Source: Actinomycetota bacterium (GTDB lineage: Bacteria > Actinomycetota > Aquicultoria > Aquicultorales > Aquicultoraceae). From it: a stretch of 64,000 nt of DNA. The position numbers and the translations under genes were made by a program. The stretch covers positions 1-64,000 of the forward strand of contig JAGXSZ010000007.1 in the NCBI GenBank assembly GCA_018333515.1, read 5' to 3'. The notes under the pieces are model-generated. The model was not told where the DNA came from, did not search any database, and worked only from the letters and a program-made list of their open reading frames with translations. The first letter of the stretch is position 1. The number at the start of each line of letters is the position of its first letter. Shown piece after piece: positions 1 to 64,000 of the stretch.

Positions 1-1417
1 CCGACACCTCCGCCGTCAGGCGCTCTTTCTCTTCGGTCCGGCGACGGCGCTCGCCGTCGATGAGGCCGAGCTCAAAAGCCAAACCCGAGAGCCTGATATC
101 CGCGTTGTCGGAGCGGAGCAGCAGGCGGTACTCGGCGCGCGAGGTAAACATCCGGTACGGCTCGTCCACCCCCTTGGTAACCAGGTCGTCGATGAGGACA
201 CCGATATAGGCCTGGGAACGGTCTAAAACAAAGGGCGCGCGTCCCTGTATTTTTAAAGCGGCGTTAATTCCCGCCATCAACCCCTGGGCCGCGGCCTCTT
301 CATATCCGGAGGTACCGTTGATCTGCCCGGCGGCATAAAGCCCCGGGACCGCTTTGGTCTCCAATGTCGGATAGAGCTGGTCCGGATAGATGAAGTCATA
401 GGCGACCGCATAGCCCGGGCGCATGATGCGGGCGTTCTCGAGGCCGGGGATAGAGCCGATTAGCTCCTCTTGGGCTTCGAGCGACAGACTCGTCGACAAG
501 CCCTGGACATATAGCTCTGCCTGGTCGATACTGTCAGGCTGCAGAAATATCGGGTGGTGCTCACGCTCGGGAAATCTCACGAACTTATCTTCTATCGAGG
601 GACAGTACCGCGCGCCGCCCGCGTGTATCGCGCCCGAATACAGCGGGGATTCTTTGACTCGCGACGCCAGAACCAGCCGCGTCCGCTCGCCGGTTTGGGT
701 TCGATAGCACGATAACGAAGACGGTGAGTAATCGTCTGTCCAAAACGAAAACGGCTCGGGCTCGACATCCGGCAGTTGCTCCTCAAGGCCGTCTAGGACG
801 ACGCTCTCCGCTGAAACACGGGGCGAAGTCCCGGTCTTAAAGCGCCCCATGCGAAAGCCGAGCGCGGAGAGGTTTGTCGAGAGTTCGTCCGAGCCGCGCT
901 CGCTGTGGCGGCCCGCATCTTCGCGGACGGCGCCGTATGCAACCCGACCTCCGAGAAATGTGCCGGTGGTGACGATAGCCGCCTCGCCCTCGAATTCCTC
1001 ATCGAAGAGCGACTTGACGACAATGCGGTCGGCCTTTTTTGCGATGCTTTCGATGTGCGCTTGGCGCACATACAGGCCTTCGGTGTGTTCGAGCAGGTAG
1101 GTCGTCCCGAGCTGGTACCGGACCCTGTCGACCAGCGCAAACGGCGCTTGCACCGCCGGACCTTTCCCCGTGTTCGACCAGCGGGAGTGGATGGTGTGCG
1201 CGTCGACCATCTTCGCCATCTCGCCGCCGAGCGCGTCGATTTCGCGGACCAACTGTCCGCGCCCGGGGCCGCCGAACGATGTATTGCACGGCAGCAGCGC
1301 AACCGCATCCAAGCTTATGGTCAGCAGCAGCGTACGGCATCCCATGCGGGCCGCGGCACTGGCGGCCTCACAGCCGGCATGCCCCGCGCCGACGACTATC
1401 ACATCAAATCTTTCCAT
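1..1417 (-). CDS. mnmG: MnmG (GidA), tRNA uridine-5-carboxymethylaminomethyl modification enzyme, C-terminus cut by window edge
   Basis: The ATG at 1417 opens a frame starting [19 protein letters not shown], the FAD-binding Rossmann motif of MnmG. An internal stretch near 900-990 reads as the family's TTGTFLGG segment. About 472 codons are present; the family is about 620 residues, so the last quarter lies outside the window. MnmG works with MnmE to install cmnm5U at the wobble position of some tRNAs. It lies 76 bp downstream of mnmE at the end of the minus-strand rpmH-to-mnmG run, which is the usual order beside bacterial origins. The frame appears uninterrupted to the window edge. Confidence 0.93.
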
Positions 1418-1493
1418 CCCCAAGCACGCTCATCCTTTTGTTACACGTGAAGGCGCCAATCTCTCTTGTGTCAAGACATTTTGGCGCGCCCCC

Positions 1494-2885
1494 CTATTTT
1501 CCTATGCAAAACCGGCTGAATATCCGCCCCAGGATATCTTCCGACACCGTTTCCCCGGTAATCTCGCCGAGGTCGCTTAGGGCGTCTTTGAGAACCGTCG
1601 CGACTACCTCCTCCGGCATCGACGCCTCCAGCAACTCAAACGCTTCTCGGGTGGCGCCGACGGCGCGCTCGATGAGCTGCGCGTGGCGCGCATTCGTTAT
1701 CAGCGTCTTATCAGACATATCGATCTCGCCGGCAAAGAACAACTTCTCTATGGTGGTCTCGAGTTCGTCGATGCCGTCCCCGGTAAGCGCCGAGACCCGT
1801 GCCCGTGCTTTAAAGTTTTGCGGAAGTTCCAGCCCCGCAACCGATTTATCCTCGGGCAGGTCGGCCTTGTTTATCACGAGAACGGCCGGTTCGCTCTTTA
1901 CCTCCTCGACCAGCCCGATATCCCCGGCGCTTATGGGTCGGCTCCCGTCTATGACGCACAGGACCAGCGTCGCGGTCTTAATGGTCCTGCGCGACAACTC
2001 GACCCCGATTATCTCCACCTCGTCGACCGAATGGCGTATGCCGGCGGTGTCCTTTATCCGCAAGGGAACCCCTTTTATGCTTATTGCCTCCTCGATGACA
2101 TCGCGCGTCGTTCCCGGCACCGCCGTCACGATAGCGCGTTCTTCGCGAAGAAGCGCGTTCAACAGGCTTGATTTTCCGACATTGGGAAGCCCCACAATGG
2201 CCGCATCGATGCCCTCTCTTAGAATTCTTCCCCTGTTGGACGTCTCCCCTAAGGCTATCAGCTCTTTGTGGGCCTCTCGGAGCATGCGGCCGATGTCGTC
2301 TACCGGAAGGACTTCGATGTCTTCATCCGAGAAATCGACCGCCGCCTCGAGCTGGGCCAAGGCCTCGACGAGCGCATCGGATATGCGCCCGATCTTTTGC
2401 GATAGCCCGCCCTCGAGTTGGTCTACCGCAACCCTCAGCTGCGCTTCGGTCCGCGAGTTTATGATATCGACGACCGCTTCGGCCTGCGCTAAATCGATGC
2501 GGCCGTTTAAATAGGCGCGCAAGGTAAACTCGCCGGGCGCCGCCGGGCGTGCCCCGGCGGCGCACACCAGGTTGAGGGTCTTCTCAATTGCCGCGACGCC
2601 GCCGTGGCAATTGATTTCCACGACGTCCTCGCGGGTATAGGTGCCGGGAGCGCGCATCACCGCGATGAGCGCCTGGTCGACGTCGGAGCCGTCGGCGGGG
2701 TCGTAAATGGTCCCCAGAAGAAGGCTGTGGCTTTTTCGCCCGGCCAGAGTCGCGCCCTTGTTTCCCTTAAACATCTTTTCCGCGATATCGATAGCCGCCG
2801 GTCCGCTCAGCCGAATGATTCCGATTCCGCCTTGACCGGCGGCCGTAGATATCGCCGCAATGGTGTCGTTAACAATAATTGACAT
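1494..2885 (-). CDS. mnmE: MnmE (TrmE) tRNA modification GTPase
   Basis: 463 residues, the normal length. The N-terminal tetrahydrofolate-binding domain starts MSIIVNDTIAAIST. The central G domain shows GLPNVGKSS (G1), DTAG (G3) and NKAD (G4). The protein ends FCIGK, the invariant C-terminal Cys motif. It hydrolyses GTP in the MnmE-MnmG complex that modifies wobble uridines. It is the penultimate gene of the minus-strand cluster, separated from jag by a clear terminator at 2975-3006, so mnmE-mnmG probably has its own promoter in the 2886-2970 gap. Confidence 0.97.
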   Translation of the reverse strand: MSIIVNDTIAAISTAAGQGGIGIIRLSGPAAIDIAEKMFKGNKGATLAGRKSHSLLLGTIYDPADGSDVDQALIAVMRAPGTYTREDVVEINCHGGVAAIEKTLNLVCAAGARPAAPGEFTLRAYLNGRIDLAQAEAVVDIINSRTEAQLRVAVDQLEGGLSQKIGRISDALVEALAQLEAAVDFSDEDIEVLPVDDIGRMLREAHKELIALGETSNRGRILREGIDAAIVGLPNVGKSSLLNALLREERAIVTAVPGTTRDVIEEAISIKGVPLRIKDTAGIRHSVDEVEIIGVELSRRTIKTATLVLCVIDGSRPISAGDIGLVEEVKSEPAVLVINKADLPEDKSVAGLELPQNFKARARVSALTGDGIDELETTIEKLFFAGEIDMSDKTLITNARHAQLIERAVGATREAFELLEASMPEEVVATVLKDALSDLGEITGETVSEDILGRIFSRFCIGK

Positions 2886-2974
2886 TTACCCTCATATACC
2901 TACTCCTTGCTGCGCGTTCATATTGCATGTACAATCGTAAACTTTTAATAAACAAGCAGCTCACCGGGGAGAAA

Positions 2975-3006
2975 CAAAAACACCCGGCTCAAGAGACGCC
3001 GGGTGT
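2975..3006 (-). terminator. Rho-independent terminator after jag
   Basis: Nine-base perfect inverted repeat (ACACCCGGC at 2980-2988, GCCGGGTGT at 2998-3006), followed on the minus strand by a T-rich tract. It lies 22 bp beyond the jag stop and upstream of mnmE, so it should end the rpmH-rnpA-yidD-yidC-jag transcript. Confidence 0.85.
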
Positions 3007-3028
3007 TAAAATTTTGCTTTAAGGCAGG

Positions 3029-3643
3029 CTATCTCGGCGCGACCCTTACTTGCCGACTCGGTTCTTCTCCTTCGCTTATTGTAATCACCTCGTCGTTATC
3101 TTGCAATGCCAGGTGGACGAGTCGTCTTTCAAATGAATTCATCGGCTGCAGCACTACCGGCCTTCCGGTGTTTAGAGCCTTCTCGGCCGCACTCAGCGCA
3201 ATCTCCGTGAGGCTCTCCGCCCGGCGCTTTCGGTAATCCTCGACATCGAGCACGAGCTTCTTCTTTATGTTGTTCTTGCGCAAGACGACACCGGTGATCG
3301 TCTGAATCGCGGCGAGTGTCTCGCCCCTCTTACCAATAAGCAGCCCGGCGTTGGGGCCCGTGATGTTTATGTTGATGGTCTCACTGTCTTCGGATACGTC
3401 CACGTCGCCGCTCGCCCCCAGTTTGTCGATGAGTTCTTCGACAAAGGCGGTGGCGGGCTGCGAGCCGCTCTCCGCCACACTCACCCGGACACGCGCTTTA
3501 GCCGCGCTGATCCCGAGAAAGCCCCGGCTCCCCTCTTCTAAGACCTCTATCTCGACACTGTCGCGGCCCAATCCCAGCTCTACCAACGCCGCCTCGATTG
3601 CCTCTTCTACCGAGTTGCCCTCACTCTCAATTGCCCTTGCCAT
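3029..3643 (-). CDS. jag: Jag/KhpB RNA-binding protein (Jag_N-KH-R3H)
   Basis: 204 residues with the three-part Jag layout. The Jag_N domain is about residues 1-50 (EGNSVEEAIEAALVELG, then a GFLG turn). A KH domain containing GLLIGKRGETLAAIQ lies in the middle. A C-terminal R3H domain follows (NSFERRLVHLALQ). Family members bind RNA and influence cell elongation or division in Gram-positives, acting in the cytoplasm. The start overlaps the end of yidC by 17 bp, so the two are probably translationally coupled. Confidence 0.94.
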   Translation of the reverse strand: MARAIESEGNSVEEAIEAALVELGLGRDSVEIEVLEEGSRGFLGISAAKARVRVSVAESGSQPATAFVEELIDKLGASGDVDVSEDSETININITGPNAGLLIGKRGETLAAIQTITGVVLRKNNIKKKLVLDVEDYRKRRAESLTEIALSAAEKALNTGRPVVLQPMNSFERRLVHLALQDNDEVITISEGEEPSRQVRVAPR

Positions 3644-4307
3644 TAGCGACCTCCGCTTGTTTTGCCAGCCTCAGGGTTACGTATTGCTGAGCTATCGTCC
3701 AGACATTTGTGGTTATCCAATATAATAGGACTCCCGTCGGCAGAGTCCAAGCGAAAAATACCATTAACGGCATGAGTATCAGGCCTATGCGCTGTTGCTG
3801 AGGGTCGGTCGTCATCATCTTCTGCGGTATATAGGTGGTAAGCGCCATCAACACAATCAGTATAAAATATGGAAAAAATACGACGATTCCTTCCCCAAAT
3901 ACCGCGCTCGGCTTTGTCCCGAGCCCGAAGATACCGAGCGATGTCGCCTCTAAGAGGTCCTTGTTCTTCATTAACATCTGAAACAAGGCGAAAAATACCG
4001 GCATTTGCAGCAGGAGCGGGAAGCAACCGCCAAATGGGTTGACCTTGTGCTCCGCATAAAACTTGAGCATCTCCTTCTGGAGTTTCTCTTTGTTGTCTTT
4101 ATATTTTTCCTGGAGTTCCTTTAGTTTTGGCTGGAGCCGCTGCATCTCATACATCGACTTGGTCTGCTTTATCGTCAGCGGCAATATTACGATTCTTATA
4201 GCCACAGTCAGCAGGATTATGGCCACGCCATAATCGTTAACGTATAAATAAAAAAATTCCATGACCTCTTTGAGCAGGTCTATTAAGCCATTCCAAAGGC
4301 TCATCAA
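3627..4307 (-). CDS. yidC: YidC/Oxa1-type membrane protein insertase
   Basis: 226 residues, the short form without the large periplasmic P1 domain of Gram-negative YidC. There are about five hydrophobic segments. An Arg lies in the first core helix (TVAIRIVILPLTI) and a charged cytoplasmic hairpin follows (QPKLKELQEKYKDNKEKLQ). The motif NPFGGCFPLLLQMPVFFALF is typical of the family. It inserts membrane proteins alone or with SecYEG. No lipobox is visible at the N-terminus, unlike many Firmicutes SpoIIIJ proteins. Confidence 0.95.
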   Translation of the reverse strand: MMSLWNGLIDLLKEVMEFFYLYVNDYGVAIILLTVAIRIVILPLTIKQTKSMYEMQRLQPKLKELQEKYKDNKEKLQKEMLKFYAEHKVNPFGGCFPLLLQMPVFFALFQMLMKNKDLLEATSLGIFGLGTKPSAVFGEGIVVFFPYFILIVLMALTTYIPQKMMTTDPQQQRIGLILMPLMVFFAWTLPTGVLLYWITTNVWTIAQQYVTLRLAKQAEVANGKGN

Positions 4308-4321
4308 ACAAAAAACCCCCT

Positions 4322-4534
4322 TTATTTAACTGGGTCGTGCCCCCCGGGAGAGAAGGGGTGACACCGTAATATTCTTCCGGCCGCCATCAACCCGCCCCTT
4401 ATCACGCCGTGTTTTTGAATCGCTTGGAGCGCGTAGCTGGAACACGATGGGTAAAACCGGCACGATGGTGGAAATAGCGGGGATATGGTCTTCTGATAGA
4501 CATTTATCACGCCTATCATCAATCTCTTCATCAT
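4322..4534 (-). CDS. yidD: YidD membrane protein insertion efficiency factor
   Basis: 70 residues with the family core [23 protein letters not shown] and the conserved [12 protein letters not shown] near the end. It is proposed to assist YidC insertion at the inner face of the membrane. It lies 14 bp upstream of yidC and overlaps the rnpA end by 4 bp, as in most bacteria with this cluster. Confidence 0.95.
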
Positions 4535-4884
4535 CTCTCTTCCCTCAGCAGCCCGGCTTTGCTTAAAACATCAATAAAAGCCTTTTCAACTTCGTGAAAA
4601 GACTTTCCCTTTGCCGCGTGTCTTGCGATGAAGACTAAATCATATCCCTCTTTGATTCTTGCCTCATTTTTTCTAAAGGACTCTTTTATCAATCGCTTTA
4701 TGCGATTTCTTACGACCGCCGTGCCGACTCTCCGCGAGATCGATGTTCCCGCGCGCGTTACGTCGGATTCCTTTTTTAAAAAATATAAAGCCAGCTCTCT
4801 GTTCGCGACCGACCCGCCGCGCGAATATACCTCTCCGTATTCCTTGCCGACGGTCAGCCGAGTATCTCTGCGCATCGCATGCAC
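4531..4884 (-). CDS. rnpA: RNase P protein component
   Basis: 117 residues with the RnpA signature [21 protein letters not shown], which contacts the RNase P RNA. The protein helps 5' maturation of tRNAs. The open frame begins with GTG at 4884 directly after the rpmH stop codon. An ATG nine bases further in (4875), giving MRRDTRL, is an equally plausible start; no strong ribosome site separates the two. Coupling to rpmH is likely. Confidence 0.94.
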
Positions 4885-5019
4885 TTAGGCGGTTAGCCTC
4901 GCCCTGTTTTTTCTGCGGCGATTGGCGATGATCTTTCTTCCCGCCCTGGTACGCATCCTTATGCGAAAGCCGTGTGTCTTTTTTCTTTTTCTTTTATTCG
5001 GTTGATATGTCCGCTTCAA
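4885..5019 (-). CDS. rpmH: Ribosomal protein bL34
   Basis: 44 residues, translated directly from the minus strand: starts [19 protein letters not shown], with RMRTRAGRK in the middle and ending ARLTA. It begins with TTG at 5019, preceded by AAGGAG at the correct distance (5025-5030). It is first gene of the rpmH-rnpA-yidD-yidC-jag run and borders the candidate origin. Confidence 0.95.
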
Positions 5020-5836
5020 GGTGACTCCTTAATATAAAAAGAACAGGCTATATTATATTGCTCTCTAGCTGCTGGTGTCAAGGATTTTACCGTTCGGTGT
5101 CGCTTATGGGCGCCCGCTCACGGCACCAAGGATATGGCTCCGACTTAAATATATGCCGGGGGCGGGCGTTCGCCGCGCCGTAATAATTATTTTCCATGGA
5201 TTTTTTATAAAGCCGGCCAAAAATACTATCCCGGGTATCCGAATGTTCGGTGTGTCCGCGCCGCAATCGTTCGCCCGTATATTGTGGATAATGTTAATAA
5301 CTTTTTCTATCGCCTTTATTTGCATGTTTTCCTATTCGTCTTGAGACGCAATTATTGCCCCTTCTAAAAACCTTTTATTTATATTGCTTTTAAAATTCGC
5401 TGCTCAGATAGGGTAAAATATTTCGCGCGCCGTCGTCGTTATTATTTATTAAACGAGCCCCTCTTGGTGGGGCGGTTTCGGGTTTTCTTTAAAAAAACGG
5501 AGTTTTCCACAGGAGCCGGCTACTTAAAACACTTCTTGTCTTTTTGGAAAGCCAATTTATGGGTTATTCTTTTTCTACAAGCCGTTCGATGAAATACTTT
5601 CTAATGTTTTCCAAGACTTTTCCACAGCTGTGTATATTTATGTGTAAAACTTTACTCTTTCGCCAGCATTTTTATTGTCAAAACGATTTCGCCGGCCTTT
5701 CGTTTTGATACAATCAAAGATAGAGTCTTTACATAAAACAGCCCGCTTACGTCGAGATTTTTCGTTTTTATAGATTTTAATGTATTGTTAATAACTCAGG
5801 GGATAAGTTGGGTTAAGAATATTTATTGGACGGGAC
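5020..5836. other. oriC: Candidate replication origin (oriC) with DnaA boxes
   Basis: This 0.8-kb AT-rich gap separates the divergent rpmH and dnaA arms and holds no convincing gene. A perfect DnaA box occurs at 5283-5291 (TGTGGATAA, minus orientation). Variants TTTTCCACA occur at 5503-5511 and 5618-5626, and TGTGTAAAA at 5641-5649. The stretch around 5370-5450 is A/T-rich and could be the unwinding element. Position between rpmH and dnaA matches oriC in many bacteria, but strand-skew data would be needed for proof. Confidence 0.75.
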
Positions 5837-6685
5837 ATGGAAAGCCATTTTTTACGCTTCATTAATAATTTAGAGGCTGCCGAGGGTTCCGCGGTCAAAG
5901 AGACGGCGGTTGAGCCGCCTAAGGTTTTAGACGACGCCGTCTCCGCCGCCGTAGAGCCGTCAGGCCGGCTCAACAATATCGCCAGGCTTGCTATTTATGA
6001 TACCTTTATGGCCGCGCCGCGCGTTGTGGAATTAAATTTGAAGGATTATGACGATTTTATTAATCTTCTTGCCGCTAAAACCTACCAATACTCCAAAGAG
6101 ATAGGGGGAAATGTTCCTTACACGATCTTACGAGAAGCGATCGAAAATCTAATACACGCATATTTTAAAGATATAGTCATAAGTATTTATAACAATGGAA
6201 ACACGGTGCGTATTTCAGACCAAGGCCCGGGAATAAAAAACAAGGATAAGGCGTGCGAACCCGGTTTTTCAACAGCCACCCCCCATATGAAACAATATAT
6301 AAAAGGGGTCGGCTCCGGATTGCCTATTATCAGAGAGACAATAACATTCCTCGGCGGTGCCATCGAGGTGGAAGACAACCTCGACACCGGAACGGTAATA
6401 ACGCTGAGCGTTCCCAATAAAGTAGCCGCCGCGAGCCGCGAACAAACCCCTGTTCCGGCGGAAATAGCACTAAATAAACGCCAAAAACAGGTTCTCTTTT
6501 TGATAATGGAGATAGGCTCTACCGGACCATCCAAAGTCTCCGCCGAACTCGGCATAGGCCTTAGCACCGCACACCGCGATTTGATATACTTGGAAGATAA
6601 ATCTCTAATTTCCTCTGATGAACAGGGTAAAAGAGTTCTCACATCGTTAGGGATAGAATACTTAGACAATATTCTCAACCAATAG
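5837..6685 (+). CDS. GHKL ATPase with C-terminal winged helix, encoded between oriC and dnaA
   Basis: 282 residues. The GHKL (histidine-kinase-like) ATP site is complete: N box [13 protein letters not shown]1 box ISDQGPGI, F-box-like FSTA and G2 box GVGSGLPII. No phospho-acceptor His domain, sensor or membrane segment precedes it. Residues 1-60 are low-complexity and acidic. The last 75 residues look like a winged helix-turn-helix ([20 protein letters not shown]). It could be a serine kinase or anti-sigma-like regulator, or an ATP-sensing DNA-binding protein. Ending 4 bp before dnaA, it is probably co-transcribed with it and could act at the origin or on dnaA expression; that role is inference. 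Confidence 0.8.
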
Positions 6686-6689
6686 GCGG

Positions 6690-8048
6690 GTGTCTTTTTT
6701 CTTGCTAAACCAGCTCGATCACATCTGGAACGAAGTACTCAAAATAATAAAAAACCAGCTCAACCCACCCACCTTTAATGCCTGGTTTGAGAGTACTAAG
6801 CCTGCTCTAATAGAAGACGACTCCATTACCATCTTCGCTCCGAGCCCTTTCGCTAAAGAATGGCTCGAGACGCGCTACAGCAGCCTTATAGAAGACGCTC
6901 TCTTCCAGGTCCTCGCGGAGGAGATGTTTATAAAGGTCGTCGTCGATGAAAATGCCGGGCAGACGCCGGAAAAACAGGATGAAAAGCGTCAAAAGACGCC
7001 GGAAAATAATAGACGTCCCATAAATCTAAACGAAAAATATACTTTTGATTCTTTTGTTATAGGGGGAAGCAACCGGTTTGCGCACGCCGCGGCCCTCGCT
7101 GTCGCGGAGTCTCCCTCAAAAGCGTATAATCCGCTTTTTATATATGGGGGCGTGGGGCTCGGTAAGACCCACCTCCTCCAGGCCATCGTATATTACGCGC
7201 TAAAACATCATCCGTCTCTTAAAATAAAATATGTCTCGTGTGAAAAATTCACCCGCGATTTTATCAATTCCATCCGGGACAAAGACAAAATCACCGGCTT
7301 TCAAAAACGTTACCGGGACAATGACATACTCCTTGTCGATGATATACAGTTTCTCGAGAACAAGGAGGCGACGCAGGAGGAATTTTTTCACACTTTTAAT
7401 ACTCTTCACGGAGCCAACAAACAGATCGTGCTCTCTAGCGACCGGCCTCCGAAAGATATAGCGACCCTTGAGGACCGTCTCCGCTCTCGTTTTGAGTGGG
7501 GTCTCATAACCGACATACAACCCCCCGACCTCGAGACCAGAATCGCCATATTAGATAAGAAAGCCCAACTAGAAAACTTATCCGTAGACAAGGATGTTCT
7601 CGAGTTTGTCGCGTCGCGCATACAATCCAACATCCGTGAACTCGAAGGCGCGCTCATCCGCATCATCGCTTTTTCAAACTTGAATAAGGAGAAATTAACG
7701 AGAACTCTTGCGGAGACCGTACTTAAGGACATCTTTCCCAACCGGGCCGGCCGCCCTATATCCATACATACTATCCAGTCCGAAGTGTGTAAATATTTCA
7801 ACCTATCTAAGACACAATTAGTTGGAAATAAGCGCTCACAGGATATTGTCTATCCGCGGCAGCTGGCCATGTATCTCGCGCGTGAACTGACCGACATGAG
7901 TCTTCCAAAAATTGGCGAAGAGTTTGGCGGCCGCGATCACACAACGGTTATGTATGCGAACTCCAAGGTAAATAAGATGATAAGCACGAGCCGGGAAGTA
8001 TATAATCAAATTCAAGAATTGACAAATCGTATAAAGCAGAAGACTTAA
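6690..8048 (+). CDS. dnaA: Chromosomal replication initiator DnaA
   Basis: 452 residues. Domain I starts [15 protein letters not shown]. Domain III has Walker [14 protein letters not shown] and Walker B LLVDDIQF. Domain IV carries the box-binding helix [11 protein letters not shown]. DnaA opens oriC and loads the replisome. The frame opens with GTG at 6690; the TTG at 6702 (MLNQLDHIW) is an alternative, and neither has a strong ribosome site, which suggests coupling to the upstream ATPase gene. Confidence 0.97.
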
Positions 8049-8236
8049 AACCTGTTGATATATCTGTTAATAATAGTTGAAATTTTTTTTACTAAGAGTT
8101 TACACATTTTTCATCAGTACTTTTTTTACAGGTTGAAGACGCGGCCGAAGTGCGCAAATAGGTGTTATTAACACAATTAACAGCGCCTATTAATTACAAC
8201 TATACTTATTTATATAAAATATTAATAGGAGGAAGT

Positions 8237-9334
8237 GTGAATATACAAATATCACAAGAAGAATTAAACAGAGCCGTTCAAACCGTACAGAAGGCCGTCT
8301 CGCCGAGGGCGCTGCTTCCTGTTTTAAGCGGTGTTCATTTTAAGGCGGCCAACGGTATGTTGCACTTATACGCGACCGACTTGGAATTATCGATAAAGTG
8401 TGTTCTGCCCGCAACGGTGAGAGAAGAAGGAGAGACGGTGATTCCCGCGCGGCTGTTAGGAGAGATAGTAAAGAATCTACCCGCCGGCAATATTGAAATA
8501 GTCAGCGATGATAAGGGCGGCAATATAAAAATTATCAGCTTGAATGCGGTCTTCGATATTCGTTCATACTCGCCCTCCGACTTTCCGAAGTTTCCGAATA
8601 TAACAGGCCATAGCGGTGTTAAGATAAGCGGCCGGGTCTTATCGGACGTGATAAAGCACGTCATTAAGGCGGTTTCAAGAGACGAAACGCGCCCTATCTT
8701 GAGCGGCGTGTTGATCAATATCGATAAGGGTCACCTTAAGATGGTCGCGACCGACAGCTATAGGCTTTCCATAAAAGATGTGGCGGTAGAGGGGCTCGAC
8801 GCGACCCAGAGTAGCGCCGTTATTCCCGGACGCTGTCTCGACGAGGTCTCAAAAGCGGTCGGTGATAAAGACGTGGAGATTATTTTAGAGCCCAATCTGG
8901 TCTATTTCGACCTCGGAGATACGGTTATAATCTCGCGCCTCATCGAAGGGCAATTTCCCAACTATCAGCAACTGCTGCCGAGCGATTGCGATTTAAGGGT
9001 GAAATTCAGCCGACAAGACCTCATCGCCGGCGTGCGAAGGGTCGCTCTTTTAGCGCAAAGCACCTCGCTGGTGAAGATGAAGATAGACAATAATGAGGTC
9101 GAGATATCGGCGATATCCCAAGACCTCGGCTCCGCGATAGAAAGGGTTTCGGCGAAGACCTTTGGGGAGGGAATAGAGATCGCCTTCAACGCGAACTATT
9201 TATTAGACGGCCTTCAATCTATCGGCGAAGATGAAATAAATATTGAATTAAACAGCCCACTCAAGCCCGGGCTCGTAAGGCCGGTCCAAGACCGGGGTTT
9301 TATATATTTAATAATGCCGGTTAGAATAGGCTGA
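8237..9334 (+). CDS. dnaN: DNA polymerase III beta sliding clamp
   Basis: 365 residues, normal length, beginning MNIQISQEELNRAVQTVQKAVSPR and ending YLIMPVRIG. I chose the GTG at 8237 because AGGAGGA lies at 8227-8233; the frame is open 75 bp further upstream but that part is AT-rich leader. The clamp confers processivity on Pol III. The 188-bp dnaA-dnaN gap is very AT-rich and contains one weak DnaA-box-like GTTTACACA at 8098-8106, so origin function could extend here. Confidence 0.96.
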   Translation: MNIQISQEELNRAVQTVQKAVSPRALLPVLSGVHFKAANGMLHLYATDLELSIKCVLPATVREEGETVIPARLLGEIVKNLPAGNIEIVSDDKGGNIKIISLNAVFDIRSYSPSDFPKFPNITGHSGVKISGRVLSDVIKHVIKAVSRDETRPILSGVLINIDKGHLKMVATDSYRLSIKDVAVEGLDATQSSAVIPGRCLDEVSKAVGDKDVEIILEPNLVYFDLGDTVIISRLIEGQFPNYQQLLPSDCDLRVKFSRQDLIAGVRRVALLAQSTSLVKMKIDNNEVEISAISQDLGSAIERVSAKTFGEGIEIAFNANYLLDGLQSIGEDEINIELNSPLKPGLVRPVQDRGFIYLIMPVRIG

Positions 9335-9337
9335 TAG

Positions 9338-9553
9338 ATGAGGGAAGTCGTTGTGGAGCCCGGAACTAAATTGGAGCAGCTTTTGAAATATGCCGACCTC
9401 GCCTCAACGGGCGGAGAGGCAAAATACCTTATTCAAGGCGGGTTTGTCGATGTTAACGGCAAAAAAGAAACTAGAAGGGGTTATAAAATAAAAGCGGGAG
9501 ACATTGTCGAGGTCGAAGACGACGTGTTGGGTGTCTCTTTGTTATTGAAATAA
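9338..9553 (+). CDS. yaaA: S4-domain protein YaaA/RlbA
   Basis: 71 residues forming one S4 RNA-binding domain ([22 protein letters not shown], then [17 protein letters not shown]). It occupies the standard slot between dnaN and recF in Gram-positive bacteria and is thought to act in ribosome assembly. It lies 3 bp after dnaN and 3 bp before recF, clearly one operon. Confidence 0.92.
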
Positions 9554-9556
9554 TGT

Positions 9557-10645
9557 ATGTATATAGAAAAGCTATTTTTGAAAAATTATAGAAATTATGA
9601 AGATTTTTCCACACAGTTCACACCAGGCATAAATTTTATAATAGGGAAGAACGCCGTTGGAAAGACCAACATCTTGGAAGCCGTTTATTTTCTCGAAAAC
9701 GGACGCTCACACCGGACCGGAAACCACCAAGAACTTATCGCGTGGCGCAAGGAATTTTTACATGTGAAAGCCTCCGTAAAAAGAACCGATAGAGACCTCG
9801 TAGTAGAGGCCGTGGTAGAAAAAAAAGGCGGCAGAAGGCTTAAGATCAACGGCGTTCTACAAAAGGGTTTTTCCGGTCGCGCGAGGCCTGTTCAAACGGT
9901 GATGTTTACGCCGGACCACCTAAAAATCGTCAAAGAGATGCCTGAACACAGGCGCGCTTATCTCGACGAGATTCTAGAAAAAACGAAAGCGGATTATTTA
10001 TATTGGCGCCAACACTACGGCAAGGTGTTGCGCCAGAGAAATCTTCTTCTAAAAAAGGTCGGCTCGGGACGAATGAATCCCGACATGATCGATTATTGGG
10101 ACGCGCAGCTCGTTGAGGCGGGAACTAAAATCATAAAATATAGGAACGAAGCGGTGGCGACCATAGCCGAACATGCCGCGGAGATATATTCGCAAATTTC
10201 GGACGCAACGGAGCGCTTTAGTTTAAAATACGAGAGTCGGCTAGTGGGCGAAGACGGCTCGGTCGAAAACCTTCAAGAGCGTTTTATGGAGGGATTGCGA
10301 GCGCAAAGGCGAGCGGAGATAGAGCGGGGACAGAGCCTCCTCGGTCCGCACCGCGACGACGTCGGGATGTTTGTCGGCGGCATCGATATGAGGATCTACG
10401 GCTCACAAGGTGAACAGCGGTCGGTCGCGCTTGCTTTAAAAATTACGGAACATAAGATAATCACCGAAAAAATTAAGGAATATCCGGTGCTCTTACTCGA
10501 CGACGTCATGTCGGAGCTGGATATCAAGCGCAGAGCGGCTCTTTTAAAATATATAGAAAAAGGAATACAGGTATTAGTAACCAGCACGAACATGGAGTAT
10601 TTTAAAGAGCGAGAGTGTGGACACAATGTCATTTCGGTGAAATAA
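9557..10645 (+). CDS. recF: DNA replication and repair protein RecF
   Basis: 362 residues of SMC-like ATPase: begins MYIEKLFLKNYRNYEDF, Walker A IIGKNAVGKTNILEA, the signature near GSQGEQRSVALALK, and Walker B PVLLLDDVMSELD. RecF helps load RecA at gaps through RecOR. No truncation or missing motif is seen. Confidence 0.96.
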   Translation: MYIEKLFLKNYRNYEDFSTQFTPGINFIIGKNAVGKTNILEAVYFLENGRSHRTGNHQELIAWRKEFLHVKASVKRTDRDLVVEAVVEKKGGRRLKINGVLQKGFSGRARPVQTVMFTPDHLKIVKEMPEHRRAYLDEILEKTKADYLYWRQHYGKVLRQRNLLLKKVGSGRMNPDMIDYWDAQLVEAGTKIIKYRNEAVATIAEHAAEIYSQISDATERFSLKYESRLVGEDGSVENLQERFMEGLRAQRRAEIERGQSLLGPHRDDVGMFVGGIDMRIYGSQGEQRSVALALKITEHKIITEKIKEYPVLLLDDVMSELDIKRRAALLKYIEKGIQVLVTSTNMEYFKERECGHNVISVK

Positions 10646-10706
10646 TCGACCGGGCCGCGAATTTTACCGTTGTCGTTGTGATAATAGTCGTTAGGCGGAA
10701 GCTTTT

Positions 10707-11252
10707 ATGAAGAGATTTTCCGACGTCATAGACGAAGTTAATAATGAGCGCAACTTTAAAGACAGGCTCGAAGAGGTCAGGGCGGTCGAAGCGTGGAACA
10801 AGATAGTCGCGGACGATATCGCCGGGAACACGTCTCCTAAATATATACGAAACGGCGTCCTTTATGTTAAAACCAAAAGTCCGACCTGGGCGCAAGAGCT
10901 GAGCGGATTTACCCCTAAACTCAAGGAATTATTGAACAATTATTTAGCCGCCCCCATAGTCCGAGAAATAAAATTTTCTTGTGAGTCTTTTGTGAGGCCG
11001 GCCGGTGATAAAGATACGGCTGCCGGGCCGGAGTTAAAAGACATCCCCCTTGGGGAACGGGAGGCAGAGGAGGCGGCCGAGACAACCTCCCCCATACTTG
11101 ACGATGACTTACGGAAGCGGCTCGCGTCGCTGATAATACAGAGCAAAAAACTCAACCGGTGGCGAGCCGCTGAGGGATGGGCGGTTTGTAAAAGATGCGG
11201 CCGCCAGACACCAACAGCCGAAAAGAGGTGCCGGAGGTGTTCACTGAAATAA
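10707..11252 (+). CDS. DUF721/DciA-like protein with C-terminal zinc ribbon
   Basis: 181 residues. Residues about 1-95 match the DUF721 (DciA) pattern: an Asp/Glu-rich start, VEAWNKIVADDIAGNTSP, then VLYVKTKSPTWAQELS. DciA proteins assist loading of the replicative helicase. A linker of about 60 residues follows. The C-terminus reads CKRCGRQTPTAEKRCRRC, a zinc-ribbon-like knuckle not part of classical DciA. It sits between recF and gyrB, where DUF721 proteins are commonly encoded, which supports a replication role. Confidence 0.82.
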   Translation: MKRFSDVIDEVNNERNFKDRLEEVRAVEAWNKIVADDIAGNTSPKYIRNGVLYVKTKSPTWAQELSGFTPKLKELLNNYLAAPIVREIKFSCESFVRPAGDKDTAAGPELKDIPLGEREAEEAAETTSPILDDDLRKRLASLIIQSKKLNRWRAAEGWAVCKRCGRQTPTAEKRCRRCSLK

Positions 11253-11270
11253 CCTTGTGTATTTGAAATA

Positions 11271-11279
11271 TGCTATAAT
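11271..11279 (+). promoter_or_regulatory. Extended -10 promoter for gyrBA
   Basis: TGCTATAAT is an extended -10 element located about 80 bp upstream of gyrB, with no well-spaced -35 box. The 105-bp gap between the DUF721 gene and gyrB is otherwise non-coding. Confidence 0.5.
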
Positions 11280-11339
11280 ATAAGGGTTGTAACGGCGGCC
11301 GACAAGAGCCGCTTCTTACTGTAAAACCCTACCTTGTAA

Positions 11340-13256
<1,917 letters not shown>

Positions 13257-13277
13257 CGAGTTCGGTCAAGAAGGAGA

Positions 13278-15746
<2,469 letters not shown>

Positions 15747-15829
15747 GGCGACCGACGAGTCCGTGGAAACCGCCGGATAATGTAGGCATGGATTAGAGAT
15801 AGCCGTTTTAGCGCACGCCGGGGGAGCCG

Positions 15830-16246
15830 ATGTTGCCGTTTGAGGTTTTAGAGCACACCGCCGATGTCGGCCTCAAGGCGCACGGCCACACGCTCAAAGA
15901 GGCATTCGAAAACGCCGCTACCGGAATGTTCAGTCTCATTACGGACCTCGAGAACATCAAGCCGTCGATGTCGCGAGAGATATCGGTCGAAGCCGAGGAC
16001 CGGGAGAGCATGCTCGTCGAATGGCTCAACGAGCTTTTGTACCGCTTCGAAGTGGAATACACGGTCTTTAAGCGCTTCGAAATCGTCGAATGGGATGAGG
16101 AACACCACATGCGCGCCGTAGCCTACGGTGAGCCGCTCGACCTCGGCCGCCACCAGATTGGCACCCAAATCAAAGCCTGCACATACCACATGCTCAAAAT
16201 CGAGCACAACGAGGACTGGTCGGCCCAGGTAATTTTCGATGTCTAA
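15830..16246 (+). CDS. Archease, RtcB ligase activator
   Basis: 138 residues starting MLPFEVLEHTADVGLKAHG, the archease signature, with acidic metal-binding residues and the AYGEPLDLGRH segment. Archease promotes guanylylation and multiple turnover of RtcB RNA ligase. It is immediately upstream of rtcB, so the pair should form an RNA-repair or splicing operon. Confidence 0.93.
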   Translation: MLPFEVLEHTADVGLKAHGHTLKEAFENAATGMFSLITDLENIKPSMSREISVEAEDRESMLVEWLNELLYRFEVEYTVFKRFEIVEWDEEHHMRAVAYGEPLDLGRHQIGTQIKACTYHMLKIEHNEDWSAQVIFDV

Positions 16247-16290
16247 ACGCCCTTAAAGTGTTTTGAAAGCGTTTTAGGACGGTGGTAAAG

Positions 16291-17736
16291 ATGTTTGACG
16301 CTCTCGAAAGAGTCTCAGAGTATATCTGGAAAATCCCGGTAAGCTACAAAAAAGGAATGCGGGTTCCGGGCATCATCTACGCCAGTGAGGAACTCTTGCT
16401 CAAGGCGCACGAGGATAAGGCGGTCGAGCAGGTCGCGAATGTCGCGTTTCTTCCCGGCATAATAAAAGCCTCTTACGCGATGCCCGATATCCATTGGGGT
16501 TACGGTTTTCCAATCGGCGGCGTTGCGGCGACCGACATCGAGACGGGGGTCATCTCGCCCGGCGGTGTCGGCTTCGACATCAACTGCGGGGTGCGCCTCC
16601 TTAAGACCGATTTTTTAGCAAAAGACGTAATAGACAAGATCGATGCCCTAATGCACGAAATCGCGAGGAGTGTCCCTAGGGGGGTGGGCAGCAGGGGAAA
16701 GATCAGGCTGGAGCGAGAGGAACTCGAGAAGGTCATGGTCGACGGTGTCGATTGGGCCATAAAAAACGGCTATGCTTGGGACGAGGATACCGAGTTTATA
16801 GAGGAGCGCGGCCGCCTGGCCGGCGCCGACCCCGGAGCCGTAAGCGACCGAGCGTTTGAGCGCGGCTACGACCAGCCCGGCACCCTCGGGGCCGGCAACC
16901 ACTTCCTTGAAATACAAGAGGTGGTTGAGATTTTCGACGAGCGGGCGGCTAACGTCTTCGACCTCTTTGAGGGGCAACTCGTCGTCATGATCCACTCCGG
17001 CTCCCGTGGTTTGGGCCACCAGATTTGCAGCGACTATATCAAGGTGATGGACAAGGTGGTGCGCGCGACCGGCATAGACCTTCCCGACCGGCAACTCGGC
17101 TGCGCGCCGATTTTGTCTCGCGAGGGGCGCGACTATTACGCGGCGATGGCATGCGCGGTAAACTATGCTTTCGTCAACCGCCAAGTGATGGCGCATTGGG
17201 TCAGGGAGTCGTTCGAGCGTGTCTTTGTCAAAAGCGCGGAGTCGATGGGGATGCGCCTTCTCTACGACGTCTGCCACAACATCGCCAAGTTCGAGGAGCA
17301 CCTCGTCGACGACGAGGTAAAGAAGGTCTGCGTCCACCGCAAGGGAGCAACGAGAGCTTTCGGTCCGGGCAATACCCTAACCCCGGAGAAATTCCGCCAC
17401 ATAGGGCAGCCGGTTCTGGTCCCCGGCGATATGGGTAGCGCCTCTTATATCCTGGTCGGGACCGATGAAGCGATGAGGCAGACATTCGGCTCGACCTGTC
17501 ACGGGGCCGGGCGGCTGATGAGCCGCAGTGAAGCTAAGCGCGAGATCAGCGGACAGGCGCTCAAGAGAGAGCTTGAGGCAAAAGGCATCCGAGTCCTCGC
17601 GGGCAGCCCGGCACTCCTCGCGGAAGAGGCGCCGGGGGCCTATAAAGACGTAAGCCGGGTGGTCGAGGTGTGTCACAACACCGATATCGCCAAGAAGGTG
17701 GCGCGGCTACGCCCCATCGGTGTGATAAAGGGATAG
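16291..17736 (+). CDS. rtcB: RNA-splicing ligase RtcB
   Basis: 481 residues from the ATG at 16291, chosen because AGGACGG lies eight bases upstream; a GTG at 16282 is in frame. The guanylate and metal site is visible as DINCGVRLL, MIHSGSRGLGHQ and the C-terminal CHGAGRLMSRSEA with its nucleophilic His. It joins 2',3'-cyclic-phosphate and 5'-OH RNA ends using GTP. Bacterial RtcB acts in RNA repair, possibly of tRNA cut by toxins. Confidence 0.95.
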   Translation: MFDALERVSEYIWKIPVSYKKGMRVPGIIYASEELLLKAHEDKAVEQVANVAFLPGIIKASYAMPDIHWGYGFPIGGVAATDIETGVISPGGVGFDINCGVRLLKTDFLAKDVIDKIDALMHEIARSVPRGVGSRGKIRLEREELEKVMVDGVDWAIKNGYAWDEDTEFIEERGRLAGADPGAVSDRAFERGYDQPGTLGAGNHFLEIQEVVEIFDERAANVFDLFEGQLVVMIHSGSRGLGHQICSDYIKVMDKVVRATGIDLPDRQLGCAPILSREGRDYYAAMACAVNYAFVNRQVMAHWVRESFERVFVKSAESMGMRLLYDVCHNIAKFEEHLVDDEVKKVCVHRKGATRAFGPGNTLTPEKFRHIGQPVLVPGDMGSASYILVGTDEAMRQTFGSTCHGAGRLMSRSEAKREISGQALKRELEAKGIRVLAGSPALLAEEAPGAYKDVSRVVEVCHNTDIAKKVARLRPIGVIKG

Positions 17737-17782
17737 CTTCGCGGAGACCCGCTTGATTTAAGGGTGTTAATTTGGGCGGGCG

Positions 17783-18121
17783 CTAGTTGGTTTCGAGACC
17801 CGCGAGAGCGTCGTTTACCGTTGAATGAAAAGGAAAGAGCCGGGTGAGACCGGTGAGCGTTAAGACCCTGTCGACGAGGGGGTTGCCGACGATGGCGAGC
17901 CCGCCGCCCCGCTTTCTGACTAAATCAAGCCCCCCGAGCAGGACGCCGAGGCACGAACTGTCGATGTAGCTGATTTTTTTCAAGTCGACTATCAAGCGGT
18001 AGTCACCCTGCTCGACCGCGGAAAAAATCTCATCGTGAAGCATGTGGCAGTTGCTAAGGTCGATTTGGCCGTGTATCTCAATAATCGGCACATGGTCAAC
18101 CGCTCTTTTGATTATTTCCAT
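17783..18121 (-). CDS. STAS-domain anti-sigma factor antagonist
   Basis: 112 residues from the ATG at 18121 (MEIIKRAVDHVPIIEIHG). The STAS core is LDL-type: IHGQIDLSN, then VDLKKISYIDSSCLGVLLGG with the phosphorylatable Ser pair, as in SpoIIAA and RsbV. Such proteins bind and release anti-sigma factors. No partner kinase is adjacent; the GHKL ATPase at 5837 is the only candidate in the window, a link that is only speculative. Longer upstream starts exist but add sequence unlike the family. Confidence 0.88.
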   Translation of the reverse strand: MEIIKRAVDHVPIIEIHGQIDLSNCHMLHDEIFSAVEQGDYRLIVDLKKISYIDSSCLGVLLGGLDLVRKRGGGLAIVGNPLVDRVLTLTGLTRLFPFHSTVNDALAGLETN

Positions 18122-18314
18122 ACACGGCCTGCCTTTCGTACCAGGTGCGGATGTGTTACGTCTCGTTTTGTTATTCCCGACCATTACGGATATAAAACAT
18201 ATAATGCGATTATATTTAAGTCGAGCGCTGTGACAAATACCGCCACCAGATGCAAGCAAACGGTGTATTGCTGACTAACTATACGTATGACCTGCGGTTT
18301 TAATTACAAACAGT

Positions 18315-18343
18315 TTGACACCGACGCCCATAAAGTTTAAAAT
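18315..18343 (+). promoter_or_regulatory. Sigma70-type promoter for the 18392 gene
   Basis: TTGACA at 18315-18320 and TAAAAT at 18338-18343 are separated by 17 bp, close to consensus. The gene start lies about 50 bp downstream, behind AAAGGAGAG. Confidence 0.8.
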
Positions 18344-18391
18344 CTTGCCATAGGCTCAAACCCGCCGGGCACCATAAAGGAGAGTTATCTG

Positions 18392-18748
18392 TTGAAAGAA
18401 CAGCCAATAAAGACGAGCGGCAAAGCCGTATCGCAAGTATCTTTCGAGCCCGCCGCCGACTTTTTTAACGAGGATGAATTGGTCGAGGCGCAGATAAAAT
18501 GTGTCGCGGCTGTATGGTGGGAGGATATTACCGCTTATTCGAGGGTCGAAATACCCGATGATTTTGAGGTATTTAGACTATCGAAGATTACCGTTGGCTT
18601 AGTATGGAAAGAGACCGATGACTATATCGTCCTCGTTCAAGATTATGACCTTACAAACCGCGGCCGGGGTTATCGTCACAACGACTTCCATATTATCCCG
18701 AAGGGCACTATCAAGAACATGACGGTCTTGGGCGAGGTCAAGTTCTAG
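18392..18748 (+). CDS. Conserved-looking hypothetical protein, 118 residues
   Basis: The start is TTG at 18392, preceded by AAAGGAG and a near-consensus promoter, so the gene is very likely real. The protein is soluble with no signal peptide. Its middle (AVWWEDITAYSRVEIPDD) and end (KITVGLVWKETDDYIVLVQDYD, then IIPKGTIKNMTVLGEV) suggest an all-beta or alpha/beta fold. I do not recognise the family. It stands alone between divergent or convergent minus-strand genes. Confidence 0.75.
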   Translation: MKEQPIKTSGKAVSQVSFEPAADFFNEDELVEAQIKCVAAVWWEDITAYSRVEIPDDFEVFRLSKITVGLVWKETDDYIVLVQDYDLTNRGRGYRHNDFHIIPKGTIKNMTVLGEVKF

Positions 18749-18781
18749 CACCGAAGGCCCGCGCCCCGTTGTCGCGACCCG

Positions 18782-19264
18782 CTACTCCTGAAAATCTTCC
18801 GGCCTGATATTATTTAGAAACTCCCGGAACCGCTCGACCTCTTCATCTTCGCCCGTCTCGCTTAAGATGGCGGCTTGGTCCAAGACCGATTCATCGGCGA
18901 AGATCGGCACCTTGGTGCGGACGGCGAGCGCTATGGCGTCGCTCGGCCTCGCGTCTATCCGCAGCTTGTTCGAGTTTATAGAGATATGGATTTGGGCGTA
19001 GAAGGTCCCCTCTTTCAGGTCGCTAATGACGACGCTGTCGACCTCGGCGCTGAGCTTGTCGATGATGGTTTTGAGCAGGTCGTGTGTGAGCGGCCTCGAC
19101 GGACGGATTCCCTGTATCTCCATGAGGATGGCGGTCGCTTCAAACTGGCCTATCCAGATAGGCAGGTACCTGCTGGTGGCGTTGTCTCTCAATATGATTA
19201 CCGGCTGATTGGTCAGAATGTCGAGATTGACGCCGTGAACTTCCATTTCAAACAATTGTTTCAC
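18782..19264 (-). CDS. Bifunctional nuclease family protein (DUF151)
   Basis: 160 residues matching the BFN/DUF151 domain: begins MKQLFEMEVHGVNLD, then LPIWIGQFEATAI and the conserved IDARPSDAIALAVRTKVPIFA. Family members have been reported to have DNase/RNase activity, but the cellular role is unsettled. Single-gene unit, convergent with the 18392 gene. Confidence 0.9.
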   Translation of the reverse strand: MKQLFEMEVHGVNLDILTNQPVIILRDNATSRYLPIWIGQFEATAILMEIQGIRPSRPLTHDLLKTIIDKLSAEVDSVVISDLKEGTFYAQIHISINSNKLRIDARPSDAIALAVRTKVPIFADESVLDQAAILSETGEDEEVERFREFLNNIRPEDFQE

Positions 19265-19492
19265 CTCGAAAAACGCGCTTAATCGTCTATGCTCACAATA
19301 GCAAAGATTTAATCAATTAATCAAACCAAGCCGGTCGTCCCATGAGCGTGCGCTCGCCAAAAAGAGGATGGGTTAACAGCGTGCCTCAGCGGGTTCGCTC
19401 CACGTGAAAGGCGCGACAATGGGCCGTCGCGCGCGGCCCGGCGCAGGGGAAATGGTACTGTAAATTCTTTGCGGGCAAGGGAAATCTTCGCC

Positions 19493-19521
19493 TTGAATTT
19501 TTCAGGCGGGAGCTGTACAAT
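19493..19521 (+). promoter_or_regulatory. Promoter of tRNA-Ile
   Basis: TTGAAT at 19493-19498 and TACAAT at 19516-19521 with 17-bp spacing, 37 bp upstream of the tRNA 5' end. The remaining 19265-19492 gap shows no gene. Confidence 0.75.
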
Positions 19522-19558
19522 ATGAAGCTGGTCGCTAAAGTTGGCCGTGATTTGCCTC

Positions 19559-19635
<77 letters not shown>

Positions 19636-19638
19636 ATG

Positions 19639-19661
19639 GCTCGCTCGCGCGAGCTTTTTTT
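19639..19661 (+). terminator. Terminator after tRNA-Ile
   Basis: GCTCGC stem repeated as GCGAGC, followed by seven T at 19655-19661, starting four bases after the tRNA CCA. Confidence 0.85.
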
Positions 19662-19703
19662 ATTTAGAGGTATAATTATCTAAGGTATGGACTGGGAGGC
19701 GCG

Positions 19704-20423
19704 ATGGCCGGGTTTGTCGATATCCACAATCATATCTTGCCGGGGCTCGACGATGGGGCCGAGACGCTGAAAGAGGCGGTCGAGATGGCGCGCTTCGCGC
19801 ACCTAAACGGTATCACCCGTATCGTAGCCACACCGCACCAAAACGATTGGCACCACGTTTCGGCGCAGGAGACGCTCGCCGGCGTCGAGCTGCTCCAAGC
19901 CGCGCTGCGCGAGCGCGAAATCCCGGTAGAGGTCTATGCCGGGAGCGAGCTGCGGATGTCGCCGGACATCCCCGAGCGGCTCGCGTCGCAGACCGCGCTC
20001 CCGCTCGCCGCAAGCAGCTACGTGTTGATAGAGTTTTACTTCGACACGATACCCATCTTCTCGGAAGAGGTCGTTTTTCGCCTGCGCACCGCCGGCTGGA
20101 AGCCGATTATCGCGCACCCGGAGCGGGTCTATGATATCCAGCGAAATCCCGAGCGGCTCGCGAGGTTTATTGATATGGGTTGTCTCACCCATATCAATGT
20201 GGGCAGTCTCACGGGTGAGCTGGGACGCTCGTGTCTCGATACCGCGGTCGCGCTCCTCAAGCGCGGGTGGGTGGAGATCATCGCCAGCGACTCCCACGGC
20301 GCCGAGAACCGGCCGCCGGACTTTGGCGCCGCGCTCGCCGTCGCAGCCAAGATAGTCGGCGAGGGGGCGGCGCGCGCCATGGTCGACGAAAACCCGGCGC
20401 GTATCTTCGAAGAGGAGCAATAG
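19704..20423 (+). CDS. CpsB/YwqE-type PHP-domain tyrosine-protein phosphatase
   Basis: 239 residues. PHP-domain metal ligands are visible: DIHNHILPGLDDGA, ATPH near residue 46, the IIAHPERV motif and IASDSHG near the C-terminus. Such Mn-dependent phosphatases dephosphorylate the BY-kinase that controls capsule or exopolysaccharide export. No BY-kinase or wza/wzc-like gene is adjacent; the O-antigen-ligase-like genes lie 27 kb away. The start ATG 19704 follows GGGAGG. Confidence 0.88.
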   Translation: MAGFVDIHNHILPGLDDGAETLKEAVEMARFAHLNGITRIVATPHQNDWHHVSAQETLAGVELLQAALREREIPVEVYAGSELRMSPDIPERLASQTALPLAASSYVLIEFYFDTIPIFSEEVVFRLRTAGWKPIIAHPERVYDIQRNPERLARFIDMGCLTHINVGSLTGELGRSCLDTAVALLKRGWVEIIASDSHGAENRPPDFGAALAVAAKIVGEGAARAMVDENPARIFEEEQ

Positions 20424-20602
20424 GCTGAGGCGGGGAGGAATTTGCTTCTCGCCGGTCGAATGAGGCGACCGCCAGAGGTGTGCTGGAAATAAGTTGCCGT
20501 CGCGAACGATATACTATACAATATTCAAGGACATCGCACCGGTTGTTCCAGGTGTTGACCGCAAGCGCCCGGCGCGCAAAAGCGGGTCCGATAACGGCAT
20601 AT

Positions 20603-20728
20603 GGGGGATTAGCTCAGTTGGGAGGGCGACAGACCCCAAACAACGCCCCCAAGAAAGCCAAATAGGGCCTTCTACAAGGGGCAAAGTTACAAAAGAATAG
20701 AAAGTTCGCCTGCAAAACCGCAGGTCAC
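20603..20728 (+). pseudogene. tRNA-Ala 5'-half duplicate (tRNA pseudogene)
   Basis: Positions 20603-20624 repeat the first 22 bases of the intact tRNA-Ala that starts 126 bp later (acceptor strand plus D arm). Sequence then diverges. Just before the intact gene, CCTGC and GCAGG at 20709-20725 could mimic an anticodon arm, but no T arm or 3' acceptor strand exists. It is therefore non-functional as a tRNA, probably a recombination leftover at the integration site. Confidence 0.7.
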
Positions 20729-20801
20729 GGGGGATTAGCTCAGTTGGGAGAGCGCCTGCCTTGCACGCAGGAGGTCATCGGTTCGAGCCCGTTATCCTCC
20801 A
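20729..20801 (+). tRNA. tRNA-Ala (TGC anticodon)
   Basis: Acceptor GGGGGAT / ATCCTCC, D arm AGCTCAGTTGGGAGAGC, anticodon arm CCTGC-CTTGCAC-GCAGG, T arm with GTTCGAGCC, discriminator A at 20801. CCA is not fully encoded (genomic CCG follows). Its 3' 54 bases form the left att repeat of the accessory element. Confidence 0.96.
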
Positions 20802-20802
20802 C
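20749..20802 (+). repeat. attL: 54-bp tRNA-Ala 3'-end direct repeat
   Basis: Identical over 54 bp to 40548-40601. It covers the anticodon arm, T arm, acceptor 3' strand and one extra C. This is the classic pattern of an element that integrated into, and restored, the 3' end of a tRNA gene. Confidence 0.9.
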
Positions 20803-20807
20803 CGATA

Positions 20808-20836
20808 AGCTCTGGTAGAGATGCTGGGGCTTTTTG
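20808..20836 (+). terminator. Short terminator-like hairpin after tRNA-Ala
   Basis: AGCTC at 20808-20812 pairs (one G-T) with GGGCT at 20827-20831, then T5. The related copy at 41768-41790 has AGCCC with GGGCT, a change that keeps pairing. That supports a real hairpin, although the second copy lacks the T run. Confidence 0.5.
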
Positions 20837-21091
20837 TTTTAGCACCACCTATTGTAGTCTGAAGAAACATCAGCATGGGAATGATTAATGTACCCCTCTA
20901 TGGTATGCAGGGACATTGATACACAGACGCCCCTTCACCCACAGCCTTGTCTACCGATCTTTATGCAACTACTTACGACTTGCCAGCACTCACGCTGTTT
21001 ATGCGATAATAGAAGTATTGGCATTGGCTAAATACAATGTTTAGCAATACTACATTAATGCAGAGTTGTTCTACAAGCAGGGGCTTTATTT

Positions 21092-22228
21092 ATGAATAAC
21101 GACTTTGAGCTTTCGAATGAAAATTTGAAGCCAGAAGAAAATGAGCTAGAAAAGCCCACTAAACATAAGCTTTCAAGGGCTGAGAGAATTGCGAAGGAAA
21201 AGGCAAGCTTGCTTAATAAGCTTGCCGCCTTTAACTTAACCGAAATCCGCGCTAGGGTTGCGTTTATCTTAAATCAATTCCCTGGAACTCGCAACTCGGA
21301 CGTAGCCTTGGCCTATAAGTACTGGGAAGCCTTTTATCCAGATTACATGAATCCCGATGGCTCTATTGATAAAGCTAACATGCATAAAGTTGAGAGGATA
21401 ACCTCAATAGTCAGGGCGCGTGCAAAGATCCAGAATGAGTTTGGCTTGTTTCGGGCAAGCGATGAGGTGCGGGCTCACAGAAGGAAACGAGAATCTAAGG
21501 AAATCGAAGAACAATTAGCAGATAAGCCCGGTGTACCGGTTATAACTTTCTATGCTGATGAGAGCGGAAAGAATCAAAAATATGTGGTTGTTGGAGGTGT
21601 GTGTACGCCGGATGCAATGCTAGCTTCAAAGCTTTCGCATTACCTTAGGTTCGACTGGCGCAACAAGAATAACATTAAGCATGAGTTTCATTTTAAGAAA
21701 ATGGGCAGGCAAGAGCTACAATCGTATAAGGACTTTTTTGCTGAAGCTCTTGCGGCGGGTTGCCTTAGTTTCAAAGCAGTTGTTTTGGAAAAAGCTGGGG
21801 TAGCGAGACCTGAGAATAAAATGATATATGACCTTCATTACCAGTTAGTGCATAAGGGCATGGAGCATGAGATAGAGACCAAGCGAGCAAGTTTGCCTCG
21901 TCAGGTTAATCTGTTCAAAGACAAGGATGACGGCAACGATAAACTATTCATGACCGAGCTAGAACAGAGCCTGAAAGCCGGGTTCTTATATCATTTTAGC
22001 GATGAATTATCCCTACAGGTGTTAGATGCCGTTGAGTCAAGAGGTGATATTTGTATTCAGCTCTCCGACCTCTACGCTGCGAGCATAAGCCGTGTGTTAA
22101 ATAGGTCGGATTCTGCTGCGAGGAAACATAAGGATGAATTTGCTGATTTTGTAATCTCGCTTTTAGGCCTAGATTTAAGCAGCATGGAGCAATCTAGACA
22201 GGACTTTGCGATGGTCCATTTCCTATAA
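21092..22228 (+). CDS. DUF3800-domain protein
   Basis: 378 residues. The N-terminal 150 residues are basic and helical (KHKLSRAERIAKEKASLLNK). From about residue 153 the DUF3800 pattern follows: VITFYADESGKNQKYVVVGG with the acidic DES motif, and later GDICIQLSDLYAASISRVLN with a conserved Asp-Ala. The fold is predicted RNase H-like and the acidic residues suggest a nuclease, but family function is not firmly known; members are frequent on phages and islands. First gene of the element, separated from the tRNA by 290 bp of non-coding DNA containing a hairpin (GGCTAAA/TTTAGC near 21025). Confidence 0.78.
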   Translation: MNNDFELSNENLKPEENELEKPTKHKLSRAERIAKEKASLLNKLAAFNLTEIRARVAFILNQFPGTRNSDVALAYKYWEAFYPDYMNPDGSIDKANMHKVERITSIVRARAKIQNEFGLFRASDEVRAHRRKRESKEIEEQLADKPGVPVITFYADESGKNQKYVVVGGVCTPDAMLASKLSHYLRFDWRNKNNIKHEFHFKKMGRQELQSYKDFFAEALAAGCLSFKAVVLEKAGVARPENKMIYDLHYQLVHKGMEHEIETKRASLPRQVNLFKDKDDGNDKLFMTELEQSLKAGFLYHFSDELSLQVLDAVESRGDICIQLSDLYAASISRVLNRSDSAARKHKDEFADFVISLLGLDLSSMEQSRQDFAMVHFL

Positions 22229-22576
22229 TTTGACGGATTGTAAGACACTCATAAAAACAGAGCTGTGATAGTCCCCGTGATTTGCCACGAAAGCCTTGAC
22301 AGAAGAGAGGGAAAAGTACAAAAAGCCCGCAAGCGTTTGCAGAGCAACATATGGCCCTAATATGATGAGAATATCTCTGGGTTCGGTTTGTAATGAAAAT
22401 GAGGTACGGTCACAATAAAAAGATAATTGCCGAAGATATAAGCAATAGCGGGCCACTCTCTTGTATTATCCATAGGCGGTTTGTTGCCATATTATAAACG
22501 CTATAGCTGCTATTCTTGATACGCAAAAGCCCAGAAGCGCTTTAACGGTTAATTATTAGAAATAATCAAAGTGCCG

Positions 22577-23311
22577 TTAGTCGTGTTGAATTTGATCAAT
22601 ATATTTAGCGACAATTTCTTTAACATATTCTGGCAAAGGTGCGCCAGTATTTTGGGATTGGTATTTTAATCTTTCATAGTCGTCCACTTCGTCCTCTTCC
22701 CAAATAATATCAGCGCGCCTTATTGAGCGTAATGCAATGTGCTGGTAATCTTCGGGTTTGCCCCAATAGCATTTCAAACAAATTTCTGAAAGCTTTTCGC
22801 CCATCCAATTTGGACAATGCTCGCATGACCAAGATTTCGCTCTATTACAAGAGCCGCAAAGAAGCATATAATCTGCTAGCTCTCTATCAAAAACACTCTT
22901 TTCGCCTGCAACCTCATAGGGGACTCTGTGATCAACCTGCAAATACCGAGACTTAAAATGTCCAGAACAAACGTAGCACTTACTTTCGTTAGCTGCATAA
23001 AGAGCTTGCTTAAATTCCTTTGAGATTATTGCTCTACCAGCAAGCCTTCCATTCTGGATTTTTGATAAATCGCCAAAACCATAAGCTGCTATTGATCGCC
23101 CTTCTGAAGATTTCACATGAAAAGTGTCTAGGGGTATTCCTGCTTCGCGAACATCGCGAGCTGCACGAGGCGGATGATTATAACCATAGGTTTTTTCTAA
23201 ATCCTCTGTAGTTATAAAACCGTGCTTGAGAATATGGTCAATCACAACTCTTGCTCGCTTATTGGTGATTGACCCCAATAACGCCATGAACTCTGAAGGT
23301 AATTCTTTCAT
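22577..23311 (-). CDS. HNH endonuclease, probable type II restriction enzyme
   Basis: 244 residues. The HNH/zinc core is CYVCSG, then LQVDHRVPYE, then MLLCGSCNRAKSW, with a second Cys cluster (CEHCPNW, CLKC). An N-terminal segment resembles a helix-turn-helix (HGFITTEDLEKTYGY). It lies 10 bp downstream of an adenine methylase on the same strand, the arrangement of a type II restriction-modification pair. It could also be a solitary homing-type HNH nuclease. The 22229-22576 gap has no credible gene. Confidence 0.8.
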   Translation of the reverse strand: MKELPSEFMALLGSITNKRARVVIDHILKHGFITTEDLEKTYGYNHPPRAARDVREAGIPLDTFHVKSSEGRSIAAYGFGDLSKIQNGRLAGRAIISKEFKQALYAANESKCYVCSGHFKSRYLQVDHRVPYEVAGEKSVFDRELADYMLLCGSCNRAKSWSCEHCPNWMGEKLSEICLKCYWGKPEDYQHIALRSIRRADIIWEEDEVDDYERLKYQSQNTGAPLPEYVKEIVAKYIDQIQHD

Positions 23312-23321
23312 ATAAGAGCAC

Positions 23322-24236
23322 CTATATAATAGACAATTGGTGGTTATTTAATGCGATACTTAATGTAGCCGACTTACGGATAGAACTATCAAGGCTCTTT
23401 AGAAGAGCAGGCGATAAATAAAGCGATTCATAAGACACATGGTCTCTACCTAAAAGCGTGGCCTGAGACGAGCGCCCCACATTTACCTCAATACGGTGTA
23501 AATTAAGTGCCTCTGGCAACAACTCGCCATGCATCTTGTCGCCGGTTCTTCCATCATAGCTTATGATAAACGATATTTCACGCTCGACCAAGTCACGCAA
23601 GGCCGAAACGAATTCAGGAAAATCTATACCCGCATAATAACGTGAGTCACGATTCCCACAAGTGCCTTGATATGGTGGGTCCATGTAAACAAGGTCGTGT
23701 TTCGTGGATTGTCTTAATACTTCTTGGTAATCCAAGGAATTTATCTTTATCCTACTTTTTAATAGACGAGATACGTTAAGAATATTTTGTCGCATATTAA
23801 TAGGGTTTCTGCCCTTCCTTCGGTTATCAGGACTCTGGTTAAACTCACCATTTGAGTTATACCTTATTGAAGCCTTTACACAACGGGCCAATAGATAAAG
23901 AAAGTAGTCTGCCCTCTGCGTGGCATTGAACTTATCTCGAACAAGCTTATAAAAATCGCGTTCTTGCCCCAGCTGTTCATTCCAAAGCTTTTCATAATTA
24001 GCAGCAATTCTTTCTGGATGATTTATTATCTCATCGAAGAGCATCATTAAGGGCCTGTTTATATCATTGATAAAAAAACTATTACATTTACTATATGCAG
24101 CAGCAGCTATAGTTATCGCTGCCGATCCAGCAAACGGTTCAATCAAAGTCTTAATGCCTGACGGAAAATGGTCCAGTATGAATGGTGCGAGATTTCTTTT
24201 ACTTCCTTGATATGGAATCGGGTGTGGTAATCTCAA
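23322..24236 (-). CDS. D12-class DNA adenine methyltransferase
   Basis: 304 residues. The AdoMet site IPYQGSKRNL is near the N-terminus, FAGSAAITIAA is motif I, and the catalytic DPPY occurs as YMDPPYQGT. This order is that of Dam/M.DpnII-like (alpha-class) N6-adenine methylases. The start is TTG at 24236 behind AGGAGG. With the downstream HNH gene it would make a restriction-modification system protecting the element or host; target sequence unknown. The 24237-24690 gap contains no gene I can support. Confidence 0.88.
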   Translation of the reverse strand: MRLPHPIPYQGSKRNLAPFILDHFPSGIKTLIEPFAGSAAITIAAAAYSKCNSFFINDINRPLMMLFDEIINHPERIAANYEKLWNEQLGQERDFYKLVRDKFNATQRADYFLYLLARCVKASIRYNSNGEFNQSPDNRRKGRNPINMRQNILNVSRLLKSRIKINSLDYQEVLRQSTKHDLVYMDPPYQGTCGNRDSRYYAGIDFPEFVSALRDLVEREISFIISYDGRTGDKMHGELLPEALNLHRIEVNVGRSSQATLLGRDHVSYESLYLSPALLKSLDSSIRKSATLSIALNNHQLSII

Positions 24237-24690
24237 TTATTGCCTCCTCATTTAAGTCTACTATTGTGACTAAAAAGCGCATCGATTTGTATATATCTTT
24301 TCATAGAAATTGAGAGTTAAACCTATTATACAAGCAATTGCAATTTAAATAAACTGACTGTTCAGACGAGCTACTACTTTGAATTAAGTCAAAGCTGAGA
24401 ACACATCCCTTTATTATAAGACAGTAATCTAATTGTCGCTGAAAAGCGCTTATAGTATGACGACCCATTAAGCAGTATGCATAGTGTTAATGTTTGTATG
24501 GATTTCATGGTTGATAGAACTGGCCGGGTTGTTTTGGACAGCAAAGCGCAATTCTTAGGTGATAAACCGCTTTAGCCTAAACCGCTGTCGACATATCTAA
24601 TTGTCGTTTAAGCGGCGTTGTCCGATGTAGCAAAGCAAACCTTGCCTTGAGGCTTCCGTCCACTAGTCCTGACTTAAGTCGACTACGTCT

Positions 24691-25026
24691 TTAAGAGATC
24701 GGAATAGTTAAGCAGAGCCTGTGTAAGAAATAGGTGGCTGATTGAGACCGAGAGCAGGAACCGACAGCAGGGGCGAGACCTCTATGCTTCGCTTGAAATG
24801 TCACGCACCCCTCTTGCCAATATTGCCACTTACCAACAACTGGGAAGTGCCTTAAACTACTCTTGAGTATTTCTATAAGTAACTTTTTCTCTTCTCTAGT
24901 GAGGTCTGCAAGAATTCGTTTTCCAGTTGCAAGGTCGCCATCAATTTTCTCACCCTGCTTTAGGATTTCTTCCTTCTTTGCTCCTGTTGATATAGAGTGA
25001 CCACCGAAGATTCGCATACCTGGCAT
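24691..25026 (-). CDS. Hypothetical protein, uncertain
   Basis: 111 residues. The first 65 (KKEEILKQGEKIDGDLATGKRIL, then EEKKLLIEIL) look like an ordinary helical protein, whereas the last 40 are compositionally odd, suggesting a frameshifted or worn tail. It is divergent from the 25169 gene. No family recognised, and it may be a pseudogene. Confidence 0.4.
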   Translation of the reverse strand: MPGMRIFGGHSISTGAKKEEILKQGEKIDGDLATGKRILADLTREEKKLLIEILKSSLRHFPVVGKWQYWQEGCVTFQAKHRGLAPAVGSCSRSQSATYFLHRLCLTIPIS

Positions 25027-25168
25027 AGGATAATCCTTTCACTTAGTGGGCAGCTCCTATGATATAACAGCGAACACATGTTTGTATATAATAAATTGTT
25101 CCTGCAAGCAGGAGTTTGCATACAGTCGGTGAAATATATATGCACAAAGATGCAAAGGCGTAATTATT

Positions 25169-25420
25169 ATGACTAAAAAAGCAGATTACCTACGTATCCC
25201 AATCACTGTGCCGCCAGATATGGTCGAGGAACTTGAGGATCTAAGCCTTAAGGCTAAGGTTACAGGCGGCAAAAAGCTTGCTAATACTGAGCTGGTACGA
25301 GCATTTGTGCGCTTTGGATTAGCATCTGGCTTTGACATAGACGGATGTAAAAACGAGGACGATGTATTGGCGGCAATTGAGCGAGTTGTGGCTAATAAGC
25401 AAAAGGGGAAATCTAAATAA
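25169..25420 (+). CDS. Small ribbon-helix-helix-like protein
   Basis: 83 residues. DYLRIPITVPPDMVEELEDL followed by a helix (TELVRAFVRFGLASG) has the strand-helix-helix shape of RHH DNA-binding proteins. The C-terminus is lysine-rich. Possibly a copy or excision regulator of the element. It converges on the radC gene with 11 bp between stops. Confidence 0.6.
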   Translation: MTKKADYLRIPITVPPDMVEELEDLSLKAKVTGGKKLANTELVRAFVRFGLASGFDIDGCKNEDDVLAAIERVVANKQKGKSK

Positions 25421-25431
25421 ATGATGTATGG

Positions 25432-25908
25432 CTACATCCACTCCTGCTCCTTCAGGCTGGCAAACGACTTTTCTCCGACAACTATATGGTCAAGCACCTC
25501 AATGCCGACTATCTTTCCGGCATCTCTGATTCTTCCCGTAACGACAACATCTTCTACCGATGGGGTTGGGTCTCCACTGGGGTGGTTATGGCATAGTATA
25601 ACGGCGGCCGCATTGGCCAAAATAGCTCCCTTGAAAATCTCCCTGGGATGAACCACCGATGAATTTAGGCTCCCGATAGAGACGACTTCATAGGAGATAG
25701 CCCGGTGCTTTGTATTCAGGTGGATACAGATGAAGCTCTCTCTATCCAGGAAGGCGAGCTCTTGCACGAAGGGCAGCTTGTAAACATCTTCAGGACCTGA
25801 AATCTCCTGATAGCGGGTGGCGGTGTTCTCTCTTAGCACCGAGAGCGATAGTTTCTGTATGTATTTAATCTTGCCCTCACCATTACGGGGTACCTTTTCA
25901 CTATCCAT
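25432..25908 (-). CDS. radC: RadC-like JAB/MPN metalloprotein
   Basis: 158 residues. The metal site is present as ILCHNHPSGDPTPSVED. It lacks the helix-hairpin-helix N-terminus of chromosomal RadC, as is usual for RadC proteins of mobile elements. Biochemical role is unsettled. Its ATG follows the serine recombinase stop by one base, so the two are one operon. Confidence 0.88.
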   Translation of the reverse strand: MDSEKVPRNGEGKIKYIQKLSLSVLRENTATRYQEISGPEDVYKLPFVQELAFLDRESFICIHLNTKHRAISYEVVSIGSLNSSVVHPREIFKGAILANAAAVILCHNHPSGDPTPSVEDVVVTGRIRDAGKIVGIEVLDHIVVGEKSFASLKEQEWM

Positions 25909-25909
25909 G

Positions 25910-27358
25910 CTAGATTTTCCACCTTATCCTTACACGCGCAGGCCCAATGCCTTTTTCAATAATGATTTCATCGATAAAGAGCCGGTAAATCTGGTTTTTC
26001 TCCTGCGGGGTAAGCTGAGGCCAGATTTTCTTGGCATCAAGCATAAGCTCGTAGCTGCCCTTTAATTTTTCTTGCTCAAGGTTGCGAAGTTTGATGCGGT
26101 CTTGTTCAACCTCAAGGTTCCTGCCAATCATTTCTAATTCCTCTTCAATCTCACAGAGCCTCTGAAGCAGTGGCTCAATGGGTTTATTAGGCATCATGGC
26201 TATAGCGTTGGTCAGTCGCTTTTGTTGTGATTCAAGGCTTGATTTTTTGCGTTTTAGTTTGCTGATGGCACCCTGTTCTTTCGGGGTGATTTTTGCGGCT
26301 TCTTGGTTTACCATGCTGTTTAGCCTGCCAAGGTTTATCCGGGCAAATAGTGCCTCTTCGACAACGCCTTCGACAATATGCACCCGGATGTTGTTTCCGT
26401 TGGGGCAGGTATTTTTATACTGGCGATTGCGACAGATATATATAAGGCATTTCTTGCCTCGTTTAAAAGAGTGAAACCGGGTCATGGTGCCATTACAGCT
26501 TGAGCATTTAATAAGGCCGGATAGCGCATTTTTAGCAGAGATGGTCTGCGCCGGCAGTCTGCTGTTTTCCCTTAGCTTTGCTTGCACCTTCTCCCAGGTA
26601 TCAATGTTTATAATGCCTTTATGCTCACCGAGAAGCTCCCCATTGAGCGGGGTTTTGCCGATTAGGTGCGGCGAGCGCAAGACTCTTCTGAGAGCGGTAT
26701 TGGTCCACTCAGCGCCCATCTTGGTGGGTATGCCTTCACGGTTCAAGGCAAAGGCGATTTGGCGAAGCGTTGTGCCATCTAAATATTCTCGCACGACCCT
26801 TTTTACAACCTTGGCTTCTTTTGGGTGAGGCACGAGCTGGCGCTTTTCTTTATCAGCCTTAAACCCATAGGGCTCATTACCACCTCTCCATCTGCCGTTT
26901 TTAACTAAGTGGCGCTGGTTGTCTTTGGTGTAGTCGCTCATCAAATCGGAATAAAATTGGCTGATAAGCGCCGTCATTCCCCGGTAAAGTTGGCCTTGAG
27001 CTGATGTGTCAAACTCCTCTGATGTCGAGACAAAGTCAACGCCGTTTTGCTCAAGCGTGGCAATGTCATTGAAGATATCGCGCAAGCGCCTGCCAAATCG
27101 GCTGAGCTTATAGACCAAGACGACGTCAAATTCATTCAGGCGCCCCATCATTTCCTGGTAAGCAGGACGATTGGTAGTTCTTCCGGAGAAGTCGATGTCT
27201 CGGAACACTTCAACGAGCGGCCAGCCCTCTTTGGAGCAGCGCTCTTTAATCTTTTCTATTTGAACGTCAGGGGAAATGCCGCTCTCTTCGTTCTCCTTGC
27301 TAACGCGCACATAACCTGCCGCTCGTTTTGGTTTGCTAAGAGTGGCTAACTTATTCAT
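25910..27358 (-). CDS. Large serine recombinase (integrase)
   Basis: 482 residues from the ATG at 27358. The catalytic N-terminus is AAGYVRVSKENEES (Ser in YVRVS) with the Arg-rich KLSRFGRRLRD. A recombinase domain follows (EPYGFKADKEKRQLV, then NREGIPTK). Then come a zinc ribbon (CSSCNGTMTRFHS with a later CRN/TCP pair) and a coiled coil (SKLKRKKSSLESQQKRL). This is the integrase architecture of phages and integrative elements. It is the only integrase in the element. A perfect palindrome covers its start codon. Confidence 0.93.
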   Translation of the reverse strand: MNKLATLSKPKRAAGYVRVSKENEESGISPDVQIEKIKERCSKEGWPLVEVFRDIDFSGRTTNRPAYQEMMGRLNEFDVVLVYKLSRFGRRLRDIFNDIATLEQNGVDFVSTSEEFDTSAQGQLYRGMTALISQFYSDLMSDYTKDNQRHLVKNGRWRGGNEPYGFKADKEKRQLVPHPKEAKVVKRVVREYLDGTTLRQIAFALNREGIPTKMGAEWTNTALRRVLRSPHLIGKTPLNGELLGEHKGIINIDTWEKVQAKLRENSRLPAQTISAKNALSGLIKCSSCNGTMTRFHSFKRGKKCLIYICRNRQYKNTCPNGNNIRVHIVEGVVEEALFARINLGRLNSMVNQEAAKITPKEQGAISKLKRKKSSLESQQKRLTNAIAMMPNKPIEPLLQRLCEIEEELEMIGRNLEVEQDRIKLRNLEQEKLKGSYELMLDAKKIWPQLTPQEKNQIYRLFIDEIIIEKGIGPARVRIRWKI

Positions 27359-27369
27359 AAGAATAAGTT
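27348..27369. promoter_or_regulatory. Palindrome over the serine recombinase start codon
   Basis: AACTTATTC at 27348-27356 and GAATAAGTT at 27361-27369 form a perfect 9-bp inverted repeat with a 4-base loop, and the ATG lies inside. It may be an operator or an mRNA hairpin that hides the start, keeping integrase expression low. No Shine-Dalgarno is seen upstream. Confidence 0.55.
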
Positions 27370-27462
27370 TACGCCGTATCTTGCACAATGAAAAGTATTT
27401 TTAATGTGTGCAAATTTTGCGGTAAAAAAGAGACCCACAAAAGGTCTCTTGATAGGTAGGCT

Positions 27463-28596
27463 TCAATCCTTACCTTTCTTGTTTTTTTTCTTGGGCTCAG
27501 GGTAGCTTGGCCAGTTTTTCCTTATTTCCCTATACTCCTTGCTACCATATCGCTCTTGCATATATTTGCTTCTGGCAGCATCTTGGCATGTTTGGCCGCA
27601 GTATTTTGTCTTCATACCGCGCTGAAAGGGCTTATCGCACACTAAGCATTTTATAAAAGGTCTTTTTGTTCGAAAGGCATCGTATAGTTCGAAATAGGCT
27701 TGAAGTATAAAGTCAACGCCGTGCACCCTAAAATAGCTATCTTTGGTGTGAAAATAAAGATACCCGTTATGTTTGCCATCGCTTGTTACAAATTCCGGCA
27801 AGATAAAGCGGTGAGCGAATTCACCAACAATTATATCTTTGGGTCGCTTGATTTTCTTGGTAATATCCACAGGCGTAAAGACTTCAACCAGACAAGGGGA
27901 GACCCTTTCAAGATAAGCGCTTATCGTTCTGATAAGCATTGTTCCCTCTATGTGTGGCTGTAGAAAGGGTCCGACATTTGAGTCACGCTGGCCATGGAAG
28001 TAAAGCTTATCTGAAAAATCGGCAGCGATATCTGCTAGGTATTTGAAGCGCTCGATAGTTTGACCAATAATATTTATATATTCTTTATGAGTAAGGAATA
28101 TCGTGTGCTTCAATTTTGGTCCGAAGAATGCTTCTGTCGCACCTTTGCTAAAATGCCGACAAAAAGGCTCCTTGCTCTCTGGTGACAGCTCTTCACGTCT
28201 TAGCCTATCGTATGATTTGTTGAACTTCATAATTTCTTCGTTTGTGGGGTGGTGATAGCCCGCAATTCTTTGTTTGACGTAGAAGTTTCTAGAAAGGAGT
28301 TCCTCAGCAAAAGTACCTACGTTTACGTCCAGCTCTTTTAGCCAATCGAGTTCAACGCGCACCATGGTTAGCCATTTAACCTGAGAGGAGGCGCTGGTTT
28401 CACCGGTAGGGATATTAATGAAGTATGGGTAGTGCTCGAATATAAACCTTTCAAGCTCTGTCTGGTTAGCCACATCAAACTTCAGGAGAGACTCATAGTA
28501 CTTGTTTTTCTTAAGCTTTTTTTCTGGATAGCCTTGCTCTCGGTCGATTAAGTCGAAGTAGTCAAAGAAATCCAGCGTTACTTCATCGTCATCCAC
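27463..28596 (-). CDS. Hypothetical protein with C-terminal zinc finger
   Basis: 377 residues from the GTG at 28596, chosen because AAGGAG sits at the right distance; an upstream ATG at 28659 is in frame but lacks a ribosome site. Most of the protein is alpha-helical with no recognised domain. The C-terminus reads CLVCDKPFQRGMKTKYCGQTCQ, followed by basic residues, a treble-clef-like Cys4 finger of the kind that binds RNA or DNA. A lysine-rich tail ends it. Unknown role in the element. Confidence 0.7.
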   Translation of the reverse strand: MDDDEVTLDFFDYFDLIDREQGYPEKKLKKNKYYESLLKFDVANQTELERFIFEHYPYFINIPTGETSASSQVKWLTMVRVELDWLKELDVNVGTFAEELLSRNFYVKQRIAGYHHPTNEEIMKFNKSYDRLRREELSPESKEPFCRHFSKGATEAFFGPKLKHTIFLTHKEYINIIGQTIERFKYLADIAADFSDKLYFHGQRDSNVGPFLQPHIEGTMLIRTISAYLERVSPCLVEVFTPVDITKKIKRPKDIIVGEFAHRFILPEFVTSDGKHNGYLYFHTKDSYFRVHGVDFILQAYFELYDAFRTKRPFIKCLVCDKPFQRGMKTKYCGQTCQDAARSKYMQERYGSKEYREIRKNWPSYPEPKKKNKKGKD

Positions 28597-29096
28597 TTGC
28601 TTCTCCTTGATAAAAAGTCTGTTGTTGTAACGATAACAGATTAAACCAAATTTGCACACACTATTATTAACAGTAAATGTGCGATATATTTCTTAGTTTT
28701 TGATTTTATTGGGTTATAATCCTTGTGGATGGCAAAACAACTAACGAAACGGAAGGAGTGATAGATAGCATATGCTTTCGTGCGGTGAAAATAGGAAAAG
28801 CCTCCGTAATCTTGCCGGACTCCAGAGGCTTTCAAGCGAAGAATATTAGGTCTCTTCGCCTCTAAGTTTACCTCGAAAAGTAAAAAAACAAAACCCCCTT
28901 TTATTTAAATGCAACTTTTAACCTTAGGCATTTTAACTATCTGCACTTGGTTTGTGCCAAAAAACCAGATACCAAGTCCTTAGTTAAGCCTTGCCTAAAT
29001 CCAATGCAAGGTCCTGGATAGCTGTTCTTTGACAATTCAATATCGGTAAGTAAATCACAGGTTTCTCAAGTAGTTATTGCAAAGGAGGTGATAATC
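28597..29096. other. Divergent intergenic region with leader
   Basis: Non-coding for long ORFs. A TATAAT lies at 28715-28720. AAGCCTC near 28798 and GAGGCTT near 28825 form a hairpin inside a possible 35-codon ORF behind GGAAGGAG (about 28760-28866), which I cannot confirm. A TTGACA occurs near 29031, and AAAGGAGG ends at about 29089 in front of the CHC2 gene. Confidence 0.4.
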
Positions 29097-29480
29097 ATGA
29101 GATTCGGTGAATTTGTCAAACAAGTAGCCGATGCCAACCCACTTGTTGATACCATCAGTAAGTATGGCAGAAGTCCTATGTCGGAATACCTTGATCTATG
29201 GAAAACGTATTGCTGTTTTCACAGAGATTCATACGCTAGTCTCAAAGTCTATAAGGACAGTCCAAACCAGTTTTGGTGCTTTTCGTGCCCTTCGAACGGA
29301 GATGTATTTGACTTTATGGCACGGCTCAAGAAAACAACGCGCCTCGGTGCCCTCATCTTTCTGGCTATCAAATCAAAAATCGAAATTCCAGAAACGTTCG
29401 ATGATATAGATCCTGTTTTAGAAGCAAGGATTCTGGCGGCGAAAGAGCGGTTTTGCAGAAAAAAGCGCAGCAAGAAATAA
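29097..29480 (+). CDS. Stand-alone CHC2 (primase-type) zinc-finger protein
   Basis: 127 residues from the ATG at 29097; a GTG nine bases earlier overlaps the strong AAAGGAGGTG ribosome site and is unlikely. Zinc ligands C39, H42, C61 and C64 (CCFHRDSY, then FWCFSCPSNGDVFDF) match the DnaG CHC2 finger, but no TOPRIM follows. It may recognise initiation sites for the primase encoded 0.4 kb downstream, which has its own finger at the same residue spacing. Confidence 0.8.
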   Translation: MRFGEFVKQVADANPLVDTISKYGRSPMSEYLDLWKTYCCFHRDSYASLKVYKDSPNQFWCFSCPSNGDVFDFMARLKKTTRLGALIFLAIKSKIEIPETFDDIDPVLEARILAAKERFCRKKRSKK

Positions 29481-29567
29481 ATAGGCGCAAACAACCTTGC
29501 AGCATCGCTCCTGGTAGCCGGGCTTGTACACCATCGCCCAGGAAGCATTTCACGAAAGGAGGCAGTG

Positions 29568-29744
29568 ATGGAACAAAGCGAGGAGCAACATGAGGCCTAC
29601 AGAATAACCGCGTCTATATTGGCCAATGCGATGCTAAGAGAGACGGTCGATGTTTCTGTTCAAAAGGACAAAGAAGGAGGTGAGAAAGAAAAGATCGAGC
29701 AAGCAGAAAAGAACTCCCGGGCATCTGGTTTTGCAGGCCCTTAG
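29568..29744 (+). CDS. Small acidic protein, 58 residues
   Basis: ATG at 29568 behind GAAAGGAGGCAG; translation starts MEQSEEQHEAYRITASILAN and ends SGFAGP. It is highly charged and helical. No family recognised. It sits between the CHC2 protein and the primase-helicase and is probably co-transcribed. A perfect inverted repeat begins within its last codons. Confidence 0.6.
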   Translation: MEQSEEQHEAYRITASILANAMLRETVDVSVQKDKEGGEKEKIEQAEKNSRASGFAGP

Positions 29745-29785
29745 CCCGGGAGTGGTATGCCAGAGGGGTCACGACATGTGGCCCC
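29713..29785 (+). terminator. Two consecutive hairpins before the primase gene
   Basis: ACTCCCGGGC (29713-29722) and GCCCGGGAGT (29744-29753) are perfect complements across the end of the 58-codon gene. GGGGTCAC (29765-29772) and GTGGCCCC (29778-29785) form a second stem followed by a T-rich tract. They may terminate or attenuate transcription into the primase gene. Confidence 0.5.
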
Positions 29786-29872
29786 AGGCTTCTTTAATTT
29801 TACTTTATTTCAGTTGAAGTTCGAAATGTAGTCACAATTGTAGAAAAATAGCCTGAATTGGAGGTTGTAAAC

Positions 29873-32347
29873 GTGGAAATAAAATTTAGAGATTTTGTAG
29901 ATAGAATTAAATTAGAAAACAACATAGTGGATGTAGTTGGAGAACACATTAAATTAAAGCAGGTTGGCAGCGCTTTTCAAGGCATATGCCTCTTTCATCC
30001 AGACACCAAGCCGTCCTTTACAGTTTATGAGGATCATTTTCACTGCTTTGGGTGCAGAAAGCATGGTGATGTTGTCAGCTTTATCATGGATCATGAGGGA
30101 TTAAGTTTCTTGGATGCTGTTCGTTATCTGGCGAAACGGGCAGGCATGCCAATGCCTGAGCGGTTTGGCGATTCAGAGCCCGACAACAAGTACTGGCAAA
30201 GAAGAAACATTTTAGAACTTACTGCAGATTACTATGCCAGAAACTTAGAAGGCAAAGCCTTGGAGTATTGCACAAAAGAAAGAAAAATAGACAAAGAATT
30301 TCTTGAGAAATTTAGGATAGGATATGCAGACGGTGGGTTGGTCGATTATTTAAAGAGCAAAGGTGTTGACCTTGACCTGGCTGCTGAGACAGGTGTAATA
30401 AAGAAGCAGAGCGACGGGCAATATATAGATTACTTTACTAATCATATTGTCTTTTCCTATCTTGCTAGAGGTGAGACGGTCAATATGATTGGTCGCAATC
30501 TTGATGATAGCGGCCCCAAATATCTCAACCTAACAGGAGAGAGACATCACCTTTTTAATGAAGCTGCGTTAAGGCACAGCAAAATAATTCTGGTTGAAGG
30601 TTCGTTTGATTGCTTAAGCTTAGAGCAAGCTGGATACCACTCTGCCGCTTTAGTCGGAACCAATCTAAAAGACGAGTGGTTATCGAAATTTAATCATGTT
30701 AAGAAAGTCTATGTATGTCTTGACGGTGATAAGGCTGGCCAGGAAGCATACAAAAGCATATGTCAAAAGCTAGGGATAAAGGCATATGTAGCTGCGCTTC
30801 CAGATGGTAAGGATGTCAGCGATCTTTTCATGGAAGGCAAAGAGGCTGAATTTGCCGAACTTTTTAAGAGCGCTAAGCCATGGTTTGATGTCCTGCTTAG
30901 CGAAATAGAGAGCCTCTCAGATGCCGATAAGGTTGAAGCAATACGCACCCAGCTTGTGCCGCTATTAAGCACCTTGCAGGGCGTCGAGCGCGAAGCCTAT
31001 CTTAAGAAGGCCAGCGCCAAGCTAAAGCTTGGGATAAGGGTACTAGGGAAAGAAGTTGATGCTTTTTCAATCCAGGACATCGAATCAAGCGCTGACCCGG
31101 AGCCCGAGATTGTCCTAACAGAGAGCGAAAAAGCTGAAGCGATAGAGCTTTTAAAATCACCGGATCTACTTGATAAAGTGTTGGAGGTGCTTTGGAGGCT
31201 TGGATGCGTCGATGAAATACCTTTGAAACTAATGCTTTTTCTCGCCATGGTCTCGCGCCTTTTTAAGAAGCCCATCAATGTCGTTGTAACTGGGCAGGCT
31301 TCGACCGGGAAAAGCTATGTAGTTTATTCGGTTAGCAAACTATTTCCGCCAGAGGCTATAAAGGATGTATCGAGGGTAACCAAGAACGCTCTTTATTATC
31401 TGCCTAGCAAAAACCTAAAGCACAAGGTTCTAATTATCGCCGAGCGGCATGGCTCCGAGGAGAGCGACTACACGATAAGAACAATGCAAAGTGAAGGCGG
31501 AGTATCTTTGCTTGTCCCTATTAAAAATGAAGGGACGGGAAATATCACAACCGATGAAAAAAGGGTCGAGGGTCCACTTTCCTTTATAGTGACTACGACG
31601 GAGGGCTCTTTGCATGATGAAAACTCAACAAGAGTATTTATTGTTAGCACTGACGATTCATCTGCGCATACTGCGCGAGTTCTTGATTTGCAGCGCCAGC
31701 AGTACATACAAAAAACACAGCCTCAAGATAACATTCAAGCGCTTGTCGCTGCATTTCAAAACGCACAGCGCCTATTGCGGGGGTTTGAGGTAGTCATGCC
31801 ATTCGCAGGGCTTATAGAATTTCCCACTAAACTGCCTCGCGCCCGAAGAGACCACGACCGGTTTTTAACCTTAATCGCGGCTTCTGCATTTTTTCATCAA
31901 TACCAGCGCGAGCACCAAACCGTAGAGGGCCAAGAGTATGTTGTGGCCTCCATAAAGGACTATGAAATTGCCTATAGCCTTGCAGGCAGCGTAATAAACC
32001 AAACCCTTATGAAGCGTGTCTCTCAAAAGGGTGAGGAGCTGGTTAATGCAGCTGAAAGCATTTGGAAGGTGCTTGGGCATGGAAAGAGAGGCTATGTTAC
32101 ACGCCCTTTACTCTGCGAAAAACTCGGCTGGAGAAAGAACTATGCAAAACAATTCATAGATGAGGCGGTTGACGCGGGATGCCTAGAAGTTGTTGAGGGT
32201 AGAGCCGGCAAGCTGTATCAATACAGATTTGTAAAGGGGATTGAAGATATAGCATCACCCCTGCTTACTCCCGAAGAACTTGAAACTCGTTTTATGGAGT
32301 CTCAGAACAATAATCAGGGGTGTGATATGGGCTCAAGAGCGAACTAG
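29873..32347 (+). CDS. Primase-helicase fusion protein of the element
   Basis: 824 residues from the GTG at 29873, which lies seven bases after GGAGG. The CHC2 zinc finger uses C39, H42, C58 and C61. A DnaG-like region follows, with TOPRIM motifs KIILVEGSFDCLSLEQAG and VYVCLDGDKAGQEAYKS. The C-terminal half is a P-loop ATPase (Walker A VVTGQASTGKSYVV, Walker B-like LIIAERHGSEES) with a winged-helix-like end (TRPLLCEKLGWRKNYAK). It probably primes and unwinds DNA for autonomous replication of the excised element, as in satellites and integrative plasmids. Confidence 0.85.
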   Translation: MEIKFRDFVDRIKLENNIVDVVGEHIKLKQVGSAFQGICLFHPDTKPSFTVYEDHFHCFGCRKHGDVVSFIMDHEGLSFLDAVRYLAKRAGMPMPERFGDSEPDNKYWQRRNILELTADYYARNLEGKALEYCTKERKIDKEFLEKFRIGYADGGLVDYLKSKGVDLDLAAETGVIKKQSDGQYIDYFTNHIVFSYLARGETVNMIGRNLDDSGPKYLNLTGERHHLFNEAALRHSKIILVEGSFDCLSLEQAGYHSAALVGTNLKDEWLSKFNHVKKVYVCLDGDKAGQEAYKSICQKLGIKAYVAALPDGKDVSDLFMEGKEAEFAELFKSAKPWFDVLLSEIESLSDADKVEAIRTQLVPLLSTLQGVEREAYLKKASAKLKLGIRVLGKEVDAFSIQDIESSADPEPEIVLTESEKAEAIELLKSPDLLDKVLEVLWRLGCVDEIPLKLMLFLAMVSRLFKKPINVVVTGQASTGKSYVVYSVSKLFPPEAIKDVSRVTKNALYYLPSKNLKHKVLIIAERHGSEESDYTIRTMQSEGGVSLLVPIKNEGTGNITTDEKRVEGPLSFIVTTTEGSLHDENSTRVFIVSTDDSSAHTARVLDLQRQQYIQKTQPQDNIQALVAAFQNAQRLLRGFEVVMPFAGLIEFPTKLPRARRDHDRFLTLIAASAFFHQYQREHQTVEGQEYVVASIKDYEIAYSLAGSVINQTLMKRVSQKGEELVNAAESIWKVLGHGKRGYVTRPLLCEKLGWRKNYAKQFIDEAVDAGCLEVVEGRAGKLYQYRFVKGIEDIASPLLTPEELETRFMESQNNNQGCDMGSRAN

Positions 32348-33198
32348 CTCCATACTGGACCCCAACTAGTTCTCCCCCATATTTAGCCATTTATCAGGTA
32401 AAACACCTAACTGGGTCGCTAGTTCTCTAGGTATAGCAAAAAATATTTTTACTTACCTTTTGAGCTAGCGACTCACTATATTAGCAAGGTAAATATGCTG
32501 AGTTGATTATAGGGTAGATAGAGTCTGGTTTTTTGAAACCAAGCTGCTTGGTCATCTATTAAAACAATAATTATCGTAAACGACAACCATCTAATCTTGC
32601 AATCAGATACCCTAAAGGTGTCTTAAAATCGGTTGTTGTACAAAATACCAAAACCTAAAACACCTATTAAATGGAGGATTTATTGAAATATAAGGGATAG
32701 CGCTTACCGAATAAATTATAGACCTCTACATTTACTAGAAAACATAAAAGGTATTCCAGCTTTGAAGGTTATTCCCACAAAAGAGGATGAATTCTTTAGT
32801 ATGGTAATTATTTCAAGCGGTATCTACTTGATAATTACTTTCCGGGACAAACATATTAAAATCCATATGGGGCTTACTGGATATAAGATTGGGGATAATA
32901 ATGAAAAATTCAGTGGGGTCAACTACCGATAAGCCAATGAATTTTTCATAGCAGGCATATGATATATAGAATCGAGAATACAGAAATCATAGTAAATACT
33001 GCATTATTGGATGCTTTACTGAAAAGACCGGATAGGTTTTTACCTCATCTAAGGCCGACATAGGCAAAATCGAATAGATAAGTTTTTAGAAATATTTTTT
33101 GTTGTACCCTATGGGTCTAGCGACCCAGTTAACCATATCGCCTGGTAGATAAGCTTATTTTAGGAAGAACCAGTCGGGAATTAGTCGGGAGCTAGTTC
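32341..33198. repeat. Nested inverted repeats (857-bp span)
   Basis: Outer pair: GAACTAGCTCC at 32341-32351 and GGAGCTAGTTC at 33188-33198. Inner pair: AACTGGGTCGCTAG at 32409-32422 and CTAGCGACCCAGTT at 33117-33130, both perfect. Beyond the inner pair, similarity continues imperfectly for about 30 bp (AAATATTTTTTG-type tracts near 32440-32450 and 33090-33102). A further GCTAGCGAC occurs near 32465. Confidence 0.6.
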
Positions 33199-34020
33199 TT
33201 TAAAAGAACGTCGGCCAACCAAATATCAAAGGGTATGGTATGAAAAATATCGCTCTTAGAGGATGCGTAAGGAAATTGAGCATTATGGCGGATCTGTATA
33301 AAAATGAACCAGCAATAACTCTGAGTAAAACATAAGCCCGAGCAACTAATAGCGACAACTCCTCGGCCCATATTTATTTTAATAGATGCCAGACTCTTTA
33401 GGGGCTAGATGAGATGGGAATTCATTATTAATCGACCAAAGATCCAAATTGTACTATGAACAGCGATTTAGATGAGGAATAGACTAGAGGTTAATATTTC
33501 CTTTATTTGTTATGTCTTAGCAGGTAAAGCTATATATTTCAGGAAGCTGGGAAGAAGCACTGCCTGAAATGACAAATCAACCCGTTCTCAGAAATATATT
33601 CATTTGCAGTTCAATGGATTAATCAGTCGAACCATAAATCGCCAGCCCCAAATACCGACATATTTCGCTTAGACCGCCAGCTCTCCCATATCTTTGTGCA
33701 AACAGTCCTAGGATTGGCTCTAACAAGCTTTATCAGCTCAAGCGTAGAAAGGGGCTTATATTAAATAGCGCTGGCTAAAAGCCAAAAGAGGACGTCAATA
33801 ATTAAACGACTGTTCCAGTGTTCGCAAGACTTCCGATGCTAATAAAATAGAATCGTTCCCGATGGCCCCATTTTCACAGAAGGGATAATGGCGCTGCATA
33901 ACGAATAGGATAGTATTCGTTATTTTGGAGACTGGCGTTAGTCCTTGGCTGACAATCTGAAGGGAGGAAAAGAGCAATGCCGGGGTTATTAGCGGGCTCC
34001 ATGTTAAATACACATCGAGC
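32348..34020. other. 1.7-kb region without confident genes; decayed coding traces
   Basis: No ORF above about 75 codons with a proper start. An open stretch near 32690-32932 encodes NIKGIPALKVIPTKEDEFFS and IISSGIYLIITFRDKHIKI but has no start; a GGAGG-preceded ATG upstream hits a stop after nine codons, so it looks like a frameshifted small gene. Another 34-codon ORF (MIYRIENTEIIV...) lies near 32960. The rest of the region holds inverted repeats (separate entry). It could hold the element's origin of replication. Confidence 0.55.
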
Positions 34021-34323
34021 CTATTTTTCTTTCAAGAGATTTGCGACTTTTAGAAGCGCGTCTCTAGCTTCTGATGAGAGGTCACTGGAACGGATGGCAA
34101 GCTCAATATCACAAACCAGTTCACTTTCCATGCCCTTAATCAAAAAATCCGTTGTAATACCTAGGGCGTCTGATAGCTCAGCAAGTTTTGTCGCTGAAGG
34201 AGATCTTCGGTCAAGCTCCCAAAGGCTGATTAGCTGTTCAGAAACGTTCACCTTTTTCGCTAACTCTTTTTGGGTAAGACCCAAGGCCGCACGTCTTTCC
34301 CGTAATCTTTTATCTATAGACAT
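34021..34323 (-). CDS. XRE-family HTH repressor
   Basis: 100 residues. The helix-turn-helix is LRERRAALGLTQKELAKKVNVSEQ, followed by LISLWELDRRSPSATKLAEL. A helical C-terminal part follows. It is divergent from the surface-protein gene and could control either its promoter at 34406-34435 or the replication genes. Typical Cro/CI-like regulator of a mobile element. Confidence 0.9.
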   Translation of the reverse strand: MSIDKRLRERRAALGLTQKELAKKVNVSEQLISLWELDRRSPSATKLAELSDALGITTDFLIKGMESELVCDIELAIRSSDLSSEARDALLKVANLLKEK

Positions 34324-34405
34324 GGTTTATCCTGCTCCGTTAGTTAAAGCTGTTTAAGCCAACGTAGCAATGGGTTTATATGTTGAGCAACGACTTTACT
34401 AATTG

Positions 34406-34435
34406 TTGATTTATTGATCGGGCATAAACTATAAT
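34406..34435 (+). promoter_or_regulatory. Promoter for the SLH surface protein
   Basis: TTGATT at 34406-34411 and TATAAT at 34430-34435 with 18-bp spacing; start codon 32 bp downstream behind TTAGGAGG. Confidence 0.75.
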
Positions 34436-34466
34436 TGTAGAGAAATCCCTTGCTTAGGAGGCAAAC

Positions 34467-36380
34467 ATGAAATGCTTATCCGTGTGTGTTGTTATCTTCC
34501 TATTAATCTTTACTGTGTCGCCAGCGATTGCTCTATCATCATCTCAGAACCTGCTAAATAGACCCGTAGAGTATAAATTATCTGGGCAGATTAAGGCAAT
34601 TGCAGCTGGTGGTTACAACGGTGATGGCCGTACAGACTTAGCGGTTCTTACCGACAGCTCGCTTATTATACTGGTTCAGGGCACTGACAGGAAATTACAC
34701 TCTAAGCTTATATTTGCGGTTAACGGCAGAGCTATCACATCTGGAGATATCAATAGTGACGGTAGGGACGATATTGCTGTTGTTGGTGCTGACGAGTGTG
34801 CAGTCTTTATTCAGCATGTTGATGGTACGTTTGACAAGCTTGAGCCTATCAAAATGGGTGGCAATGATGTAAAGATTGCAGATGTTAATAATGATGGAAG
34901 AAAAGATCTTGTTATTACCGGTGGTTATTGGACTAGTGGCACCAGTGCTTTTTTGCAGAAGGCCGATGGCACGCTAGACAGGAACTCAATTGAAATCACA
35001 TATTATGATGGCGATAGATTGGATGTCGCCGATGTTAACGGCGACGGCAAAGCGGAGATTCTGATAGCTTCGCGCGGTGTAAGCTCAAGGACCTGGATTT
35101 GCTACCGGCAAGATGATGGGAGCTATCTTGCAGAGGAATTACAGCTTGGCGATTGGAGCCGAATGTCTTCGGTAAGCCTTGCTGCGGGCGATGTAAATTC
35201 AGATGGTGTGGCAGAAATATTATCTTCAGATCCCCAAGGACTTCATGTCTATTCTCAAGGGTTAATCAACCGATATGACCTTGAGCCAAGCGGCTATAAT
35301 AGTTTTTCGAATCCTGTGGTTGCTGATTTTAACTCAGATGGATTAAGCGATGTAGTAATTATGGTTGCAAATATGGATAATTGGAGTGCTAATAATGGAA
35401 ACCTTTTAGTGTTTACCCAGGGCTCGAACCGCACACTTTCATTATCACAAAAGATATTAGGGTTCGGTGCAGGGTATCTTGCTGCAGGAGATTTCAATGG
35501 AGATGGAAGAACCGACATTGCTATGGCAAATGGCTCCAACCTATACATCTATACCCAAGTCAATCCAGAGCCTCCAGCAAAGCCCCAAGGGTTGCAGGCA
35601 AAAGCAGACAGCAAAACTATAACATTGTCTTGGAGCGCAAACACTGAAGATGATATTGCAGGCTATAACATTTACCGCTCAACTTCATCGACTGAGACTG
35701 GCTCAAGAATTAACTGGGAGCCTATAACAAAGACATCCTTTGTGGATACCCATGTTATGCAAAACACTACTTATTATTACGGAATAAAAGCCCTCGATAC
35801 TACTGGAAGCGAGAGTGTTGCCAGTGAAGCAGTATCGGCAAAGCTTCTCTTTGATTTTCGTGACGTCAACACAACAGATTGGTATTTTTCTTATATTCAA
35901 GAGCTAGCCTCAAATGGCATTATTAGCGGATTTCCAGATAGCACCTTTAAGCCCAATAATCCCATGACAAGAGCTGAATTTGCAAAAGTCATAATAATTG
36001 CCCTTGGAGAGAGCCCTGGGGCATCATACAAAGGCTACTTTAAAGATGTTAGTGTTGGTTGGTCATCAGGCTATGTAGAAAAAGCCAAAGAGCTTGGAGT
36101 AATTAGCGGTTATCCCGACGGGTCCTTTAAGCCGACAGAGCGAATAACCAGGGCTGAGATAAGCAAAATCATAGTTACGGCCAGCAATCTCTCCGTAGGC
36201 ACCTCGGGGGGTAGCTTTAGCGATATATCGACCTCTCACTGGGCATATCGCTATGTTTTAACTGCAAGAAACAATTCCATTGTCGGGGGTTATCTTGACG
36301 GTAGTTTTAGGCCAGAGCAAGCGGTTACAAGAGCCGAGGCCTCAAAGATTGTGTGCCTGGGCAAAGATAAACTGAACTAG
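34467..36380 (+). CDS. Secreted VCBS/FG-GAP repeat protein with FN3 and three SLH domains
   Basis: 637 residues. A signal peptide occupies residues 1-22. About seven FG-GAP/VCBS-type repeats follow (GYNGDGRTDLAV, GDINSDGRDDIAV, DVNNDGRKDLVI, DVNGDGKAEILI, DFNGDGRTDIAM), whose DxDxDG loops should bind calcium in a beta-propeller. A fibronectin type III domain lies around 370-455 (ITLSWSANTEDDIAGYNIY). Three SLH domains at about 460-637 anchor it to secondary cell-wall polymer. It is presumably displayed on the cell surface. It is unusual cargo for a small element, perhaps altering adhesion or phage access. Confidence 0.9.
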   Translation: MKCLSVCVVIFLLIFTVSPAIALSSSQNLLNRPVEYKLSGQIKAIAAGGYNGDGRTDLAVLTDSSLIILVQGTDRKLHSKLIFAVNGRAITSGDINSDGRDDIAVVGADECAVFIQHVDGTFDKLEPIKMGGNDVKIADVNNDGRKDLVITGGYWTSGTSAFLQKADGTLDRNSIEITYYDGDRLDVADVNGDGKAEILIASRGVSSRTWICYRQDDGSYLAEELQLGDWSRMSSVSLAAGDVNSDGVAEILSSDPQGLHVYSQGLINRYDLEPSGYNSFSNPVVADFNSDGLSDVVIMVANMDNWSANNGNLLVFTQGSNRTLSLSQKILGFGAGYLAAGDFNGDGRTDIAMANGSNLYIYTQVNPEPPAKPQGLQAKADSKTITLSWSANTEDDIAGYNIYRSTSSTETGSRINWEPITKTSFVDTHVMQNTTYYYGIKALDTTGSESVASEAVSAKLLFDFRDVNTTDWYFSYIQELASNGIISGFPDSTFKPNNPMTRAEFAKVIIIALGESPGASYKGYFKDVSVGWSSGYVEKAKELGVISGYPDGSFKPTERITRAEISKIIVTASNLSVGTSGGSFSDISTSHWAYRYVLTARNNSIVGGYLDGSFRPEQAVTRAEASKIVCLGKDKLN

Positions 36381-36496
36381 CAAAATCTCGATTAACTAAT
36401 GCCCAAAATCTTAGTTGGCTGAATAAAGCGTAATAACTGAGGTTTGGCTTTAAACAATACTAAATGTTGGCCGAATTTGGACAGAAAGGAGATGCT

Positions 36497-37195
36497 ATGA
36501 AGGATAGCGGTGATGATTCTTACGAGCGGCGTTTTGCTATTAAAACGCTATCAGTTTTAATTGTCCTACTAATCGGAGTGGTATTGCCGCATTTATACCA
36601 AGCAGGTCGTCTGCCAGGATATAAGCCTCGACAGTCAAAGACTACTATCACGAGTCATCAGAATAAGCCCGCAGAGATTGAGCTTCCCGATACTACAGTA
36701 TCATCCAGCGAAGCATCTCCACCGACAACGGAAGCCCAGCCACCCTTAACATACAAGCCACTATCTGCCAACAAATCCGCCTCACCCGCTGAAAACATCG
36801 AGATAATCTCAATGGGCACCTCGCCAGAACCCGAAGGATACATTGATGTTGATTTTGCGTTAAAGGATGAAGGTGGCAAGCCTACCATAAGTGATGGTGA
36901 GGTATCGCTCGAGATTTATATATACGCCTATTTGCCTCACGATACGTGGATAAAAGCGTATGGTCAAACGAGGCACATCAATGCTGACGATTACGTACTG
37001 AGAGAGCATGTGCCCCACGAGGGCGGCGTGTACGAAATTCGCATCTATTACGCGGAGCTTAGCATGCCGAAAAGCACCAAAGAAAAGTATGGCATCAGCG
37101 ATGTCGATGCCCAGCCATTTAAGGTTGCCATTGTATTTGCAACGCCCGAGGGTAGAACATTATCTGCCCAGGAAGAAATCTTTGGTGATGATTAG
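36497..37195 (+). CDS. Single-pass membrane protein, unknown function
   Basis: 232 residues from the ATG at 36497 behind AAAGGAGATGCT; an in-frame start 33 bp earlier lacks a ribosome site. A short charged N-terminus is followed by one membrane helix (TLSVLIVLLIGVVLPHLY). A Pro/Thr/Ser-rich linker and a beta-rich extracellular domain of about 130 residues complete it (YIDVDFALKDEGGKP, then EVSLEIYIYAY). Family not recognised. The gene lies between the surface protein and the Argonaute gene; a link to either is unproven. Confidence 0.7.
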   Translation: MKDSGDDSYERRFAIKTLSVLIVLLIGVVLPHLYQAGRLPGYKPRQSKTTITSHQNKPAEIELPDTTVSSSEASPPTTEAQPPLTYKPLSANKSASPAENIEIISMGTSPEPEGYIDVDFALKDEGGKPTISDGEVSLEIYIYAYLPHDTWIKAYGQTRHINADDYVLREHVPHEGGVYEIRIYYAELSMPKSTKEKYGISDVDAQPFKVAIVFATPEGRTLSAQEEIFGDD

Positions 37196-37352
37196 CATGG
37201 GGCAGACTGTGATAACCAGCTCGGGATTGATAAGACTGCGGACCCAGCCACTGCCTTAGGAGGAGGCATGATTATCCATAAGCAATCCAAGCCCCCTTTT
37301 TTCTCTATAACCATAGGGTCGGTTAATTTGCGCAGAGAAAAGGATTTAGGTA

Positions 37353-37369
37353 TCCTGTAATTACCAGGA
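37353..37369. promoter_or_regulatory. Operator-like palindrome upstream of the Argonaute gene
   Basis: TCCTGTAATTACCAGGA is a near-perfect inverted repeat (arms TCCTG and CAGGA around TAATTAC) 43 bp before the Argonaute start. No strong promoter is evident in the 37196-37411 gap. Confidence 0.35.
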
Positions 37370-37411
37370 CATATGAAGTATTGATAAGTGTACTCTAGGG
37401 TTCCGAGGAAT

Positions 37412-39331
37412 ATGAAAAACGAAGAGCAAATAAGGTTGAACTTTTACGCTCTCACTTCACAAGAGTTCGCGTTCAAAATATGGAGAAAAGGATATAGGGG
37501 TGAGGAAAAAGCAGACACCATCGCAGGTCTTTATCGTAATTCCTTACCAATAACCAGCGACCAAGAACAACGTATGGATTACTGGATATCCTTTGAGCCA
37601 AAAGAAGAGCTCGAAGAGTTCACCTGTAAACCAGACTACAATCGCAAACTAACACAGCATTTCTTATATTATCTACTCGTAAAGAAAGCTATAGCCACTT
37701 TATCTGAAAACCTTTACGTTCTACCCCAGAAAGAGTTCAGGCGGAACATCTTTTTTGTGTTAAAAGACTATCCGCAAGGGCAGAGCGGTGTGTGGGTTGA
37801 GCCTTTCTACTTAACACCGAAGGGAAAATTTGGTTTCTTGCTTGATTTCAAGTTTCGAAAAAAAACAGATGTGCCTTTTTCGAGGGATGTGCAACAGCTG
37901 AGTTTGAGTCTGGATCGCAACTTCAGAAGCAACAGGAATTATTATATAGATAAATATCAAAAAATACAGGCGTTCTTGCAGGTATTTAACGATAAGCTTT
38001 TTCCTCTCGCTATACAAAACAATGGAACAAGCCTAAGTATCTCGCGAACCCCTGAAGAACTCCCTGTCGAGAGACTAAAAGCTAAAACCTATATATTCGG
38101 CAACGGAAAGAGTGATATTTCTCAATTCAGAGGTTTAACCAGTAATGGTCCCCTAGAAGCCATTGATGAGAATATAGTGCTGGCGTTAATATATCGTTCA
38201 GCTGACAAATATTTAGCAGATGATTTATTGAAGGCCCTAAAGGGAGAGCTTTATGGCGTTCAGTTTAATGGCTTAGAGAAGACCTTTAAGCTGAAAATCG
38301 CAGGCACAAGAAGAGGCGAGATTCCAGATTATACCAGGGAAAGCCTTCGTAATATAGTTGAAAGACTTCAGGCACTAAAAACCGATATCGGTGATTCTTT
38401 ACTCGTGCCGATACTTATTGGCAACCAAGACGATGAAGATACTTATTACTTCATGAAGTATAATCTTTTAAAGCAAAACCTTCCCCTGCAGGTAGTAACC
38501 AGCCAGCTTATTAGAAAAAAGGAATCATTAAAATGGTCTGTGTCGAATATTGCTCTGCAGATTTTCTCTAAACTGGGCGGAAAGGCTTGGAAGGTTTCTC
38601 CTAGTCACGAAAAGAGTTTAATCTTTGGTATAGGTCAATCTCACCAAAAGCAAAACGATACGATAGTGAAGTATTTTGCATATTCGGTTTGTACGGATTC
38701 GAGTGGAATCTATAAGAGAATAAATGTTCTTGGAAATTCCGCAGAGGAGACAGATTATCTAAATCAACTAAAAGAAAACATCGTAAAGACAATCAAAGAA
38801 TTCCTAGGTGAAAGTTACACCAAATATGTCCTCCACATCCCTTTTAAAATTAGAACAAAAGAACTTACAGCCATTTACCAAGCAATCAATAGCTATGTTG
38901 AAGAAGAAGGGATATCGGAAATCGATTTTGTAGTTCTCCGAATTAATTCTGACAATAAGTTCTTCGGGTTTGCCCATACGAACAGCCTTGTACCATATGA
39001 AAGCAGTTACGTGCTTCTATCGGGTGGTCGCCAAAAAAGCTACTTGGTATGGTTTGAGGGCCTTCAATACCACAAGGAAGCCATTCATAAAATGCCACCG
39101 GGACCCACATATATAGAATTCTACTGGAGCAACAATGAAAGCCTAGGCGAAGCCGATAGGGTTAAATATTTGCAGGATGTTTTGAATCTCTCTGGCGCAA
39201 ACTGGCGAGGGTTCAATGCCAAGAGTCTTCCTGTATCAATTTATTATTGCCAGTTAATTGCGGGGTTCTTAAAACAATTCCCGGAGGAGATAACGGGGAT
39301 TGAAAGTACATTTAAACCGTGGTTTCTCTAG
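37412..39331 (+). CDS. Catalytically degenerate prokaryotic Argonaute (long type, PIWI without DEDX)
   Basis: 639 residues from the ATG at 37412 (GAGGA just upstream; an in-frame GTG at 37388 has no ribosome site). Residues 1-330 form an N-terminal half with no recognised PAZ. The MID domain shows the 5'-phosphate pocket pattern Y350, K354, Q365 and K387 (YNLLKQNLPLQVVTSQ, SNIALQIFSKLGG). The PIWI domain spans about 400-639, but the catalytic tetrad is lost: the first Asp position reads FGIGQS and the later Asp site LHIPFKI. Known inactive long-B Argonautes use guides to detect invader nucleic acid and switch on a partner effector. The SIR2 gene 11 bp downstream fits that role. Assignment to long-B is inference from length and motifs. 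Confidence 0.85.
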   Translation: MKNEEQIRLNFYALTSQEFAFKIWRKGYRGEEKADTIAGLYRNSLPITSDQEQRMDYWISFEPKEELEEFTCKPDYNRKLTQHFLYYLLVKKAIATLSENLYVLPQKEFRRNIFFVLKDYPQGQSGVWVEPFYLTPKGKFGFLLDFKFRKKTDVPFSRDVQQLSLSLDRNFRSNRNYYIDKYQKIQAFLQVFNDKLFPLAIQNNGTSLSISRTPEELPVERLKAKTYIFGNGKSDISQFRGLTSNGPLEAIDENIVLALIYRSADKYLADDLLKALKGELYGVQFNGLEKTFKLKIAGTRRGEIPDYTRESLRNIVERLQALKTDIGDSLLVPILIGNQDDEDTYYFMKYNLLKQNLPLQVVTSQLIRKKESLKWSVSNIALQIFSKLGGKAWKVSPSHEKSLIFGIGQSHQKQNDTIVKYFAYSVCTDSSGIYKRINVLGNSAEETDYLNQLKENIVKTIKEFLGESYTKYVLHIPFKIRTKELTAIYQAINSYVEEEGISEIDFVVLRINSDNKFFGFAHTNSLVPYESSYVLLSGGRQKSYLVWFEGLQYHKEAIHKMPPGPTYIEFYWSNNESLGEADRVKYLQDVLNLSGANWRGFNAKSLPVSIYYCQLIAGFLKQFPEEITGIESTFKPWFL

Positions 39332-39342
39332 CGAGGGAGAGC

Positions 39343-40392
39343 ATGTTTAGAGAAGACGAACTATTAATATTAATTGGTGCTGGCTGTAGTTGTGATGCTG
39401 GCATACCAGCCTCAAAGCAAATGATTGGTAACCTTGAGGGCTTAATTGATAATAATCATGAGTGGCAAGAGTTCTTCAAGATATACAACTATGTTAAGAG
39501 CGCTGTATTGTATGCAGATGGGATAGCTGGCAAGTTCTCAAATAATTTTGATATAGAAAGACTAGTTAATGTGCTCGGCGAGCTAGAGAAAAAGGAAAAC
39601 AGCATCATTTATCCCTTTATAGGTAGCTGGAACCCAAGGCTTTTGGAGATTGCAGGGCATGACTTGGAAATAGTCAACCGGTTTAAAAGAAAGATACTAG
39701 AGCAACTTAAAAGGTGGATATCTCTTGGTAACTATGGGACCGCTGATTACTACAAACGGTTTTTTGATTTACAAGCAGACTATAATTATTCGCTAAGAGT
39801 TTTCTCCCTAAATTATGATTTATGCTTTGAAAAAACAGCCCCCCAAGAAGGTAGCCTGGAGAGAGGTTTTGATAGTTCTAGGGTTTGGGATTGGAGAAGG
39901 TTTGAACCAAGGGATGAATACCAGCCTGGTATCTACTTATACAAGCTGCACGGGTCTATTGACTGGGAAAGAGATTTCGAGCAAGGCGATGTTTTGCGGT
40001 GGGTTGAAAACATCCCCGAGACACCTGATTTAATTTTTGGAACCGATTATAAAATGCAATATATCGACCCATTCCTATTCTTTGCTTATGAACTGAGAAA
40101 ATATTCCTTGGAATCTAAAGTGATTCTGACATTGGGCTATAGCTTCAGAGATGAACATATTAACGGCATTTTAAAACAAGCCCTAAGAAATAACATCACC
40201 CGAAAAGTCATCATTGTTTCGCCGGATGCCGAGGACATAAAAGATGAATTCCAGGTAACATTTCCTGGTGTGGGTAGTCAGCTCACTACAGTGTTAAAAA
40301 CTGCGAAAGAATTCCTTGACACCTTATCTGAAGACTTTTTTGCCAACATATCGGATGAGGTTGAGGAAACAGGGGAAGAAAGTAGTTTTTAA
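39343..40392 (+). CDS. SIR2-family NADase-like effector paired with Argonaute
   Basis: 349 residues from the ATG at 39343 (GAGGGAG upstream; a GTG at 39319 overlapping the Argonaute gene is less likely). NAD-site motifs are intact: LIGAGCSCDAGIPAS (residues 10-24), FSLNYD with N157, KLHGSIDW with H203, and TLGYSFRDEHI near 263-273. No APAZ domain is fused, unlike short SPARSA systems. In characterised systems, SIR2 partners of inactive Argonautes deplete NAD+ and cause abortive infection. Last gene of the element, 155 bp before attR. Confidence 0.88.
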   Translation: MFREDELLILIGAGCSCDAGIPASKQMIGNLEGLIDNNHEWQEFFKIYNYVKSAVLYADGIAGKFSNNFDIERLVNVLGELEKKENSIIYPFIGSWNPRLLEIAGHDLEIVNRFKRKILEQLKRWISLGNYGTADYYKRFFDLQADYNYSLRVFSLNYDLCFEKTAPQEGSLERGFDSSRVWDWRRFEPRDEYQPGIYLYKLHGSIDWERDFEQGDVLRWVENIPETPDLIFGTDYKMQYIDPFLFFAYELRKYSLESKVILTLGYSFRDEHINGILKQALRNNITRKVIIVSPDAEDIKDEFQVTFPGVGSQLTTVLKTAKEFLDTLSEDFFANISDEVEETGEESSF

Positions 40393-40529
40393 AAAGCCTT
40401 GGACTCTACTAGGGTCTAATAATTAATAGTATGCTTGGATTGAAGGGCAGGCGCACGCTGTTCTGACCTATATAATTTGAGCCAGCTCTTAGTTGGTTAA
40501 CAAAAGTATATAAGAATATCTGGGGGCGT

Positions 40530-40590
40530 AGTTCAAGAACGTTCGGTAGAGCGCCTGCCTTGCACGCAGGAGGTCATCGGTTCGAGCCCG
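40530..40590 (+). pseudogene. tRNA-like sequence at the right element junction
   Basis: GGGGGCGTAGTTC at 40522-40534 and GGTAGAGC further on vaguely mimic a tRNA 5' half in front of the perfect tRNA-Ala 3' repeat. The acceptor bases (GGGGGCG against ATCCTCC) fail to pair at two positions and the D loop is too long, so this is not a working tRNA. Confidence 0.5.
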
Positions 40591-40601
40591 TTATCCTCCA
40601 C
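40548..40601 (+). repeat. attR: 54-bp tRNA-Ala 3'-end repeat
   Basis: Perfect copy of 20749-20802, in the same orientation. It marks the right end of the 19.8-kb element. Confidence 0.9.
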
Positions 40602-41760
40602 AAGATCTCAGGATTAGTCGTTTTGGGCCATTTGGATATCATTTCAAATGGCTCTTTTAGCTGGTAGGAGACTATTTCACGGTTAGCTAACACCAGGTTC
40701 GAAGATACAATAGAGAGCAATTCCTTCTTCTCTTGAGCAGATTGTCCGCTAAGAAGTGCTGACGCGCAGAATTAGCTTGATTAAGCAGCCGTTCGATGAG
40801 TTCGAAGGTTTGTGTTTTGGTCTGAGCGAGGTGCTCATTTCCCACTAAAGGCCGAGCTTAATCACCTTATCCTAGAACTGTTCAGAAATGTCTTCCAAAG
40901 ACACTCCGGTAAGTATATGATTTAACAAAATGCTATGAAAGCGGTTGCTTTGGCTCAATCGTGCAAAAGGCCGGCGCTGAAGCTGTCTGCCAAGGGATTA
41001 ATCTTGAGGAACCATCCTATTAAGAATATTTTCAGAGACAAGTTTGTATTTCATTTATCAGTGGGGTGAAGTTTATGAAAGAGTTTATGAAAGTGGCTTC
41101 AATAATCTCGGCAGGATTGCTCATTATTGGAAGTTATGCAATTGCCGGTTGCGGACAAAAAGCTGAGGTGAAACCTGTCTCGGGAGAAAAAGTTTCTCAA
41201 ACTGAGTCGGATGAAGGCTACTCTGAGATTAAAGAAGAGAGCGTGGCCGTGTTACCGCTTGGCGAAAAAGGTCAAAACAAAAAATTTGAGACCGTTGCGG
41301 AGAAGGTTACTGCTACAGATAATCTGTCTTCCCCCGAGGCGACCGCACTGCTGCAAAAAGGTGAGCCCGGAGAAAGTCCTGAAAGCACGGGCGTGCCAGC
41401 CGAGGGTAATGAGTATCTATTAGTAACGCTTAAAGTTAGGAACATAGACTCAAAACCCCATGTAGTTGCCCCCTTAGAGCTTAAGCTCGAAAACAAAGAA
41501 GCAGAAGAATACGCGCGAGTAGTAACTAACGGCCGTGGCGGTCTTTATAATATGAATCCTATTGAGCCGGGGAAGGATGGTCTGGTGACTGCTGTTTATG
41601 AAGTTCCAAAAGATGAAGTCGACCTAGTCTTGACTTATCAGCCGTTTGATGATGAAGCTCTCGGTTTTGACGTTCGCTAAACCATTTAGTTAAAGATCAG
41701 ACAATCCTGAAAACCGAACTTGCACGCAGGAGGCCGTCGGTTCGAGCCCGTTATCCTCCA
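40602..41760. mobile_element. Second att-bounded segment (1.2 kb), decayed
   Basis: Lies between the 54-bp attR and a third, diverged tRNA-Ala 3' copy ending at 41760. Its only gene is the lipoprotein at 41075. It carries no integrase, so it is either a remnant of an earlier integrant or passive cargo. The stretch 40602-41065 shows nothing else. Confidence 0.55.
41075..41680 (+). CDS. DUF4352-like lipoprotein
   Basis: 201 residues from the ATG at 41075. The signal peptide ends in the lipobox AIAGCGQK, so Cys is probably lipidated. An acidic linker follows. The C-terminal beta domain (EYLLVTLKVRNIDSKPHVVAPLELKLEN, read in two parts around residues 110-140) resembles DUF4352/immunoprotective-extracellular domains. 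It ends with VYEVPKDEVDLVLTYQPF. It would face the outside of the membrane. Function unknown. Confidence 0.78.
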   Translation: MKEFMKVASIISAGLLIIGSYAIAGCGQKAEVKPVSGEKVSQTESDEGYSEIKEESVAVLPLGEKGQNKKFETVAEKVTATDNLSSPEATALLQKGEPGESPESTGVPAEGNEYLLVTLKVRNIDSKPHVVAPLELKLENKEAEEYARVVTNGRGGLYNMNPIEPGKDGLVTAVYEVPKDEVDLVLTYQPFDDEALGFDVR

Positions 41761-41790
41761 CCGATAAGCCCTGGTAGAAATGCTGGGGCT
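41719..41790 (+). repeat. Third, diverged tRNA-Ala att copy with element left-end flank
   Basis: Aligns to 20760-20831 over 72 bp with four mismatches, covering both the tRNA 3' end and the 30 bp that follow it inside the element's left end. It therefore looks like the left junction of a related, older element. Confidence 0.75.
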
Positions 41791-42281
41791 AATTGCGTTT
41801 TCGAGCCAGGCTGCATAGAGGCTCGATCCGGACGAGGAACTCAGATGTGGATACGAGGAATAGGCTTTGGGTGTCAGCGTTTATCCATCTAGGCAAATCG
41901 CACGCCCTTCTCTAGAAGGACATCAGATGACATTTATCATTATTTGAAAATATGTCCCCGCGAAACAGTTTATCCTTCTTGTTGGGGGGCATAGATTTTA
42001 AAAGTCTGTTACAGGATAAGGGAGATGATGAAATTGGCTACTGTGCGTCTAACAGAGGAACGAGATGCGTCGCCAGACGTAAAAGAGATATGTTCTGGTT
42101 GAGAAGGATTTAGCGGAATAGCACAAGATAGCATCACCAGTAAATCAGTTTCTAAATGAAGGCAGCAGGGTTAAACGATAAAGAAATAACGGAGCTACGG
42201 GGATTTCAGAATTAAGTTTTTGACGATAACTTGGAGTATAGTAAAATTACATTAGCGAAAAGAGCAAGGATTGGATGGGAA
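41791..42281. other. Degraded accessory DNA
   Basis: No intact gene. A 25-codon ORF behind GGGAGATG near 42024-42102 (MMKLATVRLTEERDASPDVK...) looks like the start of a truncated gene. The remainder shows only short stop-rich frames, as expected for an eroding island remnant. Confidence 0.4.
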
Positions 42282-42578
42282 ATGGTAGCAACCGTAAATG
42301 ATGCGCTAGAAATCATAAAGACACGGAAGAAATATTTGCACGATAGATACAAGGTTAAGGAAATTGCCGTCTTCGGCTCATTTGCGAAAGGTGAGCAAAG
42401 AAGAAGTAGCGATATTGACATACTCGTTGACTTCCACGAACTACCCGACCTTTTTGAGCTAATACGGCTTGAAGAATATCTGCGACGAATCTTGGGCCGT
42501 AGAGTGGATTTGGTCAGAAAGCCTGCGATAAGAAAAGAGTTAAAAGAGCGAATCTTAAACGAGGCGATCTATGCGTGA
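42282..42578 (+). CDS. mntA: MntA-like nucleotidyltransferase antitoxin
   Basis: 98 residues from the ATG at 42282. The minimal nucleotidyltransferase motif is GSFAKGEQRRSSDIDILVDF, with both Asp of the GSx10DxD pattern. In MntA-HepT systems it AMPylates and neutralises the HEPN RNase. Here the partner gene begins in the overlapping position (ATG 42571) but is cut short. A longer TTG start at 42231 is open but lacks a ribosome site. Confidence 0.85.
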   Translation: MVATVNDALEIIKTRKKYLHDRYKVKEIAVFGSFAKGEQRRSSDIDILVDFHELPDLFELIRLEEYLRRILGRRVDLVRKPAIRKELKERILNEAIYA

Positions 42579-42621
42579 TTATTCGCTCTATATCAAAGAT
42601 ATCCTGTGTTGTATGGGCTGA
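42571..42621 (+). pseudogene. hepT: Truncated HepT toxin (HEPN) start
   Basis: ATG at 42571 overlaps the mntA stop by 8 bp, the standard MntA-HepT coupling. It reads MRDYSLYIKDILCCMG then stop. The first dozen residues match HepT N-termini. The rest of the HEPN domain is missing, so the toxin is dead and the antitoxin orphaned. Confidence 0.75.
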
Positions 42622-42722
42622 GGCTGCTGGTTTACAAAGCCGGGGTGACCAGTAAAACCGAGCCGCTCCCGAGCGAGGAGTTTGTGAGCACACACGATTT
42701 CGACGAGCTGCCGGGGGATTGA
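42606..42722 (+). pseudogene. C-terminal fragment of an unknown host gene
   Basis: Open frame with no start reading YGLRLLVYKAGVTSKTEPLP and ending DFDELPGD. It is GC-rich like the core and directly abuts the hepT remnant, so the island's right deletion junction probably lies at about 42606-42615. Parent family not recognised. Confidence 0.45.
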
Positions 42723-42758
42723 AATTGATTAATTGGGCGAGCATGTTATTATGTTGAC

Positions 42759-42929
42759 ATGAGTTTATTTAAGAATTTGTTTGGCAAAAGCCGGCCCCCC
42801 GAGCAAGAGCTTGGCAGAAACGAGAAGTGCTGGTGTGGAAGTGACAAGAAATACAAGCACTGCCACTTCGAGAAAGACCAGAAGCGCTTAGCTGCGATAA
42901 GAGCCGGCCAGTGCGCATCCCGCCGCTGA
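42759..42929 (+). CDS. Small SEC-C motif protein
   Basis: 56 residues. [18 protein letters not shown] is a complete SEC-C zinc motif as found at the SecA C-terminus. The N-terminus [17 protein letters not shown] is short and basic. Stand-alone SEC-C proteins are common but of unclear function; it may be the tail of a lost larger gene. The 42930-43106 gap is empty. Confidence 0.75.
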
Positions 42930-43106
42930 AGCAGGTAAAAATACGCGCGGTCGCGCGAGAACCCGAAAACCATACCGTCCCGTAAACACCGCGATGTCGT
43001 CAACCTGTTTTCTTCGTGATACCCCGCTAGGGCTTCTCAGCAGCGGTTGATCCGTTCGCCCAACACACCAAACGAACAGGAAAGAGGAGCCTGCCGTAGT
43101 TTGTCA

Positions 43107-43136
43107 TTGACCAAGCATACCCCGGCATGGTATAAA
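43107..43136 (+). promoter_or_regulatory. Sigma70-type promoter of the Fe-S/cytochrome b operon
   Basis: TTGACC at 43107-43112 and TATAAA at 43131-43136, 18-bp spacing. Expected transcription start is near 43143-43146, directly before the palindromic operator. Confidence 0.75.
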
Positions 43137-43146
43137 ATTCTATATT

Positions 43147-43162
43147 ATACCCCCAGGGGTAT
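43147..43162. promoter_or_regulatory. CsoR/CstR-like palindromic operator
   Basis: ATACCCCCAGGGGTAT, a G/C-tract palindrome of the type bound by CsoR-family repressors (copper, or persulfide-sensing CstR). It sits just after the -10 box, where a repressor would block transcription. A related site occurs at 63450-63465. Confidence 0.6.
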
Positions 43163-43185
43163 CTAGGGTGTGGAGGGAGAGCGTG

Positions 43186-44181
43186 ATGGAAGACATTTCA
43201 CGAAGGGATTTTATTAAGCGGACATTCGCGGCCGGAGCTACCGGCGCACTGGTATTATCGACCGGTAAAAACGGAATCGCCGAAGCGGGCACGCCGGACG
43301 GCAAGAGCTTCGGCACCTTTATCGATTTGACCAAGTGTGACGGCTGCGCGGGCAAGGTCACCCCGCTTTGCGTTAGCGCGTGCCGGATAAAAAACAACGG
43401 TCGGTTCCCCGACCCGAAGGAGCCGATTCCCGATAACTGGCCGACGGGGAAGAAAGAGGACTGGTCCAAAAAGAGGGAGATGACCGATAAGCTTACCCCG
43501 TACAACTGGACCTATGTGCAAACGGTAAAGGTCGAGGGCAAAGAGCTGAACGTACCCCGTCGCTGCATGCACTGCGATAATCCGCCCTGCGCCAATCTCT
43601 GTCCGTTCGGAGTCCAGGACAAGACGGCCGAAGGCGCGGTCGTCATCGATCACGATGGCTGTTTCGGTGGCGCTAAGTGCCGCGATGTCTGTCCTTGGGA
43701 TATCCCGCAGCGCCAAGCCGGCGTCGGTCTCTATATGAAAATCGCGCCCGGCCTTATCGGCGGCGGTGTTATGTATAAATGCGATTTGTGCATCGACCTT
43801 ATTCGAAAGGGCAAAAACCCGGCCTGTGTCGACGCATGTCCGAACGCCGCCGCGGTCTTCGGCGAAAAGGAAGAGGTGCGCGAGCTGGCGCAAGCGCGAG
43901 CCGGGGAGATCGGCGGCCACATCTACGGGGATAAAGAGAACGGCGGTACCTCGACCTTCTACGTCTCGCCGGTCTCGTTCGATAAGGTTCATGCGGCGAT
44001 CATGGCTGAGAAAGAAAAGGCCCCGAAACCGGAGCGCGTCGGCATCCCCGGCATGAAGCCGGGGGAGGAAAATTACCTCGATACCGGCAACGGGATGATT
44101 CTTAGCTACGCGGTCGCACCGGTAGCCGGCGCGCTCGCCGCGGGCGTCGCCGCTTATAGGGTTATGAAAGGAGAGAAATAG
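43186..44181 (+). CDS. Tat-exported 4[4Fe-4S] electron-transfer subunit (FdhB/HybA-like)
   Basis: 331 residues from the ATG at 43186 behind GGAGGGAG. The Tat signal is DISRRDFIKRTFAAG. Four ferredoxin-type Cys clusters are visible: CDGCAGKVTPLC, CMHCDNPPCANLC, CFGGAKCRDVC and CDLCIDLIRKGKNPACVDAC. A C-terminal membrane helix anchors it. It should pass electrons between a periplasmic-side oxidoreductase and the cytochrome b subunit encoded next. No molybdopterin subunit is nearby, so the substrate is unknown. Confidence 0.88.
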   Translation: MEDISRRDFIKRTFAAGATGALVLSTGKNGIAEAGTPDGKSFGTFIDLTKCDGCAGKVTPLCVSACRIKNNGRFPDPKEPIPDNWPTGKKEDWSKKREMTDKLTPYNWTYVQTVKVEGKELNVPRRCMHCDNPPCANLCPFGVQDKTAEGAVVIDHDGCFGGAKCRDVCPWDIPQRQAGVGLYMKIAPGLIGGGVMYKCDLCIDLIRKGKNPACVDACPNAAAVFGEKEEVRELAQARAGEIGGHIYGDKENGGTSTFYVSPVSFDKVHAAIMAEKEKAPKPERVGIPGMKPGEENYLDTGNGMILSYAVAPVAGALAAGVAAYRVMKGEK

Positions 44182-44925
44182 GTGAACATATCGATACCGC
44201 ACAAAAAGAGTCGCATCAAACGCCAGAGCTTGCACAATCGCATAGCCCACTGGCTGACGGCGTTCTCCACACTAACCCTAATATTTACGGGGTTTGGGCA
44301 GATGCCGATGTATCAACGCTACGGCCTCACCTCGGTCCCCGGTTTTGCCTGGGCGGGAGAGTATGCCGTGACCTTGGCCGCGCACTACATCGCCGGCGCG
44401 GTACTTATATTTGCGATTGTCTACCACATTACCTATATGGTGGCGCGCCGCGAGTTCGACATCTTGCCGCGCCGAGGTGACTTCAAGGAGTCGGTCGAGG
44501 TCATCGTCGCGATGGTGAAGCGATGCAAGGGGCCGGCATGCCACAAATACCTGGGCGAGCAGCGCCTGGCGTATGCTTTTATCGGCGGCAACTTGCTGTT
44601 GGCGACAATGACCGGCATTATTAAGGTCGTCAAAAATCTTCCCGGTGTCGACCTGTCGGCGGGAGCGATGTTGGCTGCCGCGACGTTGCATAATCTGGCG
44701 GCGGTCATGCTTGTTCTGGGGATAGCCGGCCACCTCGTCGCCTTTGCGTTCAAAGAAAACCGGGCGCTGCTCTCATCGATGTTCTCCGGCTGTGTCGACC
44801 TCGACTACGTAAAAGAGCGTCACGCGCACTGGTATAATGACCTCGTCGCCGAGCCGCATGTGCTGCGGCGCTCGATGTGCGCGGTGAAGAAGCGCTTTGG
44901 CGGGAAGGAGAAACGGGCTTCTTGA
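44182..44925 (+). CDS. Formate-dehydrogenase-type cytochrome b subunit
   Basis: 247 residues with four membrane helices. Haem-ligand candidates are His in LHNRIAHWLTAF, HYIAGAVLIFAIVYHI and LHNLAAVMLVLGIAGHL. The GTG start at 44182 directly follows the Fe-S subunit stop. It resembles FdnI/FdoI-type cytochrome b that delivers electrons to or takes them from quinone. The loop KRCKGPACHKYLGEQ is typical. Confidence 0.88.
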   Translation: MNISIPHKKSRIKRQSLHNRIAHWLTAFSTLTLIFTGFGQMPMYQRYGLTSVPGFAWAGEYAVTLAAHYIAGAVLIFAIVYHITYMVARREFDILPRRGDFKESVEVIVAMVKRCKGPACHKYLGEQRLAYAFIGGNLLLATMTGIIKVVKNLPGVDLSAGAMLAAATLHNLAAVMLVLGIAGHLVAFAFKENRALLSSMFSGCVDLDYVKERHAHWYNDLVAEPHVLRRSMCAVKKRFGGKEKRAS

Positions 44926-45008
44926 GCCGGCAGTATGTCCTTTAGCGGCCCGCCCATACGGTGTTGCGCGCAATCGCGCTCTTTCGGGGTTGACCGATAA
45001 TCCGAGGA

Positions 45009-46055
45009 TTACACGTTGAAGCGGAAATTGATGATATCCCCGTCTTTAACGACGTAGTCTTTGCCCTCGAGGCGCGCTTTGCCGGCCTCTTTGGCCTTGG
45101 GGATGCTCCCGTGCTCGACAAAGTCGTCGAAGGATACGACCTCCGCGCGGATAAACCCGCGCTCGATGTCGGAGTGGATTTTTCCGCCGGCCTGTGGCGC
45201 GAGCGAGCGCTTCTTTGCCGTCCATGCCCTGACCTCGTCCTCGCCGACGGTCAAGAAGGATATCAGGTTCGATAGAGCGTAAGCTTCGCGAATAAATTTG
45301 TTCTTGGCGGACTCGGCTATCCCCAGGCCTTCCAAGAACTCGGCCTGCTCCTCCTCGTCCATCCCGGCGATCTCCATCTCGATGGCTCCGCAAAAATCGA
45401 CCAGCGGCACGCCTTGGGCGGCGCAAGCCGTCGCTAGGGATTCAAGCTCCGCGCTTTCGGTCTCGCCGGTATTGGCGAGGACTAGAACCGGCTTCATGCT
45501 CAGGAGCTGAAAGCCCGACAGCAGTTTCTTTTCGGCTTCGCCCAGTTCGAGCGTGCGCAGGGGCCGCTCTTCCTCCAGCCATTCCTTGGCGCGCCTGAAC
45601 AGCTCGTATTCGGCGCCTTTGGCCCGCTCTTTGTCGAGGCGCTCGAGCTTCTTCTCAAGGACTATAAGGTCGAGCACGACGAGTTCCCCTAGAACCTGTT
45701 CGAATTCGGCGAGCGGGTCGGCGACCTCGGTAGCGTATGAGCTGTCGTTGAAGGCGCGCACCACGATAGCGAGGGTGTCGACCCCTTTGATGAGGTCGAT
45801 GGTTTGGGTGCCGCCGAGCGCGGCTCGCGAGCCCTCGTCGCCGCCGGGAACATCGACAAAAGCGATCTCCGCGAAGGTGGTTTTTTTCGGTTTATAGACG
45901 TTACTTAGGTGCGTTACGCGCTCGTCCGGCACCTTGATGACGGCAAGGTTCGCCTTTTTGGCCCCGAAGGAGCCCGTCTGTGCCGTCGAGCCCGTTATGG
46001 CATTGAATACCGTAGTCTTGCCGGCCCTGGACAGGCCGATGATTCCAACTTTCAT
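45009..46055 (-). CDS. ychF: YchF-type P-loop ATPase/GTPase
   Basis: 348 residues. G1 is GLSRAGKTTVFNAITG and G3 DVPGGD. The specificity motif is NTGE instead of NKxD, the change that makes YchF proteins favour ATP. The C-terminal TGS domain ends GDIINFRFNV. It binds ribosomes and has been linked to stress responses. Single-gene unit, GGAGG four bases before the ATG. Confidence 0.92.
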   Translation of the reverse strand: MKVGIIGLSRAGKTTVFNAITGSTAQTGSFGAKKANLAVIKVPDERVTHLSNVYKPKKTTFAEIAFVDVPGGDEGSRAALGGTQTIDLIKGVDTLAIVVRAFNDSSYATEVADPLAEFEQVLGELVVLDLIVLEKKLERLDKERAKGAEYELFRRAKEWLEEERPLRTLELGEAEKKLLSGFQLLSMKPVLVLANTGETESAELESLATACAAQGVPLVDFCGAIEMEIAGMDEEEQAEFLEGLGIAESAKNKFIREAYALSNLISFLTVGEDEVRAWTAKKRSLAPQAGGKIHSDIERGFIRAEVVSFDDFVEHGSIPKAKEAGKARLEGKDYVVKDGDIINFRFNV

Positions 46056-46256
46056 TTAACCTCCGAAGATGAAGAACCTTTTTACTATAGCGCAAAGTTT
46101 AGCTGCTCACAACCCTGATGTTCCGCGCCGGGCCTGTGCGTATCGCGGAAGAAGATCGGTCGCCGCAGCGAGCGGGCGCGGCGCCGGGGATTGATTATTG
46201 CGGGAGCCCGTGAATCAGTGTAAAATTAGCTTGTATACTATATTGGAGGTAAAAAA

Positions 46257-47096
46257 ATGAACAACTTTAGAACCTGGCTTCTTATGGGAACGCTCACGGT
46301 TCTTCTCGTCACAACCGGAAAGTTTATCGGCGGAAACTCGTTGATGCTGGTCATGCTCGTCTTCGCGATAGCGATGAACTTTTCGAGCTATTGGTGGAGC
46401 GACAAGATGGCCATCAAGATGACGCGCTCCCAACCGGTCACCGAGGCCGAAGCACCCGAACTCTACTCAATGATGCGCAATCTCTCACTACGGGCCGGCA
46501 TGCCGATGCCGCGTCTGTACAAGACGCCGTCACCGCAGCCGAACGCCTTCGCGACCGGCCGCAATGAGGAAAAAGCGGTAGTTGCCGTGACCGACGGCCT
46601 GTTGAGTTTGCTCTCGCGCGATGAGATCGAGGGCGTGCTCGCGCATGAGCTGGCCCACATAAAGAACCGGGACATTCTGGTAGGCTCGATGGCCGCGATG
46701 ATGGCCGGCGCGATCAGCGCTATCGCCAATGTCGCCCAGTGGAGTCTTATATTCGGCGGCGGAGACGACAGAGACAATCCGCTCGGTATCGTCGGGGTGC
46801 TGGTCACGGTTATCGTTATGCCGTTGGCGGCGATGGTGGTCCAGATGGCGATATCTCGTTCGCGGGAGTACGGCGCCGACGCCGCGGGCGCTAAGATTGC
46901 CGGGCGGCCTGATGGGCTCGTTAACGCGTTGCTCAAACTAGAGCGGGGCTCCCAGGCTATTCCTATGCAGGTAAACCCGGCGACGTCGCATATGTTTATC
47001 GTCAACCCGCTATCGGGGCGGAGCATGGCGGCGCTCTTCAGCACCCACCCACCCGTCCAGGAGCGGGTAGCGAGACTAAGGCAAAGAAAGCCGTAA
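46257..47096 (+). CDS. htpX: HtpX-type M48 membrane zinc metalloprotease
   Basis: 279 residues. Two N-terminal membrane helices, the zinc site HELAHIKNRD, two more helices, then the SREYGADAAGAKIAGRP segment supplying the third ligand. It degrades damaged membrane proteins. The ribosome site TTGGAGG precedes the ATG. Confidence 0.94.
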   Translation: MNNFRTWLLMGTLTVLLVTTGKFIGGNSLMLVMLVFAIAMNFSSYWWSDKMAIKMTRSQPVTEAEAPELYSMMRNLSLRAGMPMPRLYKTPSPQPNAFATGRNEEKAVVAVTDGLLSLLSRDEIEGVLAHELAHIKNRDILVGSMAAMMAGAISAIANVAQWSLIFGGGDDRDNPLGIVGVLVTVIVMPLAAMVVQMAISRSREYGADAAGAKIAGRPDGLVNALLKLERGSQAIPMQVNPATSHMFIVNPLSGRSMAALFSTHPPVQERVARLRQRKP

Positions 47097-47126
47097 GCGG
47101 CAGCTTGTCTCTATATAGCTAAGACA

Positions 47127-47162
47127 CGAGCCCCAGGCTTAGCCTGGGGTTCTCGCTTTTTA
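47127..47162 (+). terminator. Rho-independent terminator after htpX
   Basis: CGAG-CCCCAGGC and GCCTGGGG-CTCG form a long stem with a short loop, followed by a T run at 47157-47162. Confidence 0.9.
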
Positions 47163-47247
47163 AGAATAGAATCCCTATCATGAAGGGGCGAGGCTAATTT
47201 GCTTCGGTACGCACAAGGGAGCGGCTCTTTCAGGAGGACGTTTAAGT

Positions 47248-49281
47248 ATGAATGCCTCGGCAAGCAAGAAGCGGTTTATCGCGGAACTCGACGAAATCAT
47301 AAGCTGGGGAACTATAGGCGTACCGCTCATCGTCGCGCTGACGTTTTTTCCGTTAATCTACGACTACTTCGGTTTGCCCAAGCTGACGGCATTGTATCTC
47401 GGAGCCCTCTTTCTCTTATACTTTCAGGCTCGCCGGTGGTTGGCCGAGGGCTATATCGAGGTTCCTTTAAGCCCGGCGTTGGCGCCCGTCGCCGCGCTCT
47501 TGTTGGTCGCAATCATCTCAGTCGCGATGTCCGCTACACCGCTTGCGAGCGTCACCGGGCGCTTTAACCGCTACAACAACCTGCCCGGCCTTATATCTTG
47601 CGCTATCGTTTTTTGGTTTGCTCTTAAATACGCGGCATCCAAGCGTGTTTTTGTCGAGCGCTTCGAGACATTCTTTGTGCCCGCGGTTTTTATCATTGCA
47701 GGCTATGGCCTACTAGAGATCATGGGGTTCGATGTTCTAAGCATGAAGGGCACACATGGGGCGCGGGTCAGCTCCACCCTCGGAAACCCGGTTTTTTTTG
47801 GCGCGTTTCTTGCTCTAGCGCTGCCGGTTCTTCTGGCTAAAGCGGTTATGTATACAGAGAAGACCTCTTCGAAACTGAGGATGCGAGGGACGGCCGCGGC
47901 GCTCGTCTTATTCGGCTTAGCGATGCTCTTTACCTCGCTTTCGAGGGGCGCCTGGATGGGGGCGGCCGTCGGGTTCGCCGTCGTCATATACTATTGGGCG
48001 CGCAGCGGGCAGAAGCCGTTGAGGGATGTCGTGTTGTGGATAATCCTTCTTCTCAGCGCTTTCTCGGCCGGCGTCGGCGTAGTCTCGATGCCGGCAGGCT
48101 TCGATATCGGCGGCATCGTAGACGCGGCGGCCTCTTCGAGTTCGCTCGCAAGCCGTATCGAGATTTGGAAGACCTCGCTCCTTATGATCGCGGACAAGCC
48201 GCTCTTTGGTTTCGGCCTAGATCAGACCAAAGATTGGTTCAACCTCTACATGACCGAAGGACTGGCCGACCTGGAAAACACCCTCCACAGCCGGGCTCAC
48301 AATATATTTCTACAGATGAGCCTCGATGGCGGATTGCCGCTGCTCTTCGCCAATCTCTGGCTTTTTATATATGTGACGCTCAAAGGCGCGCGGCACTTGA
48401 AGAGAAATCCCGATGACTATATAGTCATCGGCCTTCTCGGCTCCCTTCTCGGCTCTTTCGCGCAAGGCTTGACGGGCATCGCCACATTGGATCAAGAGGT
48501 CTTCGTCTGGTTTGTCATGGGCGCTATCGTTGGGCTCGTTTCCAACGGGCGGCAGCGCGAAGTTAAAGCGAGGATTCCTGGCGGAAAACCGCAGGTCGTT
48601 GCGGCGAGCGCACTGGCTGTAATCGTCGCCGTCGCCGCTCTTTTTCCCTTAGGCGCGGAAGCGCGATATTTAATCGCCTCCGAGGAGGCTAAGTCGACGT
48701 TGAGCAAAGGAGCATTGGAGCGCGCGCGACGGGCTGGAAAATATCTGCTCGTCCAACCGTTTTTTCAGGCCAACCTGGCCAGAATCCATCTTATTTTTAC
48801 AGCCGAGCACGGAGACCCCTCATATGCGCGCAACGCCGCCGAAATCGTCGAGCAAGGCCTTGAGTATGCGCCAAATGGCTCTGAACTCCGTCTCGTTCAG
48901 GGAACCACATATCTGACCATAGCCGAATTTACGAGAGACGAAGCCGATATCGAGAAGGCGGTCGAAAGTCTGGAGGCGGCGCATAAGCGAACGCCCCTGC
49001 TGCTGACCGTAAACGAGAACCTGCTCGAAGCCTACATGTTAAAGGGGGATTACCGGGCGGTACTCGAGACGGCCGACTTTGTCGGCTCGTTCAAAGAAAA
49101 CGAGACTCATTCAATGGTCGCGCGCGCGGTCGCTCTTGAGGCTCTGGGCAGGCGCGCCGAAGCGGAGCGGCTCTACAAAGAAACACTCGAACTCCACCCC
49201 GGTGTCTTGCGGCTAAAGAAGCGGCTGGTTGCGCTCAGGCCCGACGCGTCGCGCACCAAGAGCGCGTCGGGCGACGACTGA
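47248..49281 (+). CDS. O-antigen ligase/Wzy-like polytopic protein with TPR tail (copy 1)
   Basis: 677 residues. About twelve membrane helices cover residues 20-480. The Wzy_C region is GRFNRYNNLPG, LFTSLSRGAWMGAAVGF, then RIEIWKTSLLMIADKPLFGFGLDQ with the following SRAHNIFLQMSLDGGLPLL. The last 190 residues are TPR-like (LEALGRRAEAERLYKETLELHPG). Such proteins polymerise or attach surface glycans or glycosylate proteins. A paralogue lies at 52409 on the other side of feo/fur. Start ATG follows AGGAGGACG. Confidence 0.88.
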   Translation: MNASASKKRFIAELDEIISWGTIGVPLIVALTFFPLIYDYFGLPKLTALYLGALFLLYFQARRWLAEGYIEVPLSPALAPVAALLLVAIISVAMSATPLASVTGRFNRYNNLPGLISCAIVFWFALKYAASKRVFVERFETFFVPAVFIIAGYGLLEIMGFDVLSMKGTHGARVSSTLGNPVFFGAFLALALPVLLAKAVMYTEKTSSKLRMRGTAAALVLFGLAMLFTSLSRGAWMGAAVGFAVVIYYWARSGQKPLRDVVLWIILLLSAFSAGVGVVSMPAGFDIGGIVDAAASSSSLASRIEIWKTSLLMIADKPLFGFGLDQTKDWFNLYMTEGLADLENTLHSRAHNIFLQMSLDGGLPLLFANLWLFIYVTLKGARHLKRNPDDYIVIGLLGSLLGSFAQGLTGIATLDQEVFVWFVMGAIVGLVSNGRQREVKARIPGGKPQVVAASALAVIVAVAALFPLGAEARYLIASEEAKSTLSKGALERARRAGKYLLVQPFFQANLARIHLIFTAEHGDPSYARNAAEIVEQGLEYAPNGSELRLVQGTTYLTIAEFTRDEADIEKAVESLEAAHKRTPLLLTVNENLLEAYMLKGDYRAVLETADFVGSFKENETHSMVARAVALEALGRRAEAERLYKETLELHPGVLRLKKRLVALRPDASRTKSASGDD

Positions 49282-49292
49282 GATGGAAGCGG

Positions 49293-49451
49293 TTATTTCC
49301 GAGTCGAGCAGCTCCCGCAGCCGCCGCCACACGCGGCGTGACTCGGGAGCGGGTTCATGCAGCGCGGGCATGCCAGTATCAACAAATCGTCTGTCTTAAA
49401 GCCGCACGTCTTACAGACCTTCAGCTCGGGTTTCTTGCTAGCGCACCGCAT
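49293..49451 (-). CDS. Small Cys-rich zinc-ribbon protein downstream of feoB
   Basis: 52 residues translated from the minus strand: MRCASKKPELKVCKTCG, then ACPRC, and a terminal CGGGCGSC. Ten Cys in 52 residues. It follows feoB by 47 bp behind GAAAGGTGG. Two CxxC pairs suggest a zinc ribbon; the terminal Cys run resembles FeoB-associated Cys-rich proteins. Could bind iron or zinc for the Feo system. Confidence 0.7.
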   Translation of the reverse strand: MRCASKKPELKVCKTCGFKTDDLLILACPRCMNPLPSHAACGGGCGSCSTRK

Positions 49452-49498
49452 ACTCTCGCCACCTTTCCACAAATGTTTTCAAGCGGACCACCGGAACC

Positions 49499-51400
49499 CT
49501 ACAGCAACAGCTGGGCGAGTATGCCGCCTATGCCGAAGGCGAGCACCCAGCTTCCCAGCCAAATCGGAATCGCTTGCCGAAGGCCCCGTTCTTTGAGAAG
49601 TATCATCAGCGAGGCTATGCAGGGCACAAATAGCGTTATGGTTACGAGCGCTACGAGCGTCTGCATCGGCGCCAGGCTCATCTCGAAGAGACCCGCCGCT
49701 CCGAAGTCCCGTCTGACGAGACCCATGACAAAGGCGGTCGACGCCTCTTTGGGAAGTTTCAGCCAGCCGGTCGTGAGCGGTGCCCATGCGTTCTGCCAGG
49801 CGGTCAGCGCGTGGGTAATCTTCATTATCGAGACTACGAGCGCGCCGATGGCGAACCATGGAATCGCCTCCTTCATGAAGTAGTAGGTGCGGGTCGCGGC
49901 CTTTCGTGTCACGTTATCCGGGCGCGGCAGGCGCAACGGCGGCAGGTCGATGAGGAGCGGAGCCGATTTGCCCGGCAACACCCTCGCCAGGATCGTTCCG
50001 ATGATAGCCAAGGTCAAAAAGACGATGCCTATGTATAGCAGGATGTAAAATCCGCCGATTGCCGCTAAAAGAACGGTGATGACGCCGAGCTGCGCCGAGC
50101 AGGGAATCGCCCACTGCAATATCGCGGTGGCGATAGTCTTCTCGCGTTCGGTTCCCAGCAGCCGCGTTGTAATCGTTGCCATGGTCACACAGCCGAAACC
50201 CAAGATCAGGGGGACGACGGCGCGGCCGTTTAAGCCTATTGCGTTTAGCGCTCGGTCGACCAAGGTCGCCAGCCTCGGCAGGTAGCCCGAGTCCTCCATC
50301 AACGCCAGAGCCAAGTAAAAACCGAGCACCAACGGCAAGAGCAGCCCTAAAAGGTAGGTGGCGGTCATGGTCAGCACGCCAAACTCACCGATAAGAATTT
50401 CGCCCAACGGCGTGCTCTCGCTGACAATCGGCTCGACGATGCCCCGGATAAACGGTTCCCAGTAGCCCTGCATGACGGCCTCTTCGGTGATGCCTACGAT
50501 GGTTTGCGCGACGAAGACCGCCACCAATTGATAGAGTCCGTACAGAACCAGGGCGAGGAAGGGCACACCGGTAAGCGGGTTCAAGACGAACCGGCCCATC
50601 TTTTGACGCACCGTCTCCGCGAGCGCCTTCTCTCTTACGACATGGCCGACAATATCGTTGACCCGCTCGCGACGCCTGACGTAAATTATCTCTCGGTCGG
50701 CGGCGGGTTTTATGCCGTGACGCGCCGCGACATGTTCGTCGCCTTCGAGAACCATCAGCGCCTCCGGCTGCGAGCCGACGCGTGAGAGCATCTCATGCAG
50801 CTTTTTGTGGAGGAAGGGGTCCTGGTTGCCTTCGCGTGCGTCATCCAGCGCGGCCGTTACCTCGGCCAAACCGCGCTTCGTTACGGCTACCGTCGGAACG
50901 ACAGGCACTCCCAGGAGGTCGGAGAGGAGGTCGACATCGATCGCTATGCTCTGTTCCTCGACTTCGTCCATAAAATTAAGGGCGACCACCATCGGCAGGC
51001 CCATATCGATAAGTTGCAGCGTCAAGAAGAGGTCGCGCTCGATATGGACCGCGTCGACGACATTTACGACCATGTCGGCGCTTAAAATTATATCGCGGGC
51101 GACGATCTCCTCGTCGTTGAAGGAGGAGACCCCGTAGATTCCCGGGGTGTCGACTATGGCGTCATCGCCGTAGCGCGCCTGCGATATTTCAATTGTCGTT
51201 CCCGGATAGTTCGAGACATCGACGTATAAACCCGAAAAGTAATTGAAAAAGACCGATTTGCCGACATTGGGGTTGCCCGCAAGGACTATTTTCTTGCGGC
51301 CCTCGGGCAGATTTATAGCGAGGGAGCCGGCATGGGAGTGGCCCCCATGAGTCGTCTTGACGGCGCCCAGCTCTTTCTTAGCCGTTTTTTCCTTGGACAT
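49499..51400 (-). CDS. feoB: Ferrous iron transporter FeoB
   Basis: 633 residues. His-containing N-terminal extension (THGGHSHAG), then the G domain GNPNVGKSVFFNYFSG with VSNYPGTTIE, DTPGIYG and NFMDE. Gate regions follow, with GFGCVTMATITTRLLGTERE and the second IPCSAQLGV in place of the usual GFGCNVPA pattern. It imports Fe2+ across the membrane. It overlaps feoA by 23 bp. Confidence 0.94.
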   Translation of the reverse strand: MSKEKTAKKELGAVKTTHGGHSHAGSLAINLPEGRKKIVLAGNPNVGKSVFFNYFSGLYVDVSNYPGTTIEISQARYGDDAIVDTPGIYGVSSFNDEEIVARDIILSADMVVNVVDAVHIERDLFLTLQLIDMGLPMVVALNFMDEVEEQSIAIDVDLLSDLLGVPVVPTVAVTKRGLAEVTAALDDAREGNQDPFLHKKLHEMLSRVGSQPEALMVLEGDEHVAARHGIKPAADREIIYVRRRERVNDIVGHVVREKALAETVRQKMGRFVLNPLTGVPFLALVLYGLYQLVAVFVAQTIVGITEEAVMQGYWEPFIRGIVEPIVSESTPLGEILIGEFGVLTMTATYLLGLLLPLVLGFYLALALMEDSGYLPRLATLVDRALNAIGLNGRAVVPLILGFGCVTMATITTRLLGTEREKTIATAILQWAIPCSAQLGVITVLLAAIGGFYILLYIGIVFLTLAIIGTILARVLPGKSAPLLIDLPPLRLPRPDNVTRKAATRTYYFMKEAIPWFAIGALVVSIMKITHALTAWQNAWAPLTTGWLKLPKEASTAFVMGLVRRDFGAAGLFEMSLAPMQTLVALVTITLFVPCIASLMILLKERGLRQAIPIWLGSWVLAFGIGGILAQLLL

Positions 51401-51620
51401 GCGCGCTCCTTTCGACCGTGATTGTTTTGGCCAACTCGCGGCCGATCGCGATCTCTTGACGGTTTTTTCTCAACACCACCGGGCCGAAGGGGACCTTAGT
51501 GTGGCATATGACGCTGCTGCCTTCACCGATACCAAATCGGATGAACTGCGTCTTCGCCATATCGTCAGGAATCTCTTTGATCACTACCTCTTCGCCGGTT
51601 TTAACTTGATCTAGACACAT
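51378..51620 (-). CDS. feoA: FeoA SH3-like partner of FeoB
   Basis: 80 residues from the ATG at 51620 (GAGGAG upstream); the longer ATG at 51656 would run through the Fur-like box. SH3-like core: LDQVKTGEEVVIKEIPDD and GSSVICHTKVPFGPVVLRKNRQEIAIGRELA. Supports FeoB function. Confidence 0.88.
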   Translation of the reverse strand: MCLDQVKTGEEVVIKEIPDDMAKTQFIRFGIGEGSSVICHTKVPFGPVVLRKNRQEIAIGRELAKTITVERSAHVQGKNG

Positions 51621-51639
51621 AACACGCTCCTCGTCTATC

Positions 51640-51660
51640 TGAGATTGTGACTCCATCTCA
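51640..51660. promoter_or_regulatory. Fur-like box upstream of feoA
   Basis: TGAGAT and ATCTCA separated by nine bases, between fur and feoA. Arms match the half-sites of the box upstream of fur, so iron-dependent repression of feoAB is likely, though spacing is looser than the classical site. Confidence 0.5.
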
Positions 51661-51682
51661 ATCCTTTATCAAAAAAATATCC

Positions 51683-52123
51683 CTATGCTTTAACTGCAAG
51701 CTTACACTTGGCGCACCAGCCATAGATGTTCAGGCTGTGCCCGATTGCCTTGAAGCCCGCTTTTTCACACGCCCACTCTTGAAGCTGCTCGATGAGCGGC
51801 TCCTCGAACTCCCACACCTCGCCGCAGACCGTGCAGACGAGATGGTCGTGGTGGGGATGGCCCGCCGTATGCTCGTATGCGGAGCGACCCTCGCCGAGGT
51901 CTATCTTTTCCACCAGGCCGCTCTCGACCAGAAGGTCGAGGGTGCGGTAGACCGTTGCGCGGGATGCTTTGCTCCCGGCGCTCTTCAGTTTCTTGAGCAC
52001 TTCCTCGGCGTCGAGGTGGTCGTGGCTAGAGAAGACCTCTTCGGCAACCGATTTGCGCTCCGTCGTAAAGAGCAGCCCTTTTGTCTCTATAAACTTCATA
52101 AACTGCTGCGTTTCAGGCCTCAT
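51683..52123 (-). CDS. fur: Fur-family metalloregulator
   Basis: 146 residues. Winged helix with VLKKLKSAGSKASRATVYRTLDLLVESGLVEK read across residues 41-72. The metal-site motif GHPHHDHLVCTVCGEV and the C-terminal CAKC give the structural zinc Cys4. Located just upstream of feoAB in the same direction, consistent with control of iron uptake. A PerR-type sensor cannot be excluded. Confidence 0.93.
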   Translation of the reverse strand: MRPETQQFMKFIETKGLLFTTERKSVAEEVFSSHDHLDAEEVLKKLKSAGSKASRATVYRTLDLLVESGLVEKIDLGEGRSAYEHTAGHPHHDHLVCTVCGEVWEFEEPLIEQLQEWACEKAGFKAIGHSLNIYGWCAKCKLAVKA

Positions 52124-52134
52124 AACACGCTCCG

Positions 52135-52151
52135 TTGAGAATGTATCTCAA
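52135..52151. promoter_or_regulatory. Fur box upstream of fur
   Basis: TTGAGAATGTATCTCAA, a 7-1-7-type inverted repeat 11 bp upstream of the fur start, implying autoregulation. The remaining gap to 52408 contains no gene. Confidence 0.65.
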
Positions 52152-52408
52152 TAATAATACAAAGTCCGTGGTCATGTCAACAACTTTATTAAGAAATTCT
52201 TCAAAATAACAGTTAAATAACGAGGAATAAACAAACGCTCAATTGAATTGTGGAATTCCTCTGGTCGATAATTCCGGCCTAGGATAGACAGAGAGGCGGC
52301 TTTTGATTTGAGTCTGCTAAATGCTTATACTTAGGTTATTAGCGGGGCAAGTAGCGCCTTGGAGCATTTCCACTCAGCATATGTGAAGGCGCCCCATGGG
52401 CGAGTAGC

Positions 52409-54472
52409 GTGCCGTCCTCCCGCGGATTGATAGTCCGAGGGCGGGCGATAGCGAGAATGAGAGCGCGTGCGATGAGGAAGAAGACAGAAACAAAGGAAGA
52501 GAATACGTTCGCGCCGCTCGTCGCGGTTCTCGCGGCATCGTTGATGCTTTTGCCGCTCGTTATGTACCCGTTTATGGCGGATGTCTACGCTCTGCCCAAG
52601 GCGACCCTTCTATCGGTCTCAACCCTGCTTCTGCTCTTTCTCTATTTTCGATACGCGGTGGCCGCACGGGGGTTCACCGTCTATCGCTCGCCGCTCGACG
52701 GCATAGTCTTTCTTTATGTGGCGGCGGTTACCGTTTCACTTTTAATCTCCGACCAGCCGCTCTTGGGGTTGGTCGGCAAATACAAGCGCTATGAAGGTCT
52801 TCCCGCGTTGTTTTCGTTTGCGGTCGTCTATTTTATTGCGGCTCAGACCATTCGCGACGAGAAGAGCCTCGAGCGGCTCCTTAAGGTGCTCGCCGTCGGA
52901 CTGATTCCGGTCGTGCTCTATGGCTTCGCGCAAGCCGCGGGGTATGATTTCCCGGGAGTGCTCCTCTTTGAGAGAAGGGCCCAATCGAGCCTGGGTAATC
53001 CGATTGTGCTCGGCACTTATCTCGTAGTCATGCTGCCGCTCTTGTATGGTTTGGGGAAGAATAGCTCTCAGCCGAATTGGCGCTCGCTTTCGTGGTTGTC
53101 GATGCCCGCGCTCTTCGTCTGCCTCCTCTTGACCGAGTCGAGGGGTGCCTTGGTCGGCTTGGGCGCAAGCATGGTCGCGCTCTTCGCGCTTGGGCGACCG
53201 CCTGCCGCGGCACACGCGAAAAAAAAGCGACGAAACCCCGCCGAGCGGGGCGGGCGCATGCGCGTAATATATATTGTGGTGGCCGTCTTGGTCGTCCTAA
53301 TCGCGCTCTTTGCCGTTCTCCCAACGGACAATCTAGGAAAGCGCGCTGTCTCCACCTTCGCTTTCTCGGAAGGTTCAGTCGCTACGCGTATCGAGATTTG
53401 GAAAGCATCGCTCGCTATGGTCGCCGATCGGCCGCTGACCGGTTTCGGCTTAGAGCAAATGGGCTACCGGTTTACGCAGTTTAAGACCGACCGGCACTCG
53501 AAAATCGCGCCGAGCGCGGTCACAGACCGCGCGCACAACGATTTTCTCCAAACCGCGGTCGACTCCGGCCTTCTCGGACTCCTCTTCTACTTGTGGATGA
53601 TAATAGCGGTTGCGCTGAGCTTATATCGCGGCAGGCGCGCAACACCTTATGCCGGCGCACTCTTTGCGGCGCTCACCGGCTATTTCGCTCAGGCGCAAAC
53701 CGGGATTCCGGCGGTCTTTATGACGCCTCTCGTCTGGATGCTTTTGGCTGTCGCCATGAACTTGTCGGGGCGCAGTCGGGCAGTGAGGGTCGAGTTGCCG
53801 GCGTGGCTTGGGTCGCCTGCGAGTGCCTACGTTGTCGGCGCCGCATGCGCGGTGCTCGCTTTGGCGTCGTTCTTGCCTGTCGCGGCCGACCTGCGCATCC
53901 ACAAAGGCCAACAAGCGGCCTGGGAGTCCTTTGAGACGGTCGCTCCCGAGAGGGCGGCCCCCCATATCGAGAGCGCCCTGAGGCTATACCCCTATCAGAC
54001 GGCTTATTCGAGAATGGCCGCTGAGTTTTATCTGGATTATGCCGTTTACGCGGGCAACGACATCTTCGCTCAGCGCGCGGCGCTCATCGCCGAGCAGGGG
54101 CTTGCGCTCAACGAGCGTGATTTTGAGTTGACATACTATGCGGGAGAAGCAAGCCTTCTCAGCTATCGCTTCAAGGAGAACCCGCTATCGTTGGCTAGAG
54201 CCCAGGATTACTTTGAGGCGACCGAGAAGCTTTGGCCGCAGGTTGATTTTATAGACAGCAGGCTGCTGGAGGTCGCTTTATTGCGGGGCGACAACGAGAA
54301 GGCGCTCGCAAAAGCGCGCGAGATGGTCGACGAAGGGCAAGAGGATGTTCGGGCATATTATGTTTTGCTCGCGGAAGCGCGGCGGCTCGATGATGACGAG
54401 CAAGTCACGAAGTACCTAAAGATTATCGAGAAAATGCAGCCGGGTGTCTTAGAGCGCACGGAGGGGCGCTAG
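52409..54472 (+). CDS. O-antigen ligase/Wzy-like polytopic protein with TPR tail (copy 2)
   Basis: 687 residues in the open frame. The first 16-21 residues are Arg-rich and the true start is probably the ATG at 52457 or 52472. It shares the paralogue's landmarks: LVGKYKRYEGLPALFSF, LLLTESRGALVGLGA, RIEIWKASLAMVADRPLTGFGLEQMG and DRAHNDFLQTAVDSGLLGLL, then a TPR-like tail. Presumed glycan polymerase/ligase in the cytoplasmic membrane. Convergent with the GGDEF gene, 4-bp overlap at the stops. Confidence 0.87.
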   Translation: MPSSRGLIVRGRAIARMRARAMRKKTETKEENTFAPLVAVLAASLMLLPLVMYPFMADVYALPKATLLSVSTLLLLFLYFRYAVAARGFTVYRSPLDGIVFLYVAAVTVSLLISDQPLLGLVGKYKRYEGLPALFSFAVVYFIAAQTIRDEKSLERLLKVLAVGLIPVVLYGFAQAAGYDFPGVLLFERRAQSSLGNPIVLGTYLVVMLPLLYGLGKNSSQPNWRSLSWLSMPALFVCLLLTESRGALVGLGASMVALFALGRPPAAAHAKKKRRNPAERGGRMRVIYIVVAVLVVLIALFAVLPTDNLGKRAVSTFAFSEGSVATRIEIWKASLAMVADRPLTGFGLEQMGYRFTQFKTDRHSKIAPSAVTDRAHNDFLQTAVDSGLLGLLFYLWMIIAVALSLYRGRRATPYAGALFAALTGYFAQAQTGIPAVFMTPLVWMLLAVAMNLSGRSRAVRVELPAWLGSPASAYVVGAACAVLALASFLPVAADLRIHKGQQAAWESFETVAPERAAPHIESALRLYPYQTAYSRMAAEFYLDYAVYAGNDIFAQRAALIAEQGLALNERDFELTYYAGEASLLSYRFKENPLSLARAQDYFEATEKLWPQVDFIDSRLLEVALLRGDNEKALAKAREMVDEGQEDVRAYYVLLAEARRLDDDEQVTKYLKIIEKMQPGVLERTEGR

Positions 54473-55827
54473 GACATGCTTGCCGGCTCACCCGAATCTT
54501 CATAACAGCAGACGAGGTTGCGGCCCCGCCGCTTACACACGGTCAGCGCCGTGTTTACAGCGGCTACCAGGCTGTCGGCGTCAGTTCCGAGACAGGGGAA
54601 CTCCGCGATACCCACGCTTATCGAGAGGCGCATCTCGTCTTGGTTGCCCGAGATAAAGACATCGTTGACCTGTCTTCTGATACGGTTGGCAAGTACCGAA
54701 GCCTGCGGGCAACTGGTGCTCGGCAAGACGAGCGCAAACTCGTCACCCCCATAGCGGGCCTTGTAGTCGGTCAAGCGTGAGCAGGAATTGATTATCTCGG
54801 CAACCCGCTTGATGGCCCAATCGCCCTTAGCGTGCCCCATGGCATCGTTGATTAGCGCGAGGTTGTCTATGTCCATCATGAGAACGGAGAAGTAGCCGCC
54901 GTAGCGCTTCGCTCTTCTGATCTCCGAGTCGAGTAGCTCAAAGAAGTGTCGGCTGTTGTTGAGCCCGGTGAGCGCATCGGTCGTCGTCAGCTTCTCGTTT
55001 TTCTCGAGCAGGAGCGCTTTCTGAAGGGCCATCGCGGCTTGCGCGGCGTATGCGTAGAACACCCGGAATTGATTATCGGAAAACGCGCGGTTTACAAAAT
55101 CACCGACGAACAGGAGACCGATAACCGTCTCGCCCTCGCGAAGCGCGGTGGCGATAACCGACATCGTCCCCTCGTTCATGACGGGATTGTCGAAGCGCGG
55201 CTCTTGGGCGGCGTCCGCGATATATAGCGGGTTTTCCTTATCGAGCAGGAGTTCGGTTATTCCGCCCGGCTCGATCTCCCAGCTCGTATAGTCTTCGAGG
55301 TCTTTGGCGTAGCCTACGGCGTCCGCGAGCCGGCAAATCTCGCGCCGCTCGTCGAAAATGAGAAGGCTCCCCGTCGCGCACCCGGTAAGTTCTATCGCGC
55401 CCTCGACGATGGCGCGATAGATGCTCTTGCTCTCTTTTTTCGCGGCAAGCTCGACCGCCGACGCGAAGATGCTCTCTACGCTCTCATGGTGTCCGCGGCT
55501 CTTCTCCGCCAGGACGCGCATGATGTCGGCGCCTCGGCCCCGGACAACCTCGACATCGCCGAGCGTTTCCAGGCTGTCCGACAGTCCTTCGTCGCTAGGG
55601 CCGACGTCGATTATGATATCGACATCGCCGATGGACGGCAGTTCCTCAAGTCTTTCGAAGACGGGGATGTTGAGTTCGGATACGAGCGCGGCGTTGAGTC
55701 GGTCGCCGCCTCGCCCACAGAAACCCACGATGTTCGCGGATTGGCATTCGTTAAGCGCGGATACGAGATAGAAACCTTCATTGCCGGCGCCGATGATTGC
55801 GATGTTCATAGTGTCGTTTTTGCCCAT
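54469..55827 (-). CDS. Diguanylate cyclase with N-terminal Rossmann and GAF domains
   Basis: 452 residues. Residues about 7-115 are a dinucleotide-binding Rossmann domain (MNIAIIGAGNEGFYLV) similar to the NAD(P) domains of aspartate or dihydrodipicolinate dehydrogenases. Residues about 130-275 look like a GAF domain. The C-terminal GGDEF domain has TDALTGLNNSRHFFELLD, the active site RYGGDEFALVLP and an intact inhibitory I-site RLTD five residues before GGDEF. It should make c-di-GMP in response to a cytosolic signal, possibly NAD(H) or redox state (inference). No membrane segment. Confidence 0.87.
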   Translation of the reverse strand: MGKNDTMNIAIIGAGNEGFYLVSALNECQSANIVGFCGRGGDRLNAALVSELNIPVFERLEELPSIGDVDIIIDVGPSDEGLSDSLETLGDVEVVRGRGADIMRVLAEKSRGHHESVESIFASAVELAAKKESKSIYRAIVEGAIELTGCATGSLLIFDERREICRLADAVGYAKDLEDYTSWEIEPGGITELLLDKENPLYIADAAQEPRFDNPVMNEGTMSVIATALREGETVIGLLFVGDFVNRAFSDNQFRVFYAYAAQAAMALQKALLLEKNEKLTTTDALTGLNNSRHFFELLDSEIRRAKRYGGYFSVLMMDIDNLALINDAMGHAKGDWAIKRVAEIINSCSRLTDYKARYGGDEFALVLPSTSCPQASVLANRIRRQVNDVFISGNQDEMRLSISVGIAEFPCLGTDADSLVAAVNTALTVCKRRGRNLVCCYEDSGEPASMS

Positions 55828-55960
55828 GGCTTGCTACCCCCAATTGGTCTGACGGAACTAAAAGCCCTCTTACGAAAATATCGTCATGGCGATTTGAAGC
55901 TTTAGCTATTATAACATAGGGGAGCGTCTTTCAGGGAAGAAGAGTTGACCGAGAAAGCGA

Positions 55961-55989
55961 TAAGGGCTCGCTGGCCAAGCGAGCCCTTA
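55961..55989. terminator. Strong inverted repeat between GGDEF gene and cytochrome locus 1
   Basis: TAAGGGCTCGCT and AGCGAGCCCTTA, 12 bp perfect with a 5-base loop. No clear T run, but its position downstream of the minus-strand cytochrome locus suggests termination. The 55990-56194 stretch is otherwise empty. Confidence 0.6.
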
Positions 55990-56194
55990 TATTGCGCGCA
56001 ATCGCTTTAATCGTTTCTTACGGATGCGCGTGCCGCGCTACGTCCATCTCGTTGCTCCCGTGTCGGGGAGCCTTGCGGATACGTCCGCTCGTGGCGTCCG
56101 CGCACGTTTATCCGAACCATAGAGAACATTTGCTACTAATGCCGGCCCGCCCGTCGGAGGGTCGGCGGTGTGCCCTGAGGCACGGGTGCTACCG

Positions 56195-56815
56195 CTACGG
56201 CAAGCCGCGAGTGAGCAGCTCGTCGTAGTGGTCGTCGAAGTTAAGCGTTGGCGGTGCGTCGACATGACCGTCACTACCAGCCGTTTGACCTGAATTCCAG
56301 ATGTTTGGATTATGGCAATCCAAACAAACGCTGTCCAGGTCGTGTGCTGTATAGGTCGTCGTTCCATCGAACCTACCTTCACCGACGCCAACCCAGGTGT
56401 TGTTGTCAAAGTTCAGACCGAAGAGGTCGTCTTTGAGCATTTTCCAGCCGAGTGTGCGGTGCGGCCAGCTGAAGCCGTCGTCGGCGCAGAGCGCGGCGAC
56501 CATCGCCGCAGTGAACGCCGTATTCGTGGTTCTCCAGTCGCTAGTCCACTCGGTCTTGCGGGATTTCTTGAAGTAACCGATTGTGGTTGAGTCAGCCGCC
56601 CCTCTGCTCTGGGCAAAAAGGTTTGCGTGGCCTGCACTGGTCTGTGCCTGCGTAAACAGCGACTTGTTCGTGCTGTTGTCCGCCGCTATTGCCGCAGACG
56701 TTGTAACAGCGCCGGTGCTGCTCGTGTTATGACACGTTGCGCACCTGCTTGAGCCCTTGTGGCAGTTACGGCAGTGCGGGCCGAAATTCTGTTCATCCTC
56801 CGGATTGAACACCAT
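56195..56815 (-). CDS. Three-haem c-type cytochrome module lacking a signal peptide (locus 1)
   Basis: 206 residues with CRNCH, CATCH and CLDCH haem-binding motifs. It begins MVFNPEDEQNFGPH with no export signal, although c-type haem is attached outside the membrane. It lies in the same frame as the upstream four-haem gene, separated only by UGA and three codons. It may thus be the C-terminal part of one seven-haem protein. Alternatively it is made by re-initiation at the ATG (GAGGT lies just upstream). The end DELLTRGLP is shared with the locus 2 paralogue. Confidence 0.75.
   Translation of the reverse strand: MVFNPEDEQNFGPHCRNCHKGSSRCATCHNTSSTGAVTTSAAIAADNSTNKSLFTQAQTSAGHANLFAQSRGAADSTTIGYFKKSRKTEWTSDWRTTNTAFTAAMVAALCADDGFSWPHRTLGWKMLKDDLFGLNFDNNTWVGVGEGRFDGTTTYTAHDLDSVCLDCHNPNIWNSGQTAGSDGHVDAPPTLNFDDHYDELLTRGLP
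56791..56810 (-). other. Hairpin 14 nt downstream of the in-frame UGA (locus 1), SECIS-like
   Basis: On the minus-strand mRNA, GUUCA/UCC pairs with GGA/UGAAC around a GGA loop with one bulged A. The loop starts 24 nt after the UGA. This shape resembles bacterial selenocysteine insertion elements, but it also encodes conserved residues (FNPEDE), so it may be coincidental. Confidence 0.35.
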
Positions 56816-56824
56816 AGACCGACC

Positions 56825-58399
56825 TCAGTGCCTTGGCTGCACATCGTGGCCGTATGCCAGGTCGTAATCGGCCTTCGAAGGCGTATCGGTTCCGCTCCGT
56901 AACGCTCGATCCTCACTGAAGAGCGGCGCCCGGATGGTGTGCTTGCCCGCGTTACCGTCGTGACAATCGGTGCAGAAGTCGCTTACGCTCCAGACGTTAC
57001 ACGGAGCACCCACGTCCGCCTGCGAGCTTGTACTGTCATAGTTTTCTATGAACTTGTCCACCGGTGCTACCGTGCCCGAGTTTTCCCAGACTCTTAGCGC
57101 CTCTGAACGGCGCACATTGAAACCGAGGAAGCCCGCGGGCTTGCCGTTACTCAAGCCGTAGTTTGTCGTTACACCCAGAGTGTTAGACCTCTTCCACAGG
57201 GTTCTGGCGTTACCCATAGGAGAGTCCCAGTCGATCGGGATCTTGTTGACCGGATACGACGTCGTGTTGTCGAACTCGTAGAGATTAGCCGTGATATAGT
57301 CCGGAATCTCTTGACCAGCCGTAATTGTCGCAACACGCTCCGCTCCCAAGATTGGCAAGCCGAGTGAGTCGAAAGCGATATTCGCCATCGCTGTGCCGCC
57401 GAGCGTCAAGATGCCGCTGCCTACGTTGGGTGTAGTCGTCGAGGCGATCTCACGGTCAGGGTTCTTGATCAGAAGCCAGGAGCCTGAGAGCCAGAACGGT
57501 TTGTTGGTGCGCTGCGGGTTGTTAATTTTCTTCAGCGCGTTAATCCAGTCGTCACCACCGGAGTTTACGATACCGTAAACTTTGCCGTTCAGGACTTGAT
57601 TGCTCTGCGGCGTCACCGCGCTGTCTACTACAGCGCGTATGCCGACCGCATCTCCGGCGTTGTTGAAGCCGAGCATGCGCGCCGGGTTGGCGTGCGGGCT
57701 GTGGCAGTCGAAGCAGGAGAAACCGCCCTGCCAGTAGTTAGGCGTAAACGCGGGGTAGGTGTCGTCCGGCGCTTTCCACTTGCCGGTGCTTATGCCGAAG
57801 CCCATGGTGTGGCCGACGTTGTACTCGGTGGTAAAGGCGTCGTCGTTGTCCATCTGGATGTTGTATCCGCTTCCCGCGCCGGTGCCGTGGCACCAATCGC
57901 ACGCCTCGAACCTGGTGTCCGAGCGGAGCAACTTGAACTTGCCCGCCGCGCGGTGGACCGCGTGGCACTCACGACACCGGTGGGTGGACGTGAGGTAGCC
58001 GCCGTGCGGGCCTGATGCAAACACGACGTTGCTGGGGTCGGTAGCCCCTGTTACGGCTAGACCGGTTGCTTGGTCAAACTGCGCGCCGCCCGCAACGTAG
58101 TCCTGGGCGTCGTTGTAGTTGTAGCCGTCAACGCCGGCCGTATACGGGCTGTTCCAGGTGCCGTACCTGTGGGTGCTTGACGCGTAAATACTCGTTGGAG
58201 TCGAGCCCGCATAGACGCCGGAGACGGTGGCTGCGCCTTCTTCCCAGTAGCGATAATCTTTTGCCGCCCCGCTATGACCCGTAGGCGTATACGAGGTAGG
58301 TGGGATTACGGTCGTCCCATCTCCCGCCGCCGCAAACGCCGCGCTGCTCGCTGTAAGGACGAGACTGGTAGTCATAAGAACTACAAATCTTTTCCTCAT
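56825..58399 (-). CDS. Four-haem c-type cytochrome with signal peptide (locus 1)
   Basis: 524 residues from the ATG at 58399, chosen because AAAGGAGGTGATAGAG precedes it; the open frame extends 156 bp further upstream without a ribosome site. The signal peptide is MRKRFVVLMTTSLVLTASS, cleaved near AFA-AAG. Haem motifs are CRECH, CDWCH, CFDCH and CTDCH. Between them are long segments without haem, unlike compact small cytochromes. Probably extracellular or cell-envelope electron transfer. It ends at UGA after GHDVQPRH, followed in frame by a three-haem module. Confidence 0.88.
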   Translation of the reverse strand: MRKRFVVLMTTSLVLTASSAAFAAAGDGTTVIPPTSYTPTGHSGAAKDYRYWEEGAATVSGVYAGSTPTSIYASSTHRYGTWNSPYTAGVDGYNYNDAQDYVAGGAQFDQATGLAVTGATDPSNVVFASGPHGGYLTSTHRCRECHAVHRAAGKFKLLRSDTRFEACDWCHGTGAGSGYNIQMDNDDAFTTEYNVGHTMGFGISTGKWKAPDDTYPAFTPNYWQGGFSCFDCHSPHANPARMLGFNNAGDAVGIRAVVDSAVTPQSNQVLNGKVYGIVNSGGDDWINALKKINNPQRTNKPFWLSGSWLLIKNPDREIASTTTPNVGSGILTLGGTAMANIAFDSLGLPILGAERVATITAGQEIPDYITANLYEFDNTTSYPVNKIPIDWDSPMGNARTLWKRSNTLGVTTNYGLSNGKPAGFLGFNVRRSEALRVWENSGTVAPVDKFIENYDSTSSQADVGAPCNVWSVSDFCTDCHDGNAGKHTIRAPLFSEDRALRSGTDTPSKADYDLAYGHDVQPRH

Positions 58400-59203
58400 C
58401 TCTATCACCTCCTTTCCTTGCGGGATTTTATAAGAATGCCCGAACAAGGGCGTAGGGGAATGGCGAGAAAAGGTCTCGTTCTCAAAATTGAACAAGTTAT
58501 AGACAGTCCTTGGTCTTCGATACAGGTCGTCGGCCATATATCTCCTGAAAAACAATAAAGCGACTAACCGATTATGCGATTAGTTCGATCCTTGCCGTGA
58601 CGAATACTACAATTCTTGTAAAAGGCTTCACATAATTGCCGGCCACTTACATGTAAAACCAAGGAAGAAATGCGGCTTGACCGCAAGCGTTCTTCCCTGT
58701 GCCTGCTCGAACCCGGCGCTATATCATGGCGCCGACCCGGCATGCACAAGGCCACATACTAGAGGAAGCATTATTGAGTTGACTTTGGGCGGTAGATGCT
58801 TAAACAGCAAGCAATCGTCGTAATTATATGGGGAGCGTGAATAATAGTCAAGCACTCTTTGCGCGATAGATTACTATAAAATGCTCCGCTGACCAGCGAT
58901 TATCTGCAGCTCGTGGTCCATACAGCCAATGATACGATGTCTCAATGGCTGTATGCAGCGATGGTGCGCCGGGCCAAGTCCAGCCGAGCTTTCGCGGAAA
59001 TACTTATGAGATTGCGTCTCACAGCAAGATATTTTAGAAGACCGGAGTAATTTTCGATATTATGGATGGGCCTGCTAAACCAGCTCTTTTTGTTGTTGAT
59101 GTCTTTGGCGCCTGGTATAATTATTTAGGGGTTCCCGTGCCCTTTTAGGAGGGCTTGTTCGCCAATAGGGGCTTGCGAACCCGGTAAGCTTGGAGGTGTT
59201 GTT
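58400..59203. other. Intergenic region between divergent cytochrome and spermidine-synthase genes
   Basis: Holds no credible gene. An inverted repeat with 14-base arms and one mismatch (CATACAGCCA at 58919 on, and TGGCTGTATG ending 58955) may be an operator or terminator. GGCGCC-type inverted repeats occur near 58720-58735. Promoters were not clear. Confidence 0.5.
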
Positions 59204-60919
59204 TTGACGGCCAGTAAAGCGAAGGCCAATATGCGTAAAAGCGAGAGAGGCGATGGTACCGGAGGGATGGGCGGCGGAAACCTAGCCGCAAAGCGAAAGC
59301 TGGCCCTGGTCGCTTTCGCGTTTTCCGGGATGGCGGCTCTCATCTATGAGGTATTATGGTCGCGGGAGTTGTCGCTTATCTTCGGCTCGACTGTCTACGC
59401 GGTATCGATGATGCTCGCCTCATTTATGTCCGGTTTGTCGCTCGGAGCCATTATCGGCGGCAGGTTGGCGGATAAGAGCAAGAATCTCTTCGCTATGTTC
59501 GGCCTGCTGGAAATCGGTATCGCGGTCTTCGGCCTGCTTACCATCCCGCTCGTGCAGGCGTTGCCGACCCTGTATTTCTATGTCTACGACACCCTGCGCC
59601 CCAGTTTTTTCGTATTCTTCATAATCCAGCTGCTTCTTTCATATATTATCATGCTTATCCCGACGACCTTTATGGGAGCGACCTTTCCGGTCGTCGCGAA
59701 GATCAACACGGTCTCACTCGAGGAACTTGGGAATGATGTCGGTGACGCGTATTCGGTCAACACTATCGGCTCTATATTCGGGTCGCTCGGCGCGGGGTTT
59801 CTGCTCATCCCGCTCATCGGCGTAAAAGCGACGACGTTCGTAGCAGCGGGCCTAAACCTCGGCGTGGCTTTACTCATGATCATCACCGCAAGGTCGACCG
59901 AGGGCAAGCGGTGGTTTTCTATGGGGGTGATGGCGCTGGTTCTCGCCGCCCTCTTCGGGCTTTTTACCCAGCAAGCCACCTACGCGCATAATTTTTATCG
60001 TATCGGTGATTTTAAATCATACGATGAGTATCGCACCTTCAGAGACGGCTTGCGTCCGCTGTTTTTTGCGGACGACGTCCACGGGCGCATCGCTGTGCTC
60101 GAAGAGCCAAACGGCAACCGCTTTCTCCAGAATTCAGGGAAAATAGAAGGGGCAAACAGTGACTTCGACAAGCAGACGACCTCGCTGCTGGCGCTACTGC
60201 CTATCGCCAGCGCTGAGAACCCCAAGTCTATACTGATAATAGGGCTGGGCACCGGGTTTACATCGCTCGCCGCCCTTAAGACCCCTCTGGAGCGCGTCGA
60301 CACCGTAGAGATTAACGAATCGGTCCTGCAGGCGTCGAAGCTTTTTGTGGGTAATGAGATAGAGTCCGACGCGCGCGCGACCATATATACAAACGACGCG
60401 CGCAACTTTCTATACACCACCGGTAAGAAGTATGACGTGATAACCTCGGAGCCGAGCTACCCGCTCTCGACGCATGTCTCACACCTTTTCACCAAGGAGT
60501 TTTACGAACTCGTCGAGAAGCACCTCAATGAGGGCGGGGCATACTGCCAGTGGATACCGAGGTATATGCTCAAAGACGAAGACACCCTGATGATGCTCAA
60601 GACATTTCAGATGGTCTTTCCTCAAACATATGCCTGGGGCTCGAACATAGGCGAGAATGAGGCGGTCGATGTTATGCTTATAGGCCTGAAAGGAGAGCGT
60701 ACGCTCGATCCGGAGGCGGTCGATAAAGCGGTTCGCGGCGGCATGGAGGGCGCGGAAGGATTCGAGTTTGCGTTTTTCGGGGACCCCGCGCAGATTGCCG
60801 AGACCGTCAAAGCGACATCGATTCCCATTAACATCGACGACCGGCCGCTCCTGGAGTTTAGGACCCCGCGCAACCAGGTGGAGTTCTTTGCCAATAAGGA
60901 GAGGAGCGCGTTTAGGTAG
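59204..60919 (+). CDS. Membrane-fused spermidine synthase-like protein
   Basis: 571 residues starting at TTG 59204 behind TTGGAGGTG. About six to seven membrane helices (residues 30-245, MFS-like, with LIYEVLWSRELSLIFGSTVYA) precede a Rossmann methyltransferase-fold domain: ILIIGLGTGFTSLAAL, VDTVEINESVL, DARNFLYTTGKKYDVITSEPSYP. This fused SpeE-like architecture is common in anaerobes. Polyamine synthesis is not proven, since the DxxSxD-type active site reads TSEPSYP here. Located between the two cytochrome loci. Confidence 0.85.
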   Translation: MTASKAKANMRKSERGDGTGGMGGGNLAAKRKLALVAFAFSGMAALIYEVLWSRELSLIFGSTVYAVSMMLASFMSGLSLGAIIGGRLADKSKNLFAMFGLLEIGIAVFGLLTIPLVQALPTLYFYVYDTLRPSFFVFFIIQLLLSYIIMLIPTTFMGATFPVVAKINTVSLEELGNDVGDAYSVNTIGSIFGSLGAGFLLIPLIGVKATTFVAAGLNLGVALLMIITARSTEGKRWFSMGVMALVLAALFGLFTQQATYAHNFYRIGDFKSYDEYRTFRDGLRPLFFADDVHGRIAVLEEPNGNRFLQNSGKIEGANSDFDKQTTSLLALLPIASAENPKSILIIGLGTGFTSLAALKTPLERVDTVEINESVLQASKLFVGNEIESDARATIYTNDARNFLYTTGKKYDVITSEPSYPLSTHVSHLFTKEFYELVEKHLNEGGAYCQWIPRYMLKDEDTLMMLKTFQMVFPQTYAWGSNIGENEAVDVMLIGLKGERTLDPEAVDKAVRGGMEGAEGFEFAFFGDPAQIAETVKATSIPINIDDRPLLEFRTPRNQVEFFANKERSAFR

Positions 60920-60991
60920 AAGAGAGTTCTTCGCCAACAAGGAGAGAAAGGCTCTTGAGTAATCGAGTGGACTGCTAAGACAGGGAAATAG

Positions 60992-61019
60992 AAGAGGCCC
61001 GTCGAAAGACGGGCCTCTT
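60992..61019. terminator. Bidirectional terminator between spermidine-synthase gene and cytochrome locus 2
   Basis: AAGAGGCCCGTC-GAAA-GACGGGCCTCTT, a perfect 12-bp stem with a GAAA tetraloop, between convergent genes. Confidence 0.9.
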
Positions 61020-61118
61020 GGTGTGTTGTTATTAAGTTGAGAGCATCCTTTGCGGGCCTTTGCGGCGATTCTTGTGAGAAAATGCAAGCCATACGTTGTG
61101 AGTGATATTAGACGATTC

Positions 61119-61829
61119 TTACGGCAAGCCTCTCAGCATGACGTCGTCGTCCATATCGTCGTTCGGGTCAGCCAGATTGTCAACGTGATCAGACGCACTC
61201 GTCGCGTTCCAGATCGTCGGGTTGTGGCAATCCAAGCAGACGCTGTCGAGGTCGTGGGTCTTGGCGTTGTAGCCGCCGAACGTCCTGGTCTCGCCGACGC
61301 CTATGACTTTCGACGTACCATCGGTCAAACCGATTACGTCGATACCAAAGAGGTCGTCTTTGAGCATCTTCCAACCGAGCGTGCGGTGCGGCCAGCTAAG
61401 ACCATCGTCGGAACAGCTTACGTTGAGTTTGTTCGGGTCGGTTCTCCACCCGCTATTAGCGCCCCAACTGGTCGACCTGCTCTGCTTGATGATACCCGTT
61501 TGCAGGTACGCATCGCTGATTGCTTGCGAGATCTGGTTAGCCTGGCCATCGCTTGTTTTCGTCAGGTTGTACAATGTGTACGCCTTAGAGTCCGCGTGGT
61601 TCGGGTCGCCCATAAGGATCCTGAAGAACTGCGTGATGTCCGAGCGCCACATGCCGGTTTTGTAATCGACGTTCGACGCGGCGAGGTCTTCCTGCTGTTC
61701 GCGCGTGAGCGAGAGCGACGGATTTACGCCATCGTTGGCGTTATGGCATCCACCGCAGCCGCTTGAGCCTCTGTGGCAGTTACGGCACCTTGGTCCACCT
61801 AGTTGTTCATCCTCCGGATTGAACTGCAT
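61119..61829 (-). CDS. Three-haem c-type cytochrome module lacking a signal peptide (locus 2)
   Basis: 236 residues with CRNCH, CGGCH and CLDCH. It begins MQFNPEDEQLGGPR and ends DDVMLRGLP, matching the locus 1 module throughout (DGLSWPHRTLGWKMLKDDLFG). There is no export signal. It sits in frame with the upstream four-haem gene, separated by UGA and three codons. The stretch before the ATG (AGCCGCCGC) has no Shine-Dalgarno, which makes independent initiation less likely than in locus 1. Confidence 0.75.
   Translation of the reverse strand: MQFNPEDEQLGGPRCRNCHRGSSGCGGCHNANDGVNPSLSLTREQQEDLAASNVDYKTGMWRSDITQFFRILMGDPNHADSKAYTLYNLTKTSDGQANQISQAISDAYLQTGIIKQSRSTSWGANSGWRTDPNKLNVSCSDDGLSWPHRTLGWKMLKDDLFGIDVIGLTDGTSKVIGVGETRTFGGYNAKTHDLDSVCLDCHNPTIWNATSASDHVDNLADPNDDMDDDVMLRGLP
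61805..61824 (-). other. Hairpin 14 nt downstream of the in-frame UGA (locus 2), SECIS-like
   Basis: Same 20-nt sequence and spacing as at 56791-56810. The conservation could reflect protein constraint or recent gene conversion rather than RNA function. Confidence 0.35.
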
Positions 61830-61838
61830 GCGGCGGCT

Positions 61839-63335
61839 TCAGTGCCTGACGTTGACATCGTGGCCGTAGGCCAGGTCGTAGTTGCCTCTCCAATTATTTT
61901 CGACGGCGCCTTGACCCCTCAGCGCGCGATCCTCACTGAAGAGCGGGGCCTTCGCGGTGTGGAAGCCCGCGTTACCGTCGTGGCAGTCGGTGCAGAACTC
62001 ATCGAGAATGAGTGACCTGCAGAACGGGTTCCTCGCGTCGTAGCCGTAGTCGGTGTTCGGCGCCGGCATGTCTGGTGCGCCACCCCGGAAGTCCTCGTCC
62101 CACAAGCTTGCGCTACCGATTGGGTTGTTCCAGTCGGTCGGCACCTTGTTGACCGGATACGGTGTGCTCGTATCGAACTCTAAGAGCTTGGCGCTGACCG
62201 CATCAGGGATTTCCTGGCCGGCAGTAATCGTGATATCGGGATCTCTAACAAAGCTACCGCCTTTGACAAAGTCTGCCGTATTCACTTTGCTCGGGTCTAC
62301 GTTCGGCACCCAGCTCTCGATACCGCTCGTCACCGTGGTGTTAATTGTCGCTATCTCGCGGTCGGGGTTCTTGATAAGAAGCCAGCTGCCTGCGAGATAG
62401 TACGGTTTTGCCTTCGGAAGCGGCATACCGAGCGCCGGTACGAAGTAGCCCATGTTTTGGAGCGTGGTGGTGTTTTCTCCAGAAAAGCCCTTTCCGCCCT
62501 TGGTAAACATGTCGTGGCCGGGGTTGCCGATGTTGTATACCATACCGGTCGTCGTATCAACGATTGATGGAATCGGCACGCCCTTTGCGTCATAGCCCAT
62601 GAGGCGCGCCGGGTTGGCGTGCGGGCTGTGGCAGTCGAAGCAGGAGAAACCGCCCTGCCAGAAGTTAGGCGTAAATGCCGGGTAGGTATCATCCGGCGCT
62701 TTCCACTTGCCGCCCGAGATGCCGAAGCCCATGGTGTGGCCGACGTTGTACTCGGTGGTGTAAGCGTCGTCGTTGTCCATCTGGATGTTGAAACCGCTTC
62801 CCGCGCCGGTGCCGTGGCACCAATCGCACGCCTCGAACCTGGTGTCCGAGCGGAGCAACTTGAACTTGCCCGCCGCGCGGTGGACCGCGTGGCACTCACG
62901 ACACCGGTGGGTGGACGTGAGGTAGCCGCCGTGCGGGCCTGACTCGAAGCGCATATTAGGCATGGTCATCGTACCAAAATTGTACACTTCGTACCCAGGG
63001 CCATATATCGGGTACTGAACATTATATGTGCCTCCCGAGCCCACCTGGGTTCCGTCTTTGGTGTAGTCCTGGGCGTCGTTGTAGTTATAGCCGTCAACGC
63101 CGGTCGTATACGGGCTGTTCCAGGTACCCCGTAGGTGGGTGCTGCTGCCGTAGCCCGTGAAGACCTTGCCGGTCGTCACACCCTGCTCGCGCTCGTTCCA
63201 GTCCTTATAGCCGAGACTATACTCGTTAGCGACGATATTGCCCGGAGCGCCTGCGGGCTCCTGTTTCGCGAGCGCCATGCCGCCCATCGCGAACAACAAC
63301 GCCAAAGCCATCATTACAACCAATGCTTTTTTCAT
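61839..63335 (-). CDS. Four-haem c-type cytochrome with signal peptide (locus 2)
   Basis: 498 residues from the ATG at 63335 behind AAAAAGGAGGTG. The signal peptide starts MKKALVVMMALALLFAMGG and is cleaved near ALA-KQE. A second in-frame ATG with its own AAAGGAGGTG lies at 63383 and would add 16 residues. Haem motifs CRECH, CDWCH, CFDCH and CTDCH match locus 1. The ORF ends in UGA after GHDVNVRH, followed in frame by a three-haem module. Likely envelope electron carrier. Confidence 0.88.
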   Translation of the reverse strand: MKKALVVMMALALLFAMGGMALAKQEPAGAPGNIVANEYSLGYKDWNEREQGVTTGKVFTGYGSSTHLRGTWNSPYTTGVDGYNYNDAQDYTKDGTQVGSGGTYNVQYPIYGPGYEVYNFGTMTMPNMRFESGPHGGYLTSTHRCRECHAVHRAAGKFKLLRSDTRFEACDWCHGTGAGSGFNIQMDNDDAYTTEYNVGHTMGFGISGGKWKAPDDTYPAFTPNFWQGGFSCFDCHSPHANPARLMGYDAKGVPIPSIVDTTTGMVYNIGNPGHDMFTKGGKGFSGENTTTLQNMGYFVPALGMPLPKAKPYYLAGSWLLIKNPDREIATINTTVTSGIESWVPNVDPSKVNTADFVKGGSFVRDPDITITAGQEIPDAVSAKLLEFDTSTPYPVNKVPTDWNNPIGSASLWDEDFRGGAPDMPAPNTDYGYDARNPFCRSLILDEFCTDCHDGNAGFHTAKAPLFSEDRALRGQGAVENNWRGNYDLAYGHDVNVRH

Positions 63336-63449
63336 ACTTTTCACCTCCTTTTTCGTTGAGATCGATTTAGTAACATCTTTCATAATTATTTCACCTCCTT
63401 TCGATAAGCGGTAAAGCCATAAATTAGCGGCAGCCCGGTTTTCCAAATG

Positions 63450-63465
63450 AACCCCCTAGGGGTAT
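63450..63465. promoter_or_regulatory. CsoR/CstR-like palindrome upstream of cytochrome locus 2
   Basis: AACCCCCTAGGGGTAT, close to the 43147-43162 site. It lies 115 bp upstream of the preferred start, so it may overlap a promoter I could not define. Confidence 0.5.
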
Positions 63466-63897
63466 GCCCCCGACGAAAAATTTTTCCACGGGGACATTGG
63501 GAGATATATGCCGCCCCGCGGCCCGGTCCACCTCATATATTTAATCTAAAAGATCGCCCAACAATCGCAAAGTGCTTGCGTTCGTCAACAAACTTGTTTT
63601 TAAAGGTACTGCTACGGGTAGGGGTATAAATCACTCGAAAAAAAATATAGTCTGATTCGATGTAGTCTTCGATGAGTGCTGCTTAGTCGGCTCCCGCCCG
63701 GTGGCCCCTTGCGATTTTTTGCTGTCAAACAGCGGTACTTGCCCCACGGTCTTTCTTGTCCTCGTCCCGCACACGAAGGAACGGTGTGAGATTGTCCAGG
63801 CGTTCACAAGCTTAGAATAGCGAATAATAAGTAAGCTGTCAAGCGTTTCACGTAAATACGTTGATGCGGGTTAGTCGTCTAAAACACGAGTGGAAAT

Positions 63898-63928
63898 AGA
63901 AAAGGCAAGCCCAAGGCCTGCCTTTTCT
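63898..63928 (-). terminator. Terminator for the partial gene at the window end
   Basis: AGAAAAGGCA and TGCCTTTTCT are perfect 10-bp complements. On the minus strand the stem ends in T4, placed 21 bp after the stop of the partial CDS. Confidence 0.75.
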
Positions 63929-63949
63929 AAAAACTCTTGTTATAGGGCT

Positions 63950-64000
63950 CTAGCCGGGTTGAGCGGCTGCCTCTTCTTCCTCTTCGGGTACGCTGTACTT
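63950..64000 (-). CDS. C-terminal end of an unidentified protein, cut by window edge
   Basis: The last 16 codons read KYSVPEEEEEAAAQPG then UAG. An acidic, Ala-rich tail with no further clue to identity. Confidence 0.55.
   Translation of the reverse strand, partial: KYSVPEEEEEAAAQPG

Follow-up and report, generated by a model that had tools for sequence, protein, structure and literature searches.

We find that an in-frame UGA codon joining two open reading frames (ORFs) is very probably decoded as selenocysteine (Sec), yielding one exported seven-haem c-type cytochrome; on sequence grounds we put the probability of this reading at about 0.95. The gene occurs twice in the window (the whole 64,000-nucleotide stretch of DNA analysed here), and in this subsurface bacterium two adjacent annotated genes would encode one electron-transfer protein if the UGA is Sec. 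The evidence that can be read directly from the letters consists of the decoding machinery encoded in the genome, the exchange of Sec and Cys at a single aligned site, and a putative SECIS hairpin that goes with the UGA.

In the first copy, the upstream ORF (56825–58555, minus strand) has a usable ATG at 58399, a signal peptide identified by inspection (MRKRFVVLMTTSLVLTASSAAFA; 58331–58399, minus strand), four CxxCH motifs and a terminal TGA at 56825–56827. The codons GGT CGG TCT ATG follow in the same frame and lead into the downstream ORF (56195–56815, minus strand), which carries three CxxCH motifs and is without a signal peptide. A direct reading of the minus strand thus bears out the sequence-only reading, which had described a four-haem ORF joined in frame by UGA to a three-haem ORF lacking an export signal; indeed, no version of the gene has a signal peptide at that point. 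With the UGA read through, the gene (56195–58399, minus strand) encodes 734 amino acids with Sec as residue 525, in the motif PRH-Sec-GRSM, and its true stop is TAG. The second copy (61119–63335, minus strand) is arranged in the same way: its product is 738 amino acids long from the ATG at 63335, is 55–57% identical to the first, and has its UGA at 61839–61841 (minus strand) within the motif VRH-Sec-SRRM, at the aligned position. Neither copy contains a further in-frame stop. A third copy elsewhere in the genome (contig C22, 281–2455) shares this arrangement.

Full-length homologues support the joined reading. Over its whole length the first copy is 89% identical to a UGA-bearing homologue and 64–70% identical to full-length paralogues, of which one has UGA and one Cys. 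All full-length homologues keep the pattern of the signal peptide (a K/R start, a hydrophobic core and AxA), and seven CxxCH motifs are present in nearly every full-length family copy, with eight in two of them. Several CxxCH motifs are combined with an export signal, the latter recognised by inspection, as expected of multihaem c-type cytochromes. The C-terminal sequence Gly-Leu-Pro is invariant just before the stop in all complete aligned homologues from Aquicultoria and Coriobacteriia (codons at 56198–56206 and 61122–61130 in the window, minus strand), and it is possibly a sorting or assembly tag.

UGA is generally a stop in this genome, as the sequence-only reading had noted, and TGA ends other ORFs in the window. 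A mechanical count finds it at the end of 9 of 40 long window ORFs, a figure that takes in the two cytochrome ORFs as well as some that are unlikely to be genes. The true stops of 22 family genes are TAA (15) or TAG (7) and never TGA, although TGA does terminate other genes of this genome.

G000, the genome that contains the window (2.33 Mb, 100% complete), encodes SelA, SelB, SelD and tRNA-Sec, the set expected of a bacterium that makes selenoproteins. Matches to selA and selB score 622 and 381 bits, respectively, and these two genes adjoin that for tRNA-Sec (selC, anticodon UCA) on contig 23. The same contig carries selD, which has an in-frame UGA of its own, and the fdhA gene of this genome has the usual in-frame UGA together with a GGCC-GGUCU-GGCC hairpin. 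Because selA, selB and tRNA-Sec are accompanied by a UGA-bearing selD and fdhA, we conclude from gene content that the organism has Sec machinery and further probable selenoprotein genes. A search for selA, selB and selC had been proposed as a check on the original observation; all three are present, as is selD. More widely, selA is found in every near-complete Aquicultoria genome that carries a UGA copy, the sole UGA carrier without it being a 77% complete genome (G001), and also in two named Coriobacteriia genomes.

Searches of relatives' genomes and of named genomes find the family in Candidatus Aquicultor and in other Aquicultoria related to it, with several paralogues per genome, and more distant members in Coriobacteriia. 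The aligned position of Sec525 is occupied by UGA in 19 Aquicultoria copies and by Cys in 14, plus one Thr in a remote copy, and by UGA in 14 and Cys in 2 of the Coriobacteriia copies. Taking both classes together, 33 UGA versions stand against 16 Cys versions (TGC or TGT) at the same residue. The alignment of homologues, likewise suggested beforehand, thus shows a single long ORF with either UGA or Cys at the site. The Cys versions are single ORFs encoding one continuous protein, in keeping with the earlier proposal that readthrough would give one exported seven-haem protein. Strong conservation extends to either side of the site, and it follows that the downstream part is translated within the one protein; an in-frame UGA aligned with Cys and flanked by conserved sequence is the pattern expected of a selenoprotein gene. 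Judged from these alignments, the sharing of a UGA position by 33 homologous genes in two classes is far beyond chance. On a protein tree built with the Sec residue masked and its neighbours retained, Sec and Cys have been interchanged at least 6 times.

Family paralogues stand three in a row in two genomes (L065, G010 contig 7; L059, G007 contig 43), and in G007 Sec and Cys forms adjoin. A remote seven-CxxCH relative from Candidatus Aquicultor secundus (L113, 454 amino acids) is the copy with Thr at the Sec/Cys position.

A candidate bacterial SECIS hairpin lies a short way downstream of the UGA in both window copies. In the first (56790–56811, minus strand) the stem forms around UGUUCA-A-UCC / GGA / GGA-UGAACA, supported by the fold, by frozen codons and by pair counts; in the second (61805–61824, minus strand) it is supported by the fold and by its agreement with the constraints of the bSECIS model. 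The apical loop GGA lies 23 nt after the UGA in each case. The top of the hairpin is formed by the codon string AAT CCG GAG GAT, encoding Asn-Pro-Glu-Asp, and counts of pairs indicate that the lower stem covaries. This string is present in 19/19 Aquicultoria UGA versions compared with 1/14 Cys versions, the others using mixed codons. For Asn, AAT is the less used codon in these genes (31%), and of 139 degenerate conserved columns in the UGA set (counting the Sec column) 16 use a single codon, the Asn-Pro-Glu-Asp codons being four neighbouring ones. The lone Cys copy with the frozen string (L054, G005 contig 12) still has AATCCGGAGGAT and is possibly a recent Sec-to-Cys change carrying a relic SECIS. 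Across independent Sec/Cys pairs the hairpin codons go with UGA in 6/6 (sometimes 5/6) cases (sign test, p = 0.031). The peptides encoded at the hairpin site differ in Coriobacteriia (for example AIGTDSDG, PIGTDGDG, ILNPGDS, TLNPGGS and VSGQDTDG), yet a hairpin with compensatory pairs occupies the same place.

The bSECIS model specifies a loop of 3–9 nt, a stem of 4–16 bp, a G in the first two loop positions, a distance of 16–37 nt from the UGA and a minimum free energy of ≤ −7.5 kcal/mol (PMC13188914). The four constraints applied hold for 29/29 distinct family UGA contexts and for fdhA, and for 5/16 Cys contexts, which satisfy them by chance. For single hairpins the shuffle z-scores are weak (−0.65 to −1.6), and the RNA case therefore rests on comparison rather than on any one fold. 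The GGAGG within the hairpin was also considered as a Shine-Dalgarno sequence and rejected: the AUG directly after it has no spacing and lies in another frame, and Coriobacteriia hairpins are without GGAGG.

Three other accounts of the UGA were weighed. It might be a real stop, in which case the three-haem ORF would be translated on its own, through coupling or re-initiation, and exported by an unusual route; re-initiation with such a route was an option raised by the sequence-only reading. Both window copies do have an ATG three codons past the UGA, closely preceded in the first by GAGG, but this ATG is not conserved (it is CTA in one UGA copy and shifted in others) and none of the homologues has a signal peptide at the junction. 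The Cys versions, in which the protein is continuous, weigh strongly against it, and it leaves unexplained both the frozen synonymous codons and a hairpin limited to UGA versions; we consider it highly improbable. Insertion of some other residue at the UGA, such as Trp or Cys by a near-cognate tRNA and with no need of selenium, seems just as improbable. The hairpin could in principle be a general readthrough signal, but the alternative residue in close relatives is always Cys and never Trp, the genome encodes complete Sec machinery along with other UGA genes, and the hairpin fits the bSECIS model of SelB binding. Lastly, a gene split by a recent nonsense mutation, also among the options first listed, or by an assembly error is effectively excluded: such loss does occur in the family, as a decayed copy with several stops attests, but UGA stands at the same residue in 33 versions from two classes, the frames are kept on both sides, the hairpin is retained and comes and goes with the UGA, and a further break, downstream, is seen in just one UGA copy (G008 contig 133). 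The decayed copy (G018 contig 11, 2867–4143; L193, L201) contains TGA, TAA and TAG stops, and the intact copy of that genome has Cys. UGA recoding, which had headed the original options, is thus the one that the data favour, and specifically recoding as selenocysteine.

Under selenocysteine decoding, SelA, SelB and tRNA-Sec of the organism would insert Sec at the UGA, directed by the hairpin in the codons just downstream, and the mechanism would be the standard bacterial one. The predicted product is a c-type cytochrome with seven haems, in which Sec, within the motif Arg-His-Sec-x-Arg-Met, lies between haem motifs 4 and 5. Its export and haem loading would presumably follow the usual paths of the Sec system and of cytochrome c maturation. 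Exported multihaem cytochromes generally serve in electron transfer, and for this reason the protein probably transfers electrons in the periplasm or outside the cell.

The Sec side chain may be redox-active or ligate a haem, with Cys able to take its place. The preceding residue (His 524) is His in every UGA version seen and is not His in 7/16 Cys versions, which suggests that His and Sec act as a pair, with the caveat that relatedness confounds this count. The sole other family-invariant cysteine outside the CxxCH motifs is Cys638 (codon at 56486–56488, minus strand), which is invariant in three alignments (23/23, 16/16 and 20/20), is kept in the remote Thr copy, and is the only non-haem cysteine in two named Coriobacteriia proteins. 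Compatible roles for Sec would include a distal haem ligand, an active-site selenol beside an open haem, or one half of a Sec-Cys638 redox pair. Its position beside the conserved His, shortly before haem motif 5, and the loss of this His in several Cys versions raise the tentative and rather unlikely idea that Sec525 is an axial haem ligand, forming a natural selenolate-ligated c-type haem in which Cys is an acceptable substitute, or alternatively that it forms a redox couple with Cys638. AlphaFold2 models have pLDDT values of 31.8 (full length) and 36.0 (C-terminal part), too low for Sec to be positioned with respect to a haem, and a search of the PDB with the family profile matched no chain.

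Closest in kind among known selenoproteins is ExtKL (NF040886; Geobacter GSU2937-2936), a five-haem cytochrome of ~49.5 kDa with a predicted Sec (PMC5877670). Like the present family it is a multihaem c-type cytochrome whose gene is annotated in two parts, and it comes from metal-reducing anaerobes (PMC5877670), but it differs in size and haem number (~49.5 kDa and five haems, compared with 734 amino acids and seven). With model NF040886 (cut-off 250 bits), the matches in G000 lie outside the window genes and far below the cut-off, and family members give no match at E ≤ 1; the seven-haem family is outside ExtKL as judged by this one model. We saw no extHIJKLMNOPQS cluster beside the seven-haem genes. 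An inventory from 2026 lists 119 prokaryotic selenoprotein families, its haem proteins being ExtKL, an octahaem tetrathionate-reductase-type cytochrome and a GSU2204-type barrel. The octahaem family (TIGR04315, as annotated in GenBank) is likewise multihaem with one Sec, but has eight haems rather than seven and gives no match to family members at E ≤ 1. The GSU2204 family CXXCH protein (NF041027) combines CxxCH with Sec, but is an outer-membrane beta-barrel of the MtrB/PioB type, and does not match family members. The Pfam models PF09699 and PF14522 (paired CxxCH and cytochrome c7-like) match weak single stretches around haem motifs, and no model in Pfam or NCBIfam covers the whole seven-haem protein. 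A tblastn search against plasmids gave no match, and searches of a library of open-access papers found no description of a seven-haem Sec cytochrome family.

These proteins therefore appear to form an undescribed family of selenoproteins, seven-haem c-type cytochromes marked by an Arg-His-Sec motif and absent from the 2026 inventory. The novelty lies in the family itself, in its breadth and in the repeated switching between Sec and Cys. The family is large, with several paralogues per Aquicultoria genome in addition to the Coriobacteriia members, and would add to the 119 families listed. Standard annotation splits each UGA gene and loses three haems. Since Sec and Cys alternate between closely related paralogues, in some cases of one genome, the family provides natural matched pairs bearing on the role of selenium in multihaem electron carriers. 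The cytochrome genes neighbour a spermidine-synthase-domain gene and a GGDEF/GAF gene. Genes for feoB, feoA and a Fur-family regulator lie at 49499–52123 in the window, ~4 kb from the first copy, and an O-antigen-ligase gene and a GAF-GGDEF gene stand in between.
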